A program made the translations under genes and the position numbers. A DNA stretch of 64,000 bases, from NCBI RefSeq assembly GCF_017377775.1, contig NZ_JAFVLN010000011.1:1-64000 (forward strand), in the 5' to 3' direction. The DNA comes from Streptomyces sp. VRA16 Mangrove soil (GTDB lineage: Bacteria; Actinomycetota; Actinomycetes; Streptomycetales; Streptomycetaceae). Positions 1 to 64,000 of the stretch are shown here, in pieces; positions within the stretch are counted from its first letter, which is position 1; every line of letters starts with the position of its first letter. The notes under the pieces were generated by a model. The model was not told the DNA's origin and made no database searches. It saw only the letters and a list, made by a program, of their open reading frames with translations.

Positions 1-18
1 CCCGCCCCCGCCCCCGCA

Positions 19-867
19 TCACCCACCGGGCAGACGGGAAGGTGAAGGCCCCCGGCCCCGCGCATACCGCCCCGGCGGCACCCCCACCACCCGCTTGAAG
101 TGCCGCGTCAGATGCGACTGGTCGTAGAACCCGACGTCCACCGCCACGGCCCCGGCCGACTGCCCGGCCAGCAAGAGCCGCCGCGCCCGGTCCACCCGCC
201 GCGCCATCAGGTACTGATGCGGAGCGATCCCGTACGCCGCGCTGAACGACCGCACCAGATGCGCCGGATGAGCACCCAGGGCCCCCGCCGCCTCCTCCAG
301 CTCGACCCCCTCGACCACTCGCGCGTCGAGCAACTGCCGCAGCCGGTCGGCCAGTCGGCGGTCGGCAGCGGACCGCCCCGCCTCGACGAGTCCCGGTCGC
401 AACCGCTCCCGCAGCCGCTCGCCCACGAGCGCGAGCCGCGCCGCCGCCTCCAGTTCGTCGCCGGGGCGGGCCAGTACCGTGTGCAGCTGCCCGATCCGGT
501 GCCGCAGCAACGGATCGACCAGGTCGGGGGAGTCGGCGGCGGCCCCGACGTACGACGTGTCGAGAAGCCCGGACTCCGACGCCTCCAGATACAGGACGCG
601 CTTGCGGAACCCGGCGGCCGTCGCCGCCTCGCCGTTGTGCGGGACACCGGGCGGCAGCAGCGAGACGGTGCCGAGCGGGGTGCCGTGCTCGTGCCGCTCC
701 AGGTCGTAGCGGACCGCGCCCTCGTCGACGATCAGCAGCGTCCAGGTGTCGTGGACGTGCATGGGGTACGCGTGCTGCGTGAAGCGGGCGTGGAAGACCT
801 CCGTGACGCCCTTGACCTGCGGGCGCCACGCGGTGATCTCCTCGGAGGGAGCGCTGCGGGCCGCCAT
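19..867 (-). CDS. AraC-family transcriptional regulator
   Basis: Predicted cytoplasmic DNA-binding regulator of 282 residues. The first half has a cupin-like sensor fold (HDTWTLLIVDEGAVRYDLE, then LLPPGVPHNGE). The last hundred residues carry the two helix-turn-helix units of AraC proteins, with the family ending VDVGFYDQSHLTRHFKRVVG and PGRYARG. I chose the ATG at 867 because the cupin domain begins shortly after it; a longer reading upstream is out of character. It is divergent from the DUF2000 gene with under 50 bp between starts, so it may control that gene, itself, or both. The ligand is unknown. Family assignment is firm; target is inference. Confidence 0.9.
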   Translation of the reverse strand: MAARSAPSEEITAWRPQVKGVTEVFHARFTQHAYPMHVHDTWTLLIVDEGAVRYDLERHEHGTPLGTVSLLPPGVPHNGEAATAAGFRKRVLYLEASESGLLDTSYVGAAADSPDLVDPLLRHRIGQLHTVLARPGDELEAAARLALVGERLRERLRPGLVEAGRSAADRRLADRLRQLLDARVVEGVELEEAAGALGAHPAHLVRSFSAAYGIAPHQYLMARRVDRARRLLLAGQSAGAVAVDVGFYDQSHLTRHFKRVVGVPPGRYARGRGPSPSRLPGG

Positions 868-916
868 GCAAAGAACGTACAAGACGAGGACCCGGCCCGC
901 GCGGGAGTCTCGGACC

Positions 917-1360
917 ATGAACACCGAGCCCCCTGCCGACCAGCAGCCCGTCCGCTTCGACACCAAGATCGCCGTCCTGCTCCGGGACGACCTGGAGACC
1001 TGGCAGCGCCTGAACGTCACCGCGTTCCTCGTCAGCGGCCTCGGCACCCAGGTCCCCGAAGTGATCGGCGCACCGTACGAGGACGCCGACGGCACCCCGT
1101 ACCTGCCGATGTTCCGCCAGCCGGTACTGGTCTTCGAAGGCGGCAAGGAGACCCTGACCGCCGCCCACACGAAGGCCCTGCAACGGGCGCTGCCCCGCGC
1201 CGTGTTCACCGCCGACCTCTTCGCCACCGGCAACGACCGCGACAACCGCGCCGCGGTGAAGGCCGTCGGCTCCGGCGACCTGGACCTGGTCGGCATCGCC
1301 GTGCACGGCCCGAAGAACGCCGTCGACAAGATCCTCAAGGGCGCCCGTATGCATCCGTAG
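917..1360 (+). CDS. DUF2000 family protein
   Basis: 147-residue soluble protein resembling the DUF2000 family of uncharacterised small alpha/beta proteins. Visible features are FDTKIAVLLRDDLETWQRLN near the start, LVSGLG near residue 40, and a C-terminal GDLDLVGIAVHGPKNAVDKI. ATG at 917 has a GGGAG ribosome site about ten bases upstream. It lies head-to-head with the AraC-type regulator, and its stop is only 7 bp from the stop of the convergent azlD. No catalytic motif is evident. Function is unknown. Confidence 0.8.
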   Translation: MNTEPPADQQPVRFDTKIAVLLRDDLETWQRLNVTAFLVSGLGTQVPEVIGAPYEDADGTPYLPMFRQPVLVFEGGKETLTAAHTKALQRALPRAVFTADLFATGNDRDNRAAVKAVGSGDLDLVGIAVHGPKNAVDKILKGARMHP

Positions 1361-1373
1361 GCGACCGCTACGG
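1355..1373. terminator. Short bidirectional hairpin between converging genes
   Basis: CCGTAG, seven bases, then CTACGG form a perfect 6-bp stem overlapping the stop codons of the DUF2000 gene and of azlD. It could end transcripts from both sides. The stem is short and has no T tract. Confidence 0.4.
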
Positions 1374-1682
1374 AACCCCGGCGAGGCGCAGCAGCCCGGT
1401 GACCGCCGCCGCCCCCACGACCACCAGGGCGAACGGCGCCCGCCGCCACGCGAGCACCCCGCCCACGAGCACCCCGGCGGGCCGCGCCCACCCGGCGAAC
1501 TCGTGCCCCGCCATCAGCGCCCCGGTGGCGAGCAGCGCGACGAGCAGCACGGTGGCGCCGCTCGTCAGCAACTCCTGCACCCGGTCCGGGAGTCGGACGC
1601 GGCCGTGCAGCAGCGGTCCGGCGAGCCGGAAGGCGTAGGTCCCGGCGGCGAGCACCAGGACGGCGGCCAGCTGCGCGTTCAC
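1368..1682 (-). CDS. azlD: AzlD family branched-chain amino acid exporter small subunit
   Basis: 104-residue membrane protein with about four hydrophobic segments (AAVLVLAAGTYAFRLAGPLL, then TVLLVALLATGALMAG, and two more). It is the small partner of AzlC; such pairs export branched-chain amino acids or their analogues. It starts with GTG at 1682, overlapping the azlC stop by four bases, so the two are translationally coupled. Size and order match the family. The actual substrate cannot be read from the sequence. Confidence 0.88.
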   Translation of the reverse strand: MNAQLAAVLVLAAGTYAFRLAGPLLHGRVRLPDRVQELLTSGATVLLVALLATGALMAGHEFAGWARPAGVLVGGVLAWRRAPFALVVVGAAAVTGLLRLAGVP

Positions 1683-2416
1683 ACCGGCCTCCGGACGAGC
1701 GCCAGGCCCGCCAGTGCGAGCAGCACCGGCACCCCGGTCGGCAGGAACGGTGTCGCGGCGACCGCGATCACGGCCCCGGCCGCCGCGGCCCTGCGCACGC
1801 CGGAGCCGTCGCGCAGCGCGGGCAGCACGAGCGCGAGGAGCACGGCGGGGAAGGCGGCGTCGAGCCCGAACCGGTCCGTGTCGCCGAGCGCGCCGCCGGC
1901 GAGGGCGCCCGCCGCCACGCTCACGTTCCAGGCGACGAACAGCGAGATGCCCGAGAGCCAGAAGGCGGTGCGCCGCTTGCCCGGATCGCTCTGGGCGAGC
2001 ACGAACGCGGCCGTCTCGTCGGTCACCAGATGCGCGCCCACAAGCCGCGCCGGCCAGGACCGCCCGAGCGTGTCGGCGACGGCCAGACTGAAGGCGGCGG
2101 TACGGGTGTTGAGCAGCAGCCCGGTCGCCGCCGCGGCCACGGGCCCGCCCCCGGCGGCCAGCACCCCCACCGCGCTGAACTGGGCGGACCCCGCGAACAC
2201 CAGCAGCGACATCAGCACCGGCAGCCACACCGGAAGCCCGCCCGCGACGGCGATCGCGCCGAACGAGAGCCCCACGACACCGTCGGCGAGACAGACCAGG
2301 GCGACATCACGGATCAGCGGTCGATCGAGCACCCGTGCCCGGGGCGGCCGCGGCCTGCGCGACGTTCGCTCCAGGGGGTCGATCGTTCGGTGTAGCGAAC
2401 GCATAAGGGCGAGCAT
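1679..2416 (-). CDS. azlC: AzlC family branched-chain amino acid permease
   Basis: 245-residue polytopic inner-membrane protein, large subunit of an AzlCD-type exporter. Family markers include DVALVCLADGVVGLSFGAIA, FAGSAQFSAVGVLAAGG and LLLNTRTAAFSLAVAD. ATG at 2416 is given; an in-frame ATG at 2404 is equally possible. The first codons lie within a palindrome (2384-2401) that probably serves as an operator, so a repressor bound there would sit on the start region. It is divergent from an XRE-cupin regulator 118 bp away, a common arrangement in which the regulator controls the transporter. Confidence 0.9.
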   Translation of the reverse strand: MLALMRSLHRTIDPLERTSRRPRPPRARVLDRPLIRDVALVCLADGVVGLSFGAIAVAGGLPVWLPVLMSLLVFAGSAQFSAVGVLAAGGGPVAAAATGLLLNTRTAAFSLAVADTLGRSWPARLVGAHLVTDETAAFVLAQSDPGKRRTAFWLSGISLFVAWNVSVAAGALAGGALGDTDRFGLDAAFPAVLLALVLPALRDGSGVRRAAAAGAVIAVAATPFLPTGVPVLLALAGLALVRRPV

Positions 2417-2449
2417 GCGCGCACCGCCGTACGTTCGTCAAGCCGAACG
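2384..2449. promoter_or_regulatory. Twin 18-bp operators between azlC and the XRE-cupin gene
   Basis: Two perfect palindromes share the rule CGTTCG-N6-CGAACG, at 2384-2401 and 2432-2449, exactly 48 bp apart centre to centre. Extra half-sites lie at 2363-2368 (CGTTCG) and 2465-2470 (CGAACG). A TAGTAT -10-like hexamer follows the second copy at 2451-2456, reading towards the regulator. The layout suggests cooperative autoregulation by the adjacent XRE-cupin protein together with control of azlCD. The repeat is read directly; the binding protein is inferred. Confidence 0.7.
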
Positions 2450-2533
2450 CTAGTATCGACGTACCGAACGATGTGCCCGAGGCCCGAGGCCCGAGGCCCG
2501 TGCGCCGGGGTCGCCGATGGAGGAGCCGCAGCC

Positions 2534-3112
2534 ATGACCGCCCAGCCGGACAGTCCCCGCAGCAACGGCCTGCCTCTCGACCGCATCGCCGCCGCCCTGC
2601 GCCGCGAACGCACCCGCGCCGGGTTCTCCCTCTCCGAGCTGGCCAAGCGCGCCGGCATCGCGAAGTCCACGCTCTCCCAGCTGGAGGCGGCGAACGGCAA
2701 GCCCGGCCTGGAGACGATGTGGGCGCTGAGCGTCGCCCTCGACGTGCCGCCGAGCACGCTCCTCGATCCGCCGCGCCCCGTCGTGCGGGTCGTCCGGGCG
2801 GGCCAGGGCCCGGCCGTCCCCTCCGAGGTGGCCGACTACACCGCGACCCTGCTCTCCGCGAGCCCGCCCGGCGCCCGCCGCGACCTCTACTTCCTCCAGG
2901 TGGAGCCGGGCAGCCCGCGCGACTCCGACCCGCACCACCCCGGCACCACCGAACACCTCGTCGTCGGCGCGGGCCGCGTCCTCGCCGGCCCGCAGGACGA
3001 CCCCGTCGAACTCGGCCCCGGCGACTACCTCTCGTACCCCGGCGACCTCCCGCACACCTGCCGCGCCCTGGAGCCGGGCACCACCTGCGTCCTGGTCATG
3101 CAGCACACCTGA
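2534..3112 (+). CDS. XRE-family regulator with C-terminal cupin domain
   Basis: 192-residue transcription factor. Residues 15-75 form an XRE helix-turn-helix (ALRRERTRAGFSLSELAKRA, then STLSQLEAANGKP). Residues 110-190 form a cupin with the pattern HHPGTTEHLVVGAGRVLAG and LSYPGDLPHTCRA. This architecture usually senses a small molecule, often an amino acid or its derivative, and controls a neighbouring transporter or catabolic gene. ATG at 2534 has a GGAGG ribosome site about eleven bases upstream. It is divergent from azlCD with paired operators between, so it is the likely controller of that exporter. Confidence 0.9.
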   Translation: MTAQPDSPRSNGLPLDRIAAALRRERTRAGFSLSELAKRAGIAKSTLSQLEAANGKPGLETMWALSVALDVPPSTLLDPPRPVVRVVRAGQGPAVPSEVADYTATLLSASPPGARRDLYFLQVEPGSPRDSDPHHPGTTEHLVVGAGRVLAGPQDDPVELGPGDYLSYPGDLPHTCRALEPGTTCVLVMQHT

Positions 3113-3147
3113 CCGCGCCCGGACCAAAGGCGGCCGGGGCAAAAGGC

Positions 3148-3180
3148 AGGAGCCCCGCTGCCTTGCGGCGCGGGGCTCCT
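3148..3180. terminator. Strong hairpin terminator between converging genes
   Basis: AGGAGCCCCGC and GCGGGGCTCCT form a perfect 11-bp stem with an 11-base loop. It lies between the XRE-cupin gene and the convergent cold-shock gene and can serve both. Confidence 0.8.
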
Positions 3181-3223
3181 TGGGTACTGCACTCGGTTCC
3201 GGATCAAGCGATCAGGAGGAAGA

Positions 3224-3427
3224 TCACATGGGGGTGACGTTCTCCGCCTGCGGGCCCTTCGGGCCCTGCGTGACGTCGAAGCTGACGGCCTGGTTCTCCT
3301 CGAGGGAGCGGAAGCCGTTCGCGTTGATCGCCGAGTAGTGGACGAAGACGTCCGGGCCGCCGCCCTCCTGGGCGATGAAGCCGAAGCCCTTTTCAGCGTT
3401 GAACCACTTCACGGTTCCGGTAGCCAT
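3224..3427 (-). CDS. Cold-shock domain protein (CspA family)
   Basis: 67-residue single OB-fold RNA/DNA chaperone. Both nucleic-acid-binding motifs are intact: KGFGFI (RNP1) and DVFVHYSAI (RNP2), preceded by [11 protein letters not shown]. Length is exactly that of the family. ATG at 3427 has a GGAGGG ribosome site. The gene has a long leader, as cold-shock genes often do, and a convergent terminator downstream. It may be constitutive or temperature-controlled; the coding sequence cannot tell. Confidence 0.96.
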
Positions 3428-3579
3428 AAGCCCTCCTATGGGCCAAAGGGTCGCCCTGCTCCAGAACCTGCAAATGCGCGAACAACTGCAAAAGTCTGAA
3501 AACGACGAGAGCCCGCGGTCACATGCTCCGCAGGCTCTGTACTGCAAGGGAAACCAAACTGCAACTTGCGGCGAGCCTA
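3428..3579 (-). promoter_or_regulatory. Promoter and about 140-nt leader of the cold-shock gene
   Basis: On the minus strand a TAGGCT -10 hexamer lies at 3579-3574, giving a start near 3567 and a leader of about 140 bases. Four copies of TTGCAG (CTGCAA on the plus strand) start at 3468, 3486, 3542 and 3559, clustered within or at the edge of this leader. Long leaders in csp genes commonly control mRNA stability and translation. The role of the repeated hexamer is unknown. Confidence 0.45.
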
Positions 3580-3701
3580 GCACGCAGGCAGCCGAAAGCA
3601 ATAGAGGGCAAGATCACGTCACCCGGAGGTTTGACGAGTCTCGGATCCGGGTTGACACGGGAGCTCTTGGACCCGGAGCCTGCACCGTATCTCATGGGGT
3701 C

Positions 3702-4598
<897 letters not shown>

Positions 4599-4608
4599 GT
4601 GCCGGCGG

Positions 4609-4679
4609 GGTGTTCACCGGAATTCCGGCCCGGTACTTACGTACCGCTGTGTCCGCTCCATGGAATTCCGGTGAACACC
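4609..4679. repeat. 18-bp perfect inverted repeat with nested hairpin
   Basis: Left arm GGTGTTCACCGGAATTCC at 4609-4626 pairs perfectly with 4662-4679 across a 35-base loop. The loop itself contains a 6-bp hairpin (CGGTAC TTAC GTACCG, 4631-4646), and the left arm includes the 12-bp palindrome CCGGAATTCCGG. It starts 11 bp after the mqnA stop and ends about 120 bp before the kinase gene. It can act as a terminator for mqnA; its length and nesting would also suit an operator or a small non-autonomous mobile element. No clean target duplication flanks it. Confidence 0.8.
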
Positions 4680-4752
4680 GTTGCCGATTTCTCTGATGCG
4701 CAGGTGATATCGCGGTACGGCCAAGGCCATATGAGCCGCGATGCACAGGGCC

Positions 4753-4758
4753 TAGGCT
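4753..4758 (+). promoter_or_regulatory. -10 element for the Ser/Thr kinase gene
   Basis: TAGGCT lies 43 bp before the chosen ATG at 4802, giving a short leader that includes a GGGGGAGG ribosome site. The -35 region is not convincing. Confidence 0.35.
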
Positions 4759-4801
4759 GCTGGGGTGCGTGCCGTCTCGGGACCCGGGGGAGGTTGACAG
4801 C

Positions 4802-6475
4802 ATGCAGCCGCTGCAGGCCGACGAACCGACGACGGTCGGCCCCTACCGCCTCCTGGGCCGCCTCGGACACGGCGGCATGGGCCGGGTCTACCTCGGCCGC
4901 AGCGCGGGCGGGCGCACCGTCGCCGTGAAGATCGTCCATCCGCACTTCGCGCTCGACGACGAGTTCCGGGCGCGCTTCCGGCGCGAGGTGGAGGCGGCGC
5001 GGCGGGTCGGCGGGGCGTGGACCGCGCCGGTGCTCGACGCGGACCCCGAGGCGCCGGTGCCGTGGGTGGCGACCGGGTACGTCGCGGGCCCCGCGCTCTC
5101 CCAGGCGGCCGGTCCCGGCCGGGTGCTGCCCGAGCACTCCGTACGGGTCCTGGGCGCGGGCCTCGCGGAGGCGCTGGCGGCGGTGCACGCCCTGGGCCTC
5201 GTCCACCGGGACGTGAAGCCCAGCAATGTCCTGCTGACCGTCGACGGTCCGCGCCTGATCGACTTCGGCATCGCCCGCGCCACCGACGGCACGGCCTCCC
5301 TCACCTCCACCGGCGTCTCCATCGGCTCGCCCGGCTACATGGCCCCCGAGCAGATCCTCGGCAAGGGTGTCACCGGTGCCTCCGACGTCTTCTCGCTGGG
5401 CGCGGTGCTCGCGTACGCGGCGACGGGGGAGTCCCCCTTCCCCGGGGACTCGTCGGCGGCGCTCCTCTACAAGGTCGTCCACGAGGAACCCGAACTGGGC
5501 GCCCTGGACGGCGAGGTGCGGGACGTGATCGCCGGGTGTCTGGCGAAGGAGGCGTCCGCCCGGCCCGCACCGGAGGAGGTGGCGCGCCGCCTGGCACCCG
5601 AAGGAGCGGGCCCACTCGTCGCGGCGGGCTGGCTGCCGGGGCGACTGGTCGAGCAGGTCTCGCGCAACGCCGTACGGCTCCTGGACCTGGAGGGCACCGA
5701 TCCGGCGACGGGCCCGGTGGGCTTCAGCAGCCCCGCCGTCACGGTCACCCCCGCCGGCCCCGCGGGCGTCTTCGGCCCGCCGGACCCGGCCTACGCGGCG
5801 GTCCCGCAGCCACGCACCGAGCCACCGGCGGACGCCCCTGTCGAGGACGCCGGGCCCGGCCGTCTGAAGCTCTCCGTGACGGCGGCGTCGACCCCGGCGG
5901 CGGAGAACGGGCGAGGCCGCAGGGTGAGCTGCTCGGTGGCGCTGGCCGTGGCGGGCGCGCTCGCGGCGGTCACGGTGGGCGGGATCCTGGTGGTGAACAT
6001 GCTGCCGGGGGGCTCCGGCGACCAGGGCGGGAGCGCCGACGGGGGACCGGCGCCGCAGTCGTCGGCCTCGGTCTCGGCCACCGCTTCGGCGTCCGCTCCG
6101 GAGACGGCGCAACCGGCCGGTGTCGTAGCGGAGTTCTACCTCGGCGTGTGGGAGGGCAAGGCCACGACCACGGAGCTGGGCGTCCAGTTCGACACCTACC
6201 GCGTCGAGTTGAAGCAGACGGCCGTCGGCAAGCGGCTCGGCACGGTGACCTCGACCGACATCACCGGCAACCGCTGCGTCGACGAACTGACCCTGAAGTC
6301 CGCCACCGCGAAGGAAGTGGTGGCCACCGGCAAGAAGGTCTCCGGCGACGACCTGAAGTGCGCGAGCGGCGCCAGCACCGTGCACCTCACCCGTGACGGA
6401 TCGGGCCTCAAGTACACCTCTGAGTACCCTGACGCGGGCAATCCGACGGCGGACCTGAAGCGAGCGGAGCAGTAG
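4802..6475 (+). CDS. Transmembrane Ser/Thr protein kinase (PknB-like)
   Basis: 557-residue eukaryotic-type protein kinase. The cytoplasmic catalytic domain covers residues 15-270: glycine loop LGHGGMGRVY, Lys43 in AVKIV, catalytic HRDVKPSN with Asp137, and DFG Asp154, so it should be active. A proline-rich juxtamembrane linker follows, then one membrane span near residues 377-401 (VALAVAGALAAVTVGGILVV). A Ser/Ala-rich stalk and a compact extracellular domain of about 110 residues (FYLGVWEGKATTTELGVQF onwards) complete it. There are no PASTA repeats, so the outer domain senses something else. I chose ATG 4802 for its GGGGGAGG ribosome site. A small membrane ORF and an A24 peptidase follow immediately. 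Confidence 0.93.
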   Translation: MQPLQADEPTTVGPYRLLGRLGHGGMGRVYLGRSAGGRTVAVKIVHPHFALDDEFRARFRREVEAARRVGGAWTAPVLDADPEAPVPWVATGYVAGPALSQAAGPGRVLPEHSVRVLGAGLAEALAAVHALGLVHRDVKPSNVLLTVDGPRLIDFGIARATDGTASLTSTGVSIGSPGYMAPEQILGKGVTGASDVFSLGAVLAYAATGESPFPGDSSAALLYKVVHEEPELGALDGEVRDVIAGCLAKEASARPAPEEVARRLAPEGAGPLVAAGWLPGRLVEQVSRNAVRLLDLEGTDPATGPVGFSSPAVTVTPAGPAGVFGPPDPAYAAVPQPRTEPPADAPVEDAGPGRLKLSVTAASTPAAENGRGRRVSCSVALAVAGALAAVTVGGILVVNMLPGGSGDQGGSADGGPAPQSSASVSATASASAPETAQPAGVVAEFYLGVWEGKATTTELGVQFDTYRVELKQTAVGKRLGTVTSTDITGNRCVDELTLKSATAKEVVATGKKVSGDDLKCASGASTVHLTRDGSGLKYTSEYPDAGNPTADLKRAEQ

Positions 6476-6477
6476 CC

Positions 6478-6705
6478 CTGAAGCAGAACCACGCACGGCG
6501 CAACAGTCTCAAGTGGGCCGTTCTGATACCCGTTGCGGCGGTGACCGCCGGATTCCCGTGCCAGTACCCGTACGGAATGCTCTACGTCGGGGCGTTCGCC
6601 GCCCTCGCGGCGCTCGGCGTCGCCGCGACCCTCGTCGGCGGGGTCCGGCGCCGGGGCGGCAGCACGCCGGTGCCCGGCGGGAGTTCGGCCGTCGCGGCCG
6701 CCTGA
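6478..6705 (+). CDS. Small two-span membrane protein with CTG start
   Basis: 75-residue reading frame directly after the kinase stop. The frame is open from 6433 but contains no usable ATG, GTG or TTG near the beginning. A CTG at 6478 has GGAG eight bases upstream, inside the end of the kinase gene, and would give a start of LKQNHARRNSLKWAVLIPVA. Two hydrophobic segments follow (AVLIPVAAVTAGF; MLYVGAFAALAALGVAATLV), then a basic, Gly/Ser-rich tail. It ends two bases before the peptidase start codon, so all three genes are probably co-translated. Codon bias supports coding. No family is recognised; the start is uncertain. Confidence 0.5.
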   Translation: MKQNHARRNSLKWAVLIPVAAVTAGFPCQYPYGMLYVGAFAALAALGVAATLVGGVRRRGGSTPVPGGSSAVAAA

Positions 6706-6706
6706 C

Positions 6707-7417
6707 GTGATGCCACTCATCGGGTCCCCCGCGACGCTGTCCACCGGCGCGCTGATCGCCGTCGCCACCCTCTGGGGCGCCGTCACCGGCGCCCTCCTGC
6801 CGCGCCCCGCGTACCGCCTCTCCGTCGAACCGGACGAACCCTGGCGGCCGGGACCCGGCTGGGCCGGGGTGCGGCCGGGGCCGCCCGCCCCGCTGCTCGC
6901 CGCCGTGACCGCGCTGGTGTGCGCCCTGCTCGCCGCCGCCACCGGCACCCGGCCCGAACTCGGCGCCTGGCTGCTGCTCGCGCCGCTCGGGGTGCTCCTG
7001 GCCACCGTCGACTTCGCCGTGCACCGGCTGCCCGATGTGCTGACCCTGCCGTTCGCGGTCCTGTGCGCGGGCGCGCTGGGGGTGGCAGCGCTGCTGCCCG
7101 AGCCGGGCGGGTCCTGGCGCTCGGCGGGGCTCGGCGCGCTCGGCATGGGCGCCTTCTATCTCGTCCTGCACCTCGCCAACAGCCGCGCCATGGGCTTCGG
7201 CGACGTGAAACTGGCCCTCGGTCTGGGCGCGGCGCTCGGCTGGTACGGGCTCGGCGTGCTGTTCATCGGCGTCTTCGCGGGCGTGCTCCTCAACGGCCTG
7301 TTCGCCCTCGTCCTCGTCGTCGCCCGGCGCGCCGGGCGCAAGACCGAGATCCCGTTCGGCCCGTTCATGCTCCTCGGGGCGTACGCGGGGGTTCTGCTGG
7401 GGGCCCTGGCCGCCTGA
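6707..7417 (+). CDS. A24-family prepilin peptidase-like membrane protease
   Basis: 236-residue polytopic aspartic protease of the type IV prepilin peptidase family. The two catalytic aspartates are visible: Asp102 in DFAVHRLPDVLTLPF and Asp166 in the signature MGFGDVKLAL. The cysteine-bearing N-terminal methylase domain of full PilD is absent, as in TadV/CpaA-type or Gram-positive forms. It begins GTG (6707) or the adjacent ATG (6710), right after the small membrane ORF. No pilin, assembly ATPase or Tad gene lies in the window, so its substrate must be elsewhere or is non-pilin. Confidence 0.85.
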   Translation: MMPLIGSPATLSTGALIAVATLWGAVTGALLPRPAYRLSVEPDEPWRPGPGWAGVRPGPPAPLLAAVTALVCALLAAATGTRPELGAWLLLAPLGVLLATVDFAVHRLPDVLTLPFAVLCAGALGVAALLPEPGGSWRSAGLGALGMGAFYLVLHLANSRAMGFGDVKLALGLGAALGWYGLGVLFIGVFAGVLLNGLFALVLVVARRAGRKTEIPFGPFMLLGAYAGVLLGALAA

Positions 7418-7486
7418 CGTACGCTGAGAATTCAGCTCAGACTCGTACGCAGAGTCGTATTCGATCCTCCGAAAGGGGCCCGCCCG

Positions 7487-8686
7487 GTGACCGACAAGGC
7501 CGCGCTGCAGTCCGTCCTCGACCGCGCCGCCGCCGGCGGGCGCATCACCCCCGAAGAGGCGGTGGACCTCTACCGCGACGCCCCGCTGCACGCGCTGGGC
7601 GCCGCCGCCGACGCGATCCGGCGCCGCAAGTACGCGGGCATCGAGCACATCGCCACGTACATCATCGAGCGGAACATCAACTACACGAACGTGTGCGTCA
7701 CGGCGTGCAAGTTCTGCGCCTTCTACGCGGCCCCGAAGGACACCAAGAAGGGCTGGACCCGCGACCTCGACGACATCCTGCGCCGCTGCGCGGAGACCGT
7801 GGAGCTGGGCGGCACCCAGATCATGTTCCAGGGCGGCCACCACCCGGACTACGGCGTCGAGTACTACGAGCACCACTTCTCGGCGATCAAGAAGGCGTTC
7901 CCGCAGCTCGTCATCCACAGCCTGGGCGCTTCGGAGGTCGAGCACATGGCCCGCATCTCCAAGGTCTCGGTCGAGGAGGCGATCCAGCGCATCCACGCCG
8001 CAGGACTCGACTCCTTCGCGGGCGCCGGCGCCGAGCTGCTGCCCGAGCGGCCGCGCAAGGCCATCGCCCCGCTGAAGGAGTCCGGCGAGCGCTGGCTGGA
8101 GATCATGGAGACGGCGCACCGCCTCGGCGTCGAGTCCACCTCGACCATGCTGATGGGCACCGGCGAGACGAACGCCGAGCGCATCGAGCACCTGCGCATG
8201 ATCCGCGACACCCAGGACCGGACGGGCGGCTTCCGCGCCTTCATCCCGTACACGTACCAGCCGGAGAACAACCACCTCAAGGGCCGCACGCAGGCCACGC
8301 TCTTCGAGTATCTGCGCATGATCGCGATCGCCCGGATCTTCCTGGACAACGTCCAGCACATCCAGGGTTCCTGGCTGACCACGGGCAAGGAGGTCGGCCA
8401 GCTGTCGCTGCACTACGGCGCCGACGACCTCGGCTCGATCATGCTGGAGGAGAACGTCGTCTCCTCGGCCGGTGCCAAGCACCGCTCCAACCGCATGGAG
8501 ATCATCGAGCTGATCCGCAAGGCGGGCCGCGTCCCCGCGCAGCGCGCGACCACGTACGAGCACCTCGTGGTGCACGACGACCCGGCGAACGACCCGGTCG
8601 ACGACCGCGTCGTCTCCCACATCTCCTCGACCGCGATCGAGGGCGGCACGGCGCACCCCGAGCTCAAGCTCGTCTCCAGCAACTGA
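7487..8686 (+). CDS. mqnC: Cyclic dehypoxanthinyl futalosine synthase MqnC
   Basis: 399-residue radical SAM enzyme. It cyclises dehypoxanthine futalosine in the futalosine menaquinone pathway. The [4Fe-4S]/SAM motif CxxxCxxC is formed by Cys70, Cys74 and Cys77 within NVCVTACKFCAFYAAP. Later family blocks include MFQGGHHPDYGVEYYE, SLGASEVEHMA, FAGAGAELLPERPR and IPYTYQPENNHL. GTG at 7487 follows a GAAAGGGG ribosome site. A degenerate amidohydrolase-like gene begins 14 bp downstream. Identification is strong; the sister enzyme MqnE has a different N-terminal context. Confidence 0.95.
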   Translation: MTDKAALQSVLDRAAAGGRITPEEAVDLYRDAPLHALGAAADAIRRRKYAGIEHIATYIIERNINYTNVCVTACKFCAFYAAPKDTKKGWTRDLDDILRRCAETVELGGTQIMFQGGHHPDYGVEYYEHHFSAIKKAFPQLVIHSLGASEVEHMARISKVSVEEAIQRIHAAGLDSFAGAGAELLPERPRKAIAPLKESGERWLEIMETAHRLGVESTSTMLMGTGETNAERIEHLRMIRDTQDRTGGFRAFIPYTYQPENNHLKGRTQATLFEYLRMIAIARIFLDNVQHIQGSWLTTGKEVGQLSLHYGADDLGSIMLEENVVSSAGAKHRSNRMEIIELIRKAGRVPAQRATTYEHLVVHDDPANDPVDDRVVSHISSTAIEGGTAHPELKLVSSN

Positions 8687-8700
8687 GCGCGCCCGTTCCT

Positions 8701-9297
8701 GTGCCGACCCTTCACGTCACCGAGGCCGACGGCTCGGCCGTCCTGGTCGACGGCGAGCGCGTCACGGCCCTCGGACCGTACGAGGAGCTGGCCGCCGCCC
8801 ACCCGTCCGTACGGGTGCGGCGCTGGCCCGGCATCCTCACGCCGGGGCTGCTCAACCCGTACGGCCCGGAGATCCTGGAGCACACCTACCACCCCGATCC
8901 GCGCGAGGCCGACACGCTCGGCACCGTGCCGATCGGCGGTGAGCGGGCCCGCGAGATGTTCCGCGCGAACCCGTCGCTGCTCGGTCCGAGCGCCCGGCGC
9001 GGGGTGCAGCGGCTCTTCGCGCACGGCACGGTCGCCGTCGCGGGCGAGCTGCGCGCCAAGCCGGTCCTGGAGGCCGCCCAGCGCTCGGGCCTCGCGTTCG
9101 CGGCCCGCCCGCAGGCCCTGCCGGGACCGGTCTCCCTCTCGCCGAAGCCGCTGGTCCTGCTGCCGGCTCTCACCGTGGGCGGGCCCGCGCGGTTCGCCGT
9201 CTTCGACGTGGCCGACCGGGAGGACCTGGTGCGGCGCGGGGCGGGCACGTGTGTGGCGACCGTGATCGGCGGGCGACTGGTGTACCGCGGGCGCTGA
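8701..9297 (+). CDS. Imidazolonepropionase/amidohydrolase-like protein lacking metal ligands
   Basis: 198-residue protein with the outer beta-sandwich pattern of amidohydrolases (VLVDGERVTALGPYEEL near the start, VIGGRLVYRGR at the end). The usual PGFVDxHxH metal motif after the first segment is replaced by GILTPGLLNPYGPEILEH, and the long TIM barrel is mostly missing. It is therefore probably not a normal hydrolase. GTG at 8701 is 14 bp after mqnC, so they are co-transcribed. In other bacteria an amidohydrolase acts on aminofutalosine; a structural or regulatory relative here is a hypothesis. Confidence 0.7.
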   Translation: MPTLHVTEADGSAVLVDGERVTALGPYEELAAAHPSVRVRRWPGILTPGLLNPYGPEILEHTYHPDPREADTLGTVPIGGERAREMFRANPSLLGPSARRGVQRLFAHGTVAVAGELRAKPVLEAAQRSGLAFAARPQALPGPVSLSPKPLVLLPALTVGGPARFAVFDVADREDLVRRGAGTCVATVIGGRLVYRGR

Positions 9298-9329
9298 GCG
9301 GGTTCGGCCGCGACCGGTCACGGTGTCGG

Positions 9330-9785
9330 TCAGCGCCGACGCACGACGAGCAGACAGTCGACTGCCTCGCCGGGCCGGGAGGCGCAGGTCCCGGCGGACG
9401 TGGGGACGGCGGGCGGGGTGCCGACGCCCGCCCCGTCGCGGAAGCAGCCGTCGGAGTCGTAGAAGTCGCCGGAGTCGTAGGAGTCGGGGGTGCCGTCCTT
9501 CGGATTCGGGCACTCCACGCCCGGATACGCGTCGATCCGGGAACAGCCGATGACGACCTTGCCGTCGGGCCCCGGGCTCGGCAGTGGGCTCGGTGTCGTG
9601 CAGCCCTCCGGCAGGCCGCCCGCCGCCGGTGACGACGTCCCCGGCCGCGGAGGCGCCCCGTCCGTCGGCTCGACCCCGCCGCCCAGTGCCTGCGTCGCCG
9701 CCCAGCCGCCCACGGCCAGCACCAGCCAGATCCCGGCCACGCCGGCCCGGACCCGTCGTCGCGTCGCCAACTCGTCCACCCCCAT
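9330..9785 (-). CDS. Membrane-anchored cysteine-containing protein, unknown
   Basis: 151 residues. A short cytoplasmic start (MGVDELATRRRVRAG) is followed by one hydrophobic span (VAGIWLVLAVGGWAATQAL), then a Pro/Thr/Gly-rich extracellular region. Six cysteines in the outer part (EGCTTP, VIGCSRID, GVECPNP, DGCFRDG, GTCASR, VDCLLV) suggest disulphide bonds. An acidic Asp/Ser/Tyr stretch (SYDSGDFYDSDG) could bind cations. It lies convergent to the mqnC operon and divergent from menG. I do not recognise a family. Confidence 0.65.
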   Translation of the reverse strand: MGVDELATRRRVRAGVAGIWLVLAVGGWAATQALGGGVEPTDGAPPRPGTSSPAAGGLPEGCTTPSPLPSPGPDGKVVIGCSRIDAYPGVECPNPKDGTPDSYDSGDFYDSDGCFRDGAGVGTPPAVPTSAGTCASRPGEAVDCLLVVRRR

Positions 9786-9861
9786 GATCGGTTCGCTCGC
9801 GCCCGCATCCTAGGAGGTACCGGTCGGCCGGTCGAAGGGGGCGGGCTGACACAATGACCCG

Positions 9862-10551
9862 GTGACCCGTGCATCCCTGGACAAGCAGCCCCACGAAGTC
9901 GCCTCGATGTTCGACGACGTCGCGGAGAAGTACGACCTCACCAACGACGTGCTGTCCCTGGGGCAGGCGCGGCTGTGGCGGAAGGAAGTGGCCAAGGCCG
10001 TCGACGCCCGGCCCGCGCAGAAGATCCTGGACCTCGCCGCCGGCACCGCCACCTCCTCGCAGCCCTTCGCGCAGGCCGGCGCCTACGTCGTGCCCTGCGA
10101 CTTCTCCCTCGGCATGCTGCGGGTCGGCAAGCAGCGCCACCCCTGGATGCCGTTCACGGCCGGTGACGGCACCAAGCTGCCGTTCAAGAACGACACCTTC
10201 GACGCCGTCACCATCTCCTTCGGCCTGCGCAACATCCAGGACACCGACCAGGCGCTGCGCGAGCTGTACCGGGTGACGAAGCCGGGCGGCCGGGTCGTGA
10301 TCTGCGAGTTCAGCCACCCCACGCTCGCGCCGCTGCGCACCGTCTACACCGAGTACCTGATGCGCGCCCTGCCGCCCGTCGCGCGCGCCGTCTCCTCGAA
10401 CCCGGACGCGTACGTGTACCTCGCCGAGTCGATCCGCGCCTGGCCCACCCAGCCGGAGCTCGCCGCCCGCCTCCAGGGCGCGGGCTGGTCCAAGGTCGCC
10501 TGGCGCAACCTCACGGGCGGCATCGTCGCCCTGCACCGCGGCATCAAGTAG
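9862..10551 (+). CDS. menG: Demethylmenaquinone methyltransferase
   Basis: 229-residue SAM-dependent UbiE/COQ5-family enzyme that methylates demethylmenaquinone, the last ring step of menaquinone synthesis. The family signature [20 protein letters not shown] opens the protein. The SAM loop [16 protein letters not shown] follows, then [20 protein letters not shown] and [20 protein letters not shown] at 9862 lies seven bases after a CACAAT -10-like element with no ribosome site, so the mRNA may be leaderless. A 10-bp hairpin terminator follows. It completes the quinone head-group set started by mqnA and mqnC. Confidence 0.95.
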
Positions 10552-10570
10552 GTGACCCGCCGGTAGGGCC

Positions 10571-10598
10571 TGGGTACGGGTGCTCAGGCCCGTACCCA
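10571..10598 (+). terminator. Hairpin terminator after menG
   Basis: TGGGTACGGG and CCCGTACCCA form a perfect 10-bp stem with an 8-base loop, 19 bp after the menG stop. No long T run is present, as is usual in such GC-rich genomes. Confidence 0.7.
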
Positions 10599-10755
10599 CG
10601 TACGTGTAACGGTTCAACTTCTCTGCGCATCAAGGGCGTTGGAGGGAACCGGAGCGGCGGGAAGATGTGTCCGTTGAGTGCGTGGTGACGCCTCGTGACG
10701 GGGCGGCAGCCATGCGTCCCCGGATCACGTCCCCAGATCATCGCGGAGCACCCTG

Positions 10756-13320
10756 ATGACGCCGTTCTGCCCGCACTGTGGAGCCGAGGCTCCAGAAGAG
10801 GCCCGTTTCTGCATGAGATGCGGGCGGGAGCGCCCCGGCCCGGCGGGCGGGTCCGGGGCCGCGCCCGTGCCGCCCGTCCCCACCGGGCCACCGGGCGCCC
10901 CGCCGCCGCCTGAATTCCCGCCACCGGCCGCCGACCGGCCGCCCGCCTTCCCGCCACAGTCGGCCCACCAGCCGCCCCCGCCCGGATACGCGCCCCAGCC
11001 CGTCGGCCCCGCTCAGCCGTCGCCCGTCGGCGCCTTCTTCGGCAGGGCCTTCCGCGGGGACTGGGCGGGCGCCGCCCAGGCCGCGCTGTGGCCCGTCGGA
11101 CTGCTCCTCGTCGGCGCCGTCGCCCTCGCGATACCCGGCTACGGCCAGGACGCGGGCTCCGGGGACTTCGTCGGCTTCGGCGACCGGCTGCGGGTCGCCC
11201 TGACCGCACTCATGCACGGGCTCGGCGGCAGCTTCGAGGTGACGTCGGCCGGCAGCGGCTCCGCCGTGTTCGGCGACTCCTCCGGCGGCACGCAGAGCGG
11301 TTCCGTCGAACTCTCCATGCCGCCCCTGATGGTGGCCGTGCTCTGGTGCGTGGCCCTGCTGATCGGCGTACGGATGCTGCGCACGCGCATGCTCAACTCG
11401 CCGCAGGTACAAGGGCAGTGGGGGCCGCCGCCGGCCCGCACCCTCGGCCTGGAGGCCGCGGTCCGGGTCGGCCTGCTCGCGATGGCGGGCACGGTCGTGC
11501 TCGCGCTGTTCGGGCAGCCGACGATCCAGCAGGTCGAGTTCCACTCCAACCCGTTCCTGGTGGCCCTGTGCACGCTGGCGCTCGGCATGGCCGTCACCGT
11601 CGCGGTGTTCCAGCGGTCCGACATCGCGCAGTGGCTCGCGGTGCGCCCCGGCGTCGCCGCCGCGAGCCGCGCCTTCGGCTCCGCGGTGCGGGCGCTGGCC
11701 TGGGTGCTGCCGCTGATCCTCGTGGCGGCCTTCGTGGTCGGCATCATCACCGACGACGGCAGCGGCAACAGCGACGTGGAGGACGCCACCGGCGGCGACC
11801 TCGCCGCGGGCATCGTGCTGCTCCTGCTCTACCTGCCCAACCTGGCCCTGACCGGCCTGGGCTTCGTGTGGGGCGCGCCGGTCGACGTGGACGCGCGCGG
11901 ATCGGGCTTCAGCGGCTCCGGGTACACGCACGATTCCTACGGCCTCGAACAGCTCGGCGACGACGTCAACAGCGGCGCCGTCATCGGTGTGCTGGCGTTC
12001 GGCCTCGTGCTCGCGCTGCTGGTCGGCGTCCTCATCGCCCGCCGCTCACGGGACCGCCGCGAACTCTTCCTGGGCGGCGGCTTCTTCTACGCGCTCGTCC
12101 TCGTCCTGGGCGCCCTGTCCGGGTTCTCCATGACGGGCTCGGGCGGTCTCGCCGACGACGTCTCCTTCGCGGGCACCAGCGAGGGCGGGCTGAGCATGCC
12201 CGACCTGCTGCTGTTCGGGCTGCTGTGGGTGGGCGGCGGCGTCTTCCTCGCGCCGTACCTGCTGCGCCTCGCCGGCTTCGACAACGGGCTGCTGAAGGGC
12301 GCGGCGTACCCGGCCGCCGCGGGAGCCCCGGATTTCGGTACGGGGCCGCAGGCTCTGCCCCCGGCGGGCAGCCCTACGGCCCCACCCTCCCCGGACATCC
12401 CCAACCTCCCTACGGAGACGGGGGGTTCGCGGGCCCCCGTCCCGGGCCCGGCTCCCACCCCGGGCCCGGCCCCGGCAGCGGCCCCGGCCCCGGTCCCGGC
12501 CCCGGCCCCGGCCCCGGTCCCGGACCCTGGGGCTGACGCGTACGACCCGCACACCGTCCATCTCGCCCCGCCGCCGCCCGCCACGGCCCAGGGACCCAAG
12601 CGGCGCGTGGGCGTCTGGGTCGCCACCCTGCTCGGCGCCTTCGTCATCGGCGGCGGCGCGGCGGCCGGTGTACTGCTGCTCCAGGACGACGGCAACGGCG
12701 GCCAGGACGACGCCAAGGACAACAAGCCGGCCGCGGCCCGCACCGAGGCGACACCGCAGCCGTCCGACGACGCGTCCGGTGACGTGTCCGAAGACGGGGC
12801 CGACGGCGCGTCCGCCTCGGCGAGCCCGGACGCCGCGGGCCCCTCGGAGACGCCCGAGGTCCCCGAGGGCTACCACCAGGTCGTCGACGCGAAGGGCTTC
12901 TCCTTCGTCGTCCCCGACGTCTGGGACCGCGAGGGCGTCGACGCGAGCGGCACGCAGGTCACGTACGCGGGCAGCACCGGCATGGAGGAGTACCTCATCG
13001 GTGTGATCCCGAACGCCGACTACACCTCGTACGACAACCTCCTGAACCTGGAGGCGCACGCGAAGAAGGACAAGAAGAAGGCGAACTACCAGCGCGTCCG
13101 CCTGGAGAAGAACACCTTCCAGGGGCGTCCGGGCGCCCTGTGGGAGTACACGTACGAGGACGGGGCCGGACAGACCGTGCACGGCATCGACCAGTCGTAC
13201 ATCGCCGCGGACGGCACCGAGTACGCCATCTTGCTGACCGGCAAGGACGACGTCTGGTCCGATCTCCAGGAGACCTACCGGATCGGCCTCGACTCGTGGC
13301 GGCTCACGGACACGGAGTGA
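10756..13320 (+). CDS. Zinc-ribbon polytopic membrane protein, streptophobe-like
   Basis: 854 residues. The start is a zinc ribbon (FCPHCGAEAPEEARFCMRCG, two CxxC pairs), followed by a Pro-rich linker. Many membrane spans occupy roughly residues 110-510. A second Pro/Ala/Gly linker leads to a final span (VATLLGAFVIGGGAAAGVLLL, about 620-640) and an extracytoplasmic C-terminal domain (FSFVVPDVWDREGVDASGTQ; TVHGIDQSYIAADGTEYAIL). It is typical of large Streptomyces membrane proteins of unknown role. The linker encoded near 12375-12535 looks more natural in another frame (see findings). Its last 17 bases overlap the convergent PASTA gene. Confidence 0.75.
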   Translation: MTPFCPHCGAEAPEEARFCMRCGRERPGPAGGSGAAPVPPVPTGPPGAPPPPEFPPPAADRPPAFPPQSAHQPPPPGYAPQPVGPAQPSPVGAFFGRAFRGDWAGAAQAALWPVGLLLVGAVALAIPGYGQDAGSGDFVGFGDRLRVALTALMHGLGGSFEVTSAGSGSAVFGDSSGGTQSGSVELSMPPLMVAVLWCVALLIGVRMLRTRMLNSPQVQGQWGPPPARTLGLEAAVRVGLLAMAGTVVLALFGQPTIQQVEFHSNPFLVALCTLALGMAVTVAVFQRSDIAQWLAVRPGVAAASRAFGSAVRALAWVLPLILVAAFVVGIITDDGSGNSDVEDATGGDLAAGIVLLLLYLPNLALTGLGFVWGAPVDVDARGSGFSGSGYTHDSYGLEQLGDDVNSGAVIGVLAFGLVLALLVGVLIARRSRDRRELFLGGGFFYALVLVLGALSGFSMTGSGGLADDVSFAGTSEGGLSMPDLLLFGLLWVGGGVFLAPYLLRLAGFDNGLLKGAAYPAAAGAPDFGTGPQALPPAGSPTAPPSPDIPNLPTETGGSRAPVPGPAPTPGPAPAAAPAPVPAPAPAPVPDPGADAYDPHTVHLAPPPPATAQGPKRRVGVWVATLLGAFVIGGGAAAGVLLLQDDGNGGQDDAKDNKPAAARTEATPQPSDDASGDVSEDGADGASASASPDAAGPSETPEVPEGYHQVVDAKGFSFVVPDVWDREGVDASGTQVTYAGSTGMEEYLIGVIPNADYTSYDNLLNLEAHAKKDKKKANYQRVRLEKNTFQGRPGALWEYTYEDGAGQTVHGIDQSYIAADGTEYAILLTGKDDVWSDLQETYRIGLDSWRLTDTE

Positions 13321-13678
13321 ACGGCACGACGGGCTCCGGGGGTTCATCGAGCTCCCGGCGCATGCCGCCGCCCCGCGGGCCCGGCTCGCGGGGCTCGCGC
13401 ACGCCCGCGCCACCGCCGCCCTCGCCCTCCCCGAAGTCGAACCAGACCGTCACGACCGCGTCCAGAGGGATCTCCACGCCGGGCAACGGGTACTGCCGCA
13501 CCACGTAGTCCACGGCAGCCTCGTCGAGCGAGGGACGGTCCGCGGCGGTCAGCCGCAGGCCGTGCGCCGCCGCCGTGGCCCCGGCGTCGAGCGCCATGAG
13601 CCCGACGAACTTCGGCACATGGACTTCGGGTGTGTCGGGAGTCCTGGGTGTCTTGGGCGTCTTCGGCACAGATGTCAC
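13304..13678 (-). CDS. Small PASTA-domain protein
   Basis: 124 residues. A Thr/Pro-rich start is followed by one PASTA domain: VPKFVGLMALDAGATAAAHG, then YPLPGVEIPLDAVVTVWFDF. PASTA domains bind muropeptides or beta-lactams and usually sit outside the cell, yet no signal peptide or membrane span is visible. The Gly/Pro/Arg-rich tail is disordered. The gene overlaps the end of the zinc-ribbon membrane protein gene by 17 bp, tail to tail. Domain call is good; cellular role is open. Confidence 0.78.
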   Translation of the reverse strand: MTSVPKTPKTPRTPDTPEVHVPKFVGLMALDAGATAAAHGLRLTAADRPSLDEAAVDYVVRQYPLPGVEIPLDAVVTVWFDFGEGEGGGGAGVREPREPGPRGGGMRRELDEPPEPVVPFTPCP

Positions 13679-13771
13679 CCCCTGGCGGTACCGGAAGGGT
13701 AACTCCGCGCGCGGCGACCGGAAAGGGCCCGCAGCGGGCGCCCTTCCCGGTCCACGCGGTGCCGCCGGTGC

Positions 13772-14281
13772 CTACAGAACCAGCCGGAAACAGTGCCCCT
13801 GCCGACCGGTCGGCGTCACGAACGTCTCCTCCAGCTCCATGCCGAGGCGCCGCGTCACCGCGATCGAGCGGGCGTTCCTGGCGTCGACCATGGCGACGAC
13901 GCTGCCGAGCCCCGCGGCCCGCACCCGGTCGAGGGTGGCCAGGGCGGCGGCCGTCGCATAGCCCTTGCCCCAGTAGGACCGGCCGAGCCGCCAGCCGATC
14001 TCGACCTCGCCGACCGGACCCCACGCGTGCCGCCAGGGCTGCGCGCCGGTGAACCCCATGACCTCCCCCTCCTCGTTGAGGAGGGACCACAGGCAGTAGC
14101 CGAGCTCCGCGTCGTGCATCCGCTGCCGCGCCGTCGCCTCGTGGTGCACGGACAGCTCGGACGCCGCGCTGCGGCCACCGAGGAACTCCATGACCTCCGG
14201 GTCGTCGAAGACCCGGTGCCAGGCGAAGGCGTCCTCATGGGTGGGAACACGCAGATCCACGGCGGGGAGAGTTCGGGTCAT
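13772..14281 (-). CDS. GNAT-family N-acetyltransferase
   Basis: 169-residue acetyltransferase of the RimJ/RimL-like GNAT group. The acetyl-CoA pyrophosphate loop is in RSYWGKGYATAAALATLD, preceded by GEVEIGWRLG and followed by VDARNARSIAVTRRLGMELE. ATG at 14281 fits the family start (TRTLPAVDLRVPTHEDAFAW). It is divergent from the flavoprotein gene at 14425, with a four-copy repeat between them. The acceptor substrate is unknown. Confidence 0.9.
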   Translation of the reverse strand: MTRTLPAVDLRVPTHEDAFAWHRVFDDPEVMEFLGGRSAASELSVHHEATARQRMHDAELGYCLWSLLNEEGEVMGFTGAQPWRHAWGPVGEVEIGWRLGRSYWGKGYATAAALATLDRVRAAGLGSVVAMVDARNARSIAVTRRLGMELEETFVTPTGRQGHCFRLVL

Positions 14282-14347
14282 GGGCTGGCCCTTCGGCTGG
14301 GAGATCGATATCGCTGAATAGACTGCCCATGTCCGTGCCCGCAGGCA

Positions 14348-14409
14348 CACCGTTTTCGAGTCCACCGTTGTACGAGTCCACCGTTGTACGAGCCCACCGT
14401 TTTCGAGCC
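14348..14409. repeat. Four-copy 15/16-bp tandem repeat before the flavoprotein gene
   Basis: Copies start at 14348, 14363, 14379 and 14395 with unit lengths 15, 16, 16 and 15. The outer two are CACCGTTTTCGAG plus TC or CC; the inner two are CACCGTTGTACGAG plus TC or CC. The array ends one base before the GGGGAG ribosome site of the next gene, so it probably lies in its leader or promoter. It could be a multi-site operator. Confidence 0.75.
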
Positions 14410-14424
14410 TGGGGAGACCCCGCC

Positions 14425-15780
14425 GTGACCGAGCAGCCCAAACCCCTCTCCGAGAGCACCGAGAACACCGAGAACACCAAGGGCGCCGCGCCCACCGACA
14501 TCACGGAGAACACGGCTGACGTCATCGTCGTCGGTGCCGGCCCCGCCGGTTCGACGACCGCCTACTACCTGGCGAAGGCGGGCCTGGACGTCCTGCTCCT
14601 GGAGAAGACGGCGTTCCCGCGAGAGAAGGTGTGCGGTGACGGTCTGACCCCGCGCGCCACCAAGCAGCTCGTCTCCATGGGCATCGACATCTCCGAGGAA
14701 GCGGGCTGGCTGCGCAACAAGGGCCTGCGCATCATCGGCGGCGGCGTCCGCCTCCAGCTGGACTGGCCGGACCTCGCCTCCTACCCGGACTACGGACTGG
14801 TCCGCAAGCGTGACGACTTCGACGAGCAGCTCGCCCGGCAGGCGCAGAAGGCGGGCGCGCGGCTGTACGAGCAGTGCAACGTCGGCGCCCCGATCGTCGA
14901 CGACCGCACCGGCCGCATCACGGGCGTGCACGCCAAGCTCGGTGACGCCGGCGAGAAGCGTGACGTCACCTTCCACGCGCCGCTCGTCGTCGCGGCCGAC
15001 GGCAACTCCACCCGGCTCTCCCTGGCGATGGGCCTGCACCGCCGGGAGGACCGCCCGATGGGTGTCGCGGTGCGCACGTACTTCGAGTCGCCGCGCCACG
15101 ACGACGACTACCTGGAGTCCTGGCTGGAGCTGTGGGACCGCCGCGGCCCCGGCGAGGACCGGCTCCTTCCCGGCTACGGCTGGATCTTCGGCATGGGCGA
15201 CGGCACGTCCAACGTCGGCCTCGGCATCCTCAACTCCTCCAAGGCATTCCGCGAGTTGGACTGGCGCGAGGTCCTCAAGGCGTGGTGCGCGTCGATGCCG
15301 GAGGACTGGGGCTACACCCCGGAGAACATGACGATGCCGATCCGCGGCGCCGCCCTCCCCATGGCCTTCAACCGCCAGCCGCACTACACCAAGGGCCTGC
15401 TCCTGGTCGGCGACGCGGGCGGCCTCGTCAACCCGTTCAACGGCGAAGGCATCGCGTACGCCATGGAGTCCGGGCAGCTCGCCGCCGACGTCATCGTGCA
15501 GGCGCACGCCCGCCCGACCCACACGAGCCGCGAACTCGCCCTCCAGCGCTACCCGCAGATCCTCAAGGACACCTACGGCGGCTACTACACGCTGGGCCGT
15601 GCCTTCGTGAAGCTCATCGGCAACCCGAAGGTCATGAAGATCGCGACGCAGCGCGGTCTGACCCACCCGATGCTGATGAAGTTCACCCTGAAGATGCTCG
15701 CCAACCTGACGGACCCGTCGGGCGGCGACGCCATGGACCGCATCATCAACGGTCTGAGCAAGGTCGCGCCGAAGGCCTGA
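14425..15780 (+). CDS. Geranylgeranyl reductase-family FAD oxidoreductase (MenJ-like)
   Basis: 451-residue flavoprotein. After an acidic, Thr/Asn-rich leader, the FAD dinucleotide fold appears near residue 34 (DVIVVGAGPAGSTTAYYLAK). EKVCGDGLTPRATKQL follows, with a second FAD block LLVGDAGGLVNPFNGEGIAY near residue 328. Family members reduce isoprenoid double bonds, including those of menaquinone tails, which suits this neighbourhood. GTG at 14425 has GGGGAG upstream; a much earlier ATG at 14329 would run through the repeat array and is less likely. Co-transcription with the ABM-domain gene 37 bp downstream is likely. Confidence 0.88.
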   Translation: MTEQPKPLSESTENTENTKGAAPTDITENTADVIVVGAGPAGSTTAYYLAKAGLDVLLLEKTAFPREKVCGDGLTPRATKQLVSMGIDISEEAGWLRNKGLRIIGGGVRLQLDWPDLASYPDYGLVRKRDDFDEQLARQAQKAGARLYEQCNVGAPIVDDRTGRITGVHAKLGDAGEKRDVTFHAPLVVAADGNSTRLSLAMGLHRREDRPMGVAVRTYFESPRHDDDYLESWLELWDRRGPGEDRLLPGYGWIFGMGDGTSNVGLGILNSSKAFRELDWREVLKAWCASMPEDWGYTPENMTMPIRGAALPMAFNRQPHYTKGLLLVGDAGGLVNPFNGEGIAYAMESGQLAADVIVQAHARPTHTSRELALQRYPQILKDTYGGYYTLGRAFVKLIGNPKVMKIATQRGLTHPMLMKFTLKMLANLTDPSGGDAMDRIINGLSKVAPKA

Positions 15781-15817
15781 CTTTGCCGGGCCAGGGGGCT
15801 CGGGGCAGGCTGGAGGC

Positions 15818-16144
15818 ATGATTTTCATCGCCGTGAAGTTCACCGTCCGCCCCGAGCACACCGACTCCTGGCTGGAGAAGACCGCCGCGTTCACCGCCGC
15901 GACCCGCGCCGAGGAGGGCAATCTCTTCTTCGACTGGTCGCGCAGCGTCGAGGACCCGAACCAGTTCGTCCTCCTGGAAGGGTTCCGGGACGGTGACGCG
16001 GGCGCCGCGCACGTCGGCTCCGACCACTTCAAGGCGGGCCTCGCCGCCATGGCGCCGCTCATCGCCGCCACCCCCGAGATCATCAACGCCGACATCCCGA
16101 ACGAGGACTGGGGCCCGATGGGCGAACTCGCGCCGCAGAGCTGA
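15818..16144 (+). CDS. Antibiotic-biosynthesis-monooxygenase-domain protein (putative quinol monooxygenase)
   Basis: 108-residue dimeric alpha-beta barrel of the ABM type, as in YgiN. Visible are FIAVKFTVRPEHTDSWLEK, then EEGNLFFDWSRSVEDPNQFV, LLEGFRDGDAGAAHVGSDHF and a C-terminal helix. Such proteins need no cofactor and may oxidise quinols or act as accessory proteins. It follows the geranylgeranyl-reductase-family gene and precedes a strong terminator. The quinone-rich context favours a quinol substrate, but this is inference. Confidence 0.85.
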   Translation: MIFIAVKFTVRPEHTDSWLEKTAAFTAATRAEEGNLFFDWSRSVEDPNQFVLLEGFRDGDAGAAHVGSDHFKAGLAAMAPLIAATPEIINADIPNEDWGPMGELAPQS

Positions 16145-16166
16145 GCCGCCGGCCACCCGGGTACGA

Positions 16167-16206
16167 CGAAGGCCGCCTCACCCCGCTGGGGGAAAGGCGG
16201 CCTTCG
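16167..16206. terminator. Strong bidirectional terminator
   Basis: CGAAGGCCGCCT and AGGCGGCCTTCG make a perfect 12-bp stem, with an inner CCCC/GGGG extension in the loop. It separates the ABM-domain gene from the convergent NlpC/P60 gene and can end both transcripts. Confidence 0.85.
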
Positions 16207-16239
16207 CCATGTCGTGCAGAGCTCTCGGTCGTGCAGGAC

Positions 16240-17049
16240 TCAGAGGACGCGGACCGCGCCGCTGGCCGGGTAGCCGGACAGGTCCTGGATGACAACGCCC
16301 TTGGAGGGGTTGGCGGCGTCCAGGTACTGGCCGTTACCGATGTAGACGCCGACGTGGTACGCCGAGCCCGCACCGCCCCAGTACAGGATGTCGCCGACCT
16401 GGATGTTGGAGAGCGAGACCGCGGTGCCCTGGGTCGACTGCTCCTGCGAGGTGCGCGGGAGGTCGACACCGGCCTGCTTGAACGCGGCCTGGACGAGACC
16501 GGAGCAGTCCCACGAGTTGGGGCCCGTGCCGCCCATCACGTACGCGTCGCCGACCTGAGCCTTCAGGAAGCTGATGACAGAGGCGACAGAGCCGCTGGCG
16601 GGGGCGCTGGCGGTCTGCGTGGTGGCGGAGAGGGTGGTGCGCTCGCTGGAGCGGGAGGCGGCCTTCTCGGCGGCCTCACGCTCGGCCTTGGCCTTGGCGG
16701 CGGCCTCGGCCTTCTTCTTGGCCTCAGCCTTCTTCTCCGCCTCGGCCTGGTCCTTCTTGGCCTGGTCCGCGGCCTTGGCGAAGGCCTCGTCACGCTCCGC
16801 CTGGAGCTGGTAGTTGGCCGCGGCCTGCTGGGTGGCGTCAGCGGACTGGGCGACCTGCGTGGACAGATCGGCGGTGAGCGTGGGCAGTTCGATCGTCTGC
16901 GTCACGGGCTCGGCAGCGTTCGCCGCACCGGACGCACCAGCCACTGCCAGGGTGCTGAGGACGCCACCGGTAACTCCGGCGCGCAGGGCCATCTTCGAGG
17001 CGCTGCGACGGGGCTTCCGGTGGCTGGGTATGTGAGCGGTGTGGGACAT
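16240..17049 (-). CDS. Secreted NlpC/P60 peptidoglycan hydrolase
   Basis: 269 residues. The N-terminus (MSHTAHIPSHRKPRRSASKM) leads to a hydrophobic signal peptide ending near ASGAANA-AEP, so it is exported. A charged Ala/Lys/Glu coiled coil covers residues 60-135. The C-terminal NlpC/P60 domain (about 153-269) has catalytic Cys182 in NSWDCSGLVQ and His232 in SAYHVGVYIG, consistent with a D,L-endopeptidase cutting stem peptides. It is divergent from nuoA across a 684-bp gap. A Crp-like site lies 240 bp upstream. A role in growth or spore germination is plausible but not shown. Confidence 0.93.
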   Translation of the reverse strand: MSHTAHIPSHRKPRRSASKMALRAGVTGGVLSTLAVAGASGAANAAEPVTQTIELPTLTADLSTQVAQSADATQQAAANYQLQAERDEAFAKAADQAKKDQAEAEKKAEAKKKAEAAAKAKAEREAAEKAASRSSERTTLSATTQTASAPASGSVASVISFLKAQVGDAYVMGGTGPNSWDCSGLVQAAFKQAGVDLPRTSQEQSTQGTAVSLSNIQVGDILYWGGAGSAYHVGVYIGNGQYLDAANPSKGVVIQDLSGYPASGAVRVL

Positions 17050-17288
17050 GAGTACAACCGCTATCAGGGCTTCACGGTTCCCATCAAGAAACGTGTGGTG
17101 CGCCACAGTTGTGAAGACGGGACGCGAATCCCGCACCGGGCAGCCCTTATTGACGCCGTAACGGGCAATACGGACAGCCCTGATCAAGGCTGTGATCATG
17201 GGGTTTCGGTAAAACGCCCGAATTGCCCCGGGCCTACCACTCGTTGAGGCCGTTGGCCAAGCCCGGTTTCCGGGACGTTACATGACAC

Positions 17289-17302
17289 GTGACGCAGGTC
17301 AC
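17289..17302. promoter_or_regulatory. Crp-like operator upstream of the NlpC/P60 gene
   Basis: GTGACGCAGGTCAC fits the reported Streptomyces Crp pattern GTG-N6-GNCAC and is a 5-bp palindrome. It is 240 bp from the hydrolase start and 430 bp from nuoA. It also resembles a weaker TGTGA-N6-TCACA element. Confidence 0.4.
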
Positions 17303-17602
17303 ACCGAACCCCTAAGGGGGACCCCGACGTCCACTTCCGTCCACACCTCTCCCCCTGATGTGTGAACGGCGTCCACTATCAGCCACCGGTGTCCAGCGCC
17401 AATTTGCCTGCCGCGCCCACGTCTTGATACAGAGCCCACCTCTCTGACCAGCGGTAACCGGGCAAGTTGTCACCTCTGGTGATCACTCAGGTGCTTCGAG
17501 TGTGAAGATCACCGCTCATCCGACTTCATGATCCTTCGTCAGGTGGTGGAGATCACAAAGTAGTTGGCGCACCCCGTGTCGCAGATCACAGAGTGGCGGG
17601 CA

Positions 17603-17608
17603 TAGGAT
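17603..17608 (+). promoter_or_regulatory. -10 element of the nuo operon
   Basis: TAGGAT gives a start near 17615 and a leader of about 120 bases to nuoA. It is the best -10 match in the region and sits just before the Rex-type palindrome. Confidence 0.4.
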
Positions 17609-17625
17609 GCGGGGCAAGTTGGGCT

Positions 17626-17641
17626 TGTGACCTGCTTCACA
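17626..17641. promoter_or_regulatory. Rex-type redox operator of the nuo operon
   Basis: TGTGACCTGCTTCACA is a perfect TGTGA-N6-TCACA palindrome, the layout of Rex operators. It lies about 11-26 bases past the predicted start point, well placed for repression. Rex binds when NADH is low relative to NAD+ and is known to control nuo in Streptomyces coelicolor. The assignment here rests on motif and position only. Confidence 0.6.
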
Positions 17642-17733
17642 TGTAAGCGATCTTCGACCGTTTGCAGGAGGGGTGGGAGCGCGAGCCCTTGCAACCGCCA
17701 GCAGTCAGCGCCGACTGAGAGGAGCGAGGAGCG

Positions 17734-18093
17734 GTGAACGCGTATGCGCCCATCCTCGTACTGGGAGCCCTCGGGGCAGGCTTTGCGATCTTCTCCGTGG
17801 TCATGGCCACGCTTATCGGTCCAAAGCGGTACAACCGGGCCAAGCTCGAAGCGTACGAGTGCGGCATCGAGCCCACCCCCACGCCGGCCGGCGGCGGGCG
17901 CTTCCCCATCAAGTACTACCTGACGGCGATGCTCTTCATCGTCTTCGACATCGAGATCGTCTTCCTCTACCCCTGGGCCGTCACCTTCGACGCCCTCGGG
18001 GTATTCGGGCTCGTAGAGATGCTGCTCTTCGTGCTCACCGTCTTCGTCGCGTACGCGTACGTATGGCGGCGCGGCGGCCTGGAATGGGACTGA
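17734..18093 (+). CDS. nuoA: NADH-quinone oxidoreductase subunit A
   Basis: 119-residue membrane subunit of complex I with three spans ([59 protein letters not shown]). The conserved loop [13 protein letters not shown] is present, as is the acidic pair in [15 protein letters not shown] at 17734 has GGAG in front. It opens a 14-gene operon that runs to 33835 and is 34 bp before nuoB. It sits at the junction of membrane and peripheral arms. Confidence 0.97.
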
Positions 18094-18127
18094 ACCCCGT
18101 ATAGGGGAGACCAGGAGCCACAGACCA

Positions 18128-18682
18128 ATGGGACTCGAAGAAAAGCTGCCGAGCGGATTCCTTCTGACCACCGTCGAGCAGGCCGCGGGCTGGGTGCGCA
18201 AGTCGTCCGTCTTTCCTGCCACGTTCGGGCTCGCGTGCTGCGCCATCGAGATGATGACGACGGGCGCGGGGCGCTACGACCTGGCGCGGTTCGGCATGGA
18301 GGTCTTCCGCGGATCGCCCCGCCAGGCGGACCTGATGATCGTGGCCGGGCGGGTGAGCCAGAAGATGGCGCCCGTCCTGCGCCAGGTCTACGACCAGATG
18401 CCCAACCCCAAGTGGGTCATCTCCATGGGCGTCTGCGCCTCGTCCGGCGGGATGTTCAACAACTACGCGATCGTGCAGGGCGTCGACCACATCGTCCCGG
18501 TCGACATCTATCTGCCCGGCTGCCCGCCCCGGCCCGAGATGCTGATGGACGCGATTCTCAAGCTCCATCAGAAGATCCAGTCCTCCAAGCTCGGCGTGAA
18601 CGCCGAGGAGGCGGCCCGTGAGGCGGAGGAAGCGGCGCTCAAGGCGCTCCCGACGATCGAGATGAAGGGGCTGCTGCGGTGA
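18128..18682 (+). CDS. nuoB: NADH-quinone oxidoreductase subunit B
   Basis: 184-residue peripheral subunit that holds cluster N2, the last iron-sulphur centre before quinone. Ligands are the adjacent Cys37-Cys38 in LACCAIEMM, the cysteine of [10 protein letters not shown] and that of [10 protein letters not shown]. The C-terminal tail is Glu/Ala-rich. A GGGGAGACCAGG ribosome region precedes ATG 18128. It overlaps nuoC by four bases. Order and motifs are standard. Confidence 0.97.
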
Positions 18683-19419
18683 GTGACGCGCACAGCAACG
18701 GGGTGAACCCCGAGAAGGACCTCAGTTCCTCCAACCTGCCCGGGCAGCGAGGCGACGCCGGCGAGGAGATCCGCGTCCAGCGCGGCATGTTCGGCGCGAA
18801 CAACGGCGGCGACACCTCCGGCTACGGCGGCCTGGTCCGCTCCGTCCGGCTGCCCGGCGAGGCCACCCGCCCCTACGGCGGCTGGTTCGACGAGGTCGCC
18901 GACGAGCTGGAGGGCGCCCTGGAGGAACAGGGACTCGTCCCGGAGAACGCCATCGACAAGACGGTCGTCGACCGCGGCGAGCTCACCTTCCACATCGAGC
19001 GCGAGCACCTGGTACGCGTGGCGCAGACCCTGCGCGACGACCCGGCCCTGCGCTTCGAACTGTGCACGGGCGTCTCGGGGGTCCACTACCCCGGCGACAA
19101 GGGCCGCGAGCTCCATGCCGTCTACCACCTGCGGTCGATCACCCACAATCGCCTGATCCGCCTCGAGGTCTCCCTGCCCGAGTCGGACCCGCACGTCCCG
19201 TCCCTGGTCCCCGTGTATCCCACGAACGACTGGCACGAGCGCGAGACCTACGACTTCTTCGGCATCGTCTTCGACGGCCACCCCGCGCTGACGCGGATCA
19301 TGATGCCGGACGACTGGCAGGGCTTCCCGCAGCGCAAGGACTACCCCCTCGGCGGCATCCCCGTCGAGTACAAGGGCGCCCAGATCCCGGCTCCGGACCA
19401 GCGGAGGTCGTACAGCTGA
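18679..19419 (+). CDS. nuoC: NADH-quinone oxidoreductase subunit C
   Basis: 246-residue 30-kDa peripheral subunit, separate from NuoD as in most actinobacteria. The family signature is in [20 protein letters not shown], followed by [20 protein letters not shown] and [12 protein letters not shown]. The first 85 residues are a low-complexity extension ([20 protein letters not shown]) typical of Streptomyces. GTG start overlaps nuoB; the stop shares one base with the nuoD start. Confidence 0.96.
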
Positions 19420-20753
19420 TGTCCACTCCTTCTTCTGCTCCCTCCGCTTCGCCGCGCGAGACCACCGAGGGAACCGTCTACACGGTCACCGGTGGCGACT
19501 GGGACGAGATCGTCCAGTCCGCGGCCAAGTCCGACGACGAGCGCATCATCGTCAACATGGGCCCCCAGCACCCGTCCACACACGGCGTGCTGCGCCTGAT
19601 CCTGGAGATCGACGGCGAGACGGTCACCGAGGCCCGCTGCGGCATCGGCTACCTCCACACCGGCATCGAGAAGAACCTCGAATACCGCACGTGGACACAG
19701 GGCACCACGTTCGTGACGCGCATGGACTATCTGACGCCGTTCTACAACGAGACGGCCTACTGCCTCGCCGTCGAGAAGCTCCTCGGCATCGAGAACGACA
19801 TCCCGGACCGCGCGAGCATCATCCGCGTGCTCCTCATGGAACTGAACCGGATGTCCTCGCACCTGGTCGCCATCGCCACCGGCGGCATGGAGCTCGGCGC
19901 GACCACGATCATGATCTACGGCTTTCGTGATCGTGAACTCATTCTCGACATCTACGAGTTGATCACCGGCCTGCGGATGAACCACGCGTACATCCGGCCC
20001 GGCGGCCTCGCCCAGGACCTGCCGCCCGGCGCGGTGGACCAGCTGCGCGAGTTCGTGAAGAAGATGAAGAAGAACCTCCCCGAGTACGACAAGCTCGCCA
20101 CGGGGAACCCCATCTTCAAGGCCCGTATGCAGGACGTCGGTTACCTCGACCTGGCCGGCTGCATGGCCCTCGGCGCCACCGGCCCGATCCTGCGCTCCGC
20201 CGGCCTGCCGCACGACCTGCGCAAGACGCAGCCGTACTGCGGCTACGAGACGTACGACTTCGAGATCCCGACCGCCGACACCTGCGACTCCTACGGGCGC
20301 TTCCTGATCCGCCTGGAAGAGATGCGCCAGTCGCTGCACATCGTCGAGCAGTGCCTGGACCGGCTCGCCCCGGGCCCCGTCATGGTCGGCGACAAGAAGA
20401 TCGCCTGGCCCGCCCAACTGGCCCTGGGCCCGGACGGACTCGGCAACTCGCTCGACCACATCAAGAACATCATGGGCACCTCCATGGAGGCCCTCATCCA
20501 CCACTTCAAACTGGTGACCGAGGGCTTCCGCGTCCCGCCGGGACAGGCGTACGCCGCCGTGGAGTCGCCCAAGGGCGAGCTGGGTGTGCACGCCGTGTCC
20601 GACGGCGGCACCCGCCCGTTCCGGGTCCACTTCCGCGACCCGTCCTTCACCAACCTGCAGGCGATGGCCGCGATGTGCGAGGGCGGCCAGGTCGCCGACG
20701 TCATCGTCGCCGTCGCATCCATCGACCCCGTGATGGGAGGCGTCGACCGGTGA
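19419..20753 (+). CDS. nuoD: NADH-quinone oxidoreductase subunit D
   Basis: 444-residue 49-kDa subunit that forms the quinone-binding chamber with NuoB. The quinone-site block [20 protein letters not shown] is intact, including the His pair, as are [19 protein letters not shown] and the C-terminal MGGVDR. ATG at 19419 shares a base with the nuoC stop (TGATG). The substrate here should be menaquinone, given the mqn genes in the window. Confidence 0.97.
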
Positions 20754-21637
20754 CCACCAGTTCCACAGGTGCTTCTAGCTCCACACAGCCTTCGGGGCAG
20801 GGCGTCAGCCTGGGCATGCCCGAGCTGCCCGCCCCCGGCTACCCGGACGACGTCCGAGCCCGCCTGGAGGCGGACGCGCGGGAGGTCATCTCCCGCTATC
20901 CCGAATCCCGTTCGGCACTTCTGCCGCTGCTTCACCTCGTGCAGTCGGAGGAGGGGCACGTCACGCGGACCGGCATGCAGTTCTGCGCGGACGTGCTGGG
21001 CCTGACCACGGCGGAGGTCACGGCCGTCGCGACCTTCTACACGATGTACCGCCGCAGGCCCAGCGGTGACTACCAGGTCGGCGTCTGCACGAACACGCTG
21101 TGCGCGGTGATGGGCGGCGACGCCATCTTCGAGTCGCTCCAGGAGCACCTCGGCGTCGGCAACAACGGGACGACCGACGACGGCAAGATCACGCTGGAGC
21201 ACATCGAGTGCAACGCCGCTTGTGATTTCGCTCCCGTAGTGATGGTCAACTGGGAGTTCTTCGACAACCAGACGCCCGAATCGGCCAAGCGTCTCGTCGA
21301 CGACCTGCGCGCGGGAGCGCAGGTGTCACCCACGCGTGGCGCCCCGCTGTGCACCTTCAAGGAGACAGCGCGCATCCTGGCGGGCTTCCCCGACGAGCGC
21401 GAGGGCGCCGTCGAGGCGAGCGGGGGAGCGGGACCGGCCTCCCTGATCGGGCTCCGCCTGGCCAAGGGCGAGACGCCGCCCGCGCGCGTGGTCCACCCGC
21501 GGGCCGCGGTCCGCGACGGCGAGGCGCCGCACGACCCGTCACCCACCGAGCACTTGAGTTCTCACGACGCGCCGCAGGACACATCGGCCTCCGACCCCGA
21601 GCACCCAGCGGGTCCGACCGCCGAGGAGGGGGAGTGA
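20750..21637 (+). CDS. nuoE: NADH-quinone oxidoreductase subunit E
   Basis: 295-residue 24-kDa subunit with a thioredoxin-like [2Fe-2S] domain. Ligands are Cys113 and Cys118 ([12 protein letters not shown]) and Cys154 and Cys158 (CNAACDFAP). After about residue 210 there is a C-terminal extension of some 85 residues rich in Ala, Pro, Glu and Ser with no fold visible; most bacterial NuoE proteins end earlier. GTG start overlaps nuoD by four bases; the stop shares a base with nuoF. Confidence 0.95.
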
Positions 21638-23004
21638 TGACCTTGGCCGCCGAAGTCAGCGACAACGACACCAGCCCGGAGAAGCTGCTCGCTCCGGTCC
21701 TGTCAGCCTTCTGGGACGAGGACAAGTCCTGGTCTTTGGATGTGTACCGCCGGCACGAGGGGTACGAGGGACTGCGCAAGGCCCTCGCCATGTCGCCGGA
21801 CGATCTCATCGCCTATGTGAAGGACTCGGGCCTCCGCGGGCGTGGTGGCGCCGGATTCCCCACCGGGATGAAGTGGCAGTTCATCCCGCAGGGAGACGGC
21901 AAGCCTCACTATCTTGTTGTCAACGCCGACGAGTCGGAGCCGGGGACCTGCAAGGACATCCCGCTCCTGTTCGCCAATCCGCATAGCCTCATCGAGGGCA
22001 TTGTGATCGCGTGTTACGCGATCCGTTCGGAGCATGCGTTCATCTATCTGCGCGGTGAAGTGGTCCCCGTACTGCGGCGGTTGCACGAGGCCGTGCGCGA
22101 GGCCTACGCCGCGGGGTATCTCGGGCAGAACATCCTGGGCTCCGGTCTCAACCTTGAACTCACCGTGCACGCCGGCGCAGGCGCGTACATCTGTGGTGAG
22201 GAGACCGCGCTCCTGGACTCGCTCGAAGGCCGCCGTGGTCAGCCGCGACTCCGTCCCCCTTTCCCTGCCGTCGCCGGCCTCTACGCGTGCCCCACTGTGG
22301 TGAACAACGTCGAGTCCATCGCGTCGGTTCCCGCGATCGTGAATCGCGGGAAGGAATGGTTCAAGTCGATGGGCAGCGAGAAGTCCCCGGGCTTCACGCT
22401 GTACTCGCTCAGCGGCCACGTCGCCTCGCCGGGCCAGTACGAGGCCCCGCTCGGCATCACCCTGCGCCAGCTCCTCGACATGAGCGGCGGGATGCGGCCG
22501 GGCCACCGCCTCAAGTTCTGGACGCCGGGCGGCAGTTCGACGCCGATGTTCACCGACGAGCACCTCGACGTCCCGCTGGACTACGAGGGCGTCGGCGCCG
22601 CCGGCTCGATGCTCGGCACCAAGGCCCTGCAGTGCTTCGACGAGACCACCTGCGTCGTACGCGCCGTCACGCGGTGGACCGAGTTCTACGCCCACGAGTC
22701 CTGCGGCAAGTGCACGCCGTGCCGCGAAGGCACGTACTGGCTCGTGCAGTTGCTCCGTGACATCGAGGCCGGCAAGGGCTCGATGGACGACCTCGACAAG
22801 CTCAACGACATCGCCGACAACATCAACGGCAAGTCGTTCTGCGCCCTCGGTGACGGCGCCGCCTCGCCGATCTTCTCCTCGCTCAAGTACTTCCGCGACG
22901 AGTACGAGCAGCACATCACGGGCAAGGGCTGCCCCTTCGACCCGGCCCGCTCGACTCTCTGGGCCGACCGGACCGACCAGCACCGCACGGAGGTGAACGC
23001 ATGA
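21637..23004 (+). CDS. nuoF: NADH-quinone oxidoreductase subunit F
   Basis: 455-residue 51-kDa subunit that binds FMN and NADH, the electron entry point. The NADH/FMN site is [19 protein letters not shown]. Cluster N3 uses Cys356, Cys359 and Cys362 ([11 protein letters not shown]) and Cys402. ATG 21637 shares a base with the nuoE stop; an in-frame GTG one codon earlier is possible. All key residues are present. Confidence 0.97.
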
Positions 23005-25499
23005 CTGTGACCACCAGCGCTCCCTCCGGGGGCGGCGAGGCGGCGGTTCCGCCGGAAGACCTCGTGTCGCTCACCATCGACGGCATCGAGATCAGCGTCC
23101 CCAAGGGAACCCTGGTCATCCGCGCCGCCGAGATGCTCGGCATCGAGATCCCGCGCTTCTGCGACCACCCGCTGCTCGACCCGGCCGGTGCCTGCCGCCA
23201 GTGCATCGTGGAGGTGGAGGGCCAGCGCAAGCCGATGGCGTCCTGCACCATCACCTGCACCGACGGCATGGTCGTCAAGAGCCAGCTCTCCTCCCCGGTC
23301 GCCGAGAAGGCGCAGAAGGGGGTCATGGAGCTGCTGCTCATCAACCACCCCCTCGACTGCCCGGTCTGCGACAAGGGCGGCGAGTGCCCGTTGCAGAACC
23401 AGGCCATGTCGCACGGCCAGGCCGACTCCCGCTTCGAGGGCAGGAAGCGGACGTACGAGAAGCCGGTCCCGATCTCCACGCAGGTGCTGCTCGACCGCGA
23501 GCGATGCGTGCTGTGCGCCCGCTGCACCCGGTTCTCCAACCAGGTCGCGGGCGACCCGATGATCGAGCTCATCGAGCGGGGCGCCCTTCAGCAGGTCGGC
23601 ACCGGCGAGGGCGACCCGTTCGAGTCGTACTTCTCCGGAAACACCATCCAGATCTGCCCGGTGGGCGCGCTGACCTCGGCGGCGTATCGCTTCCGCTCGC
23701 GGCCCTTCGACCTCGTGTCGTCGCCGAGCGTGTGCGAGCACTGCGCCGGCGGCTGCGCGACCCGCACCGACCACCGGCGCGGCAAGGTCATGCGCCGCCT
23801 CGCGGCCAACGACCCCGAGGTCAATGAGGAGTGGATCTGCGACAAGGGCCGCTTCGGCTTCCGGTACGCGCAGAAGCCCGATCGGTTGACGAACCCCTTG
23901 GTGCGCGACGCCGAGACCGGTGAACTGCGGGCCGCATCCTGGCCGGAGGCGCTGGAGGCTGCCGCCCGTGGGCTGCTCGCCGCGCGCGGCCGGACCGGGG
24001 TTCTCACCGGTGGCCGGTTGACCGTCGAGGACTCCTACGCGTACAGCAAGTTCGCGCGCGTGGCCCTCGACACGAACGACATCGACTTCCGCGCGCGCGT
24101 GCACAGCAGCGAGGAGGCCGACTTCCTGGCGGCTCGTGTCGCAGGCCGCGGCCGTGACCTGGACGGCAGCGGCGTCACGTACACGAAGCTGGAGCAGGCC
24201 CCGGCCGTGCTCCTGGTCGGCTTCGAGTCGGAGGAGGAGGCGCCCGGCGTCTTCCTCAAGCTCCGCAAGGCCTGGCGCAAGCACGGCCAGAAGGTGTTCT
24301 CGCTGGCCACGCACGCGACGCGCGGCCTGGAGAAGGCCGGCGGCACGCTGCTGCCCGCCGCGCCCGGCACCGAGACCGAGTGGCTGGACGCGCTGTCGTC
24401 CGGCGTCGGCCTGGAGACCGGGGGATCCGCGGCCGCGGAGGCGCTGCGCACCGAAGGCGCCGTGATCGTCGTCGGCGAGCGGCTCGCGGCCGTCGCGGGC
24501 GGACTCACCGCCGCGGTCCGGGCGGCCTCCGCGACCGGCGCCGAGCTGGTATGGATCCCGCGCCGGGCCGGTGAGCGCGGCGCCGTCGAGGCGGGCGCGC
24601 TGCCGTCGCTGCTGCCGGGCGGCCGTCCGGCGACCGACCCGCGCGCGCGTGAGGAGGTCGCCGCCACCTGGGGTGTGGCCGAACTGCCGCACCGCTACGG
24701 GCGCGACACCGGCGAGATGGTCGAGGCCGCCGCCCGGGGCGAGCTCCAGGCGCTGCTCGTGGCGGGCGTCGAGGTCGCCGACCTGCCCAGCCCGGCCCGC
24801 GCGCGTGAAGCTCTTCACGAGATCCGGTTCCTGGTCTCCCTGGAGCAGCGGCCGAGCGAGATCACCGAGCACGCCGACGTCGTCCTCCCGGTGGCCGCGG
24901 TCGCCGAGAAGGCGGGCACGTTCCTCAACTGGGAGGGCCGGGCCCGGATGTTCGAGGCCGCGCTCAAGCCCGACCAGATGACGCGCCGCGTCGCCCCGAC
25001 GGACGCGCGCGTGCTGCAGATGCTGGCCGACGCCATGGACGTACACCTGGGGCTGCCGGATCTGCGCACCGTACGCGGTGAGTTGGACCGGCTCGGCAAC
25101 TGGGACGGACCGCACGCCACCGAACCGCTGGAGACCGGGGTCGTCCTGCCGCGGCCCGCTTCCGGGGAAGCGGTGCTCGCCGGACACCGGCTGCTGCTCG
25201 ACCAGGGCCGCCTCCAGGACGGCGACGAGGCACTGGCCGGGACGCGGCACGCCGCCCACGCGCGCGTGTCCGCCGCCACGGCCGCCGAGGCGGGCGTGAA
25301 GGACGGCGACGTGCTGGCGGTCGACGGGCCCGCCGGAAGCGTGCGGTTCCCGCTGCGGATCACGGAGATGCCCGACCGGGTCGTGTGGCTGCCGCTCAAC
25401 TCCCACGGCGGCGGCGTCGCTTCGGACACCGGTGCCGTCCCCGGCGACCTGGTGAAGATCGGCCCGGCCGTTGCCGAGGCCCCGGAGGTGCAGTCATGA
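23001..25499 (+). CDS. nuoG: NADH-quinone oxidoreductase subunit G
   Basis: 832-residue 75-kDa iron-sulphur subunit. The N-terminal ferredoxin domain has [21 protein letters not shown] His/Cys cluster region follows with [13 protein letters not shown], then the two-cluster block [17 protein letters not shown] with [10 protein letters not shown] molybdopterin-oxidoreductase-like domain ([17 protein letters not shown] onward) fills the rest, with a C-terminal MopB-binding barrel near 750-820. It overlaps nuoF and nuoH by four bases each. Confidence 0.96.
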
Positions 25500-26884
25500 G
25501 CCCCATGGCACTGAGCCCAGTGGCGGCCGAAGACCTGTCGATGTTCGGCACGGACCCGTGGTGGCTCGTCGTCATCAAGGCGGTCTTCTGCTTCGCCTTC
25601 CTGATGGTGACGGTCCTGTTCTCCATCGTGTGGGAGCGCAAGGTCGTCGCCTGGATGCAGTTGCGCATCGGCCCCAACCGGCACGGCCCCTGGGGCATGC
25701 TCCAGTCGCTCGCCGACGGCATCAAGCTGATGCTCAAGGAAGACCTGATCGTCAAGCGCGCGGACAAGGTGGTCTACATCCTTGCGCCGATCGTCGCCGC
25801 GATCCCCGCCTTCATGGCGATCGCCGTCATCCCGTTCGGCCCGTCCGGCAACGAGATCTCGATCTTCGGCCACCGTACGGCGATGCAGCTCACCGACCTG
25901 CCGATCGCGATGCTCTACATCCTCGCGGTCGCCTCCGTCGGCATCTACGGCATCGTCCTCGCGGGCTGGTCGTCCGGATCGACGTACCCGCTCCTCGGCG
26001 GCCTGCGGTCCTGCGCGCAGATGATCTCGTACGAGATCGCGATGGGCGCCGCCTTCGCCTCGGTGTTCCTGTACTCGGGCTCGATGTCCACCTCGGAGAT
26101 CGTCGCCCAGCAGCACGACCGCTGGTACATCGTGCTGCTGCCGGTCTCGTTCCTGATCTACATCGTGACGATGGTCGGCGAGACGAACCGCGCCCCGTTC
26201 GACATGCCGGAGTCCGAGGGCGACCTCGTCGGCGGCTTCAACACCGAGTACTCCTCCATCAAGTTCGCGATGTTCATGCTCGCCGAGTACGTGAACATGG
26301 TGACGGTCTCCGCCGTGTCCGTGACGCTGTTCCTCGGCGGGTGGCGCGCTCCGTGGCCGGTCTCCACGTTCTGGGAGGGCGCGAACCACGGCTGGTGGCC
26401 GATGCTCTGGTTCGTCGTCAAGGTCCAGCTGCTGCTGTTCTTCTTCATCTGGCTGCGCGGCACGCTTCCCCGTGTCCGCTACGACCAGTTGATGAAGCTC
26501 GGCTGGAAGGTCCTCATCCCGGTCTCCGTGGTCTGGCTGATGCTCGTGGCGACCGTGCGCACGCTGCGCAACGAGAACTACGACTTCGCCGACATCGCCC
26601 TGTACGTCGGCGGTGGCATCCTCGTGCTCCTGCTGCTGTCGTTCGTCGTCGACATCTTCCGCGACCGGGGCGGCAAGGAGGCCGAACCGGCCGAACGGCC
26701 CGCGGCCTTCGACCCGATGGCCGGTGGATTCCCCGTGCCACCGCTGCCCGGACAGGCCCTGCCGGCCGTCCCGCGCCGACGCCCGCGCCACGAGCGGGAG
26801 TTGATTGTCAGTGGTGGCCCCGATACTGCGAGTGACGAATCACTTGGCGGTTCTCGTGACGGAAAGGAGGCGTCCGATGGCTGA
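25496..26884 (+). CDS. nuoH: NADH-quinone oxidoreductase subunit H
   Basis: 462-residue membrane subunit with about eight spans, linking the quinone site to the proton channels. Conserved loops are [32 protein letters not shown] and [20 protein letters not shown]. Beyond the last span there is a charged tail of about 80 residues ([20 protein letters not shown] onwards), absent from most other phyla. The 3' end overlaps nuoI by eight bases. Confidence 0.97.
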
Positions 26885-27530
26885 CGAGACGAACGGGAAC
26901 AGCGAGAAGGACACCAAGCCGGGGTTCATGAACCCCGTCGCCGGCTTCGGCGTGACCTTCAAGGCCATGTTCAAGAAGCGGCTCACCGAGCAGTACCCGG
27001 AGCAGCAGAAGACCACTGCTCCCCGCTTCCACGGCAGGCACCAGCTCAACCGCCATCCGGACGGCCTGGAGAAGTGCGTCGGCTGTGAGCTGTGCGCCTG
27101 GGCCTGCCCGGCGGACGCCATCTACGTGGAGGGCGCGGACAACACCGACGAGGAGCGCTACTCGCCGGGCGAGCGCTACGGCCGCGTCTACCAGATCAAC
27201 TACGCCCGCTGCATCCTGTGCGGCCTGTGCATCGAGGCGTGCCCCACACGCGCGTTGACGATGACGAACGAGTTCGAGCTCGCGGACAGCAGCAGGGCGA
27301 ACCTGATCTACACCAAGGAACAGCTGCTCGCCGGGCTCGACGACAACATGGTCGACAGCCCGCACGCCATCTACCCGGGCATGGACGAGCAGGACTACTA
27401 CCGGGGGCTCGTGACCGAGGCCGCGCCCGGTACGGAGCGCCAAGTGGCCGTCTCCAAGGGTGAGAAGTCCACAGAGGCCGCGGCAGCCGGGGAGGCCGCG
27501 GCAGCGGTGGAAGAGGGGGCCGACGCATGA
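26877..27530 (+). CDS. nuoI: NADH-quinone oxidoreductase subunit I
   Basis: 217-residue peripheral subunit carrying two [4Fe-4S] clusters (N6a and N6b): [20 protein letters not shown] and [20 protein letters not shown]. The N-terminus has [20 protein letters not shown], which contacts the membrane arm. I chose ATG 26877 because GGAAAGGAGG lies directly upstream within nuoH. An Ala/Glu-rich tail follows the family core. It overlaps nuoJ by four bases. Confidence 0.97.
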
Positions 27531-28378
27531 GCGCCCTCGCCGCCTACTCGACCTCCACCGGTGAGGCCTTCCAGTTCTGGGTCCTCGGCACCGTAGCCGT
27601 CATCGGCGCGCTGTGCACGATCCTGATGAAGAAGGCCGTGCACAGCGCCCTGTGCCTGGCCGGGACCATGATCATCCTGGCCGTCTTCTACCTGGCCAAC
27701 GGCGCGTACTTCCTGGGCATCGTGCAGATCGTCGTCTACACCGGCGCGATCATGATGCTGTTCCTCTTCGTGGTCATGCTCGTCGGTGTCACCGCGGCGG
27801 ACTCCCTGAAGGAGACCATCAAGGGGCAGCGCTGGCTCGCCGCCCTGTGCGGTGTCGGTTTCGGCGTCCTGCTGATCGCGGGGATCGCGAACGCGTCACT
27901 GAAGCAGTTCACCGGCCTCGGTGCGGCGAACGCGAACGGGAACGTGCAGGGCCTCGCCGCCCTCATCTTCACCAAGTACGTCTTCGCCTTCGAGATCACC
28001 GGCGCCCTGCTGATCACCGCAGCCGTCGGCGCCATGGTGCTCACGCACCGCGAGCGCACCGAGCGGGCCAAGACCCAGCGGGAGCTGGCCGAGGAGCGGG
28101 TGCGCGAGGGCAAGCACCTCCCGCCGCTGCCCGCCCCGGGTGTCTACGCCCGGCACAACGCGGTGGACGTCGCCGGCCTGCTGCCCGACGGCACCCCGTC
28201 GGAGCTCACGGTCATGAAGACGCTGCGCGACCGCGGCCAGATCCGCGACGTCTCCGGTGAGGCGATGAACGACCTGCGCGCCATCGAGCAGCGTTCGGCC
28301 GAGCGTCTGGAGCGCACGGACCTCGACAAGGCTGCGAAGGTCGCGAAGGCCTCGCGGACCGAGGAGGCGTCGAAGTGA
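27527..28378 (+). CDS. nuoJ: NADH-quinone oxidoreductase subunit J
   Basis: 283-residue membrane subunit with five spans in the first 175 residues; the conserved pattern [20 protein letters not shown] marks the third span. The C-terminal hundred residues are charged and cytoplasmic ([20 protein letters not shown]), a Streptomyces-type extension. It overlaps nuoI and nuoK by four bases each. Confidence 0.96.
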
Positions 28379-28674
28379 ATCCGGTCAACTACCTGTATCT
28401 CGCCTGCCTGTTGTTCACGATCGGCGCGGTCGGCGTGCTCATCAGGCGGAACGCGATCGTCGTGTTCATGTGCATCGAGCTGATGCTGAACGCGTGCAAC
28501 CTCGCGTTCGTCGCCTTCTCCCGGATGCACGGCAATCTCGACGGCCAGATCATCGCCTTCTTCACGATGGTCGTCGCCGCCGCGGAGGTCGTGGTCGGAC
28601 TCGCGATCATCGTGTCGCTGTTCCGGTCCCGCCACTCGGCCTCGGTCGACGACGCCAGCCTGATGAAGCTGTAA
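28375..28674 (+). CDS. nuoK: NADH-quinone oxidoreductase subunit K
   Basis: 99-residue subunit with three spans. Conserved intramembrane acids are in [18 protein letters not shown] and [19 protein letters not shown], both needed for proton transfer. GTG start overlaps nuoJ; the gap to nuoL is 15 bp. Length and motifs are normal. Confidence 0.97.
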
Positions 28675-28689
28675 GGGGTCGGAGATAAC

Positions 28690-30585
28690 GTGGAGAACTT
28701 GATCGCGCTGCTCGTCGCAGCGCCACTGCTCGGAGCGGCCGTACTGCTGTGCGGCGGGCGGGCGTTGGACCGGGTGGGTCATCTGCTCGGCACCGTGCTC
28801 GCGGCGGCCTCCTTCGTGGTCGCCGTCGTGCTCTTCTCCGACATGCTCGGCAAGGGGCCGGAGGAGCGCACGCTCACCCAGCACCTGTTCAGCTGGATCC
28901 CCGTCGAGGGCTTCCAGGCCGACGTCGGCTTCCAGCTGGACCAGCTGTCGATGACGTTCGTGCTGCTGATCTCCGGTGTGGGCACGTTGATCCACATCTA
29001 CTCGATCGGCTACATGGAGCACGACGAGCGGCGCCGCCGCTTCTTCGGCTACCTGAACCTGTTCGTCGCGGCGATGCTCCTCCTGGTCATCGCCGACAAC
29101 TACCTCCTCCTGTATGTCGGCTGGGAGGGCGTGGGCCTCGCCTCGTACCTGCTGATCGGTTTCTGGCAGCACAAGCCGAGCGCGGCCACCGCCGCCAAGA
29201 AGGCGTTCCTCGTCAACCGTGTCGGTGACATGGGTCTGTCCATCGCGATCATGCTGATGTTCACGACCTTCGGCACGTTCGCCTTCAAGCCGGTGCTCGA
29301 CAGCGTCGGCGACACCAGCGAGGGCAAGCTCACCGCCATCGGCCTGATGCTGCTGCTCGCCGCGTGCGGCAAGTCGGCCCAGGTGCCGCTGCAGTCCTGG
29401 CTCGGGGACGCGATGGAGGGCCCGACCCCGGTCTCGGCCCTGATCCACGCCGCGACCATGGTGACCGCGGGTGTCTACCTGATCGTCCGCTCCGGGGCCA
29501 TCTTCAACGGCGCCCCGGACGCCCAGCTCGTCGTCACCATCGTCGGCGCCGTCACGCTGATGTTCGGTGCGATCGTCGGTTGCGCGAAGGACGACATCAA
29601 GAAGGCGCTGGCCGGCTCGACGATGTCGCAGATCGGCTACATGGTGCTGGCCGCGGGCCTCGGCCCGATCGGCTACGTCTTCGCGATCATGCACCTGGTG
29701 ACGCACGGCTTCTTCAAGGCGGGGCTCTTCCTCGGCGCCGGATCGGTCATGCACGGCATGAACGACGAGGTGGACATGAGGAAGTACGGGGCCCTCAGGA
29801 AGTACATGCCGGTCACCTTCGTGACCTTCGGTCTCGGGTACCTCGCCATCATCGGCTTCCCGGGCCTGTCCGGCTTCTTCTCCAAGGACAAGATCATCGA
29901 GGCGGCGTTCGCCAAGGGCGGCACCGAGGGCTGGATCCTCGGTTCCGTGGCCCTGCTGGGCGCGGCCGTCACCGCGTTCTACATGACCCGCGTGATGATC
30001 ATGACCTTCTTCGGCGAGAAGCGCTGGCAGCCGGATGCGGAGGGCCACGAGCCGCACCCGCACGAGTCGCCCTCGTCGATGACGATCCCGATGATCGTGC
30101 TCGCGGTCGGTTCGGTCTTCGCCGGTGGCTTCTTCTCCATCGGAGACCGCTTCCTGAACTGGCTGGAGCCGGTCACCGGGCACGACCACGGGCACGCGCC
30201 GATCAGCGCGGGCGTGGTCACCGGCGCCACCATGGTCTGTCTCGTGATCGGCGTGGGTCTCGCCTGGGCCGTGTACGGGCGCCGCGAGGTCCCGGTCGTC
30301 GCCCCGCGCGGCTCGCTCCTCACCCGCGCGGCCCGCCGCGACCTGCTCCAGGACGACTTCAACCACGTCGTCCTCGTCCGCGGCGGCGAGCACCTCACGC
30401 GCTCCCTGGTCTACGTCGACCACACCCTGGTCGACGGGGTGGTCAACGGCACGGCGGCTTCCGTGGGCGGCCTCTCCGGCCGGCTGCGCAAGCTCCAGAA
30501 CGGCTACGTGCGCTCGTACGCCGTCTCGATGTTCGGCGGTGCGGCGGTCATCGTCGCCGCGACCCTGCTGATGAGGGCGGTCTGA
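28690..30585 (+). CDS. nuoL: NADH-quinone oxidoreductase subunit L
   Basis: 631-residue antiporter-like proton-pumping subunit, the distal end of the membrane arm. Conserved blocks are [54 protein letters not shown] (quinone/proton-channel lysine and glutamate region) and [16 protein letters not shown] long C-terminal helix and anchoring span follow. GTG at 28690 after GGGGTCGGAG. Five bases separate it from nuoM. Confidence 0.97.
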
Positions 30586-30590
30586 TACCG

Positions 30591-32165
30591 ATGTCCTTTC
30601 CTCTGCTGACAGCGACGGCGGTACTGCCGGCCGTGGGCGCCATCGCCACGGCCGCCGTACCGGCGAAGCAGCGCACCGCGGCCAAGTGGCTCGCGCTGCT
30701 GTTCTCGCTCGCGACCCTGGTGATCGCGGCGGTGGTCGCGGTCCGCTTCGACCCGGGCGGCGCGCGCTATCAACTGACCGAGTCCCACTCGTGGATCAAG
30801 GACTTCGGGGTCCGCTACGAGCTGGGGGTCGACGGCATCGGGGTGGCGCTCATCGCGCTGACCGCGCTGCTGATCCCGTTCGTGATCCTCGCGGGCTGGA
30901 ACGACGCGGACCCGCTGGAGACCGGTAACACGAGGTGGCGGCCGACGCAGGGCTTCTTCGCCCTGATCCTGCTGGTCGAGGCGATGGTGATCATCTCCTT
31001 CGAGGCCACCGACGTCTTCCTCTTCTACATCTTCTTCGAGGCCATGCTCATCCCGATGTACTTCCTCATCGGTGGCTTCGGGGACCGAGCGGGCCCGCAC
31101 GGCGAGAAGGAGGCGGCGACCCAACGCTCGTACGCGGCCGTCAAGTTCCTCCTCTACAACCTGGTCGGCGGCCTGATCATGCTGGCCGCGGTCATCGGCC
31201 TCTACGTGGTGGCGGGGAGCTTCTCGCTCTCGGAGATCGCCGCCGCGCGGGCCAACGGCTCGCTCGACATGGCGACCAACACCGAGCGGCTGCTCTTCCT
31301 CGGCTTCTTCTTCGCCTTCGCGGTGAAGGCCCCGCTGTGGCCGCTGCACACCTGGCTGCCGAACGCGATGGGTGAGGCCACGGCCCCGGTCGCCGTGCTG
31401 ATCACGGCGGTGGTCGACAAGGTCGGCACCTTCGCGATGCTCCGCTTCTGCCTCCAGCTCTTCCCGGAGGCCAGCAAGTGGGCGACGCCGGTGATCCTGG
31501 CGCTCGCGCTGATCAGCATCGTCTACGGCGCGCTGCTCGCCGTCGGCCAGCGCGACATCAAGCGCCTGGTCGCCTACGCGTCGATCTCGCACTTCGGCTT
31601 CATCATCCTGGGCATCTTCGCGATGACCAGCCAGGGCCAGTCCGGCGCGACGCTCTACATGGTCAACCACGGTCTTTCCACGGCCGCGTTGATGCTGGTC
31701 GCCGGTTTCCTGATCTCGCGGCGCGGGTCGCGGCTCATCGCCGACTACGGCGGTGTGCAGAAGGTCGCCCCGGTGCTCGCCGGCACGTTCCTGATCGGCG
31801 GCCTGGCCACGCTCTCGCTGCCGGGCCTCGCGCCCTTCGTGAGTGAATTCCTGGTCCTGGTCGGCACGTTCACGCGCTACCCGGTCGTCGGCATCATCGC
31901 CACGTTCGGCATCGTGCTCGCCGCGCTCTACACGCTGGTGCTCTACCAGCGCACCATGACCGGCCCGGTGAAGCCGTCGAACGAGGGCATCGTCGACCTC
32001 AAGGCGCGCGAACTGACCGTCGTGGTTCCGCTGATCGCCGTTCTGATCTTCCTGGGTGTCTACCCGAAGCCGCTGACCGAGCTGGTGAACCCGGCGGTCA
32101 AGCACACCATGTCCGACGTCCAGAAGAAGGACCCGAAGCCGGAAGTGGAGGCGGCCCACAAGTGA
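30591..32165 (+). CDS. nuoM: NADH-quinone oxidoreductase subunit M
   Basis: 524-residue antiporter-like subunit with about 14 spans. Family blocks are FFEAMLIPMYFLIGGFGD, KAPLWPLHTWLPNAMGEATA, QRDIKRLVAYASISHFGFII and LVNHGLSTAALMLVAG-type text. Key channel residues (Glu in FFEAM, Lys in VKAPLWPLH) are retained. I chose ATG 30591, five bases after nuoL; longer readings run back into nuoL. It overlaps nuoN by four bases. Confidence 0.97.
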   Translation: MSFPLLTATAVLPAVGAIATAAVPAKQRTAAKWLALLFSLATLVIAAVVAVRFDPGGARYQLTESHSWIKDFGVRYELGVDGIGVALIALTALLIPFVILAGWNDADPLETGNTRWRPTQGFFALILLVEAMVIISFEATDVFLFYIFFEAMLIPMYFLIGGFGDRAGPHGEKEAATQRSYAAVKFLLYNLVGGLIMLAAVIGLYVVAGSFSLSEIAAARANGSLDMATNTERLLFLGFFFAFAVKAPLWPLHTWLPNAMGEATAPVAVLITAVVDKVGTFAMLRFCLQLFPEASKWATPVILALALISIVYGALLAVGQRDIKRLVAYASISHFGFIILGIFAMTSQGQSGATLYMVNHGLSTAALMLVAGFLISRRGSRLIADYGGVQKVAPVLAGTFLIGGLATLSLPGLAPFVSEFLVLVGTFTRYPVVGIIATFGIVLAALYTLVLYQRTMTGPVKPSNEGIVDLKARELTVVVPLIAVLIFLGVYPKPLTELVNPAVKHTMSDVQKKDPKPEVEAAHK

Positions 32166-33835
32166 GTTCACACATGAGTGATCTGGTGAGCGCTCCCGTC
32201 GTCCACAGCCTGTGGACAACCGCCGCCGATCCGATCTCCAAGATCGACGCACCGAAGATCGAATACGGGCAATTGTCCCCGACCTTGATCGTCATCGGTG
32301 CCGCCGTCCTGGGGATCCTGGTCGAGGCCTTCGTTCCGCGTAAGTCCCGTTACTACGTGCAGGTGTTCCTGTCGGTCGTGGCACTCGCGGCCGCCTTCGC
32401 GGCGGTCGTCGGCCTCGCGGCAGGCGGGTACGGGACGACCAAGGCGCACATCGCGGCCATGGGCGCGATCGCCGTCGACGGGCCCGCGCTCTTCCTCCAG
32501 GGGACCATCCTGCTGGCCGGTCTCGTCGCGATCTTCACCTTCGCGGAGCGGCGGCTCGACCCGGAGGCGCACGGCAGGCGGGTCGACTCGTTCGCCGCGC
32601 AGGCCGCGTCCGTGCCGGGCAGCGAGAGCGAACAGGCCGCCATAAAGGCCGGGTTCACCACCACCGAGGTGTTCCCGCTCGCGCTCTTCGCGATCGGCGG
32701 CATGCTGGTCTTCCCGTCGGCGAACGATCTGCTGACGCTCTTCATCGCCCTGGAAGTCTTCTCGCTGCCGCTCTACCTCCTGTGCGCCGTGGCCCGCCGC
32801 AACCGGCTCATGTCGCAGGAGGCCGCGGTCAAGTACTTCCTGCTCGGCGCGTTCGCGTCCGCCTTCACCCTGTTCGGCATCGCACTGCTCTACGGCTACG
32901 CGGGCTCGGTCTCGTACGCCACCATCGCGAGCGTCGTCGACGGCTCGGTCACGAACGTCACCCCGGCGCTCGCCGACACCATGGGCAACGACGCGCTGCT
33001 GCTGATCGGCGTCGCGCTGGTCACCATGGGCCTGCTGTTCAAGGTCGGCGCCGTCCCGTTCCACATGTGGACGCCGGACGTCTACCAGGGCGCCCCGACG
33101 CCCGTCACCGGCTTCATGGCGGCGGCGACCAAGGTGGCCGCCTTCGGCGCGCTGCTGCGGCTGCTGTACGTGGTCCTGCCGGGGCTGCGCTGGGACTGGC
33201 GGCCGGTCATGTGGGCCGTCGCCATCGTCACGATGCTCGGCGGTGCGATCGTCGCGATCACCCAGACCGACATCAAGCGGCTCCTCGCGTACTCGTCGAT
33301 CGCGCACGCCGGCTTCATCCTGGCCGGTGTCATCGCGACGACGCCCGAGGGTGTCTCGTCGGTGCTCTTCTACCTGGGCGCGTACTCGTTCGTCACCATC
33401 GGCGCCTTCGCCGTCGTGACGCTCGTCCGGGACGCGGGCGGCGAGGCGACGCACCTGTCGAAGTGGGCCGGGCTCGGGCGGAGGTCCCCGCTGGTGGCGG
33501 CCGTGTTCGCGGTGTTCCTGCTGGCCTTCGCCGGTATCCCGCTCACTTCAGGCTTTGCCGGTAAGTTCGCCGTGTTCAAGGCGGCGGCCGAGGGCGGGGC
33601 GGGCGCGCTGGTCGTGGTCGGTGTCGTGTCGTCGGCCATCGCCGCGTTCTTCTACATCCGCGTGATCGTCCTCATGTTCTTCAGCGAGCCGAAGGCGGAC
33701 GGGCCGACCGTCGCCGTGCCGTCGCCGCTGACCATGACGACCATCGCGGTGGGCGTCGCCGTCACGATCGTGCTGGGCCTCGCGCCGCAGTACTTCCTGG
33801 ACCTGGCGAGCCAGGCGGGTGTGTTCGTGCGGTAG
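32162..33835 (+). CDS. nuoN: NADH-quinone oxidoreductase subunit N
   Basis: 557-residue antiporter-like subunit that closes the operon. Blocks include LFIALEVFSLPLYLLCAVAR, KYFLLGAFASAFTLFGIAL, VGAVPFHMWTPDVYQGAPTP and QTDIKRLLAYSSIAHAGFIL. The GTG at 32162 overlaps nuoM; an in-frame ATG at 32174 is a credible alternative. Codons 13-20 span a DnaA-box-like palindrome (32199-32219). A 12-bp hairpin terminator follows the stop, so the operon is a closed unit. Confidence 0.96.
   Translation: MSSHMSDLVSAPVVHSLWTTAADPISKIDAPKIEYGQLSPTLIVIGAAVLGILVEAFVPRKSRYYVQVFLSVVALAAAFAAVVGLAAGGYGTTKAHIAAMGAIAVDGPALFLQGTILLAGLVAIFTFAERRLDPEAHGRRVDSFAAQAASVPGSESEQAAIKAGFTTTEVFPLALFAIGGMLVFPSANDLLTLFIALEVFSLPLYLLCAVARRNRLMSQEAAVKYFLLGAFASAFTLFGIALLYGYAGSVSYATIASVVDGSVTNVTPALADTMGNDALLLIGVALVTMGLLFKVGAVPFHMWTPDVYQGAPTPVTGFMAAATKVAAFGALLRLLYVVLPGLRWDWRPVMWAVAIVTMLGGAIVAITQTDIKRLLAYSSIAHAGFILAGVIATTPEGVSSVLFYLGAYSFVTIGAFAVVTLVRDAGGEATHLSKWAGLGRRSPLVAAVFAVFLLAFAGIPLTSGFAGKFAVFKAAAEGGAGALVVVGVVSSAIAAFFYIRVIVLMFFSEPKADGPTVAVPSPLTMTTIAVGVAVTIVLGLAPQYFLDLASQAGVFVR
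32199..32219. promoter_or_regulatory. Inverted DnaA-box-like pair in the nuoN 5' coding end
   Basis: TGTGGACAA at 32211-32219 is the reverse of TTGTCCACA, the preferred Streptomyces DnaA box. It is paired in opposite orientation with TCGTCCACA at 32199-32207, one mismatch from the same box. Together they contain the palindrome GTCCACAG-C-CTGTGGAC. DnaA binding is an inference. Confidence 0.4.
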
Positions 33836-33857
33836 CGCTGCGCGCTCTGCAGGACGT

Positions 33858-33893
33858 GCGGAAGCCCGGTCCCCCTGGGGGCCGGGCTTCCGC
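33858..33893 (+). terminator. Terminator of the nuo operon
   Basis: GCGGAAGCCCGG pairs perfectly with CCGGGCTTCCGC (12 bp), with further CCCC/GGGG pairing inside. It starts 22 bp after the nuoN stop. Confidence 0.85.
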
Positions 33894-33934
33894 CGTTCCG
33901 GGGCACCGGTCGGCCCGCTTCCGACTGTGAGGAA

Positions 33935-33962
33935 GTTATCCACAGGGGATGCTGTGGATAAC
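33935..33962. promoter_or_regulatory. Palindromic DnaA-box pair upstream of recQ
   Basis: GTTATCCACAG, six bases, then CTGTGGATAAC: 11-bp perfect arms, each containing TTATCCACA, the classical bacterial DnaA box. It lies 80 bp before the recQ start, in the promoter region between the nuo terminator and recQ. It may bind DnaA or another dimeric regulator. Confidence 0.55.
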
Positions 33963-34042
33963 TCCTGGGCTGTCGGTCCGGACCCCTATCGTTGCGAGGG
34001 AAGTCGAGAGCGGTCGGGTACGGCAGGACGGGACTGGGGTTT

Positions 34043-35992
34043 ATGAGCGAGGTGACCGAGAGCGAGGCGCTTGCCACGCTCCATCGCGTCTTCGGGTACG
34101 ACGCCTTCCGCGGTGATCAGGAAGCGATCATCGAGCACGTGGTCGCGGGCGGTGACGCCGTCGTCCTGATGCCGACCGGTGGCGGCAAATCGCTGTGCTA
34201 CCAGATTCCGGCCCTGGTCAGACCGGGTACGGGCGTTGTCGTCTCGCCGCTGATCGCGCTGATGCAGGACCAGGTGGACGCGCTGCGGGCGCTCGGCGTG
34301 CGCGCCGGGTTCATGAACTCGACGCAGGACTTCGACGAGCGCAGGACCGTCGAGGCCGAGTTCCTCGCGGGCGAGCTGGACGTCATCTATCTGGCGCCGG
34401 AGCGGCTGCGTCTGGACTCCACGCTCGACCTGCTCTCCCGCGGCAAGATCTCCGTCTTCGCCATCGACGAGGCGCACTGTGTCGCGCAGTGGGGGCACGA
34501 CTTCCGGCCCGACTACCTGTCCCTGTCGGTGCTGGGGCAGCGCTGGCCGGACGTCCCGCGGATCGCGCTCACGGCGACGGCGACGCACGCCACGCACCAG
34601 GAGATCACCCAGCGGCTCGGCATGCCGCAGGCCCGGCACTTCGTGGCCAGCTTCGACCGGCCCAACATCCAGTACCGGATCGTGCCCAAGGCCGACCCGA
34701 AGAAGCAACTGCTGACGTTCCTGCGGCAGGAGCACGAGGGCGACGCGGGCATCGTCTACTGCCTGTCCAGGAAGTCCGTGGAGGCGACCGCCGAGTTCCT
34801 GTGCAAGAACGGGATCGAGGCGGTGCCGTACCACGCGGGACTCGACGCGGGGACGCGGGCGAGGCACCAGGCGCGGTTCCTGCGCGAGGACGGGCTGGTG
34901 GTCTGCGCGACCATCGCGTTCGGCATGGGCATCGACAAGCCGGACGTGCGGTTCGTGGCCCACCTCGATCTGCCGAAGTCCGTCGAGGGCTACTACCAGG
35001 AGACCGGGCGCGCCGGGCGTGACGGGCTCGCGTCCACGGCGTGGATGGCGTACGGGCTGCAGGACGTCGTCCAGCAGCGGAAGCTGATCAACATGGGGGA
35101 GGGCGACGAGGCGTTCCGGCGCCGGGCCTCCTCCCACCTCGACTCGATGCTCGCGCTGTGCGAGACCGCGCAGTGCCGGCGGGCCCAGCTGCTCACCTAC
35201 TTCGGGCAGGAGGCGGCCGAGTCGTGCGGCAACTGCGACACGTGCCTCACGCCGCCGGAGACCTGGGACGGGACCGTCGCCGCGCAGAAGATCCTGTCGA
35301 CCGTGGTGCGGCTCGACCGCGAGCGGCGGCAGAAGTTCGGCGCGGGCCAGATCATCGACATCCTGCTCGGCAAGCGCACCGCCAAGGTCATTCAGTTCGA
35401 CCACGACCAGCTCTCCGTCTTCGGCATCGGCGAGGAGCTGAGCGAGGCCGAATGGCGGGGCGTGGTGCGGCAGTTGCTGGCGCAGTCGCTCATCGCGGTC
35501 GAGGGTGAGTATGGGACGCTCGTGCTCACCGAGGAGAGCGGGGCCGTGCTCGGGCGGCAGCGGGAGGTGCGGCTGCGCAAGGAGGCGCCGAAGCCTGCCT
35601 CCGCGTCCCGTTCGGGGTCACGGGAGCGCAAGGCCAAGACCGTCGCCGCCGATCTGCCCGAGGAGCTGCAGCCGGTCTTCGAGGCGCTGCGGGCCTGGCG
35701 GGGGGCGCAGGCGAAGGAGAACGGGGTGCCGGCGTATGTGATCTTCCACGACGCGACGCTGCGGGAGATCGCGATGCAACGGCCCACGTCCGTCGCGCAG
35801 TTGGGGACGATCGGGGGCGTCGGCGAGAAGAAGCTGGCCACGTACGGGGAAGGGGTGCTGGCGGTTCTGACGGGGCTCGACGGGGCGGGTACCGGATCGG
35901 GGCCCGGGGCGGCGGCCGGTCAGGACGAGGACCTGTTCGACGCGGGGCCGGAGCCCGAGCCGGATCCGGAGTTCGACGACGTCGACTGGTGA
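34043..35992 (+). CDS. recQ: ATP-dependent DNA helicase RecQ
   Basis: 649-residue superfamily-2 3'-5' helicase for recombination and fork repair. Walker A is [13 protein letters not shown] (Lys49), Walker B/DEAH is [15 protein letters not shown] (Asp142), motif VI is [12 protein letters not shown]. The zinc-binding RQC region has four cysteines ([20 protein letters not shown]). A winged helix follows, then an HRDC domain near residues 545-620 and an acidic tail. ATG 34043 gives the standard N-terminus; an upstream GTG at 33992 is possible. It stands alone after the nuo terminator. Confidence 0.95.
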
Positions 35993-36110
35993 GAGACGCC
36001 GGGGCGTCAGTGACGGTCAGCGAGTGGTCAGCGGACGGTAAGCGGGTCGTGGCTCACTGGTGAGGAGCCGGTGGGCTGCCGGCTCCCATCACGCGGACCG
36101 TGGTGGCCTC

Positions 36111-36403
36111 GCACGAGAAGTCGCACGAGAAGCCGTACGTGAGAGCGGTACGGGAAGTCGCACGAGAAGCCGTACGGGAAGCCGTACGAGAGAGCGGCAC
36201 GAGAAGCCGCACGGGAAGTCGCACGAGAAGCCGTACGAGAGAGCGGCACGAGAAGCCGCACGGGAAGTCGTACGAGAAGCCGTACGAGAAGTCGCACGAG
36301 AAGCCGTACGAGAGAGCGGCACGAGAAGCCGCACGGGAAGTCGCACGAGAAGCCGTACGAGAGAGCGGCACGAGAAGCCGCACGAGAAGTCGCACGAGAA
36401 GGG
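36111..36403. repeat. 293-bp minisatellite of 24 units
   Basis: The block parses without remainder into nineteen 12-bp units G[CT]ACG[AG]GAAG[CT]C (last one ending GG) and five 13-bp units GTACG[AT]GAGAGCG. A higher-order cycle of three 12-mers plus one 13-mer (49 bp) recurs. It fills the 420-bp gap (35993-36412) between recQ and the next gene, ending nine bases before the latter's ATG. Each 13-mer shifts the frame, so it is unlikely to be coding, although most frames are open. A related core recurs at 51061-51140. Confidence 0.9.
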
Positions 36404-36412
36404 GGAGCTCGT

Positions 36413-36994
36413 ATGACGCGCACATCGGACATGGTGAGCCGCATCCAGCAGGCCGTCGACGGCACGGAGGCCGTGGTCGGGGCCATCGGGGACACCCAGT
36501 GGCACCGTCCCACCCCGTGCCCCGGATGGGACGTGCGCGCGGAGCTGAACCATGTGGTGGGCGGTATCCGGATCTACGCCGCCGAGCTGACCGGCGGTGA
36601 GGCCGGCGCCGCCCACGAGGCGGACTGGCTCGGCGACGACCCGCGGGGAGCCTTCGCCCGGGCCGCCGAGCTCGACCGGGCCGCCTGGCGGCGCCCCGAC
36701 GCGCTGGACGGGGAGGTGCGCCTGGGGTTCGGCACGGTGCCCGCACCGATGGCCGCGCAGATCCACCTCACCGAGCTGATGGTGCACGGAGTCGACCTTG
36801 CGGTGGCGGTCGGCGCGGAGCGGCTGATCGACGAGGTGGCCTGCGCGCGGCTGCTGGCCGAGATGCGGGCCATGGACTTCGGGACGTTCCGGCGGCCGGG
36901 CATGTTCGGCCCGGAGATACCGGCGCCCGCGGGCGCTCCTGCGCACCGCGGGCTCCTGGCCTTCCTGGGCCGCGATCTCGCGGCCGCTGCCTGA
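36413..36994 (+). CDS. DinB/MDMPI-like protein of the TIGR03086 type
   Basis: 193-residue four-helix-bundle protein related to mycothiol-dependent maleylpyruvate isomerases. Family features are TQWHRPTPCPGWDVRAELNH near residue 30 and QIHLTELMVHGVDLAVAVG near 120, with His residues suited to metal binding. Such proteins are thought to be mycothiol-dependent enzymes; the substrate is unknown. The ribosome site GGGGGAG (36401-36407) grows out of the last repeat unit, so the minisatellite directly abuts the translation start. Confidence 0.82.
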   Translation: MTRTSDMVSRIQQAVDGTEAVVGAIGDTQWHRPTPCPGWDVRAELNHVVGGIRIYAAELTGGEAGAAHEADWLGDDPRGAFARAAELDRAAWRRPDALDGEVRLGFGTVPAPMAAQIHLTELMVHGVDLAVAVGAERLIDEVACARLLAEMRAMDFGTFRRPGMFGPEIPAPAGAPAHRGLLAFLGRDLAAAA

Positions 36995-37051
36995 CGGCCG
37001 AGTCCCGGCCGCGGGCCGAGGCCGGGATCCGGCGGGGGAGGCCGGGGTGTG

Positions 37052-38311
37052 TCAGCCGGTGGCCGCGACGATCCGGCCGGTGACCTCTCCGAGCCCGACC
37101 CGCACGCCGTCGGGCCCCGGGGCCCAGGCCGTCATCGTCACCACGTCGCCGTCCTCCAGGAAACCCCGCTTGCCGTCGGGGAGTTCGAGGGGCCGCTGAC
37201 CGTTCCAGGTCATCTCGATCAGCGAGCCGCGCTCGTTCTCCTCGGTGCCGCTGATGGTGCCCGAGCCGTACAGGTCGCCGGTACGCAGGGAGGCGCCGTT
37301 GACCGTCATGTGGGCCAGCATCTGGGCGCCCGTCCAGTACATGCCGGAGAAGGGGGGTTCGGAGACGGGGTGGCCGTTGAGGGAGACCGTGATGTGCAGG
37401 TCGTAGCCGGCCGGGTCGAGGGCCGGGTCGGAGTCGTCCAGATAGGGGAGGAGGGGGACCGTGCGGGCGGGGGAGGGCACTCGGGCCGCGTCCAGGGCCT
37501 CAAGTGGCGTGATCCACGCGGAGATCGACGTCGCGAAGGACTTGCCGAGGTGCGGGCCGAGCGGCACCGTCTCCCAGTTCTGGATGTCGCGCGCCGACCA
37601 GTCGTTGAGGAGGCAGACGCCGAAGACGTGGTCGCGGTAGGCCGACAGCGGTACCGCCGTGCCCTGCGGTGAGGGGACGCCGACGACGTAGCCGACCTCC
37701 GTCTCGATGTCGAGGCGGACGGAGGGGCCGAAGACCGGTGCCGGATCGGTGGGCGCCTTGCGCTGGCCCGACGGGCGTACGACGTCGGTGCCGGAGACCA
37801 CGACCGTTCCGGAGCGGCCGTGGTAACCCACCGGCAGATGCTTCCAGTTGGGCTTCAGGGGCTCTTCGTCCGGGCGGAAGAGACGGCCCAGGTTCGAGGC
37901 GTGGTTCTCGGACGCGTAGAAGTCGACGTAGTCCGCGACGTCGAAGGGGAGGTGCAGAGTGACCGAGGAGAGCGGGTGCAGATGCAGGCGCACGGCCTCG
38001 CGGTGGGCCGGCACCGTCACCCAACCGGTCAGCGCGCGGCGTACGTCCGACCATGTCGTACGGCCCGCGGCGAGGAAGGAGTTGAGGGTGGGGCGGGACA
38101 GCAGCTCGGCGTAGGGCGAGCCGAGCGCCGTGGCGGCCGCGCCCGCGTCCAGGACGTGGTCGCCGAGGCGGACGCCGACGCGCGGGTCCTCGCCGGGGCG
38201 GGAGAAGACTCCGTAAGGGAGGTTGTGCGGGCCGAAGGGGTGGCCTTCGGGGAGGTCGAGCGGGTCGGGCGAGTCGAGCGGGGTGTGCTCGGACGCGGCT
38301 GCGGGTGCCAT
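37052..38311 (-). CDS. Fumarylacetoacetase
   Basis: 419-residue hydrolase that splits fumarylacetoacetate to fumarate and acetoacetate, the last step of tyrosine catabolism. Active-site blocks are VDFYASENHASNLGRLFRPD (metal Asp and catalytic His), PVGYHGRSGTVVVSGT, DIETEVGYVVG and NDWSARDIQNWE. The C-terminus has GDLYGSGTISGTEENERGS. ATG 38311 fits the family start; no strong ribosome site is seen. It is divergent from the ATP-grasp gene. No other homogentisate-pathway gene is nearby. Confidence 0.93.
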   Translation of the reverse strand: MAPAAASEHTPLDSPDPLDLPEGHPFGPHNLPYGVFSRPGEDPRVGVRLGDHVLDAGAAATALGSPYAELLSRPTLNSFLAAGRTTWSDVRRALTGWVTVPAHREAVRLHLHPLSSVTLHLPFDVADYVDFYASENHASNLGRLFRPDEEPLKPNWKHLPVGYHGRSGTVVVSGTDVVRPSGQRKAPTDPAPVFGPSVRLDIETEVGYVVGVPSPQGTAVPLSAYRDHVFGVCLLNDWSARDIQNWETVPLGPHLGKSFATSISAWITPLEALDAARVPSPARTVPLLPYLDDSDPALDPAGYDLHITVSLNGHPVSEPPFSGMYWTGAQMLAHMTVNGASLRTGDLYGSGTISGTEENERGSLIEMTWNGQRPLELPDGKRGFLEDGDVVTMTAWAPGPDGVRVGLGEVTGRIVAATG

Positions 38312-38517
38312 GCCTACGTGCCTCACTTTCCAAGGTGGACCACACGGGTGGGCCACACGGTACGTGGGAGTCGGGCGTTCGGGCAGTGCCTAAAGAGTTC
38401 GCAATGTCCGAATGACCCGTTGATGGATTGGTCGGTTCCGGCTTAGCGTCTATGTCCGGCGGACGCGGACGGGGTGGATCCGGGTTCGAAGGGGGATCGG
38501 GACACGTGGGGGGACCC

Positions 38518-39813
38518 GTGGCCAGAAGTACCGGTAACGCACGGAGCGGTGCGGGAAGTGTGCCTTTCGCCGTGGACCGGGACGTGCCGGGCCTCATCGT
38601 GAAGTTCGGCGACTATCCGCTGCACCACGGAGGCGTGGGCGCCATCCGCAGTCTGGGGCGGCTCGGCGTCCCGATGTACGCGATCACCGAGGATCCATAC
38701 ACACCGGCAGCGGCCTCGCGCTATCTGCACCGGGCCTTTCCCTGGCGGACCACCGGGGCGGAGGAGCCGGAGCGCCTGGTCGACGGGTTGCTGCGGGTGG
38801 CCAAGCGCATCGGGCGGCCGACGGTGATGATCCCGACCGACGAGGAAGCGGCCGTGCTCATCGCCGAGCACCAGGGGCCGCTCGCGGACGCGGGCTATCT
38901 CTTTCCGCCGGTCGAGGCGGCGCTGCCGCGGCGGCTGGCCAGCAAGCAGGGGCTGCACGAGTTGTGCGTGGAGCACGGGATCCCGTCGCCGACGGCGGCG
39001 TTCCCCGAGAGCTGGGCCGACATCGAGGAGTTCGCGGCGAAGGCCCGGTTCCCGGTGGTGGCGAAGAACCGGGAGGCGTTCACCCGCCGCTCGCAGCCGG
39101 CGGTGAACGGGACGACGCGGATCGCGACCCCCGACGGCCTGCGGGAGCTCGCCCGTGACTGGGGCGAGAAGCCCGGCGTGATCCTCCAGGAGTACCTGCC
39201 CAGGGAGGACGCCGAGGACTGGATCGTGCACGCGTACTTCGACCAGGACTCCACGCCGCGCGCCCTGTTCACCGGGGTCAAGGTCCGTTCCTGGCCCCCG
39301 CACGCGGGCATGACGGCGAACGCGTACGTGGTGGACAACCCGGAACTCGCGGACATCGCCGCACGTTTCATCAAGCAGATCGGCTTCACCGGCATCATCG
39401 ACCTCGACCTGCGCTTCGACCGGCGCGACGGACAGTACAAGCTCCTCGACTTCAACCCGCGGATGGGCGCCCAGTTCCGCCTCTTCGAGAACGAGGCGGG
39501 CATCGACGTCGTCCGCGCCATGCACCTTCAACTCACCGGCCGCGACGTCCCGGAGGGGGAACAGCGGGCGGGCCACCGGTACGTCGTCGAGAACATCGAC
39601 CTGCCGGCCCTGCTCGCCTACCGGCGCAGCGGCTACACGACCCCGCACGCCCCGTCCCGCGCGAGCGGCACGGAGCTGGCGTGGTGGGCGGCCGACGACC
39701 CGCGGCCGTTCTTCACGATGCTCGCCCGGTTCGTGACACCGGGCGCCAAGCATCTCTACCAACTGTGGCGGACCAACCGCCGCGGCAGCGCGACCGGCTC
39801 CGGTACCCGTTAG
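38518..39813 (+). CDS. ATP-grasp ligase, COG3919-like carboxylate-amine ligase
   Basis: About 431 residues. An N-terminal Rossmann-like domain opens with GLIVKFGDYPLHHGGVGAIR. The ATP-grasp core follows: PVVAKNREAFTRRSQPAVNG, then VILQEYLPREDAEDWIVHAY and the metal site FIDLDLRFD-type/DFNPRMGAQFRLFENEAG. Family members join a carboxylate to an amine using ATP; the D-aspartate ligase group is the nearest I recognise. GTG 38518 has GGGGGGAC in front; ATG 38452 or GTG 38428 are alternatives. A flavoprotein follows after about 75 bp and is probably co-transcribed. Confidence 0.8.
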   Translation: MARSTGNARSGAGSVPFAVDRDVPGLIVKFGDYPLHHGGVGAIRSLGRLGVPMYAITEDPYTPAAASRYLHRAFPWRTTGAEEPERLVDGLLRVAKRIGRPTVMIPTDEEAAVLIAEHQGPLADAGYLFPPVEAALPRRLASKQGLHELCVEHGIPSPTAAFPESWADIEEFAAKARFPVVAKNREAFTRRSQPAVNGTTRIATPDGLRELARDWGEKPGVILQEYLPREDAEDWIVHAYFDQDSTPRALFTGVKVRSWPPHAGMTANAYVVDNPELADIAARFIKQIGFTGIIDLDLRFDRRDGQYKLLDFNPRMGAQFRLFENEAGIDVVRAMHLQLTGRDVPEGEQRAGHRYVVENIDLPALLAYRRSGYTTPHAPSRASGTELAWWAADDPRPFFTMLARFVTPGAKHLYQLWRTNRRGSATGSGTR

Positions 39814-39888
39814 GGCACAGCCGGTGCGCTGCGCCACGGAGTGAGCGACGCAGTGGCATTGCAACTGCCGTCCCGGGGAGGGGACTTC

Positions 39889-41100
39889 GTGATTCAACCG
39901 GTAGCTGTCATCGGCGCGGGCCCGTACGGCCTGTCGACCGCCGCGCATCTGCGGGCGCGCGGCATTCCTGTCAGGGTCTTCGGGGAGCCCATGGTGAGCT
40001 GGCGCTCCCACATGCCCGAAGGCATGATCCTCAAGTCGGTCCCGTCCGCGTCGAACATCGACGCGCCGCAGCGCGGCCACGACCTCGTGGACTACTGCGA
40101 CGCCGCCGGCATCGACCGGCTGGTGACGGACGAGGACCTGATCACGGCCGAGACGTTCGTCGCGTACGGCGACTGGTTCCAGCAGAAGCTGGTGCCCGAC
40201 CTGGAGCGGGTGCGGGTCGTCTCCGTCGACCGGCGCGGACCCGCGGGCTTCGAGCTGAAGCTGGACTCGGGCGAGCAGTTCACCGCGCGCGCCGTGGTCG
40301 TCGCCACGGGTCTGTCCGGTCTGGAGCATCTGCCGCGCGAGTTCTCCATGGCGGTGCCGGAAGGACCCTCCCCCACGGGCCCGCTCTCGCACAGCGCCCA
40401 GCACCACGACCTGTCCCGGTTCTCCGGCAAGGAGCTGATCGTCGTCGGCGCGGGCCAGTCCGCCCTGGAGACGGCGGCGCTGGCGGCCGAGGCGGGGGCG
40501 AGCGTCAAGGTGGTCGCGCGGAGCGCCGCGGGACAGAGCCGGGTGCGGTTCGGGGCGCCGCCCTGGGACCAGCCGAAGTTCCGCCCGGCGACGCCGTTCG
40601 GTAACGCGTGGTCGCTGTACGCGTTGACGTACTACCCGCACCAGTACCGCCAACTGCCGCCCGCGGCCCGGCACTACCTGGTGAAGCGGGTGCTCGGCCC
40701 GCTCGGCGCCTGGTGGCTCAAGGAGCGGTTCGAGGGCAAGGTGGCCGTGCGTGACGTCGCCTCGGTGCAGCAGGTGACGGTGACGGACGGGACGCCGGCC
40801 GTCCAGGTGCGCACCCACGGCGGACGCCGTGAGGAGCTCACCGCGGACCATGTGATCGCGGCGACGGGGTACCGCGTCGACCTGGCCGCGATGCCGTTCC
40901 TCGGCGACGGCCTGCGGACCCGTCTCGCGGTGAGCCGGGGCACGCCGCGCCTCGGCCCCGGATACGTGTCGTCGATACCCGGCCTGTACTTCACGGGCAT
41001 GCTCGGCGGCTCGTCGTACGGCCCGGTGATGCGGTTCGTCTGCGGTACGGAGTTCGCGTCGCCGCGGCTCGCCCGGCATCTCGCGGCGGCGCACGGGTAG
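39889..41100 (+). CDS. FAD/NAD(P)-binding oxidoreductase
   Basis: 403-residue flavin-dependent oxidoreductase. GTG 39889 has a very good GGGGAGGGG ribosome site and puts the FAD fold at the start (PVAVIGAGPYGLSTAAHLRA); an upstream GTG at 39841 is possible. A second Rossmann motif for NAD(P)H is at ELIVVGAGQSALETAALAAE. Between them, FGEPMVSWRSHMPEGMILKS resembles flavin N-hydroxylases and FAD-dependent monooxygenases. The ATGY motif (VIAATGYRVDLA) is typical of the same group. Substrate unknown; the ATP-grasp neighbour suggests joint action on a small amide or amino acid. Confidence 0.83.
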   Translation: MIQPVAVIGAGPYGLSTAAHLRARGIPVRVFGEPMVSWRSHMPEGMILKSVPSASNIDAPQRGHDLVDYCDAAGIDRLVTDEDLITAETFVAYGDWFQQKLVPDLERVRVVSVDRRGPAGFELKLDSGEQFTARAVVVATGLSGLEHLPREFSMAVPEGPSPTGPLSHSAQHHDLSRFSGKELIVVGAGQSALETAALAAEAGASVKVVARSAAGQSRVRFGAPPWDQPKFRPATPFGNAWSLYALTYYPHQYRQLPPAARHYLVKRVLGPLGAWWLKERFEGKVAVRDVASVQQVTVTDGTPAVQVRTHGGRREELTADHVIAATGYRVDLAAMPFLGDGLRTRLAVSRGTPRLGPGYVSSIPGLYFTGMLGGSSYGPVMRFVCGTEFASPRLARHLAAAHG

Positions 41101-41303
41101 CGGACACCTCCCGCCCAGGGGAGGTCCGAACTCGGAGCGGATGCCCGGAAGTTGAGCCGTCACTCCCGTGGGTGAACGTGGTGCGTGTCCTTCTTCGGGG
41201 GGCACGCGCCTGCTCCGGGGGCGTGCGGCGCTCCGCGGAAGTGCTACTACCACACCCCCACCACACGGCCGGTACACGTCGGGCCCCTGGTGTGGTTGGT
41301 CCG

Positions 41304-41309
41304 TATTCT
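41304..41309 (+). promoter_or_regulatory. -10 element of the HAD phosphatase gene
   Basis: TATTCT lies eight bases before the ATG at 41317, with no Shine-Dalgarno sequence between, suggesting a leaderless mRNA. The -35 region is unclear. Confidence 0.35.
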
Positions 41310-41316
41310 TCGGATC

Positions 41317-42120
41317 ATGGCCGCACCCGCATATGCACTCATCGCCACTGACCTGGACGGAACGCTGCTGCGCGGCGACGACACCGTCTCGGACCGCACC
41401 CGGGAGGCCCTCGTGGGGGCCGCCGCGGCGGGGGCCCGGCACATCGTCGTCACCGGCAGGCCCGCGCCCCGGGTGCAGCCGCTGCTCGCCGATCTCGGGG
41501 GCGGTCTCGCCGTATGTGCGCAGGGTGCACAGCTGTACGACGCCGACGGTGACCGGCTGCTCTGGTCGCTCACCCTGGACCGGGAGCTGGCCGAGCAGGC
41601 GCTCGGGAAGATCGAGGCCGAGGTCGGACAGGTGTACGCGGCCGTGGACCAGGACGGGGTGGAAGGGCTCACGCTGATCGAGCCCGGGTATCTGATGCCG
41701 CATCCGACGCTGCCCGCGGTGCGGGTGCACGACCGGGCGGAGTTGTGGGCGGAGCCCATCAGCAAGGTGTTGTTGCGCCATTCGGCGCTGTCCGACGACG
41801 AGTTGGCGGCGGTGGCCCGCGCCGCGGTCGGGCCACTGGCCACCGTCACCATGTCGGGGCCCGGCACTGTCGAACTTCAGCCGCGCGGAGTCACCAAGGC
41901 GACCGGGCTCGGGCTCGCCGCCGAGCGGCTGGGGATCGCGGCCGGGGCCACCGTCGCGTTCGGCGACATGCCCAATGACGTGCCGATGTTCGGGTGGGCC
42001 GGGCTCGGGGTGGCCATGGCCAATGCGCACCCCGAGCTGAAGGCCGTGGCCGACGAGGTGACCGCGTCCAACGAGGAGGACGGGGTGGCCGTGGTGGTCG
42101 AGCGGTTGTTCAGCGGGTGA
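41317..42120 (+). CDS. HAD-family (Cof type IIB) phosphatase
   Basis: 267-residue hydrolase. Motif I is IATDLDGTLLRGDD with nucleophile and acid aspartates, motif II is HIVVTGRPAP, motif III is Lys in SKVLLRH-type position plus GVTKATGLGLAAERLGI, and motif IV is VAFGDMPNDVPMFGWAGLGV. It belongs to the Cof group that dephosphorylates sugar phosphates, flavin precursors or similar. ATG 41317 sits at the conserved start; it is preceded by a 216-bp gap after the flavoprotein with nothing else recognisable. Confidence 0.92.
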   Translation: MAAPAYALIATDLDGTLLRGDDTVSDRTREALVGAAAAGARHIVVTGRPAPRVQPLLADLGGGLAVCAQGAQLYDADGDRLLWSLTLDRELAEQALGKIEAEVGQVYAAVDQDGVEGLTLIEPGYLMPHPTLPAVRVHDRAELWAEPISKVLLRHSALSDDELAAVARAAVGPLATVTMSGPGTVELQPRGVTKATGLGLAAERLGIAAGATVAFGDMPNDVPMFGWAGLGVAMANAHPELKAVADEVTASNEEDGVAVVVERLFSG

Positions 42121-42212
42121 GGGGGCGGGGCCGGGGTCGGGGCCGGGGTTGTGCGAGTGCGAGTCGCCCCCGGCTTGTCGCGCCGTTCCCCGCGCCCCCC
42201 CCGCGGGGGCTC

Positions 42213-44222
42213 CTACCCCGCCGTCCGCGGGATCCGTTCCTCCCACGTCCGGTGGAACACCACCTCGCCGCCGTCCCGGCACACCACTTCGCTCGACGTG
42301 ATGAACTCCGTTGCCGTGCAGGTGATTTCGGAGCGGGTCTCCACTTTCGCGTCCCACGCCATGTCGGGGCGGTGCAGGCGGATCGACCAGTCGGAGCGGG
42401 TGCGGGCCGACAGCGGGTCGTCCTCCTGGATCACGTACGTCTCCAGGGCGTCCTCGGTGAATTCGAGGCCGTCGGGGTAGACGCGGGTGCCGCCGTAGCG
42501 CGGGTCGACCTCCAGTTTCCACTCGCCCTTGGCGACGTCCCGGACCACCAGCCGTTCGGGGCGCTGCTCGTCGAGGGAGGCCGGGAAGACGACGCCGAGC
42601 GGCGCCGACTGCTCGGGGGCCTCGAAGCGGATCTCGGGGCCGAAGTCGCCGGACCTGACCGGGAGTTCGAGGGCGCTGCCCACCGGGTTCAGGGTGAAGC
42701 CCGCCTCCGAGCTGGCCTGCGGCCAGATCCACGGCCAGTACGCCGACGAGATCGCGAGCCGGATGCGGTGGCCGGGCGGGAAGGCGTGGCCGATGCCGTT
42801 GAGTTCGAAGGTGACGTCCTCGGTGGAGCCCGGCAGCCAGGGCACGGCCGCCGAACGGCCGTGCCGGGAGGAGAGGTTGAGGACGCCGCGGGTCACCAGG
42901 GTCGACGAGCCGTCGGGCGCGATGTCGCACAGCCGTGCCACGACCTGGCCGCGGGCCGTCTGCGAGGTGAGCCGGAGCGTCACGCGCGGGCGCCCCAGCA
43001 CCCGTACCGCCTGCGGCACCTCGAACTCGAAGCAGGCGCTCTTCGCGTCCTCGTCCCGCTGGTCCGGCGGCAGATCCGCGTCGTTGCCGAACGGGAAGAA
43101 GCGGCCCGCGCCCAGGCCCGTGTGCTGCGGGGAGCGGACCACGACGGGGGAGCCCTGAAGGGCGTACGAGACGGTCGAGACGTTCGGGGACGGCCAGGAC
43201 GGGTCGCCGACCCACTGGCCCGGGAGCTCGTCGTAGACCGTCGCGGGCGGGTGGGAGTCGCTGATGTAGGAGCGCAGCTTCGGCTCGTCCATGACCCTCG
43301 TGTCCGCGTCCTTCAGCCAGTGGTCCCACCAGCGCAGCGTCTCCTGGAGGAACCCGATCGCCGGGCCGGGCGGTAGGCCGCGGTCCGGGTACTGGTGGGA
43401 CCAGGGGCCGATGATCCCCCGCACCCGGTCGTCGGGAAGGTTCTCCACCAGCCGGAGCACCGTGTCGCGGTACGGGTCGTGCCAGCCGCCCACCGCGAGG
43501 ACGGCCGCCGTGATCGTGGAGTAGTCCTCGCAGACGCTGCCGTGCCGCCAGTAGTCGTCGCGGGTCTGGTGGCGCAGCCAGGTGTGGATGAACGGGTCGA
43601 CGGCCTCCAGACGCCGCACCCACATGTCCTTCCAGCGGTCGCCGACGAACTGCGGGTCCGGCGGGCGGGAGACGAAGGCCAGCATGGTCGCCGCCCACGC
43701 GTGCATGTCCACGGCCAGGACGGAACCACCCATGTAGTGCACGTCGTTGTCATAGCGGTCGTCGGTGGAGCAGACCGTGACGATCGCCTTCAGCGGCTCG
43801 GGCGCCAGGGCCGCGATCTGGAGGGAGTTGAAGCCGCCCCAGGAGATGCCGAACATGCCGACCTTCCCGGACGACCAGGGCTGCTCGGCCAGCCAGTTCA
43901 CCACCTCGACGCCGTCGGCGAGCTCGGTCGCGGAGTACTCGTCGCCCGGCATGCCCTCGCTGTTGCCGTGGCCGCGCACGTCGACGCGTACGGAGGCGTA
44001 GCCGTGGCCCGCGTACCAGGGGTGGCGCTGCCAGTCGCGTGGCGCCGTCCAGTCGGAGAGGCGGTAGGGGAGGTACTCCAGGAGCACCGGGACCGGTTCG
44101 TCCGTCACCGGGCGCCATACGCGGGCGAAGAGCGTCGTCCCGTCGGAGAGGGGTACGCGGATGTCCTCGCGGGTCGTTCCGTACGGGAACTCGGTCCGGA
44201 TGCGGGGGGAAGCAGGGCTCAT
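42213..44222 (-). CDS. CocE/NonD-family hydrolase (X-Pro dipeptidyl-peptidase-like)
   Basis: 669-residue serine hydrolase. The alpha/beta-hydrolase domain has nucleophile Ser127 in MFGISWGGFNSLQ, the acid in AVGGWHDPYRDT and the histidine in IIGPWSHQYPDRGLP. The C-terminal half is the jelly-roll domain of X-Pro peptidases (FEFEVPQAVRVLGRPRVTLR). Substrates in the family are proline dipeptides or esters. There is no signal peptide. It is nine bases from the end of the POT transporter in the same direction, so import and cleavage of peptides may be coupled. Confidence 0.9.
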   Translation of the reverse strand: MSPASPRIRTEFPYGTTREDIRVPLSDGTTLFARVWRPVTDEPVPVLLEYLPYRLSDWTAPRDWQRHPWYAGHGYASVRVDVRGHGNSEGMPGDEYSATELADGVEVVNWLAEQPWSSGKVGMFGISWGGFNSLQIAALAPEPLKAIVTVCSTDDRYDNDVHYMGGSVLAVDMHAWAATMLAFVSRPPDPQFVGDRWKDMWVRRLEAVDPFIHTWLRHQTRDDYWRHGSVCEDYSTITAAVLAVGGWHDPYRDTVLRLVENLPDDRVRGIIGPWSHQYPDRGLPPGPAIGFLQETLRWWDHWLKDADTRVMDEPKLRSYISDSHPPATVYDELPGQWVGDPSWPSPNVSTVSYALQGSPVVVRSPQHTGLGAGRFFPFGNDADLPPDQRDEDAKSACFEFEVPQAVRVLGRPRVTLRLTSQTARGQVVARLCDIAPDGSSTLVTRGVLNLSSRHGRSAAVPWLPGSTEDVTFELNGIGHAFPPGHRIRLAISSAYWPWIWPQASSEAGFTLNPVGSALELPVRSGDFGPEIRFEAPEQSAPLGVVFPASLDEQRPERLVVRDVAKGEWKLEVDPRYGGTRVYPDGLEFTEDALETYVIQEDDPLSARTRSDWSIRLHRPDMAWDAKVETRSEITCTATEFITSSEVVCRDGGEVVFHRTWEERIPRTAG

Positions 44223-44231
44223 GGGAGTACC

Positions 44232-45737
44232 TCAGTGAACGGGGTGCATGGTGCGGCGCAGCCAGGGCGCCAGGGCGATCACGGCGATGCCGACCGCGAC
44301 GGCGATGGCGCCGTTGACGCCGAAGTACGCGGGATTGGAGACCTCGCCGTACAGCTTCACGGTCTGGGCCTGGATGCCGTTGGCGAGGGCGAGGGAGAGG
44401 AACCAGAGCGACATCGTCTGGTTCGCGAAGGCCTTCGGGGCGAGCTTGGTCGTCGCCGACATGCCCGACGTCTCCAGGAGGATGTCGCCGAGGCCGAGCA
44501 GCAGGTACGAGCCCACGATCCACCACGCGGACATCAGGTAGGTGTCGCTGCTGTGCCCGGACGTGGGCAGCACCATCAGGATGAAGGAGAGACCGCCGAG
44601 GATCACCCCGATGGCGATCTTGTTGGAGGCGTGCGGCTGGCGCGGGCCCATCCGGGCCCACACGGCGGCGACGACGGGCGCGAGGGCGACCTCGAAGGCG
44701 CCGAGCGCGGAGGCGTACCAGCTGGCGGGGAAGTGGTAGCCGAGGATCTCGGTCTTCGCGTTCGTCGAGGCCAGCAGCATCATCGTCGAGTAGGCCTGGA
44801 ACAGGATGAAGTTGAAGGCCACCGACGCCAGGAACAGCACCAGATAGGGCTTGAGGCGGCCGCGCTCCTGCGAGGTGACGCGCGGGCTCTTGAACATGAC
44901 GGCGAAGTACGCGATCGGCGCGATCACCGAGATGATCGTCAGCAGGTCGACGAAGCGGTCCATGGTCAGCCAGCCGGCCACCGCCAGGAGCACGGCGAGC
45001 ACCACCACGACGACCGCGCCGATCACCAGGGAGCGGATCGCCCGGCGCATCGCGTCGTCCGGCAGCTTGTACTCGGCGGTGGCCTTGCGCCCGGCCAGGT
45101 GGCGCCGGCCGAGGACGTACTGGATCAGGCCGAAGGTCATGCCGATCGCGGCGGCCGAGAAGCCCCAGTGCCAGCCCTTGTGGTCACCGAGCCAGCCGGT
45201 GATCAGCGGGCCGAGGAACGCGCCGATGTTGATGCCCATGTAGTAGAGCGCGAAGCCGGCGTCGCGCCGCTGGTCCTCGGTGCGGTACAGCTTGCCGACC
45301 ATGGTGGCCACGTTCGGCTTGAGCAGGCCGGTGCCGGCGCTGATCAGGCCGAGGCCCACCCAGGTCATCGTCGCCGTCGGCACCGCCATCGCGTAGTGTC
45401 CGCAGGCGATGAGGATGCCGCCCCACAGCACCGCGCGGTACGAGCCCAGCATCCGGTCGGCGAGCCAGCCGCCCGCGACGGAGACGAGGTAGACGAGGGT
45501 TCCGTACGCGGCCGAGACCGACGCGGCCGTGCCGGGGTCCATCCCCATGCCGCCGTGTGCGACGGTGTCCACGAAGTACAGGACGAGAATGGCCTGCATA
45601 CCGAGGAACGAGAAGCGTTCCCAGACCTCCAGGCCCGACAGGGTGAGCAGCCCGCGCGGCTGCCCGAAGAAGGCGGTGTCGTCACCCGGAGGCGGCTGGT
45701 CCGAGGCGCTGTCGGTGTCGGTGGCAGTGCGGGACAA
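44232..45737 (-). CDS. POT/PTR-family proton-coupled peptide transporter
   Basis: 501-residue importer with about 14 spans. The family signature is GLEVWERFSFLGMQAILVLY near the start and YYMGINIGAFLGPLITGWLG near residue 165; GTGLLKPNVATMVGKLY is the second PTR block. I favour TTG 45737, which has GGGAG at the right distance and a natural start (MSRTATD); GTG 45746 is the alternative. It heads a two-gene unit with the CocE-type hydrolase and is divergent from the polyprenyl synthase. Confidence 0.9.
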   Translation of the reverse strand: MSRTATDTDSASDQPPPGDDTAFFGQPRGLLTLSGLEVWERFSFLGMQAILVLYFVDTVAHGGMGMDPGTAASVSAAYGTLVYLVSVAGGWLADRMLGSYRAVLWGGILIACGHYAMAVPTATMTWVGLGLISAGTGLLKPNVATMVGKLYRTEDQRRDAGFALYYMGINIGAFLGPLITGWLGDHKGWHWGFSAAAIGMTFGLIQYVLGRRHLAGRKATAEYKLPDDAMRRAIRSLVIGAVVVVVLAVLLAVAGWLTMDRFVDLLTIISVIAPIAYFAVMFKSPRVTSQERGRLKPYLVLFLASVAFNFILFQAYSTMMLLASTNAKTEILGYHFPASWYASALGAFEVALAPVVAAVWARMGPRQPHASNKIAIGVILGGLSFILMVLPTSGHSSDTYLMSAWWIVGSYLLLGLGDILLETSGMSATTKLAPKAFANQTMSLWFLSLALANGIQAQTVKLYGEVSNPAYFGVNGAIAVAVGIAVIALAPWLRRTMHPVH

Positions 45738-46042
45738 AGTGCACACTCCCGGTCGTATCGGCTGATCAAGAACATACCGGGGGTGTCTGGGGCCCGCCCG
45801 ATCTGGGTTGCACGGGCAGGTGCCCCCTGTGATCGAAACGCGACCGGATACGCTGACTTGGGTGATGGCAGCGACACATCGACAAACCGTGTCATCGACC
45901 GAATGATCGATCGAGATCGAAGCCGGGAGCGACGTTGCGAGCGAGGTCAACAGCCACGTGGGCAGCACCGTCAGGGCCGGCCGAGATCGACCGAGTTTCG
46001 CCATGTGATCGTCGTGATCGTCAGCAGACAGGAGACCCACTC
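45738..46042. other. 305-bp divergent promoter region, no gene seen
   Basis: Holds the start signals of the POT transporter (minus) and the polyprenyl synthase (plus). A TACGCT -10 hexamer at 45849-45854 would drive the synthase with a leader of about 180 bases. That leader is rich in GATCG words (several between 45904 and 46020) that could fold or bind a protein. No reading frame is convincing. Confidence 0.5.
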
Positions 46043-47053
46043 GTGACCGTCGTCGGGACTTTCGGTCTTAGCGTGCGGGACCAGGCTCTCGAAGCCGATG
46101 TCCAGGCCGGATTGGCGGCTGTCGAGGAGGGACTGCTCGAAGCCACCAAGAGCGAGGTTCCCTTCATCACGGAGGCCGCCCAGCACCTCGTCCGGGCCGG
46201 GGGCAAGCGGTTCCGGCCGCTGCTCGTGACGCTCGCCGCCCAGTTTGGCGACCCGTACGCGCCGGGCATCGTGCCCTCCGCCGTCGTCGTCGAGCTCACG
46301 CACCTCGCGACGCTCTACCACGATGACGTGATGGACGAGGCGGACGTGCGCCGCGGGGTGCCCAGCGCCAACACCCGCTGGGGCAACTCGGTGGCCGTGC
46401 TCACCGGTGACTTCCTCTTCGCCCGCGCCTCGCACATCCTCGCCGACCTCGGCCCGGACGCGGTGCGCATCCAGGCGGAAGCGTTCGAGCGCCTGGTCAC
46501 CGGCCAGATCCTGGAGACCGCGGGCCCGGCCGACGGCCGCGACCCGGTCGACCACTACCTCGACGTGCTCGGCGGCAAGACCGGCTCGCTGATCGCCGTG
46601 GCCTGCCGCTTCGGCGCCATGATGTCGGGCGCGGACGAGACGGTCGTGGACGTTCTGACCCAGTACGGGGAGCGGCTCGGCGTCGCTTTCCAGCTGGCCG
46701 ACGACGTGCTCGACATCGCCTCCGACACGCACGAGTCCGGCAAGACGCCCGGCACCGACCTGCGCGAGGGCATCCCCACGCTGCCGGTGCTCAGGCTGCG
46801 CGAGCGGGCCGAGCGGCTCGGCCTGCCCGAGGACCAGGCGCTCGTGGAACTGCTCGCCTCCGACCTCACGGACGACGACCGGCTCGCCGAGGCCGTCGCC
46901 CGGCTGCGCGTCCACCCGGCCCTGGAGCACGCCCGCCGGGACACGGTGCGCTACGCGCAGGACGCGCGCTCGGCCCTCGCCCCGCTCCCGGAGTGCGAGG
47001 CGAAGGCGGCGCTGCTGGAGCTCTGCGACGCGGTGGTGCACCGGGCGGGCTGA
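46043..47053 (+). CDS. Polyprenyl diphosphate synthase
   Basis: 336-residue trans-isoprenyl chain-elongating enzyme. Both aspartate-rich motifs are complete: DDVMD from Asp94 (LYHDDVMDEADVRRG) and DDVLD from Asp220 (FQLADDVLDIASD). GGKRFRPLLVTLAAQ binds substrate diphosphate. The class makes long side chains of about eight to ten units; in this window menaquinone is the obvious user. GTG 46043 has a GGAG site nine bases upstream. A 12-bp hairpin terminator follows. Confidence 0.93.
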   Translation: MTVVGTFGLSVRDQALEADVQAGLAAVEEGLLEATKSEVPFITEAAQHLVRAGGKRFRPLLVTLAAQFGDPYAPGIVPSAVVVELTHLATLYHDDVMDEADVRRGVPSANTRWGNSVAVLTGDFLFARASHILADLGPDAVRIQAEAFERLVTGQILETAGPADGRDPVDHYLDVLGGKTGSLIAVACRFGAMMSGADETVVDVLTQYGERLGVAFQLADDVLDIASDTHESGKTPGTDLREGIPTLPVLRLRERAERLGLPEDQALVELLASDLTDDDRLAEAVARLRVHPALEHARRDTVRYAQDARSALAPLPECEAKAALLELCDAVVHRAG

Positions 47054-47085
47054 TCCGCCCGGAGCGTGGCGCGGGGGGCCGGGTC

Positions 47086-47112
47086 CTAGGGCGTGTTTCG
47101 AACACGCCCTAG
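47086..47112. terminator. Bidirectional terminator with 3-base loop
   Basis: CTAGGGCGTGTT, TCG, AACACGCCCTAG: perfect 12-bp stem between the polyprenyl synthase and the convergent lipoprotein gene, overlapping the latter's TAG stop. I recall similar hairpins recurring in Streptomyces genomes, so it may be a dispersed element reused as a terminator. Confidence 0.85.
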
Positions 47113-47672
47113 TAGCCCGAGCCCCCGGTGCTGCCGGAGCCCTCGCCGGCGGCCTTGGCGCCGGTCGGGGTCGCGGCGAACCAGGTGCCGTCGACGCCCT
47201 GCCCGTACGCCTCGCGGGGAGCGTCGTCCTTGGAGTACCGGTACAGCGGCCAGCCGTTGAGAGTCAGCTGGGTGGTGCCGTCCGAGCGCTTCACGGTCGA
47301 CACCAGATTCCGGTCGATCCCCTTGACGGTGATGGAGCCGTTCGCGGTGGCGGCCGGCCAGAGCTTGGCGCACGTGCCGTAGCAGGTCACCTTGGTCGGC
47401 TTGGCCGAGTCCGCGTCGAACCGGTACAGGACGTAACCCTGCTGATCGGTGACGACGGTCCCGGAGACCTTCTCCGCCTTGGACGCGGTGAGGGTCGTGC
47501 CCCCGCCGCCCGTGCCGCTCGGACTGCTCGTGCTGCTGCCGCCGCTCGGACTGCTGCTCGGACTGCCGGCGCCGGAGGACGAACCGCCGCCGCTGCTGCA
47601 TCCGGCGAGCGTGAGTGCGGCGACCGCGGCGCCGGTGACCGTGAATCCGGTGAGATACCTGATGGAGAGCAT
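47109..47672 (-). CDS. Lipoprotein with Yx(FWY)xxD-type secreted repeat
   Basis: 187 residues. Signal peptide TVTGAAVAALTLAGC with lipobox LAGC, giving lipidation at Cys25 and anchoring to the outer face of the membrane. A Ser/Gly/Pro-rich linker follows, then two copies of the secreted-repeat domain (COG4315 type): QQGYVLYRFDADSAKPTKVT with CYGTCAKLWPA, and NGWPLYRYSKDDAPREAYGQ. Function of this family is unknown. I chose ATG 47672 for its AGGGGG ribosome site; ATG 47690 is possible. A palindromic operator lies about 80 bp upstream. Confidence 0.88.
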   Translation of the reverse strand: MLSIRYLTGFTVTGAAVAALTLAGCSSGGGSSSGAGSPSSSPSGGSSTSSPSGTGGGGTTLTASKAEKVSGTVVTDQQGYVLYRFDADSAKPTKVTCYGTCAKLWPAATANGSITVKGIDRNLVSTVKRSDGTTQLTLNGWPLYRYSKDDAPREAYGQGVDGTWFAATPTGAKAAGEGSGSTGGSGY

Positions 47673-47750
47673 GGCAACCCCCTTGCTCATGCCTGCTGCT
47701 GCCACCCTCGGATACGGATCCGGGAGCTTGAATCGCCCCTCCCAGGTCAA

Positions 47751-47768
47751 GTGTGACACAGGTCACAC
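47751..47768. promoter_or_regulatory. Perfect GTGTGAC-N4-GTCACAC operator
   Basis: GTGTGACACAGGTCACAC lies about 80 bp upstream of the lipoprotein start. It satisfies both the Crp pattern (GTG-N6-GNCAC, 47753-47766) and the Rex-type layout (TGTGA-N6-TCACA, 47752-47767). Which regulator uses it cannot be decided by eye. Confidence 0.5.
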
Positions 47769-47943
47769 GGAGGGGCTCGGCCCCTCCGTGTCATCCCGTA
47801 GGTGTACGCGGAGTTGATCCCGCGGGCTGACGCCTGCCCATGGCCGGTTTGGTCAGATTGAGTACACCACTCCTGACCAATTCGGGTGAGAATGGCGGCT
47901 TGGGGTGGACGCCGCCGCCGATCACGGAGGTAGGGCAACAGAC

Positions 47944-49143
47944 ATGGCACCGTACGCAACCGAAGAGAGCACCGGACGCCGCGGAAAGGCCGTCCGGTAC
48001 GCGGTCCCGGTGGCCGTGGTGGGGGTGGCCGCGGCGACGATCGGACTCGTCCCGGCGCTCGCCGACTCGGGCGATCCGAGCCTGCCGAAGGTCACCGCCC
48101 AGGAACTCATCGAGAAGATCGCCAAGTCGGACACCGAACAGCTGTCCGGCACCATCAAGATCCACACCGATCTGGGGCTGCCCTCGCTGGGCGGCGCCGC
48201 GTCCTCGCTGGGAGGCGTGGGCGGGCAGGGCAAGGGCGGCTCGTCGGCCGACCCGAAGGAGAAGCTGACCGAGCTGGCCAGCGGCACGCACACGCTGCGG
48301 GTCGCCGCCGACGGCGCGGACCGGCAGAAGCTGTCGATCCTGGACAGCGCCGCCGAGTACAGCGTGATCCACAACGGCAGCGACGTGTGGGCCTACGACA
48401 GCAGGTCGAACGAGGCGTACCACGCGACGGGCAAGGACCAGAAGGCCGGGAAGAAGGCGGCGCCCGAGGGGGTGCCCGCCACGCCCAAGGAGCTGACGGA
48501 CCAGATCCTCAAGGCGTCCGGCGACAGCACGTCGTTCTCCGTCGACGGCACGGCGCAGATCGCGGGACGGGACGCGTACCGGCTGCAGATCAAGCCGAAG
48601 CAGTCCGGTTCGACGGTCGGCGCGATCACGGTCTCCGTGGACGCGAAGACCGGTACGCCGCTGAAGTTCACGCTGACCCCGGCCAGTGGCGGTGCCGCGG
48701 TCGTCGACGCGGGCTTCACCAGCGTCGACTTCGGCAAGCCGGCCGCCTCCACCTTCGACTTCAAGCCGTCGAAGGGCACGAAGGTCACCGAGGCCGGCGA
48801 CCTGAAGGCGCAGGACCACGGAGCGGCGCGCGAGGACCTCAAGGGCGCCGAGGGCCTCGACGGCCTGAGTGGTCTGAACACGATCGGCAAGGGCTGGACC
48901 TCGATCGCCCAGCTGAAGATGCCCAAGGAGGCCGGTGGCCTGGCCTCCGGCGCCACGAGCGGCAACATGCCGGCCGACGCGCAGAAGTTCCTGAACTCCC
49001 TGGGCGACCGGGTGACAGGGAAGTTCGGTTCGGGCACGGTCTACTCGACGCGTCTGGTGAACGTGCTCATCACGCAGGACGGCACGGTCTACGCCGGTGC
49101 GGTCACCAAGGACGCGCTGGTGAAGGCGGCCGACGCGAGCTGA
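47944..49143 (+). CDS. Secreted LolA/DUF2092-like protein
   Basis: 399 residues. An N-terminal hydrophobic segment (VRYAVPVAVVGVAAATIGLV) ending at PALADSG exports or anchors it. The rest follows the LolA-like half-barrel pattern: TAQELIEKIAKSDTEQLSGT, then AAEYSVIHNGSDVWAYDSRS, AGRDAYRLQIKPKQSGSTVG and AITVSVDAKTGTPLKFTL. In actinobacteria such proteins may carry lipids or sense the envelope. ATG 47944 gives a normal signal; GTG 47905 is less likely. It is followed by an ABC exporter, with an 83-bp gap, suggesting a functional link. Confidence 0.8.
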   Translation: MAPYATEESTGRRGKAVRYAVPVAVVGVAAATIGLVPALADSGDPSLPKVTAQELIEKIAKSDTEQLSGTIKIHTDLGLPSLGGAASSLGGVGGQGKGGSSADPKEKLTELASGTHTLRVAADGADRQKLSILDSAAEYSVIHNGSDVWAYDSRSNEAYHATGKDQKAGKKAAPEGVPATPKELTDQILKASGDSTSFSVDGTAQIAGRDAYRLQIKPKQSGSTVGAITVSVDAKTGTPLKFTLTPASGGAAVVDAGFTSVDFGKPAASTFDFKPSKGTKVTEAGDLKAQDHGAAREDLKGAEGLDGLSGLNTIGKGWTSIAQLKMPKEAGGLASGATSGNMPADAQKFLNSLGDRVTGKFGSGTVYSTRLVNVLITQDGTVYAGAVTKDALVKAADAS

Positions 49144-49226
49144 ACGCACGGCAGTTGAAGGGGTGAGGGGCCGGTGCGCGCCGCTGACGGCGGGCACCGC
49201 CCCTCACCGTCGTACCGGGGAGGGGC

Positions 49227-50189
49227 ATGGAGCAGCCGGCACAGCCGGATCCGTCGGCGGTCATCGAGACCAGGGAGCTCACGAAGCGGTACCGGGGCGG
49301 CCAGCTCGCGGTCGACCGGCTGAGCCTCACCGTCCCCGAGGGCGCCGTCTTCGGCTTCCTCGGGCCGAACGGCTCGGGCAAGACCACCACCATCCGCATG
49401 CTGATGGGCCTGATCGAGCCGACCTCCGGCACCGCCCGGGTGCTCGGCAGCCCCATGCCCCGCGCCACGCGCGCCGTCCTGCCACAGGTGGGCGCGTTGA
49501 TCGAGGGGCCGGCCCTGTACGGGTTCCTGTCCGGCCGTGACAATCTGCTCCGTTACGACGCGGCGGACCCGACGGCCGATCCCCGTACCCGTAAGCAGCG
49601 GGTCACCGCCGCCCTGGACCGGGTGGGCCTGACGGCCGCCGCGGCCAAGAAGGCGAAGGCGTACTCGCTCGGCATGAAGCAGCGCCTCGGTCTGGCCGCC
49701 GCGCTGCTGCAGCCGCGCCGCCTGCTCGTCCTCGACGAGCCGACGAACGGCCTCGACCCGCAGGGCATGCGCGAGATCAGAACCCTGGTGCGGGAGCTGG
49801 CCTCGGACGGCACCACCGTCTTCCTCTCCTCGCACCTCCTCGACGAGATCGAACAGGTCTGCACGCACGCCGCCGTGATGGCGCAGGGCCGGCTCATCAC
49901 GCAGGGCCCGGTCGCCGAACTGGCGGCGGGCGTACGGGGAAGGCTCACCGTCACCACGCCGGACGCGTCGGACGCCGTACGCGTCCTGAAGGACCACGGC
50001 ATCACGGTCCTGGACGTCACGGGCGACGAGGTGACGGCCGAACCGCCGCCCCCGGAAACGGACCTGGCGGATCTCAACGCGGCACTGGTGGCGGCGGACG
50101 TCCGCGTCCGCGGCTTCGGCGTCGAACGGGCCTCCCTGGAGGACGCGTTCGTCGCCCTGACGGGGGAGGGCTTCGATGTCGCAGGCTGA
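49227..50189 (+). CDS. ABC transporter ATP-binding protein
   Basis: 320-residue ATPase of a CcmA/DrrA-type exporter. Walker A is GFLGPNGSGKTTTIRML, the signature is YSLGMKQRLGLAAALLQ, and Walker B is RLLVLDEPTNGLDPQG. A C-terminal domain of about 90 residues follows. It overlaps the permease gene by 14 bp. It pairs with that permease and perhaps with the upstream LolA-like protein. Substrate unknown. Confidence 0.93.
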   Translation: MEQPAQPDPSAVIETRELTKRYRGGQLAVDRLSLTVPEGAVFGFLGPNGSGKTTTIRMLMGLIEPTSGTARVLGSPMPRATRAVLPQVGALIEGPALYGFLSGRDNLLRYDAADPTADPRTRKQRVTAALDRVGLTAAAAKKAKAYSLGMKQRLGLAAALLQPRRLLVLDEPTNGLDPQGMREIRTLVRELASDGTTVFLSSHLLDEIEQVCTHAAVMAQGRLITQGPVAELAAGVRGRLTVTTPDASDAVRVLKDHGITVLDVTGDEVTAEPPPPETDLADLNAALVAADVRVRGFGVERASLEDAFVALTGEGFDVAG

Positions 50190-51057
50190 GGCGACGGCGT
50201 CGCCGGTACGGCTCGTGTGGACGCTCGGGCTGCTGCGCAGCGAACTCGGCGTGACCTTCCGGCGCTGGCGCACCCGCGCGCTCTTCGCGGTCCTGGCCGG
50301 GGTGCCGGTCCTCATCGGCGTGGCGGTCAAGATCGAGACGAGCGACGGTTCGGGGATCGGCGGGGGCGGGGCGGGTGGCGGGGGCGGCCCGGCGTTCATC
50401 GCGCAGATCACGAACAACGGACTGTTCCTGGTCTTCACGGCGCTCGCCGCGACGCTGCCGTTCTTCCTGCCGATGGCGGTCGGGGTCGTCGCGGGCGACG
50501 CGATCGCGGGCGAGGCGAACGCCGGGACGCTGCGTTATCTCCTGGTCGCCCCGGCGGGCCGCACCCGTCTGCTGCTCACCAAGTACGCGACGACGATGGC
50601 GTTCTGCCTGGTCGCGACGTTGATCGTGGCGGTCTCCGCGCTGATCACCGGCGCGATCCTGTTCCCGCTCGGCGATCTCGTCACCATCTCGGGCACGCAG
50701 ATCAGCTTCGCGGAAGGGCTGTGGCGGGCGTTCCTGATCGCCCTGGTCGTCGCCGCCTCACTGCTCGGCATCGCCGCTCTCGGTCTGTTCGTCTCGACGC
50801 TCACCAGCAGCGGCATCGCGGCGATGGCGACGACCGTGGGACTGCTGATCACCGTGCAGATCCTCGACCAGATCCCCCAGCTGCACGCCATCCAGCCGTA
50901 TTTCTTCTCGCACCACTGGCTCTCCTTCGCCGACCTGATGCGCGAACCGGTCTACTGGGACGACCTGATCAAGAACCTGGAGATCCAGGCGCTGTACGCG
51001 GCGGTGTTCGGCTCGGCGGCGTGGGCGCGGTTCACGGCGAAGGACATCACCGCCTGA
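50176..51057 (+). CDS. ABC transporter permease
   Basis: 293-residue ABC-2 type membrane component with about six spans, first at ALFAVLAGVPVLIGVAV and then LFLVFTALAATLPFFLPMAV. GDAIAGEANAGTLRYLLVAP is the coupling-helix region typical of this class. The large Gly-rich loop (SDGSGIGGGGAGGGGG) is low-complexity. ATG start lies inside the ATPase gene. A four-unit tandem repeat begins three bases after its stop. Confidence 0.9.
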   Translation: MSQAEATASPVRLVWTLGLLRSELGVTFRRWRTRALFAVLAGVPVLIGVAVKIETSDGSGIGGGGAGGGGGPAFIAQITNNGLFLVFTALAATLPFFLPMAVGVVAGDAIAGEANAGTLRYLLVAPAGRTRLLLTKYATTMAFCLVATLIVAVSALITGAILFPLGDLVTISGTQISFAEGLWRAFLIALVVAASLLGIAALGLFVSTLTSSGIAAMATTVGLLITVQILDQIPQLHAIQPYFFSHHWLSFADLMREPVYWDDLIKNLEIQALYAAVFGSAAWARFTAKDITA

Positions 51058-51060
51058 CGA

Positions 51061-51140
51061 CGGCTTCTCGTACGGGACTACGGCTTCTCGTACGGGACTA
51101 CTGCTTCTCGTAAGGGACTACTGCTTCTCGTAAGGGAACC
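51061..51140. repeat. Four tandem 20-bp units at the end of the FMN reductase gene
   Basis: Units of 20 bp: two identical (CGGCTTCTCGTACGGGACTA), then CTGCTTCTCGTAAGGGACTA and a last one ending GGAACC. On the minus strand each encodes a form of PYEKQ-stop, so the array is a duplicated gene end; the reductase uses the TAG at 51118. The minus-strand core TACGAGAAGC is the core of the 12-bp minisatellite at 36111-36403. Confidence 0.85.
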
Positions 51141-51705
51141 GCGCGAGCGGCGCCTCCCGTGCGAAGAACGTCTTGGCGTTCCTCAGCGCCTCCTCGTCCT
51201 TGAGTACGTCGCCGGGCCTGCTGCCGTTGCCGAACAGGACGCCGCCGAAGCGCATGCCCATGTACGCGGCCGAGTTGGTGAGGGTGCCGACCAGCGGGTC
51301 GGCGACCTCGGTCTCCTCGTGGGCGAGCGCGGTCACGCCCCACAGGGTGCGTCCGGCGAGGGTCTCCTTGAAGTCGACGCCCGGGGTGCGCAGCCAGCCC
51401 GACCAGTGGTCCAGGTAGCGCTTGGTGGACGAGGAGACCGAGTACCAGTACAGCGGCGAGGCGATCACGATGTCGGTCGCGGCGAGCGTCGCGTCCAGGA
51501 GCAGCGCGGTGTCGTCGCCCTCGGGCCGGACGTGGTCGCTGTCGTGGCGCAGGTCCTCGAAGTCGGGGAGCGGGTGCGCGGCCAGGTCGATCCAGCGCCG
51601 GTCGACGTCCGACGGCAGTTGCTCGGCGGCCCTGCGGGCCAGGATCTCGGTGTTGCCGCCGGGGCGGCTGCTGCCGAGGAGGAAGAGGAAGTTCCGGGTG
51701 GGCAT
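51118..51705 (-). CDS. NAD(P)H-dependent FMN reductase-family flavodoxin-like protein
   Basis: 195 residues with a flavodoxin-like fold. The FMN phosphate loop is FLLGSSRPGGNTEILAR, and the flavin-stacking loop is ASPLYWYSVSSSTKRYLDHW. LWGVTALAHEE and AYMGMRFGGVLFGNG follow. Such enzymes reduce flavins, quinones or azo and nitro compounds. The 3' end (FPYEKQ) lies in a four-copy tandem repeat. A long palindrome lies immediately upstream of the start and is likely its operator. Confidence 0.88.
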   Translation of the reverse strand: MPTRNFLFLLGSSRPGGNTEILARRAAEQLPSDVDRRWIDLAAHPLPDFEDLRHDSDHVRPEGDDTALLLDATLAATDIVIASPLYWYSVSSSTKRYLDHWSGWLRTPGVDFKETLAGRTLWGVTALAHEETEVADPLVGTLTNSAAYMGMRFGGVLFGNGSRPGDVLKDEEALRNAKTFFAREAPLARFPYEKQ

Positions 51706-51726
51706 GGGTCCCCCTGAGAATGCGTA

Positions 51727-51773
51727 CGCCGATTGAATGCGCGTGCAGTATATGCATACGCATTTAATCGGCG
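51727..51773. promoter_or_regulatory. 47-bp near-palindromic operator
   Basis: Outer arms CGCCGATTGAATGCG (51727-51741) and CGCATTTAATCGGCG (51759-51773) match at 14 of 15 positions. The pairing continues inward (ATGCGCGTGCA against TGCATACGCAT, two mismatches) to a five-base centre GTATA. It lies 22 bp before the FMN reductase start and 42 bp after the LysR-type gene's stop. Relatively AT-rich for the region. It could instead work as a terminator for the regulator. Confidence 0.65.
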
Positions 51774-51814
51774 CCAGGGGTGACGCGACGACCGCGTTCC
51801 GCCCGGCCCGGTGC

Positions 51815-52714
51815 TCAGCCCCCCGCCGCGCGGGCGACGGACGCGGCCGCCTCCAGATAGGCCCGTACCAGTACCCGGTCGTCGTCCGCCCGCGCGGCGA
51901 CGGCCAGTTGGGACGGGGTGATGCCGCGGACCGGCACCGCCGTCACCTCGTCGCGCACGATCAGCGGCGTGTTGCCGACGGCCAGCAGGACCACACCCTG
52001 CCCGTTGGCCACCGCCTCGTGGGTCTCCTCGGCGCTGCCCACGACGGCCCCGATCCGCGGCGGGCGACCGCCCCGCGCGTCGAGGGCCAGCCAGTAGTCG
52101 CGCAGGGCGCCCGCCTCGGCCGGCAGTGCGAGGAACGGCTCGTCGAGCAGTTCGGCGAAGTCCACCTCGGTACGGGCCGCCAGCGGATGGCCGGAGGGCA
52201 GCGCCACGAGCCGCGGCTCCTCGGCGACGACCACCGACCGGTACCGCTCCGCGTCCGGCAGCGGCAGCCAGACGAAGGCCACGTCGCTCGACCCGTCCGC
52301 GAGCCCGGCGCTCGGATCGGCCCAGTTGACCTGGCGCAGGGCGGGCCGCGCCGCCGGATGCCCGGCGAGGAGGCGGGAGCGCAGGGCGGGCAGCAGTCCG
52401 CGCCCCGGACTGGTGGACATCCCGACGACCAGGGAGTGCCGCTCGGCGGTCCGCGCCTCCCGCACCGCGGCCTCGGCCGTCTCCCAGGCCGCGAGCACGG
52501 CGCGGGCGTGCGGCAGCAGGGCCTCGCCCACGGCGGTGAGCCGCACCGTCCGGCGGTCCCGCACGAAGAGATCCGCCCCGAGCTGCCGCTCCAGCATCCG
52601 GATCTGCTTGCTCAGGGCGGGCTGGGAGACGTACAGCCGCCCGGCGGCCCGCGTGAAGTTCAACTCGTCGGCGACGGCGGCGAAGTACCGGAGATCACGA
52701 CCGTGGACATCCAT
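51815..52714 (-). CDS. LysR-family transcriptional regulator
   Basis: 299-residue regulator. The winged helix is at residues 5-65 (LRYFAAVADELNFTRAAGRL, then VSQPALSKQIRMLERQLG). The effector domain from about 90 has VVGMSTSPGRGLLPALRSRL and DVAFVWLPLPDAERYRSVVV. It is divergent from the SDR gene 132 bp away, the classic LysR layout, so that gene is the likely target. Confidence 0.93.
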   Translation of the reverse strand: MDVHGRDLRYFAAVADELNFTRAAGRLYVSQPALSKQIRMLERQLGADLFVRDRRTVRLTAVGEALLPHARAVLAAWETAEAAVREARTAERHSLVVGMSTSPGRGLLPALRSRLLAGHPAARPALRQVNWADPSAGLADGSSDVAFVWLPLPDAERYRSVVVAEEPRLVALPSGHPLAARTEVDFAELLDEPFLALPAEAGALRDYWLALDARGGRPPRIGAVVGSAEETHEAVANGQGVVLLAVGNTPLIVRDEVTAVPVRGITPSQLAVAARADDDRVLVRAYLEAAASVARAAGG

Positions 52715-52846
52715 GCCCCATGGCTATCACAGCGGGTCTTGGACGCCCCCGGGTGCGGCGGCCGAGGATGGTCACATCGCCAACGGGAGCCACCCGAAAG
52801 CGAGTTGACCACGACGCTTGATGATGATCACCGGGAGGGATCCGAG

Positions 52847-53698
52847 ATGACGGACACCAGCAGCAACGCCAAGGTCTGGCTCGTCACCGGCGCGACCAGC
52901 GGTTTCGGGCGGGCCATCGCCGAGGCCGCCGTCGCCGCCGGAGACACGGTGATCGGCACCGCCCGGCGCGCCGAGGGCCTCGCCGACCTGGTCGCCGCCC
53001 ACCCCGACCAGGTCGAGGCGATCTCCCTCGACATCACGGACGGGGCGCGCGTGGACGCCGTGGCCGCCGACGTCCTGGCCCGGTACGGCCGCGTCGACGT
53101 CCTGGTCAACAACGCGGGCCGCACCCAGGTCGGCGCCTTCGAGGAGACCACCGACACCGAGCTGCGCGACCTGTTCGAGCTGCACGTCTTCGGCCCGGCC
53201 CGGCTCACGCGGGCCCTGCTGCCGCAGATGCGCGAGCGGCGCGGCGGCGCGATCGTCAACATGAGCAGCGTCGGCGGTCAGCTCTCCTTCGGCGGGTTCT
53301 CCGCGTACAGCGCGACGAAGGCGGCCCTGGAGCAGCTCTCCGAGGGCCTGGCCGCCGAGGTCGCGCCGTACGGCGTCAAGGTCCTCGTCGTGGAGCCCGG
53401 CGCCTTCCGCACCAACCTCTTCGGCAAGGGCGCCGCCTACTTCTCCGAGCCCCTGCCCGCGTACGACGAGACCGCCGGGGCCACCCGCCGGATGGTCGAG
53501 GGCTCCGACGGCCTTCAGCCCGGCGACCCGGCCAAGGCCGCGGCGGCGATCCGTCTCGCCCTGGAGGCCGAGCGGACCCCGCTGCGCCTCCCGCTCGGCG
53601 GCGACGCGGTGGACGGGATCACCGCCCACATCGACGCACAGCGGGCCGACCTCGCCGCGTGGGAGAAGGTGTCGCGCGGCACGGACGCCGACAGCTGA
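52847..53698 (+). CDS. Short-chain dehydrogenase/reductase
   Basis: 283-residue classical SDR. NADP site TGATSGFGRAIAEAA, NNAG motif VLVNNAGRTQVG, catalytic Ser in NMSSVGGQLSFGG and YSATK for Tyr and Lys. ATG 52847 has a GGGAGGGA ribosome site. It is divergent from the LysR-type gene and probably controlled by it. The substrate is unknown. Confidence 0.92.
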   Translation: MTDTSSNAKVWLVTGATSGFGRAIAEAAVAAGDTVIGTARRAEGLADLVAAHPDQVEAISLDITDGARVDAVAADVLARYGRVDVLVNNAGRTQVGAFEETTDTELRDLFELHVFGPARLTRALLPQMRERRGGAIVNMSSVGGQLSFGGFSAYSATKAALEQLSEGLAAEVAPYGVKVLVVEPGAFRTNLFGKGAAYFSEPLPAYDETAGATRRMVEGSDGLQPGDPAKAAAAIRLALEAERTPLRLPLGGDAVDGITAHIDAQRADLAAWEKVSRGTDADS

Positions 53699-53700
53699 CC

Positions 53701-53722
53701 GCCCCGGCGGCCGGGACGGGGC
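53701..53722. terminator. Short hairpin between converging SDR and VOC genes
   Basis: GCCCCG and CGGGGC with a 10-base loop fill the 24-bp gap between the two stops. Weak but well placed. Confidence 0.4.
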
Positions 53723-54172
53723 TCACTGCACACAGAACTCGTTCCCCTCCGGATCCGCCATCAGCGTCCACTGCCCGCCCTGCTCCTTCACCTGCTCCAG
53801 GACCCGTGCGCCGAGACCGACGAGCCGCTCGGTCTCGGCGTCGCGCTGCCCGGGGGCCGCGTGGACGTCGATGTGCAGCCGGTTCTTGACCGTCTTCGCC
53901 TCCGGCACCCGCTGGAACAGGATCCGTCGCCCGAGCCCGGACCCGCGCTCCTCGTCCACCGGGTCGTCCGGGTGCCGTACGGCGATCAGGTCCCGGAAGG
54001 CGAGGCGCCCCCGGAACTCCACCGTGTCCTCCTTCGTCAGCGCGCCGAAGCCGAGCAGGCGCTCGATCAGCGCGGCGTTGTCCTCCACCTCATAGCCGAG
54101 CGTCTCGGCCCAGAAGGCGGCCTGGGCGTGCGGGTCGGCGGCGTCCACCACGAGTTTCCAGTGCAGAGTCAT
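53723..54172 (-). CDS. VOC-family (glyoxalase-like) protein
   Basis: 149-residue two-module VOC protein. Features: LHWKLVVDAADPHAQAAFWA at the start, ILFQRVPEAKTVKNRLHIDV in the middle and LMADPEGNEFCVQ at the end. His and Glu residues in the metal positions are retained (LHIDV, GNEFCV). It resembles the glyoxalase-like group often found in Streptomyces, with no known substrate. Confidence 0.87.
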   Translation of the reverse strand: MTLHWKLVVDAADPHAQAAFWAETLGYEVEDNAALIERLLGFGALTKEDTVEFRGRLAFRDLIAVRHPDDPVDEERGSGLGRRILFQRVPEAKTVKNRLHIDVHAAPGQRDAETERLVGLGARVLEQVKEQGGQWTLMADPEGNEFCVQ

Positions 54173-54332
54173 GTCCCCTTTATAGAACCAACCACTGACA
54201 ACTCAGGGGGAGTTGCGGGCCGCATCGGGGATGTCCCGGATCCGCGGCCCGCCCCGGCTCCCGCAGGCTGGACAGGCACGGCAGGTCCACACGGCGCACG
54301 AGGGCACGCGGAACGGCAGGGAGGCGGACAGC

Positions 54333-55406
54333 ATGCGACACGGTCGTCCAGGAGCGGGACTGGTCCGCGGCGTCGGCGCCGTCACCTGTCTGACCACCTT
54401 CGCCCTCACCGGCATCGGCACCGTCCTCGTCACGCGCTTCTCCCTCGCGCAGGCCGGATACCCGAAGCTGGGCGGCGGGAGCGGCAGCCATCTGCACATC
54501 GCGCACATGCTGTGGGGCGGGCTGCTGATGGCGGCCGCGCTGCTGCTCGCGGTGGTCTTCCTGGGGCGCACGGCCCGGCTCGGCGCGTGTCTCGTCGGCG
54601 GCGTCGGCTTCGGCCTGTTCATCGACGAGGTCGGCAAGCAGATCACCGACGAGCCCGGCTACTTCTACCGGCCGGCCGCCGGGATCATCTACCTCAGCTT
54701 CGTCCTGCTCGTCCTCCTGGCCCGGCTGCTGCGCCGCCGCGCGCGCCGCGCCCCGCTCACCGCCGCGCAGCGCACGGCCAACGCCGCCGACCTCGCTCTG
54801 TCCGGCATCGCGTCGGGCCTGACCGAGACGGAGCGCCAGGACGCGCTGAGCCTGGTCGTGGACTCGCCGGACCCGGCCGACCGGGCGCTCGTCCAGCTCC
54901 TGACGGCTCTGCCCGAGCGGGCCCCGGGCCCCGCCGAGCGCCTGCGCAGGACCCGGGACCGCCTGGAACGCACCCTGCGCGGCATCGCCCGCACCCGCCC
55001 CGCCGTCACCGTCGCCGTGCTGTGGGTGGTGATCGAGGCCGTCGTGTTCGCCGTGTGGATGAGCGTGGCCCTGCTGGGCGGCCGCCTGGACGGCGATCCG
55101 CAGTGGGGTGCCTGCGTCGGGGTGATGGCCAGCGCGGTCGTCGCGGGCGGGTTCGGGGCCGCGGCGGCGGTCAGGCTGCTGCGCCCGCGCGCGGACCCGG
55201 CGACGCCCTACCGGCTGCTGCGCCGGGCACTCCTGACCGATCTGCTGTGCGGCCAGGTCTTCAAGTTCACGGTGAACCAGTTCGCTGCGGTCACCGAGCT
55301 CGCCCTGAACCTGGTGCTGCTGGGCGTCGTCACGGTCGCCGTGCAGCGCACCGAGCTACGGGTGCCGACGCCCCGGGCGGCGGTTCAGACGGCGGACTCC
55401 CGCTGA
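54333..55406 (+). CDS. Polytopic membrane protein, unknown
   Basis: 357 residues with about seven spans: four in the first 140 residues (GAVTCLTTFALTGIGTVLV; LLMAAALLLAVVFLG and so on), a soluble loop rich in Arg and Glu (residues 145-220), then three more. VGGVGFGLFIDEVGKQITDE places acidic residues near the membrane. ATG 54333 has GGGAGG upstream. Its last 22 bases overlap the convergent rarD gene. I do not recognise the family. Confidence 0.75.
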   Translation: MRHGRPGAGLVRGVGAVTCLTTFALTGIGTVLVTRFSLAQAGYPKLGGGSGSHLHIAHMLWGGLLMAAALLLAVVFLGRTARLGACLVGGVGFGLFIDEVGKQITDEPGYFYRPAAGIIYLSFVLLVLLARLLRRRARRAPLTAAQRTANAADLALSGIASGLTETERQDALSLVVDSPDPADRALVQLLTALPERAPGPAERLRRTRDRLERTLRGIARTRPAVTVAVLWVVIEAVVFAVWMSVALLGGRLDGDPQWGACVGVMASAVVAGGFGAAAAVRLLRPRADPATPYRLLRRALLTDLLCGQVFKFTVNQFAAVTELALNLVLLGVVTVAVQRTELRVPTPRAAVQTADSR

Positions 55407-56404
55407 ACCTCGGCGCCCGCCGGGTCGGGGGCGGCGGCCGCGGCGGCGGTGGCCCGGGCCAGCCGGATCCGCCCGGACCGTGCGGTGCGCAGCGCGTCCC
55501 ACGTCAGCACGACCAGCGCCAGCCACACGAGCCCGAACCCGGCCCAGCGCTCGCCGGGCATCTCCTCGTGGAAGTAGAAGATCCCGAGCATGAACTGGAA
55601 CACCGGCGCCAGATACTGCAGCAGCCCGAGCGTGGACAGCGGCACCCGGATCGCGGCGGCGCCGAAGCACACCAGCGGAATCGCGGTGACGAGCCCGGTG
55701 GAGGCGAGCAGCGCCGCGTGCCCGAACCCTTCCTGCGCGAAGGACAGCTCGCCCCGCGCCGCCAGCCACACCAGGTAGCCGAACGCGGGCAGGAACTGCA
55801 CGGCCGTCTCGGCGGCCAGCGACTCGACGCCGCCCAGATCGACCTTCTTCTTCACGAGCCCGTACGTGCCGAACGAGAAGGCGAGGGTCAGCGAGATCCA
55901 CGGCGGCCGCCCGTACCCGATGGCGAGCACGAGCACCGCGAGCACCCCGACGCCGACGGCCGCCCACTGCGCGGGCCGCAGCCGCTCGCCGAGCAGCAGG
56001 ACACCGAGGGCGATGGAGACGAGCGGGTTGATGAAGTAGCCGAGGGACGCCTCGACGACGTGCCCCGCGTTCACGGACCAGATGTACAGGCCCCAGTTCA
56101 CGGTGATGACGGCGGCCGCGATGGTGACGAGCCCCAGCCGCTTCGGCTGCCGCACCAGCTCGCGCAGCCAGTCCCACTTCCGTACGAAGAGCAGCGCGAC
56201 GCCCACCACGACGAGCGACCACACCATCCGGTGGGCCAGGATCTCCGCGGCGCCCGCCGGCTTGAGCAGCGGCCAGAACAGGGGCACGAGCCCCCACATC
56301 CCGTACGCCGCGAACCCGTTGACGAGCCCGATCCGGCCCTGCTTCTCCTGCTCTCCCCGTGCTCCCTGCTCGCCCTCGGCCACGGCAGCCCCTCCTCCAG
56401 ACAT
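55385..56404 (-). CDS. rarD: RarD-type EamA-family membrane transporter
   Basis: 339-residue permease with ten predicted spans in two EamA halves. RarD signatures are GLVNGFAAYGMWGLVPLFWP near the start, ILAHRMVWSLVVVGVALLF, ITVNWGLYIWSVNAGHVVEA and SLGYFINPLVSIALGVLLLG. Substrate is unproven; family members are drug/metabolite exporters. The tail overlaps the convergent membrane-protein gene. A hairpin lies just upstream of the start. Confidence 0.92.
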   Translation of the reverse strand: MSGGGAAVAEGEQGARGEQEKQGRIGLVNGFAAYGMWGLVPLFWPLLKPAGAAEILAHRMVWSLVVVGVALLFVRKWDWLRELVRQPKRLGLVTIAAAVITVNWGLYIWSVNAGHVVEASLGYFINPLVSIALGVLLLGERLRPAQWAAVGVGVLAVLVLAIGYGRPPWISLTLAFSFGTYGLVKKKVDLGGVESLAAETAVQFLPAFGYLVWLAARGELSFAQEGFGHAALLASTGLVTAIPLVCFGAAAIRVPLSTLGLLQYLAPVFQFMLGIFYFHEEMPGERWAGFGLVWLALVVLTWDALRTARSGRIRLARATAAAAAAPDPAGAEVQRESAV

Positions 56405-56410
56405 ACGGCA

Positions 56411-56448
56411 GCCCCGCGGCGGCCACCAAGAAGGTAGCGCCGCGGGGC
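56411..56448 (-). terminator. Hairpin between the NmrA-like gene and rarD
   Basis: GCCCCGCGGCG and CGCCGCGGGGC form a perfect 11-bp stem with a 16-base loop. It can terminate the NmrA-like transcript; it also sits seven bases before the rarD start and may act in its leader. Confidence 0.6.
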
Positions 56449-56497
56449 GGAGTGTGTCATTCCCGTATCGCGATACGGTCCTGACAGCTCGGGCCGG

Positions 56498-57355
56498 TCA
56501 CTTGAGGGCCTCGGCGACGGCGTCGGCGACCGGCGTCGTCGGGCGGCCGATGAGGCGGGCGAGGTCGCCGTTGCGGCGGGCGAGCAGGCCGCGCTCGATG
56601 GCGGCGTCGACGCCCACGAGGACGTCGGCGAACGCCTCGGGAACCCCGGCGCCGACCAGCATCTGCCGGTTCTCCTCCGGCGTCACGGCCCGGTAGGTGA
56701 CCTCCTGGCCGGACTGCCGGGCCACCTCGGCCGCGTACTCGGCGAGCGACCAGGCGACGTCGCCGCTGAGCTCGTACGTCGCGTTCTCGTGCCCCTCGCC
56801 GGTCAGTACGGCGACGGCGGCCGCGGCGTAGTCGGCGCGCGAGGCCGAGGCGACACGGCCCTCGCCGGCGCTCGCGACGACGGCGCCGTGGGCGAGGACC
56901 GGGGCCAGGTTGGCGGTGTAGTTCTCGTGGTACCAGCCGTTGCGCAGGAACGTGTACGGCAGGCCGGAGTCGAGGATCGCCTGCTCGGTGGCCTTGTGCT
57001 CGTCGGCGAGCGAGAAGTCGGCGTCGGGCCCGCCGAGCACGCCGGTGTACGCGAGCAGCGCCACGTCCGCGGCCTTGGCGGCGTCGATGACGGCCCGGTG
57101 CTGCGGCACGCGCCGGCCGACCTCGCTGCCGGATATCAGCAGGACGCGGTCGCCGGAGCGGAAGGCGCCGGTCAGGGTCTCGGGGGCGCTGTAGTCGGCG
57201 ATCCGCAGCTCGACCCCGCGCGCGGCGAGCTCGGCGCCCTTCTCCTTGCTGCGGACGACGGCGGCGATGTCCTGGGCGGGCACGCCCGCGGCGAGCAGTC
57301 CCTCGACGACGAGACGCCCGAGCTGGCCGGTGGCACCGGTGACGACGAGGCTCAT
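56498..57355 (-). CDS. NmrA/QorB-like NAD(P)H:quinone oxidoreductase
   Basis: 285-residue atypical SDR. Start SLVVTGATGQLGRLVVEGL binds NAD(P). LRNGWYHENYTANLAP and YTGVLGGPDADFSLADEHKA are typical of the QorB/YtfG group, which reduces quinones. ATG 57355 has a near-perfect AAGGAG ribosome site. In other Streptomyces such genes are commonly divergent from an HxlR regulator; here that position is held by a truncated remnant. Confidence 0.88.
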   Translation of the reverse strand: MSLVVTGATGQLGRLVVEGLLAAGVPAQDIAAVVRSKEKGAELAARGVELRIADYSAPETLTGAFRSGDRVLLISGSEVGRRVPQHRAVIDAAKAADVALLAYTGVLGGPDADFSLADEHKATEQAILDSGLPYTFLRNGWYHENYTANLAPVLAHGAVVASAGEGRVASASRADYAAAAVAVLTGEGHENATYELSGDVAWSLAEYAAEVARQSGQEVTYRAVTPEENRQMLVGAGVPEAFADVLVGVDAAIERGLLARRNGDLARLIGRPTTPVADAVAEALK

Positions 57356-57426
57356 GTCTGAAATCTCCTTGATGTTCCCCTGTGGGTGGTTCTCACTCAC
57401 CGTACGACCTGCGCTGTGTATTCGAA

Positions 57427-57470
57427 AGTACCCACTTCAAAGTAAGTTACGGGTATGGGAGTAAGTAAGG
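57427..57470. promoter_or_regulatory. AAGTA-rich operator region of the quinone reductase
   Basis: A relatively AT-rich stretch with repeated AAGTA/AGTAAG words and short dyads (TACCC...GGGTA, ACTTcaaAGT) lies between the NmrA-like gene and the HxlR remnant. This is the kind of site HxlR proteins bind. The intact regulator appears lost, so the site may be orphaned or read by a paralogue. Confidence 0.4.
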
Positions 57471-57477
57471 TGCGCCA

Positions 57478-57627
57478 GTGGACGCAGCGGACGACGCCCG
57501 GCGAGGGGCGGCGGAGCAGGTGCGGGCGCCGGCGGACTGGACGGAGCGGCGCGTGGGGGCGGTGGCGGACGCGCGACTGGCGTACGACGCCGCGCGCGGG
57601 GATCGAGGGGGCGCGAACGAGGCGTGA
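57478..57627 (+). pseudogene. Remnant of an HxlR-type regulator (C-terminus only)
   Basis: A 49-codon frame with strong GC third-position bias begins GTG after a TAA. The encoded APADWTERRVGAVADARLAY followed by DAARGD resembles the C-terminal helix of HxlR proteins (typically a W..eH...i..AR.aYD pattern). The winged-helix part is missing. It sits divergent from a quinone reductase, where a full HxlR gene is expected. An AAGG ribosome site precedes the GTG, so a short peptide could still be made. The alignment is by memory, not search. Confidence 0.45.
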
Positions 57628-57668
57628 ACCGGGCCAGCCGGGTGCGCTGGGCGCTTCCTGCGGGTGAC

Positions 57669-57687
57669 GTAGGTTGCACTTACCTTT
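57669..57687. promoter_or_regulatory. Possible iron box (DmdR/IdeR-like)
   Basis: The 19 bases starting GTAGGTTGCACTTACC agree with the actinobacterial iron box at both half-sites (TAGGTT and ACCT) but differ in the centre, about 12 of 19 positions. It lies 168 bp before the DUF6082-like gene in an AT-richer stretch. Weak. Confidence 0.25.
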
Positions 57688-57854
57688 GGCATGTCTTCAT
57701 TACATAAAGGGCACACACCCGATAGGGCGCCCACCGTCACGCATCCCGCCATCCATCCGTGCGCCCCTGTCCACCTCCCGCGCCATCCGGACCCGCTCGG
57801 CACCCTGGAGGTGGGACGCTCCGCCCGTTCGCCGACCCGGGGGGTCGCCTTGAC

Positions 57855-58385
57855 ATGGCCGCAATGACATCGCCCTTGCGGAGGGTGGGTGCCTGGCTGA
57901 CGGCTGGCTCCGCTCGCCGCCGTCACCGAGACGAGCTGCTGGAGCGGCTGGTTGAGGAGATGCGCCGCGCGAACACCCTGCGCCAACACACCTTGTTCCT
58001 GGACCAGTTGGACCGCGCCATCGCCGACCCTGACCTCGCCGCGGCCCTGAGTACCCTGCCGGACCTGACCGTCAAAGAACGCCGACTGATGTTGTGGGCC
58101 AACCGGGAATACTCGGTGCTGCTGCTCGCGCACCGGGTCGGGGCGTTCTGCTGGGACGAGCTGATCGGGAACCTGCGCGTGCTGTGTACGAACCAGGTCT
58201 TCAAGGACTACTGGCAGCGGACCGTGGAACACCGGCGCAGCCTCCCCGACGGATCGCTGGACGCCCGGGTGTGTGCGGTCATGGACAACATGATGGAGGA
58301 GCTGGAGTCGGACCCCGACGAGTGGTGGGTCGTGGGCCGCGACCTGGGACCTGAGCCCGACTCGTCTGACAGCCGGCGGGGTTGA
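57855..58385 (+). CDS. DUF6082-like protein
   Basis: 176-residue soluble helical protein resembling the DUF6082 family known mainly from Streptomyces. Markers are LWANREYSVLLLAHRVGAFC, WDELIGNLRVLCTNQVFKDY and the C-terminal EELESDPDEWWVVGRDLGPE. ATG 57855 or 57864; neither has a strong ribosome site. The role of the family is unknown. Two small ORFs follow after about 180 bp. Confidence 0.72.
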   Translation: MAAMTSPLRRVGAWLTAGSARRRHRDELLERLVEEMRRANTLRQHTLFLDQLDRAIADPDLAAALSTLPDLTVKERRLMLWANREYSVLLLAHRVGAFCWDELIGNLRVLCTNQVFKDYWQRTVEHRRSLPDGSLDARVCAVMDNMMEELESDPDEWWVVGRDLGPEPDSSDSRRG

Positions 58386-58563
58386 TCGAACGGACGCCCG
58401 AGAGGGGAAGGCGTTGCTTTCGTACGGGTGGCCCACCGGCCGGTGGCCTGGTTGACGCGATCCGGACCCCGTAACGCCAAGGAATCGTAAAGCACCGGAT
58501 AGAGGGGCGGCCCCGTGGAACCCTGTGCGGCAAGGGGGCAGCACATTACTGGGGGCCATTCGC

Positions 58564-58668
58564 GTGGACAAGCCGCGCGTCGTTGACGCGAGTCACTGCA
58601 AGCGGGGCTGCTCATGTTGCGATGCCGCCTGTGATCTGCCGCAGTCGCGGCAGGGTGGGTGCGCGTAA
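58564..58668 (+). CDS. Possible six-cysteine 34-residue peptide
   Basis: GTG at 58564 with GGGGG nine bases upstream opens a 34-codon frame ending in TAA. The product is MDKPRVVDASHCKRGCSCC followed by DAACDLPQSRQGGCA, with cysteines at 12, 16, 18, 19, 23 and 33. That density is exceptional in so short a frame. It ends 13 bp before the next small gene, so the two may be translated together. It could be a metal-binding peptide, a secreted disulphide peptide without leader, or chance. Confidence 0.35.
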   Translation: MDKPRVVDASHCKRGCSCCDAACDLPQSRQGGCA

Positions 58669-58681
58669 GGGAGTCCCGACT

Positions 58682-58918
58682 GTGAAGATCGTCCGTCGAG
58701 TGGGGGACGCGCCTCGTGCAAGGGGCTGCGGGACGGGCGAGACCTGTCCGGACATCTTCGAGTTGAGCGACAGCAACTTCGCGGTGATCGGCACGGAGGC
58801 CACCGAGGCGTTGCGCGGCCAACTCCCCCCTGGTGTCACGCTCGGCCGTGATGAGCGCCTTGTCATCATCACCCGCAAGACCCTGATCCGGGCCAAGCGC
58901 GACCTCCCCGACGCCTGA
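58682..58918 (+). CDS. Small conserved-looking protein, unknown
   Basis: 78 residues from GTG 58682, with AAGGGAG about nine bases upstream. The sequence has RGCGTGETCPDIFELSDSNF then VIGTEATEALRGQLPPGVTL and ends with a basic IITRKTLIRAKRDLPDA. Two nearby cysteines may bind metal or form a disulphide. I recall similar small Streptomyces proteins with no known role. It is the last gene before a strong terminator. Confidence 0.6.
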   Translation: MKIVRRVGDAPRARGCGTGETCPDIFELSDSNFAVIGTEATEALRGQLPPGVTLGRDERLVIITRKTLIRAKRDLPDA

Positions 58919-58950
58919 TCGCCGGACGGCGTCTGATCACCAGACATGGC

Positions 58951-58984
58951 TGAGGGCCGGACCCCGCCCGTGGTCCGGCCCTCA
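58951..58984. terminator. Strong bidirectional terminator
   Basis: TGAGGGCCGGACC pairs perfectly with GGTCCGGCCCTCA (13 bp, 8-base loop) between the small protein gene and the convergent korB. Confidence 0.85.
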
Positions 58985-59003
58985 CGCACGTACCGCTGAA
59001 GCG

Positions 59004-60092
59004 TCAGCCCACCACGGTCCAGGTGTCCCCGCCGGCCAGCAGGGCCGCCAGGTCTCCCTTGCCGTTCTGTTCGATCGCCGAGTCGAGCTGGTTGGCCATC
59101 TCCGTGTCGTAGACCGGGCGTTCCACGCTGCGGAAGACGCCGATCGGCGTGTGGTGCAGGGTGTCGGGGTCGGCCAGGCGGGAGAGGGCGAAGGCGGTGG
59201 TCGGGGACGGGGTGTGGGCGTCGTGGACCAGGATCTGGGAGCGGTTGGCGTCCGTGACCGGGACGACCTTCAGGTCGCCCGTCGCCGCGTCGCGGACCAC
59301 GCCCTTGGAGGCGTTCGCGCCGAAGGTGATCGGTTCGCCGTGTTCCAGGCGGATGACCGCTTCCTCTGCCTGCTGCTTGTCCTTGAGGACCTCGAAGGCG
59401 CCGTCGTTGAAGATGTTGCAGTTCTGGTAGATCTCCACCAGCGCCGTGCCGGGGTGGTCGGCCGCCGCGCGGAGCACCGAGGTGAGGTGCTTGCGGTCGG
59501 AGTCGACGGTGCGGGCCACGAAGGACGCCTCCGCGCCGATCGCGAGGGAGACCGGGTTGAAGGGGGCGTCCAGCGAGCCCATCGGGGTCGACTTGGTGAT
59601 TTTGCCGACCTCGGAGGTGGGGCTGTACTGGCCCTTGGTGAGGCCGTAGATGCGGTTGTTGAAGAGGAGGATCTTCAGGTTCACGTTGCGGCGCAGGGCG
59701 TGGATCAGGTGGTTGCCGCCGATGGAGAGCGCGTCGCCGTCGCCCGTCACCACCCACACCGAAAGGTCGCGGCGGGACGACGCCAGGCCCGTCGCGATCG
59801 CCGGGGCGCGGCCGTGGATGGAGTGCATCCCGTACGTGTTCATGTAGTACGGGAAGCGGGACGAGCAGCCGATGCCGGAGACGAAGACGATGTTCTCCTT
59901 GGCGAGGCCGAGTTCGGGCATGAAGCCCTGCACCGCCGCGAGGATCGCGTAGTCACCGCAGCCGGGGCACCAGCGCACTTCCTGATCGGACTTGAAGTCC
60001 TTCATGGACTGCTTGGCCTCGGCCTTGGGGACCAGGGACAGAAGCGTCTCCGTCGAACCCTCGGCTGCTTCCGTGGTCGTCGTGTCAGCCAT
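59004..60092 (-). CDS. korB: 2-oxoglutarate:ferredoxin oxidoreductase beta subunit
   Basis: 362-residue thiamine-diphosphate subunit. The cluster ligands begin with WCPGCGDYAILAAVQGF, then FVSGIGCSSRFPYYMNTYGM. TPP binding is at VTGDGDALSIGGNHLIHAL and NLKILLFNNRIYGLTKGQYS. With KorA it converts 2-oxoglutarate and CoA to succinyl-CoA, reducing ferredoxin. It overlaps korA by eight bases and is translated after it. The exact 2-oxoacid is inferred from family resemblance. Confidence 0.93.
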   Translation of the reverse strand: MADTTTTEAAEGSTETLLSLVPKAEAKQSMKDFKSDQEVRWCPGCGDYAILAAVQGFMPELGLAKENIVFVSGIGCSSRFPYYMNTYGMHSIHGRAPAIATGLASSRRDLSVWVVTGDGDALSIGGNHLIHALRRNVNLKILLFNNRIYGLTKGQYSPTSEVGKITKSTPMGSLDAPFNPVSLAIGAEASFVARTVDSDRKHLTSVLRAAADHPGTALVEIYQNCNIFNDGAFEVLKDKQQAEEAVIRLEHGEPITFGANASKGVVRDAATGDLKVVPVTDANRSQILVHDAHTPSPTTAFALSRLADPDTLHHTPIGVFRSVERPVYDTEMANQLDSAIEQNGKGDLAALLAGGDTWTVVG

Positions 60093-62031
60093 CGATCGTC
60101 TCCTTGAGCGCCGTGGCGAGCTGCTCGGCCTTGAACGGCATGCCGTTGACCTGGTTGTAACTGTGGGCGTCCACCAGGTACTTGGCCCGGATGAGGGTGG
60201 CGAGCTGGCCGAGGTTCATCTCGGGGATCACCACCTTGTCGTAACGCTTCAGGACCTCGCCCAGATTCCGCGGGAACGGGTTGAGGTGGCGCAGGTGGGC
60301 CTGGGCGATGGATTCGCCGGCCGTGCGCAGCCGGCGGACCGCGGCGGTGATCGGGCCGTAGGTCGAACCCCAGCCCAGGACCAGGGTGGTGGCGCTGCCG
60401 GTGGGGTCGTCGACCTCGATGTCCGGGACCTGGATACCGTCGATCTTGGCCTGGCGGGTGCGGACCATGAAGTCGTGGTTGGCCGGGTCGTAGGAGATGT
60501 TCCCCGTGCCGTCCTGCTTCTCGATGCCGCCGATGCGGTGCTCCAGGCCCGGGGTGCCGGGGACGGCCCAGGGGCGCGCCAGGGTCTGCGGGTCGCGCTT
60601 GTAGGGCCAGAACACCTCGGTGCCGTCGTCCAGGGTGTGGTTGGGCCCGGACGCGAACTGCACCCGCAGGTCCGGCAGTTCGTCCAGCTCGGGGATGCGC
60701 CACGGCTCGCTGCCGTTGGCCAGGTAGCCGTCCGACAGGAGCAGGACCGGGGTGCGGTAGGTGACCGCGATCCGGGCCGCCTCCAGGGCCGCGTCGAAAC
60801 AGTCGGCCGGGGTGCACGGGGCGACGACCGGGACCGGTGCCTCGCCGTTGCGCCCGTACATCGCCTGCAGCAGGTCGGCCTGCTCGGTCTTGGTCGGCAG
60901 ACCGGTGGAGGGCCCGCCGCGCTGGATGTCCACGACCAGCAGCGGCAGTTCGAGCGAGACGGCGAGGCCGATGGTCTCCGACTTGAGGGCCACGCCGGGG
61001 CCGGAGGTGGTGGTCACGGCCAGGCTGCCGCCGAAGGCCGCGCCGAGCGCCGCGCCGATGCCGGCGATCTCGTCCTCCGCCTGGAAGGTACGTACGCCGA
61101 AGTTCTTGTGCTTGGACAGCTCGTGCAGGATGTCCGAGGCCGGGGTGATGGGGTACGAGCCCAGGTACAGCGGCAGGTCTGCCTGCTTCGACGCGGCGAT
61201 CAGGCCGTAGGACAGGGCCAGGTTCCCGGAGATGTTGCGGTAGGTGCCCACCGGGAACGCGGTGGCGGCCGGCGCGACCTCGTAGGAGACCGCGAAGTCC
61301 TCGGTCGTCTCGCCGAAGTTCCACCCCGCGTGGAACGCGGCGAGGTTCGCCTTCATGATCTCGGGCTTGCGCGCGAACTTCTGCTTGAGGAACTTCTCCG
61401 TGCCCTCGGTCGGCCGGTGGTACATCCACGACAGCAGGCCCAGCGCGAACATGTTCTTGCTGCGCTCGGCCTCCTTGCGGGACAGCTCGAACTCCTTGAG
61501 CGCCTCGACCGTCAGCGTGGTCAGCGGCACCGGATGCAGGTGATAGCCGTCCAGCGAGCCGTCCTCCAGGGGGCTGGCGTCGTAGCCGACCTTCGCCATC
61601 GCCCGTTTGGTGAACTCGTCCGTGTTGACGATGACTTCGGCGCCGCGCGGCACATCGCCGATGTTCGCCTTCAACGCCGCCGGGTTCATCGCCACCAGCA
61701 CGTTCGGCGCGTCGCCCGGCGTGAGGATGTCGTGGTCGGCGAAGTGCAGCTGGAAGGAGGAAACCCCCGGCAGAGTGCCTGCGGGGGCCCGGATCTCGGC
61801 CGGGAAGTTCGGCAGCGTCGACAGGTCGTTGCCGAACGACGCCGTCTCCGAGGTGAACCGGTCACCCGTGAGCTGCATACCGTCACCGGAGTCACCCGCG
61901 AACCGGATGATCACCCGGTCCAGGCGCCGTACGTCCTTGCTGGATTCACCCGCAGGTGAGCGCTGTTCCCCGACCACAGCACCATCTGCGCTGTCGGTCT
62001 GCTCGGCTGCGCTACTGACCTGGCTGGTCAC
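60085..62031 (-). CDS. korA: 2-oxoglutarate:ferredoxin oxidoreductase alpha subunit (gamma-alpha fusion)
   Basis: 648 residues. The N-terminal gamma domain (DRVIIRFAGDSGDGMQLTGD, then FPAEIRAPAGTLPGVSSFQL) is fused to the alpha domain, which begins near residue 235 (YRNISGNLALSYGLIAASKQ) and holds PITPASDILHELSKHKNFGV and GPGVALKSETIGLAVSLELP. This fused form is usual in actinobacteria. GTG 62031 has GGAGGTCC upstream. The pair gives a ferredoxin-linked alternative to 2-oxoglutarate dehydrogenase. Confidence 0.93.
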   Translation of the reverse strand: MTSQVSSAAEQTDSADGAVVGEQRSPAGESSKDVRRLDRVIIRFAGDSGDGMQLTGDRFTSETASFGNDLSTLPNFPAEIRAPAGTLPGVSSFQLHFADHDILTPGDAPNVLVAMNPAALKANIGDVPRGAEVIVNTDEFTKRAMAKVGYDASPLEDGSLDGYHLHPVPLTTLTVEALKEFELSRKEAERSKNMFALGLLSWMYHRPTEGTEKFLKQKFARKPEIMKANLAAFHAGWNFGETTEDFAVSYEVAPAATAFPVGTYRNISGNLALSYGLIAASKQADLPLYLGSYPITPASDILHELSKHKNFGVRTFQAEDEIAGIGAALGAAFGGSLAVTTTSGPGVALKSETIGLAVSLELPLLVVDIQRGGPSTGLPTKTEQADLLQAMYGRNGEAPVPVVAPCTPADCFDAALEAARIAVTYRTPVLLLSDGYLANGSEPWRIPELDELPDLRVQFASGPNHTLDDGTEVFWPYKRDPQTLARPWAVPGTPGLEHRIGGIEKQDGTGNISYDPANHDFMVRTRQAKIDGIQVPDIEVDDPTGSATTLVLGWGSTYGPITAAVRRLRTAGESIAQAHLRHLNPFPRNLGEVLKRYDKVVIPEMNLGQLATLIRAKYLVDAHSYNQVNGMPFKAEQLATALKETIDG

Positions 62032-62349
62032 TGAACTGGACCTCCCTCGGGGCGGCTGTGCGGGCAGGGCCGTCCCACGGCCTTCCCAAGGCCCACCCTA
62101 CGTCTGTAAGGGTCACCTTCCTCTGAGCGTTCGCATCGCGGACCCGGAAATGAGACGGCTTGTCGCCCCGGTTTGTCATGATCCGCCCACCCCTCCGGGT
62201 CCCACTCGAAGCTGTCGCGACGCTGTGGGGAAGACGCCCTCGGCTCGTCCTTTGGTTCTATGTCTGGATCCGGACCGGATCCCTCCGGGGCGGCGGCGCG
62301 TCCCGGCAGGTGACCCGATTCCTTCCATATCTGACAGCGTGTCAGTCGA
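62032..62349. other. 318-bp gap, promoter of korAB, no gene seen
   Basis: Contains the korA ribosome site near 62040 and presumably its promoter, and at the right end a small hairpin (62331-62345). The middle, 62160-62330, shows no convincing frame or repeat. Confidence 0.55.
62331..62345 (-). terminator. Small hairpin after the response regulator gene
   Basis: CTGACA-GCG-TGTCAG, perfect 6-bp stem with a 3-base loop, four bases past the response-regulator stop. In an AT-richer patch. Confidence 0.5.
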
Positions 62350-63033
62350 TCAGGAGTTCAGGTAGGTCAGGACGGCGAGAACCCGCCGGTGATCCCCGTC
62401 ACTCTGCGACAGACCCAGCTTCAGAAAGATGTTGCTCACGTGCTTCTCGACCGCGCCGTCGCTCACCACGAGCTGGCGGGCGATCGCCGAGTTCGTGCGG
62501 CCCTCCGCCATCAGGCCGAGAACCTCGCGCTCGCGCGGCGTGAGGTTCGCCAGGACGTCCTGCTTGCGGCTGCGGCCGAGCAGCTGGGCGACGACCTCCG
62601 GGTCGAGCGCGGTGCCGCCCTCGGCGACGCGCACGACGGCGTCCACGAACTCCCGTACCTCCGCGACCCGGTCCTTGAGCAGATAGCCCACCCCGCGGCT
62701 CGACCCCGCGAGCAGCTCGGTGGCGTACTGCTCCTCCACGTACTGCGAAAGGACCAGGACCCCGAGGTCGGGGAACCTGGCGCGCAGCTGGACCGCCGCG
62801 CGCACCCCCTCGTCCGTGTGCGTGGGCGGCATCCGCACATCCGCCACGACCACGTCCGGCAGCTGGGCCTGCTCACCGAGCTCGGTGATGGTCTTGACCA
62901 GCGCCTCGCCGTCGCCGACCCCGGCGACCACGTCGTGCCCCCGGTCGGTCAGCAGCCGGGTCAGGCCCTCCCTGAGCAGCACTGAATCCTCGGCGATGAC
63001 CACCCGCACCCTGTCCTCCATGTTTCGCGACAC
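62350..63033 (-). CDS. NarL/FixJ-type response regulator
   Basis: 227 residues. The receiver domain has the acidic pair in VVIAEDSVLLREG, phospho-acceptor Asp65 in VVVADVRMPP, and Lys in YLLKDRV. The LuxR-type helix-turn-helix is NLTPREREVLGLMAEGRTNS followed by AVEKHVSNIFLKLGL. GTG 63033 or ATG 63021. It lies beside a matching histidine kinase in the same direction, separated by a hairpin, and is likely its partner. Targets unknown; korAB is the nearest operon. Confidence 0.93.
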   Translation of the reverse strand: MSRNMEDRVRVVIAEDSVLLREGLTRLLTDRGHDVVAGVGDGEALVKTITELGEQAQLPDVVVADVRMPPTHTDEGVRAAVQLRARFPDLGVLVLSQYVEEQYATELLAGSSRGVGYLLKDRVAEVREFVDAVVRVAEGGTALDPEVVAQLLGRSRKQDVLANLTPREREVLGLMAEGRTNSAIARQLVVSDGAVEKHVSNIFLKLGLSQSDGDHRRVLAVLTYLNS

Positions 63034-63162
63034 GTCCTTGGCCCCCCAGTGCCCCGGCGAACCTGTTCACCGGGGCCAGTTCTGACAGGTCCAGCATTCC
63101 AGCATCGGGGGCCGGGTGCGCCCGTGCGGCCGAAAGTAGGGGGCGGATGCAGCCGCACGGAA

Positions 63163-63193
63163 GCGGGGCGGCACCTGTGGGATGCCGCCCCGC
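63163..63193 (-). terminator. Hairpin after the histidine kinase gene
   Basis: GCGGGGCGGCA and TGCCGCCCCGC form a perfect 11-bp stem with a 9-base loop, 14 bp past the kinase stop, so kinase and regulator may be separately transcribed. Confidence 0.75.
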
Positions 63194-63206
63194 CGTGCCG
63201 GGTGGG

Positions 63207-64000
63207 TCAGGCGCGCCGCCACGGGAGCTCGGCGGTGACCCGGGTCGGGCCCGCGGCCGGCGAGTCGACCAGCAGGATCCCGTCGACCGCGTCGAGCCGC
63301 TCGGCCAGACCGGAGAGGCCCGAACCGGCACCGGCGTCTGCGCCGCCCACCCCGTTGTCCTGCACCTGGAGCATCAGCCGGTCCCCGGCCCGCCACACGT
63401 CGACCGTGGCGCGGGTCGCCCGGCTGTGCTTGCTCACGTTCTGCAGCAGCTCGGAGACGGTGAAGTAGGCGATGCCCTCGATCGCGGGCGCCGGGCGCTC
63501 CTTCAGGTCCACCTCGACCACGACCGGGACCGTGCAGCGGGAGGCGACGGAGGACAGGGCCGCGTCCAGGCCGCGGTCGGTGAGGACCGCCGGGTGGATG
63601 CCGCGGGCCAGGTCGCGCAGTTCCTGCAGCGCGGTCTTCACCTCGCCGTGCGCCTCGTCGACCATGCGGGCCGCGGCCTCGGGGTCCTCGGCCAGCTTCT
63701 CCTTGGCCAGCCCCAGGCCCATGGCCAGGTTGACCAGCCGGGCCTGGGCGCCGTCGTGCAGATCGCGCTCGATGCGGCGCAGGTCGGCGGCGGCGGTGTC
63801 GACCACGACACCGCGGTCCGACTCCAGCTCCACCACGCGGGAGGCGAGCCGCGACGGGCCGAGCAGCCCGCCGACCATCAGCCGGTCCACCGTGGTCAGG
63901 CCCCGGATGATCCACGGCGTCACCAGCACGACGAGCAGACCGGCCAGCGAGGTGAGCGCGATCTCGAAGGGGTTGTTCAGATACACCGAGTGGGCGCTGT
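63207..64000 (-). CDS. Sensor histidine kinase, C-terminal part (cut by window end)
   Basis: At least 264 residues; the frame stays open past 64000. A membrane span (IALTSLAGLLVVLVTPWII) is followed by the HisKA_3 dimerisation helix with phospho-histidine in RRIERDLHDGAQARLVNLAM. The ATPase domain has ELLQNVSKHSRATRATV (N box), LQVQDNGVGGAD and GSGLSGLAERL. It is the NarL-type kinase partner of the adjacent response regulator. The sensor region is outside the window. Confidence 0.92.
   Translation of the reverse strand, partial: SAHSVYLNNPFEIALTSLAGLLVVLVTPWIIRGLTTVDRLMVGGLLGPSRLASRVVELESDRGVVVDTAAADLRRIERDLHDGAQARLVNLAMGLGLAKEKLAEDPEAAARMVDEAHGEVKTALQELRDLARGIHPAVLTDRGLDAALSSVASRCTVPVVVEVDLKERPAPAIEGIAYFTVSELLQNVSKHSRATRATVDVWRAGDRLMLQVQDNGVGGADAGAGSGLSGLAERLDAVDGILLVDSPAAGPTRVTAELPWRRA

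Follow-up and report, generated by a model that had tools for sequence, protein, structure and literature searches.

The tandem array that ends at the start codon of an MDMPI-type gene, between recQ and fahA, is probably a young, lineage-specific minisatellite which has little or no effect on the gene behind it and to which RecQ is a bystander. It most likely expanded de novo, by slippage or unequal exchange, and has little function. The features on which this reading is based are collected in Table 1; the window is the whole stretch of DNA analysed (64,000 nucleotides).

Table 1 Features of the recQ–fahA region and of a second tandem array in the window
Feature	Position	Strand	Basis or remarks
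recQ (ATP-dependent DNA helicase RecQ), upstream neighbour	33992–35992	+	NCBIfam recQ equivalog, E 2.1e-228
Lineage-specific DNA separating the convergent recQ and fahA (about 1.06 kb)	35993–37051	.	Leader, array, MDMPI-type gene, hairpin
Hairpin, putative recQ terminator	36064–36086	+	Perfect 8-bp stem, 7-base loop, no T run
Minisatellite, 24 units	36111–36403	+	Tandem-repeat search, unit parsing
AAGGGGGAG, Shine-Dalgarno-like, within the last (degenerate) unit	36399–36407	+	Sequence reading; 5 bases before ATG 36413
MDMPI-type gene (TIGR03086 family metal-binding protein)	36413–36994	+	Profile matches
Inverted repeat between convergent genes, putative bidirectional terminator	36997–37033	.	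18-nt arms, 83% complementary
Fumarylacetoacetase gene (fahA)	37052–38356	-	TIGR01266, E 3e-122; convergent neighbour of recQ in relatives
Second array, 4.1 x 20 bp	51056–51137		Four-fold tandem repeat of the end (final codons and stop) of a minus-strand gene
Gene ending in the second array, FMN-reductase-like	51118–51705	-	By eye, from the sequence alone

Architecture of the repeats

Units were delimited at ACG, which gave steps of 12 or 13 bases throughout and a total of 293 bp, made up of 19 units of 12 bp and five of 13 bp when 12 bp are allotted to the degenerate last unit. TRF described the array with a period of 12 (23.9 copies, score 350) and gave higher scores to periods of 49 (370) and 122 (465), whereas the maximum score in 50 dinucleotide-preserving shuffles of the 64-kb window was 79. 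The position, the number of units and their two lengths, as given in the earlier note on this DNA, were therefore borne out by both TRF and unit parsing. The accompanying statement that the array parses perfectly into two unit types has to be corrected: there are two length classes, but units 1–23 comprise eight distinct sequences, in the order abcdbefgdbfghbabfgdbfga.

The five 13-bp units begin at 36137, 36186, 36235, 36308 and 36357, that is, in steps of 49, 49, 73 and 49 bp. The higher-order cycle of 49 bp that had been described is thus visible but not continuous, as it is broken once, by the 73-bp step that results from two additional units (15–16). The cycle, f-g-d-b, is exact in units 7–10 and 17–20 and has one base changed in units 11–14. 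The identity of the array with itself is 0.84 at an offset of 49, 0.81 at 122 and 0.90 at 171. Three unit variants occur only once. Units 3 and 6 lie towards the left end, but unit 13 is in mid-array, and because of the latter divergence at the edges is only weakly shown. A perfect small hairpin, GCGGC-ACGAGAA-GCCGC, is found four times, each formed by a 13-bp unit and its successor, and CGTACG palindromes or half-sites are present in the cycles.

Bacterial satellites are defined, in PMC6749651, as at least four tandem repeats of 10–200 nt, and 24 units of 12/13 bp fall within this definition. The array is also internally regular (TRF score 465, at most 79 in the 50 shuffles), regularity being judged here as excess over chance and not by the measure of that survey. 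As the units stand head-to-tail, without spacers, the array is not a CRISPR array.

The locus in related genomes

The recQ DNA was searched in 392 genomes of the genus and matched in 352; the nearest relatives found in this way were G312, G059, G103, G161 and G308 (86–89% identity). In all of these except G161, recQ and fahA are convergent direct neighbours, 56–357 bp apart. Homology to the window stops at 35883–35995 and restarts at 37062–37068, and neither the array nor the MDMPI-type gene is present in the recQ–fahA spacers of these four genomes (G312, G059, G103 and G308). G161 has other DNA after recQ, and fahA was not in the flank examined. The comparison was extended to 29 recQ loci, including the five nearest relatives and excluding the window's own, and at none of them was the MDMPI-type gene found within 1.3–1.5 kb after recQ. 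From the absence of gene and array at the recQ–fahA junction of the relatives it follows that both are particular to the present lineage.

Among the same 29 loci, fahA lay in the flank of 19, with a gap of up to about 360 bp in 11 and with 680–1315 bp of other DNA in eight (L107, L108, L109, L115, L116, L119, L120 and L121); it was not in the examined flank of the other ten. The gap therefore takes up other DNA in further species and seems to accept inserts repeatedly. In near relatives, copies of GCGCAGTTCCCCGCGCCCCTG were observed in both orientations at L099:3480-3850 and in the recQ–fahA spacer of L100; they look like a REP-type dispersed element.

The presence of recQ upstream had led to the suggestion that its product, which handles repeat instability, might be connected with the array. 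The gene does encode a RecQ with DEAD, Helicase_C, RQC, RecQ_Zn_bind and HRDC domains. A part of RecQ in causing the array, or a partnership with it, found no support: in four of the five nearest relatives recQ adjoins fahA and the array is absent, so that the link appears incidental. The array follows recQ directly only in a loose sense, as 118 bp, including the hairpin listed in Table 1, separate it from the recQ stop codon. A terminator scan that required a T run found none.

The downstream gene, which had been called DinB-like, matches TIGR03086 (E 1.3e-47, 162.1 bits, cut-off 83) and MDMPI_N (E 7.2e-14, 53.1 bits, cut-off 24.2). It is a member of the former family, and the older label is acceptable if taken loosely. 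Relatives 64–65% identical to it are present in Actinomadura, Frankia and Sphaerisporangium. Within the genus, a relative at 55% identity was found in one of 100 other genomes (G068) and a wider search matched the gene in 4 of 391 others; more distant family members were found in all 101 genomes searched. The gene is poorly conserved and accessory. Neither recQ nor fahA occurred in the examined flanks of 31 loci of its relatives, and none of eight leaders of homologous genes had a comparable array; the leader of the G068 homologue has two short repeats, each of about two copies.

The array itself is almost unique in its genome. One other, weak match of 43 bp was found in the 9.75 Mb of its own genome, where 17 of the 22 matches to an 18-base core lie inside the array, and a dispersed repeat family was rejected on these grounds. 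In the genus, matches of at least 59.9 bits were obtained in 11 of 391 other genomes (the own genome is left out and four genomes that matched in the gene are set aside), against 6 of 392 with the reversed array at the same bit score (Fisher p 0.33). Both counts are lower bounds, as scoring was limited to one or two candidates in each genome, and bit scores were used instead of E-values because the forward query had 995 bases and the control 293. When 198 other genomes were scanned with a strict dimer pattern, 5 matched, the same number as with the built-in control. On these figures the array is not supported as an element that recurs across the genus. The 18-base core, with one mismatch allowed, gave 284 matches in 100 other genomes against 184 for the control, a 1.5-fold excess which Tyr-Glu-Lys codons could explain. 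No second array of the same kind was found among 60 relatives, drawn partly from other genera.

By eye, some of the forward matches in the genus appear to be non-coding and some coding, whereas the reversed matches look mostly like repetitive coding DNA; this leaves a weak hint against the reading favoured here. Purine-rich repeats of about 12 bp were also noticed by eye directly before apparent starts in other genomes of the genus (L047:1501-1592, L048:1501-1736 and L039:1501-1562), although those in L039 could also belong to the end of the gene before them.

An origin from a mobile element or plasmid was discarded, as searches of plasmids and viral contigs gave it no support. Leader plus array had no match among plasmids, relatives of the gene on seven plasmid records were at most 50.5% identical to it, and the exact dimer pattern was absent from the viral contigs.

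The following course of events would account for the young minisatellite. Between the convergent recQ and fahA there came to be a gene of the MDMPI/TIGR03086 family, a position that the comparison shows; that it was inserted here, and not lost from the relatives, is presumed. Tandem duplication may then have affected 12 bp of purine-rich sequence in its leader that adjoin or overlap the Shine-Dalgarno sequence. Replication slippage and unequal exchange would have added 12/13-bp units first and, to judge from the unit order, blocks of 49, 73 and 122 bp later, and the GCGGC-ACGAGAA-GCCGC hairpin may favour slippage. Expansion by slippage or unequal exchange was already proposed in the earlier note; the near-identical 49-bp cycles, the block-wise order and the lack of the stretch in four of the five nearest relatives uphold it.

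Leader and possible function

Together with its continuation, the last unit reads ACGAGAAGGGGGAGCTCGT, directly followed by ATG 36413, so the Shine-Dalgarno sequence sits within the last repeat and the array does end in the ribosome site of the next gene, as had been noted. No in-frame ATG, GTG or TTG exists upstream of this start as far as the previous stop codon; the array is thus outside the protein and would be a leader or spacer that is not translated and affects the gene little, if at all.

Folded as RNA, the plus strand of the array is less structured than all 160 window stretches compared (one or two of which overlap it) and less structured than 94% of the 150 stretches of the genome, drawn from 638, that match it in G+C content. 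As single-stranded DNA it is more structured than all 200 of its own shuffles (z -3.3), partly owing to the four hairpins. Several points speak against the favoured reading: the predicted weak structure of the plus strand, which might mark an open leader under selection; the single-strand fold; the weakly shown divergence of the edges; and the place of the array, which abuts a start codon, as do the expression-linked fpg1 repeats of M. tuberculosis (PMC2734929).

A rival reading is a contingency or rheostat locus, in which slippage would vary the unit number in subpopulations and so shift transcription or translation of the MDMPI-type gene. This is unlikely. It is favoured by the end of the array at the ribosome site and by precedents in M. 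tuberculosis. In the spacer between rnc and fpg1, repeats extend from 40 bp after the rnc stop to the fpg1 start and vary among 32 isolates, longer arrays being associated with more fpg1 mRNA (PMC2734929). Promoter repeats of the same species vary in copy number at 1e-2 to 1e-3 per chromosome (PMC12817950). The leader was folded with 0, 1, 2, 4, 8, 12, 16, 20 and 23 upstream units, for which the predicted accessibility of the Shine-Dalgarno sequence was 0.98, 0.58, 0.78, 0.93, 0.78, 0.74, 0.80, 0.76 and 0.76, respectively. There is no trend with unit number over this range, which speaks against tuning by leader structure. The predicted accessibility of the AUG is somewhat lower with 12–23 units (0.15–0.36) than with 0–8 (0.35–0.46), which is in favour of a contingency locus; the fold model, which is silent on transcription and bound proteins, lends structural tuning little support overall. 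A sigma-70-like promoter was not found either, in a scan of low power that was limited to that type and would be expected to give none in shuffles as well. Finally, close homologues are few in the genus, so the gene would be no obvious target for bet-hedging.

Comparison with these systems places the array in a known class. Like the rnc–fpg1 repeats, it consists of lineage-specific actinobacterial direct repeats in complex order that start shortly after one stop codon and end at the next start; its units are of 12/13 bp, not 37, 26 and 18/16 bp, and it is known from the sequence of one genome, whereas variation and the link to mRNA were measured for rnc–fpg1 (PMC2734929). It shares with the promoter repeats a place upstream of a gene and a number that could change, but those duplicate promoter sequence and in the present array no promoter was recognised by the low-power scan (PMC12817950). 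In the prokaryotic survey S. coelicolor is listed with 38 satellites, or 4.20 per Mb if the column is understood correctly. The array, too, has four or more copies of a repeat within 10–200 bp and belongs to a genome like that of Streptomyces; it is of the same kind, distinguished by its broken 49-bp higher-order cycle and by abutting a start codon (PMC6749651). Should it be inert, the array illustrates cleanly how quickly a minisatellite is born in a high-G+C actinobacterial genome, in DNA that the nearest relatives found lack. If unit number tunes the gene, the effect of repeat length reported for mycobacterial fpg1 would extend to a Streptomyces-like bacterium and there act on an accessory gene.

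That the array provides putative binding sites for a protein or an RNA-binding factor is highly improbable. The CGTACG half-sites, the four exact hairpins and the single-strand fold would suit such a role, but the array is essentially unique in its own genome, has no Rfam match up to E 1, and is matched in the genus about as its reversed control is. Moreover, given the pitch of the DNA helix, a spacing of 12/13 bp does not keep sites on one face, which also argues against binding sites.

It is just as improbable that a real array has been assembled with the wrong copy number or length. The assembly is a draft of 41 contigs and the array exceeds common short-read lengths, but a 307-kb contig continues through it and the unit variants serve as internal landmarks.

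Least credible of all is a short coding region, a frame of 118 aa at 36060–36416 coupled to the MDMPI-type gene by an ATGA overlap: within the array five of the six frames lack stops and the remaining one contains a single stop, so the open frame carries little meaning; the 13-bp units rotate the frame and switch the peptide among three unrelated repeats, so that no constant peptide results; and neither a Pfam match at E 0.001 nor, by eye, a ribosome site before 36060 was found.

Other tandem repeats in the genome

A census of 864 kb of the same genome (the window and 800 kb more) gave 87 arrays with a TRF score of at least 80, 19 of at least 200 and 5 of at least 350; the array next to recQ ranks third. 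In 396 kb of five relatives the corresponding numbers were 21, 5 and 3. A crude gene caller placed 31 of the 59 arrays scoring at least 100 in non-coding DNA; with 79% of the DNA called coding, it certainly overlooks genes. Many of these arrays lie shortly after stop codons or between convergent genes, and a few are near starts.

The second array of Table 1, likewise lineage-specific, belongs to a gene end, and in five relatives that have this end no such copies occur in the 160 bases compared there. The 14-mer TACGAGAAGCCGTA is exact both in this array and in the one beside recQ, 15 kb apart. Of the 17 matches that the window contains when up to two mismatches are allowed (0.18 expected), the two arrays account for 16, and elsewhere in the 864 kb the exact 14-mer does not occur. 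The shorter TACGAGAAG is frequent (18 occurrences, 6 of its reversal), in line with what Tyr-Glu-Lys codons would give. It is very doubtful that TACGAGAAGCCGTA is a favoured seed for minisatellites at gene edges in this lineage and that purine-rich, weakly structured arrays adjoining starts are length-tunable leaders of newly acquired genes.

The core GATTGCCCAAGGCGG recurs in many places of the genome as tandem arrays called non-coding: L206:4497-4684, L208:7620-7828, L182:13635-13794 and L213:238-330, and further L194:7749-7828, L204:12936-13027, L189:17582-17663 and, with one base different, L185:8192-8302. In the window, three to four copies of an imperfect 16-bp repeat, CACCGTTGTACGAGTC, are found at 14348–14409, shortly upstream of an apparent GTG start. 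A candidate unstable locus elsewhere in the genome, L187:9746-9954, consists of about 30 copies of the 7-bp unit CCGCAGA, 19 bp from a called stop codon.
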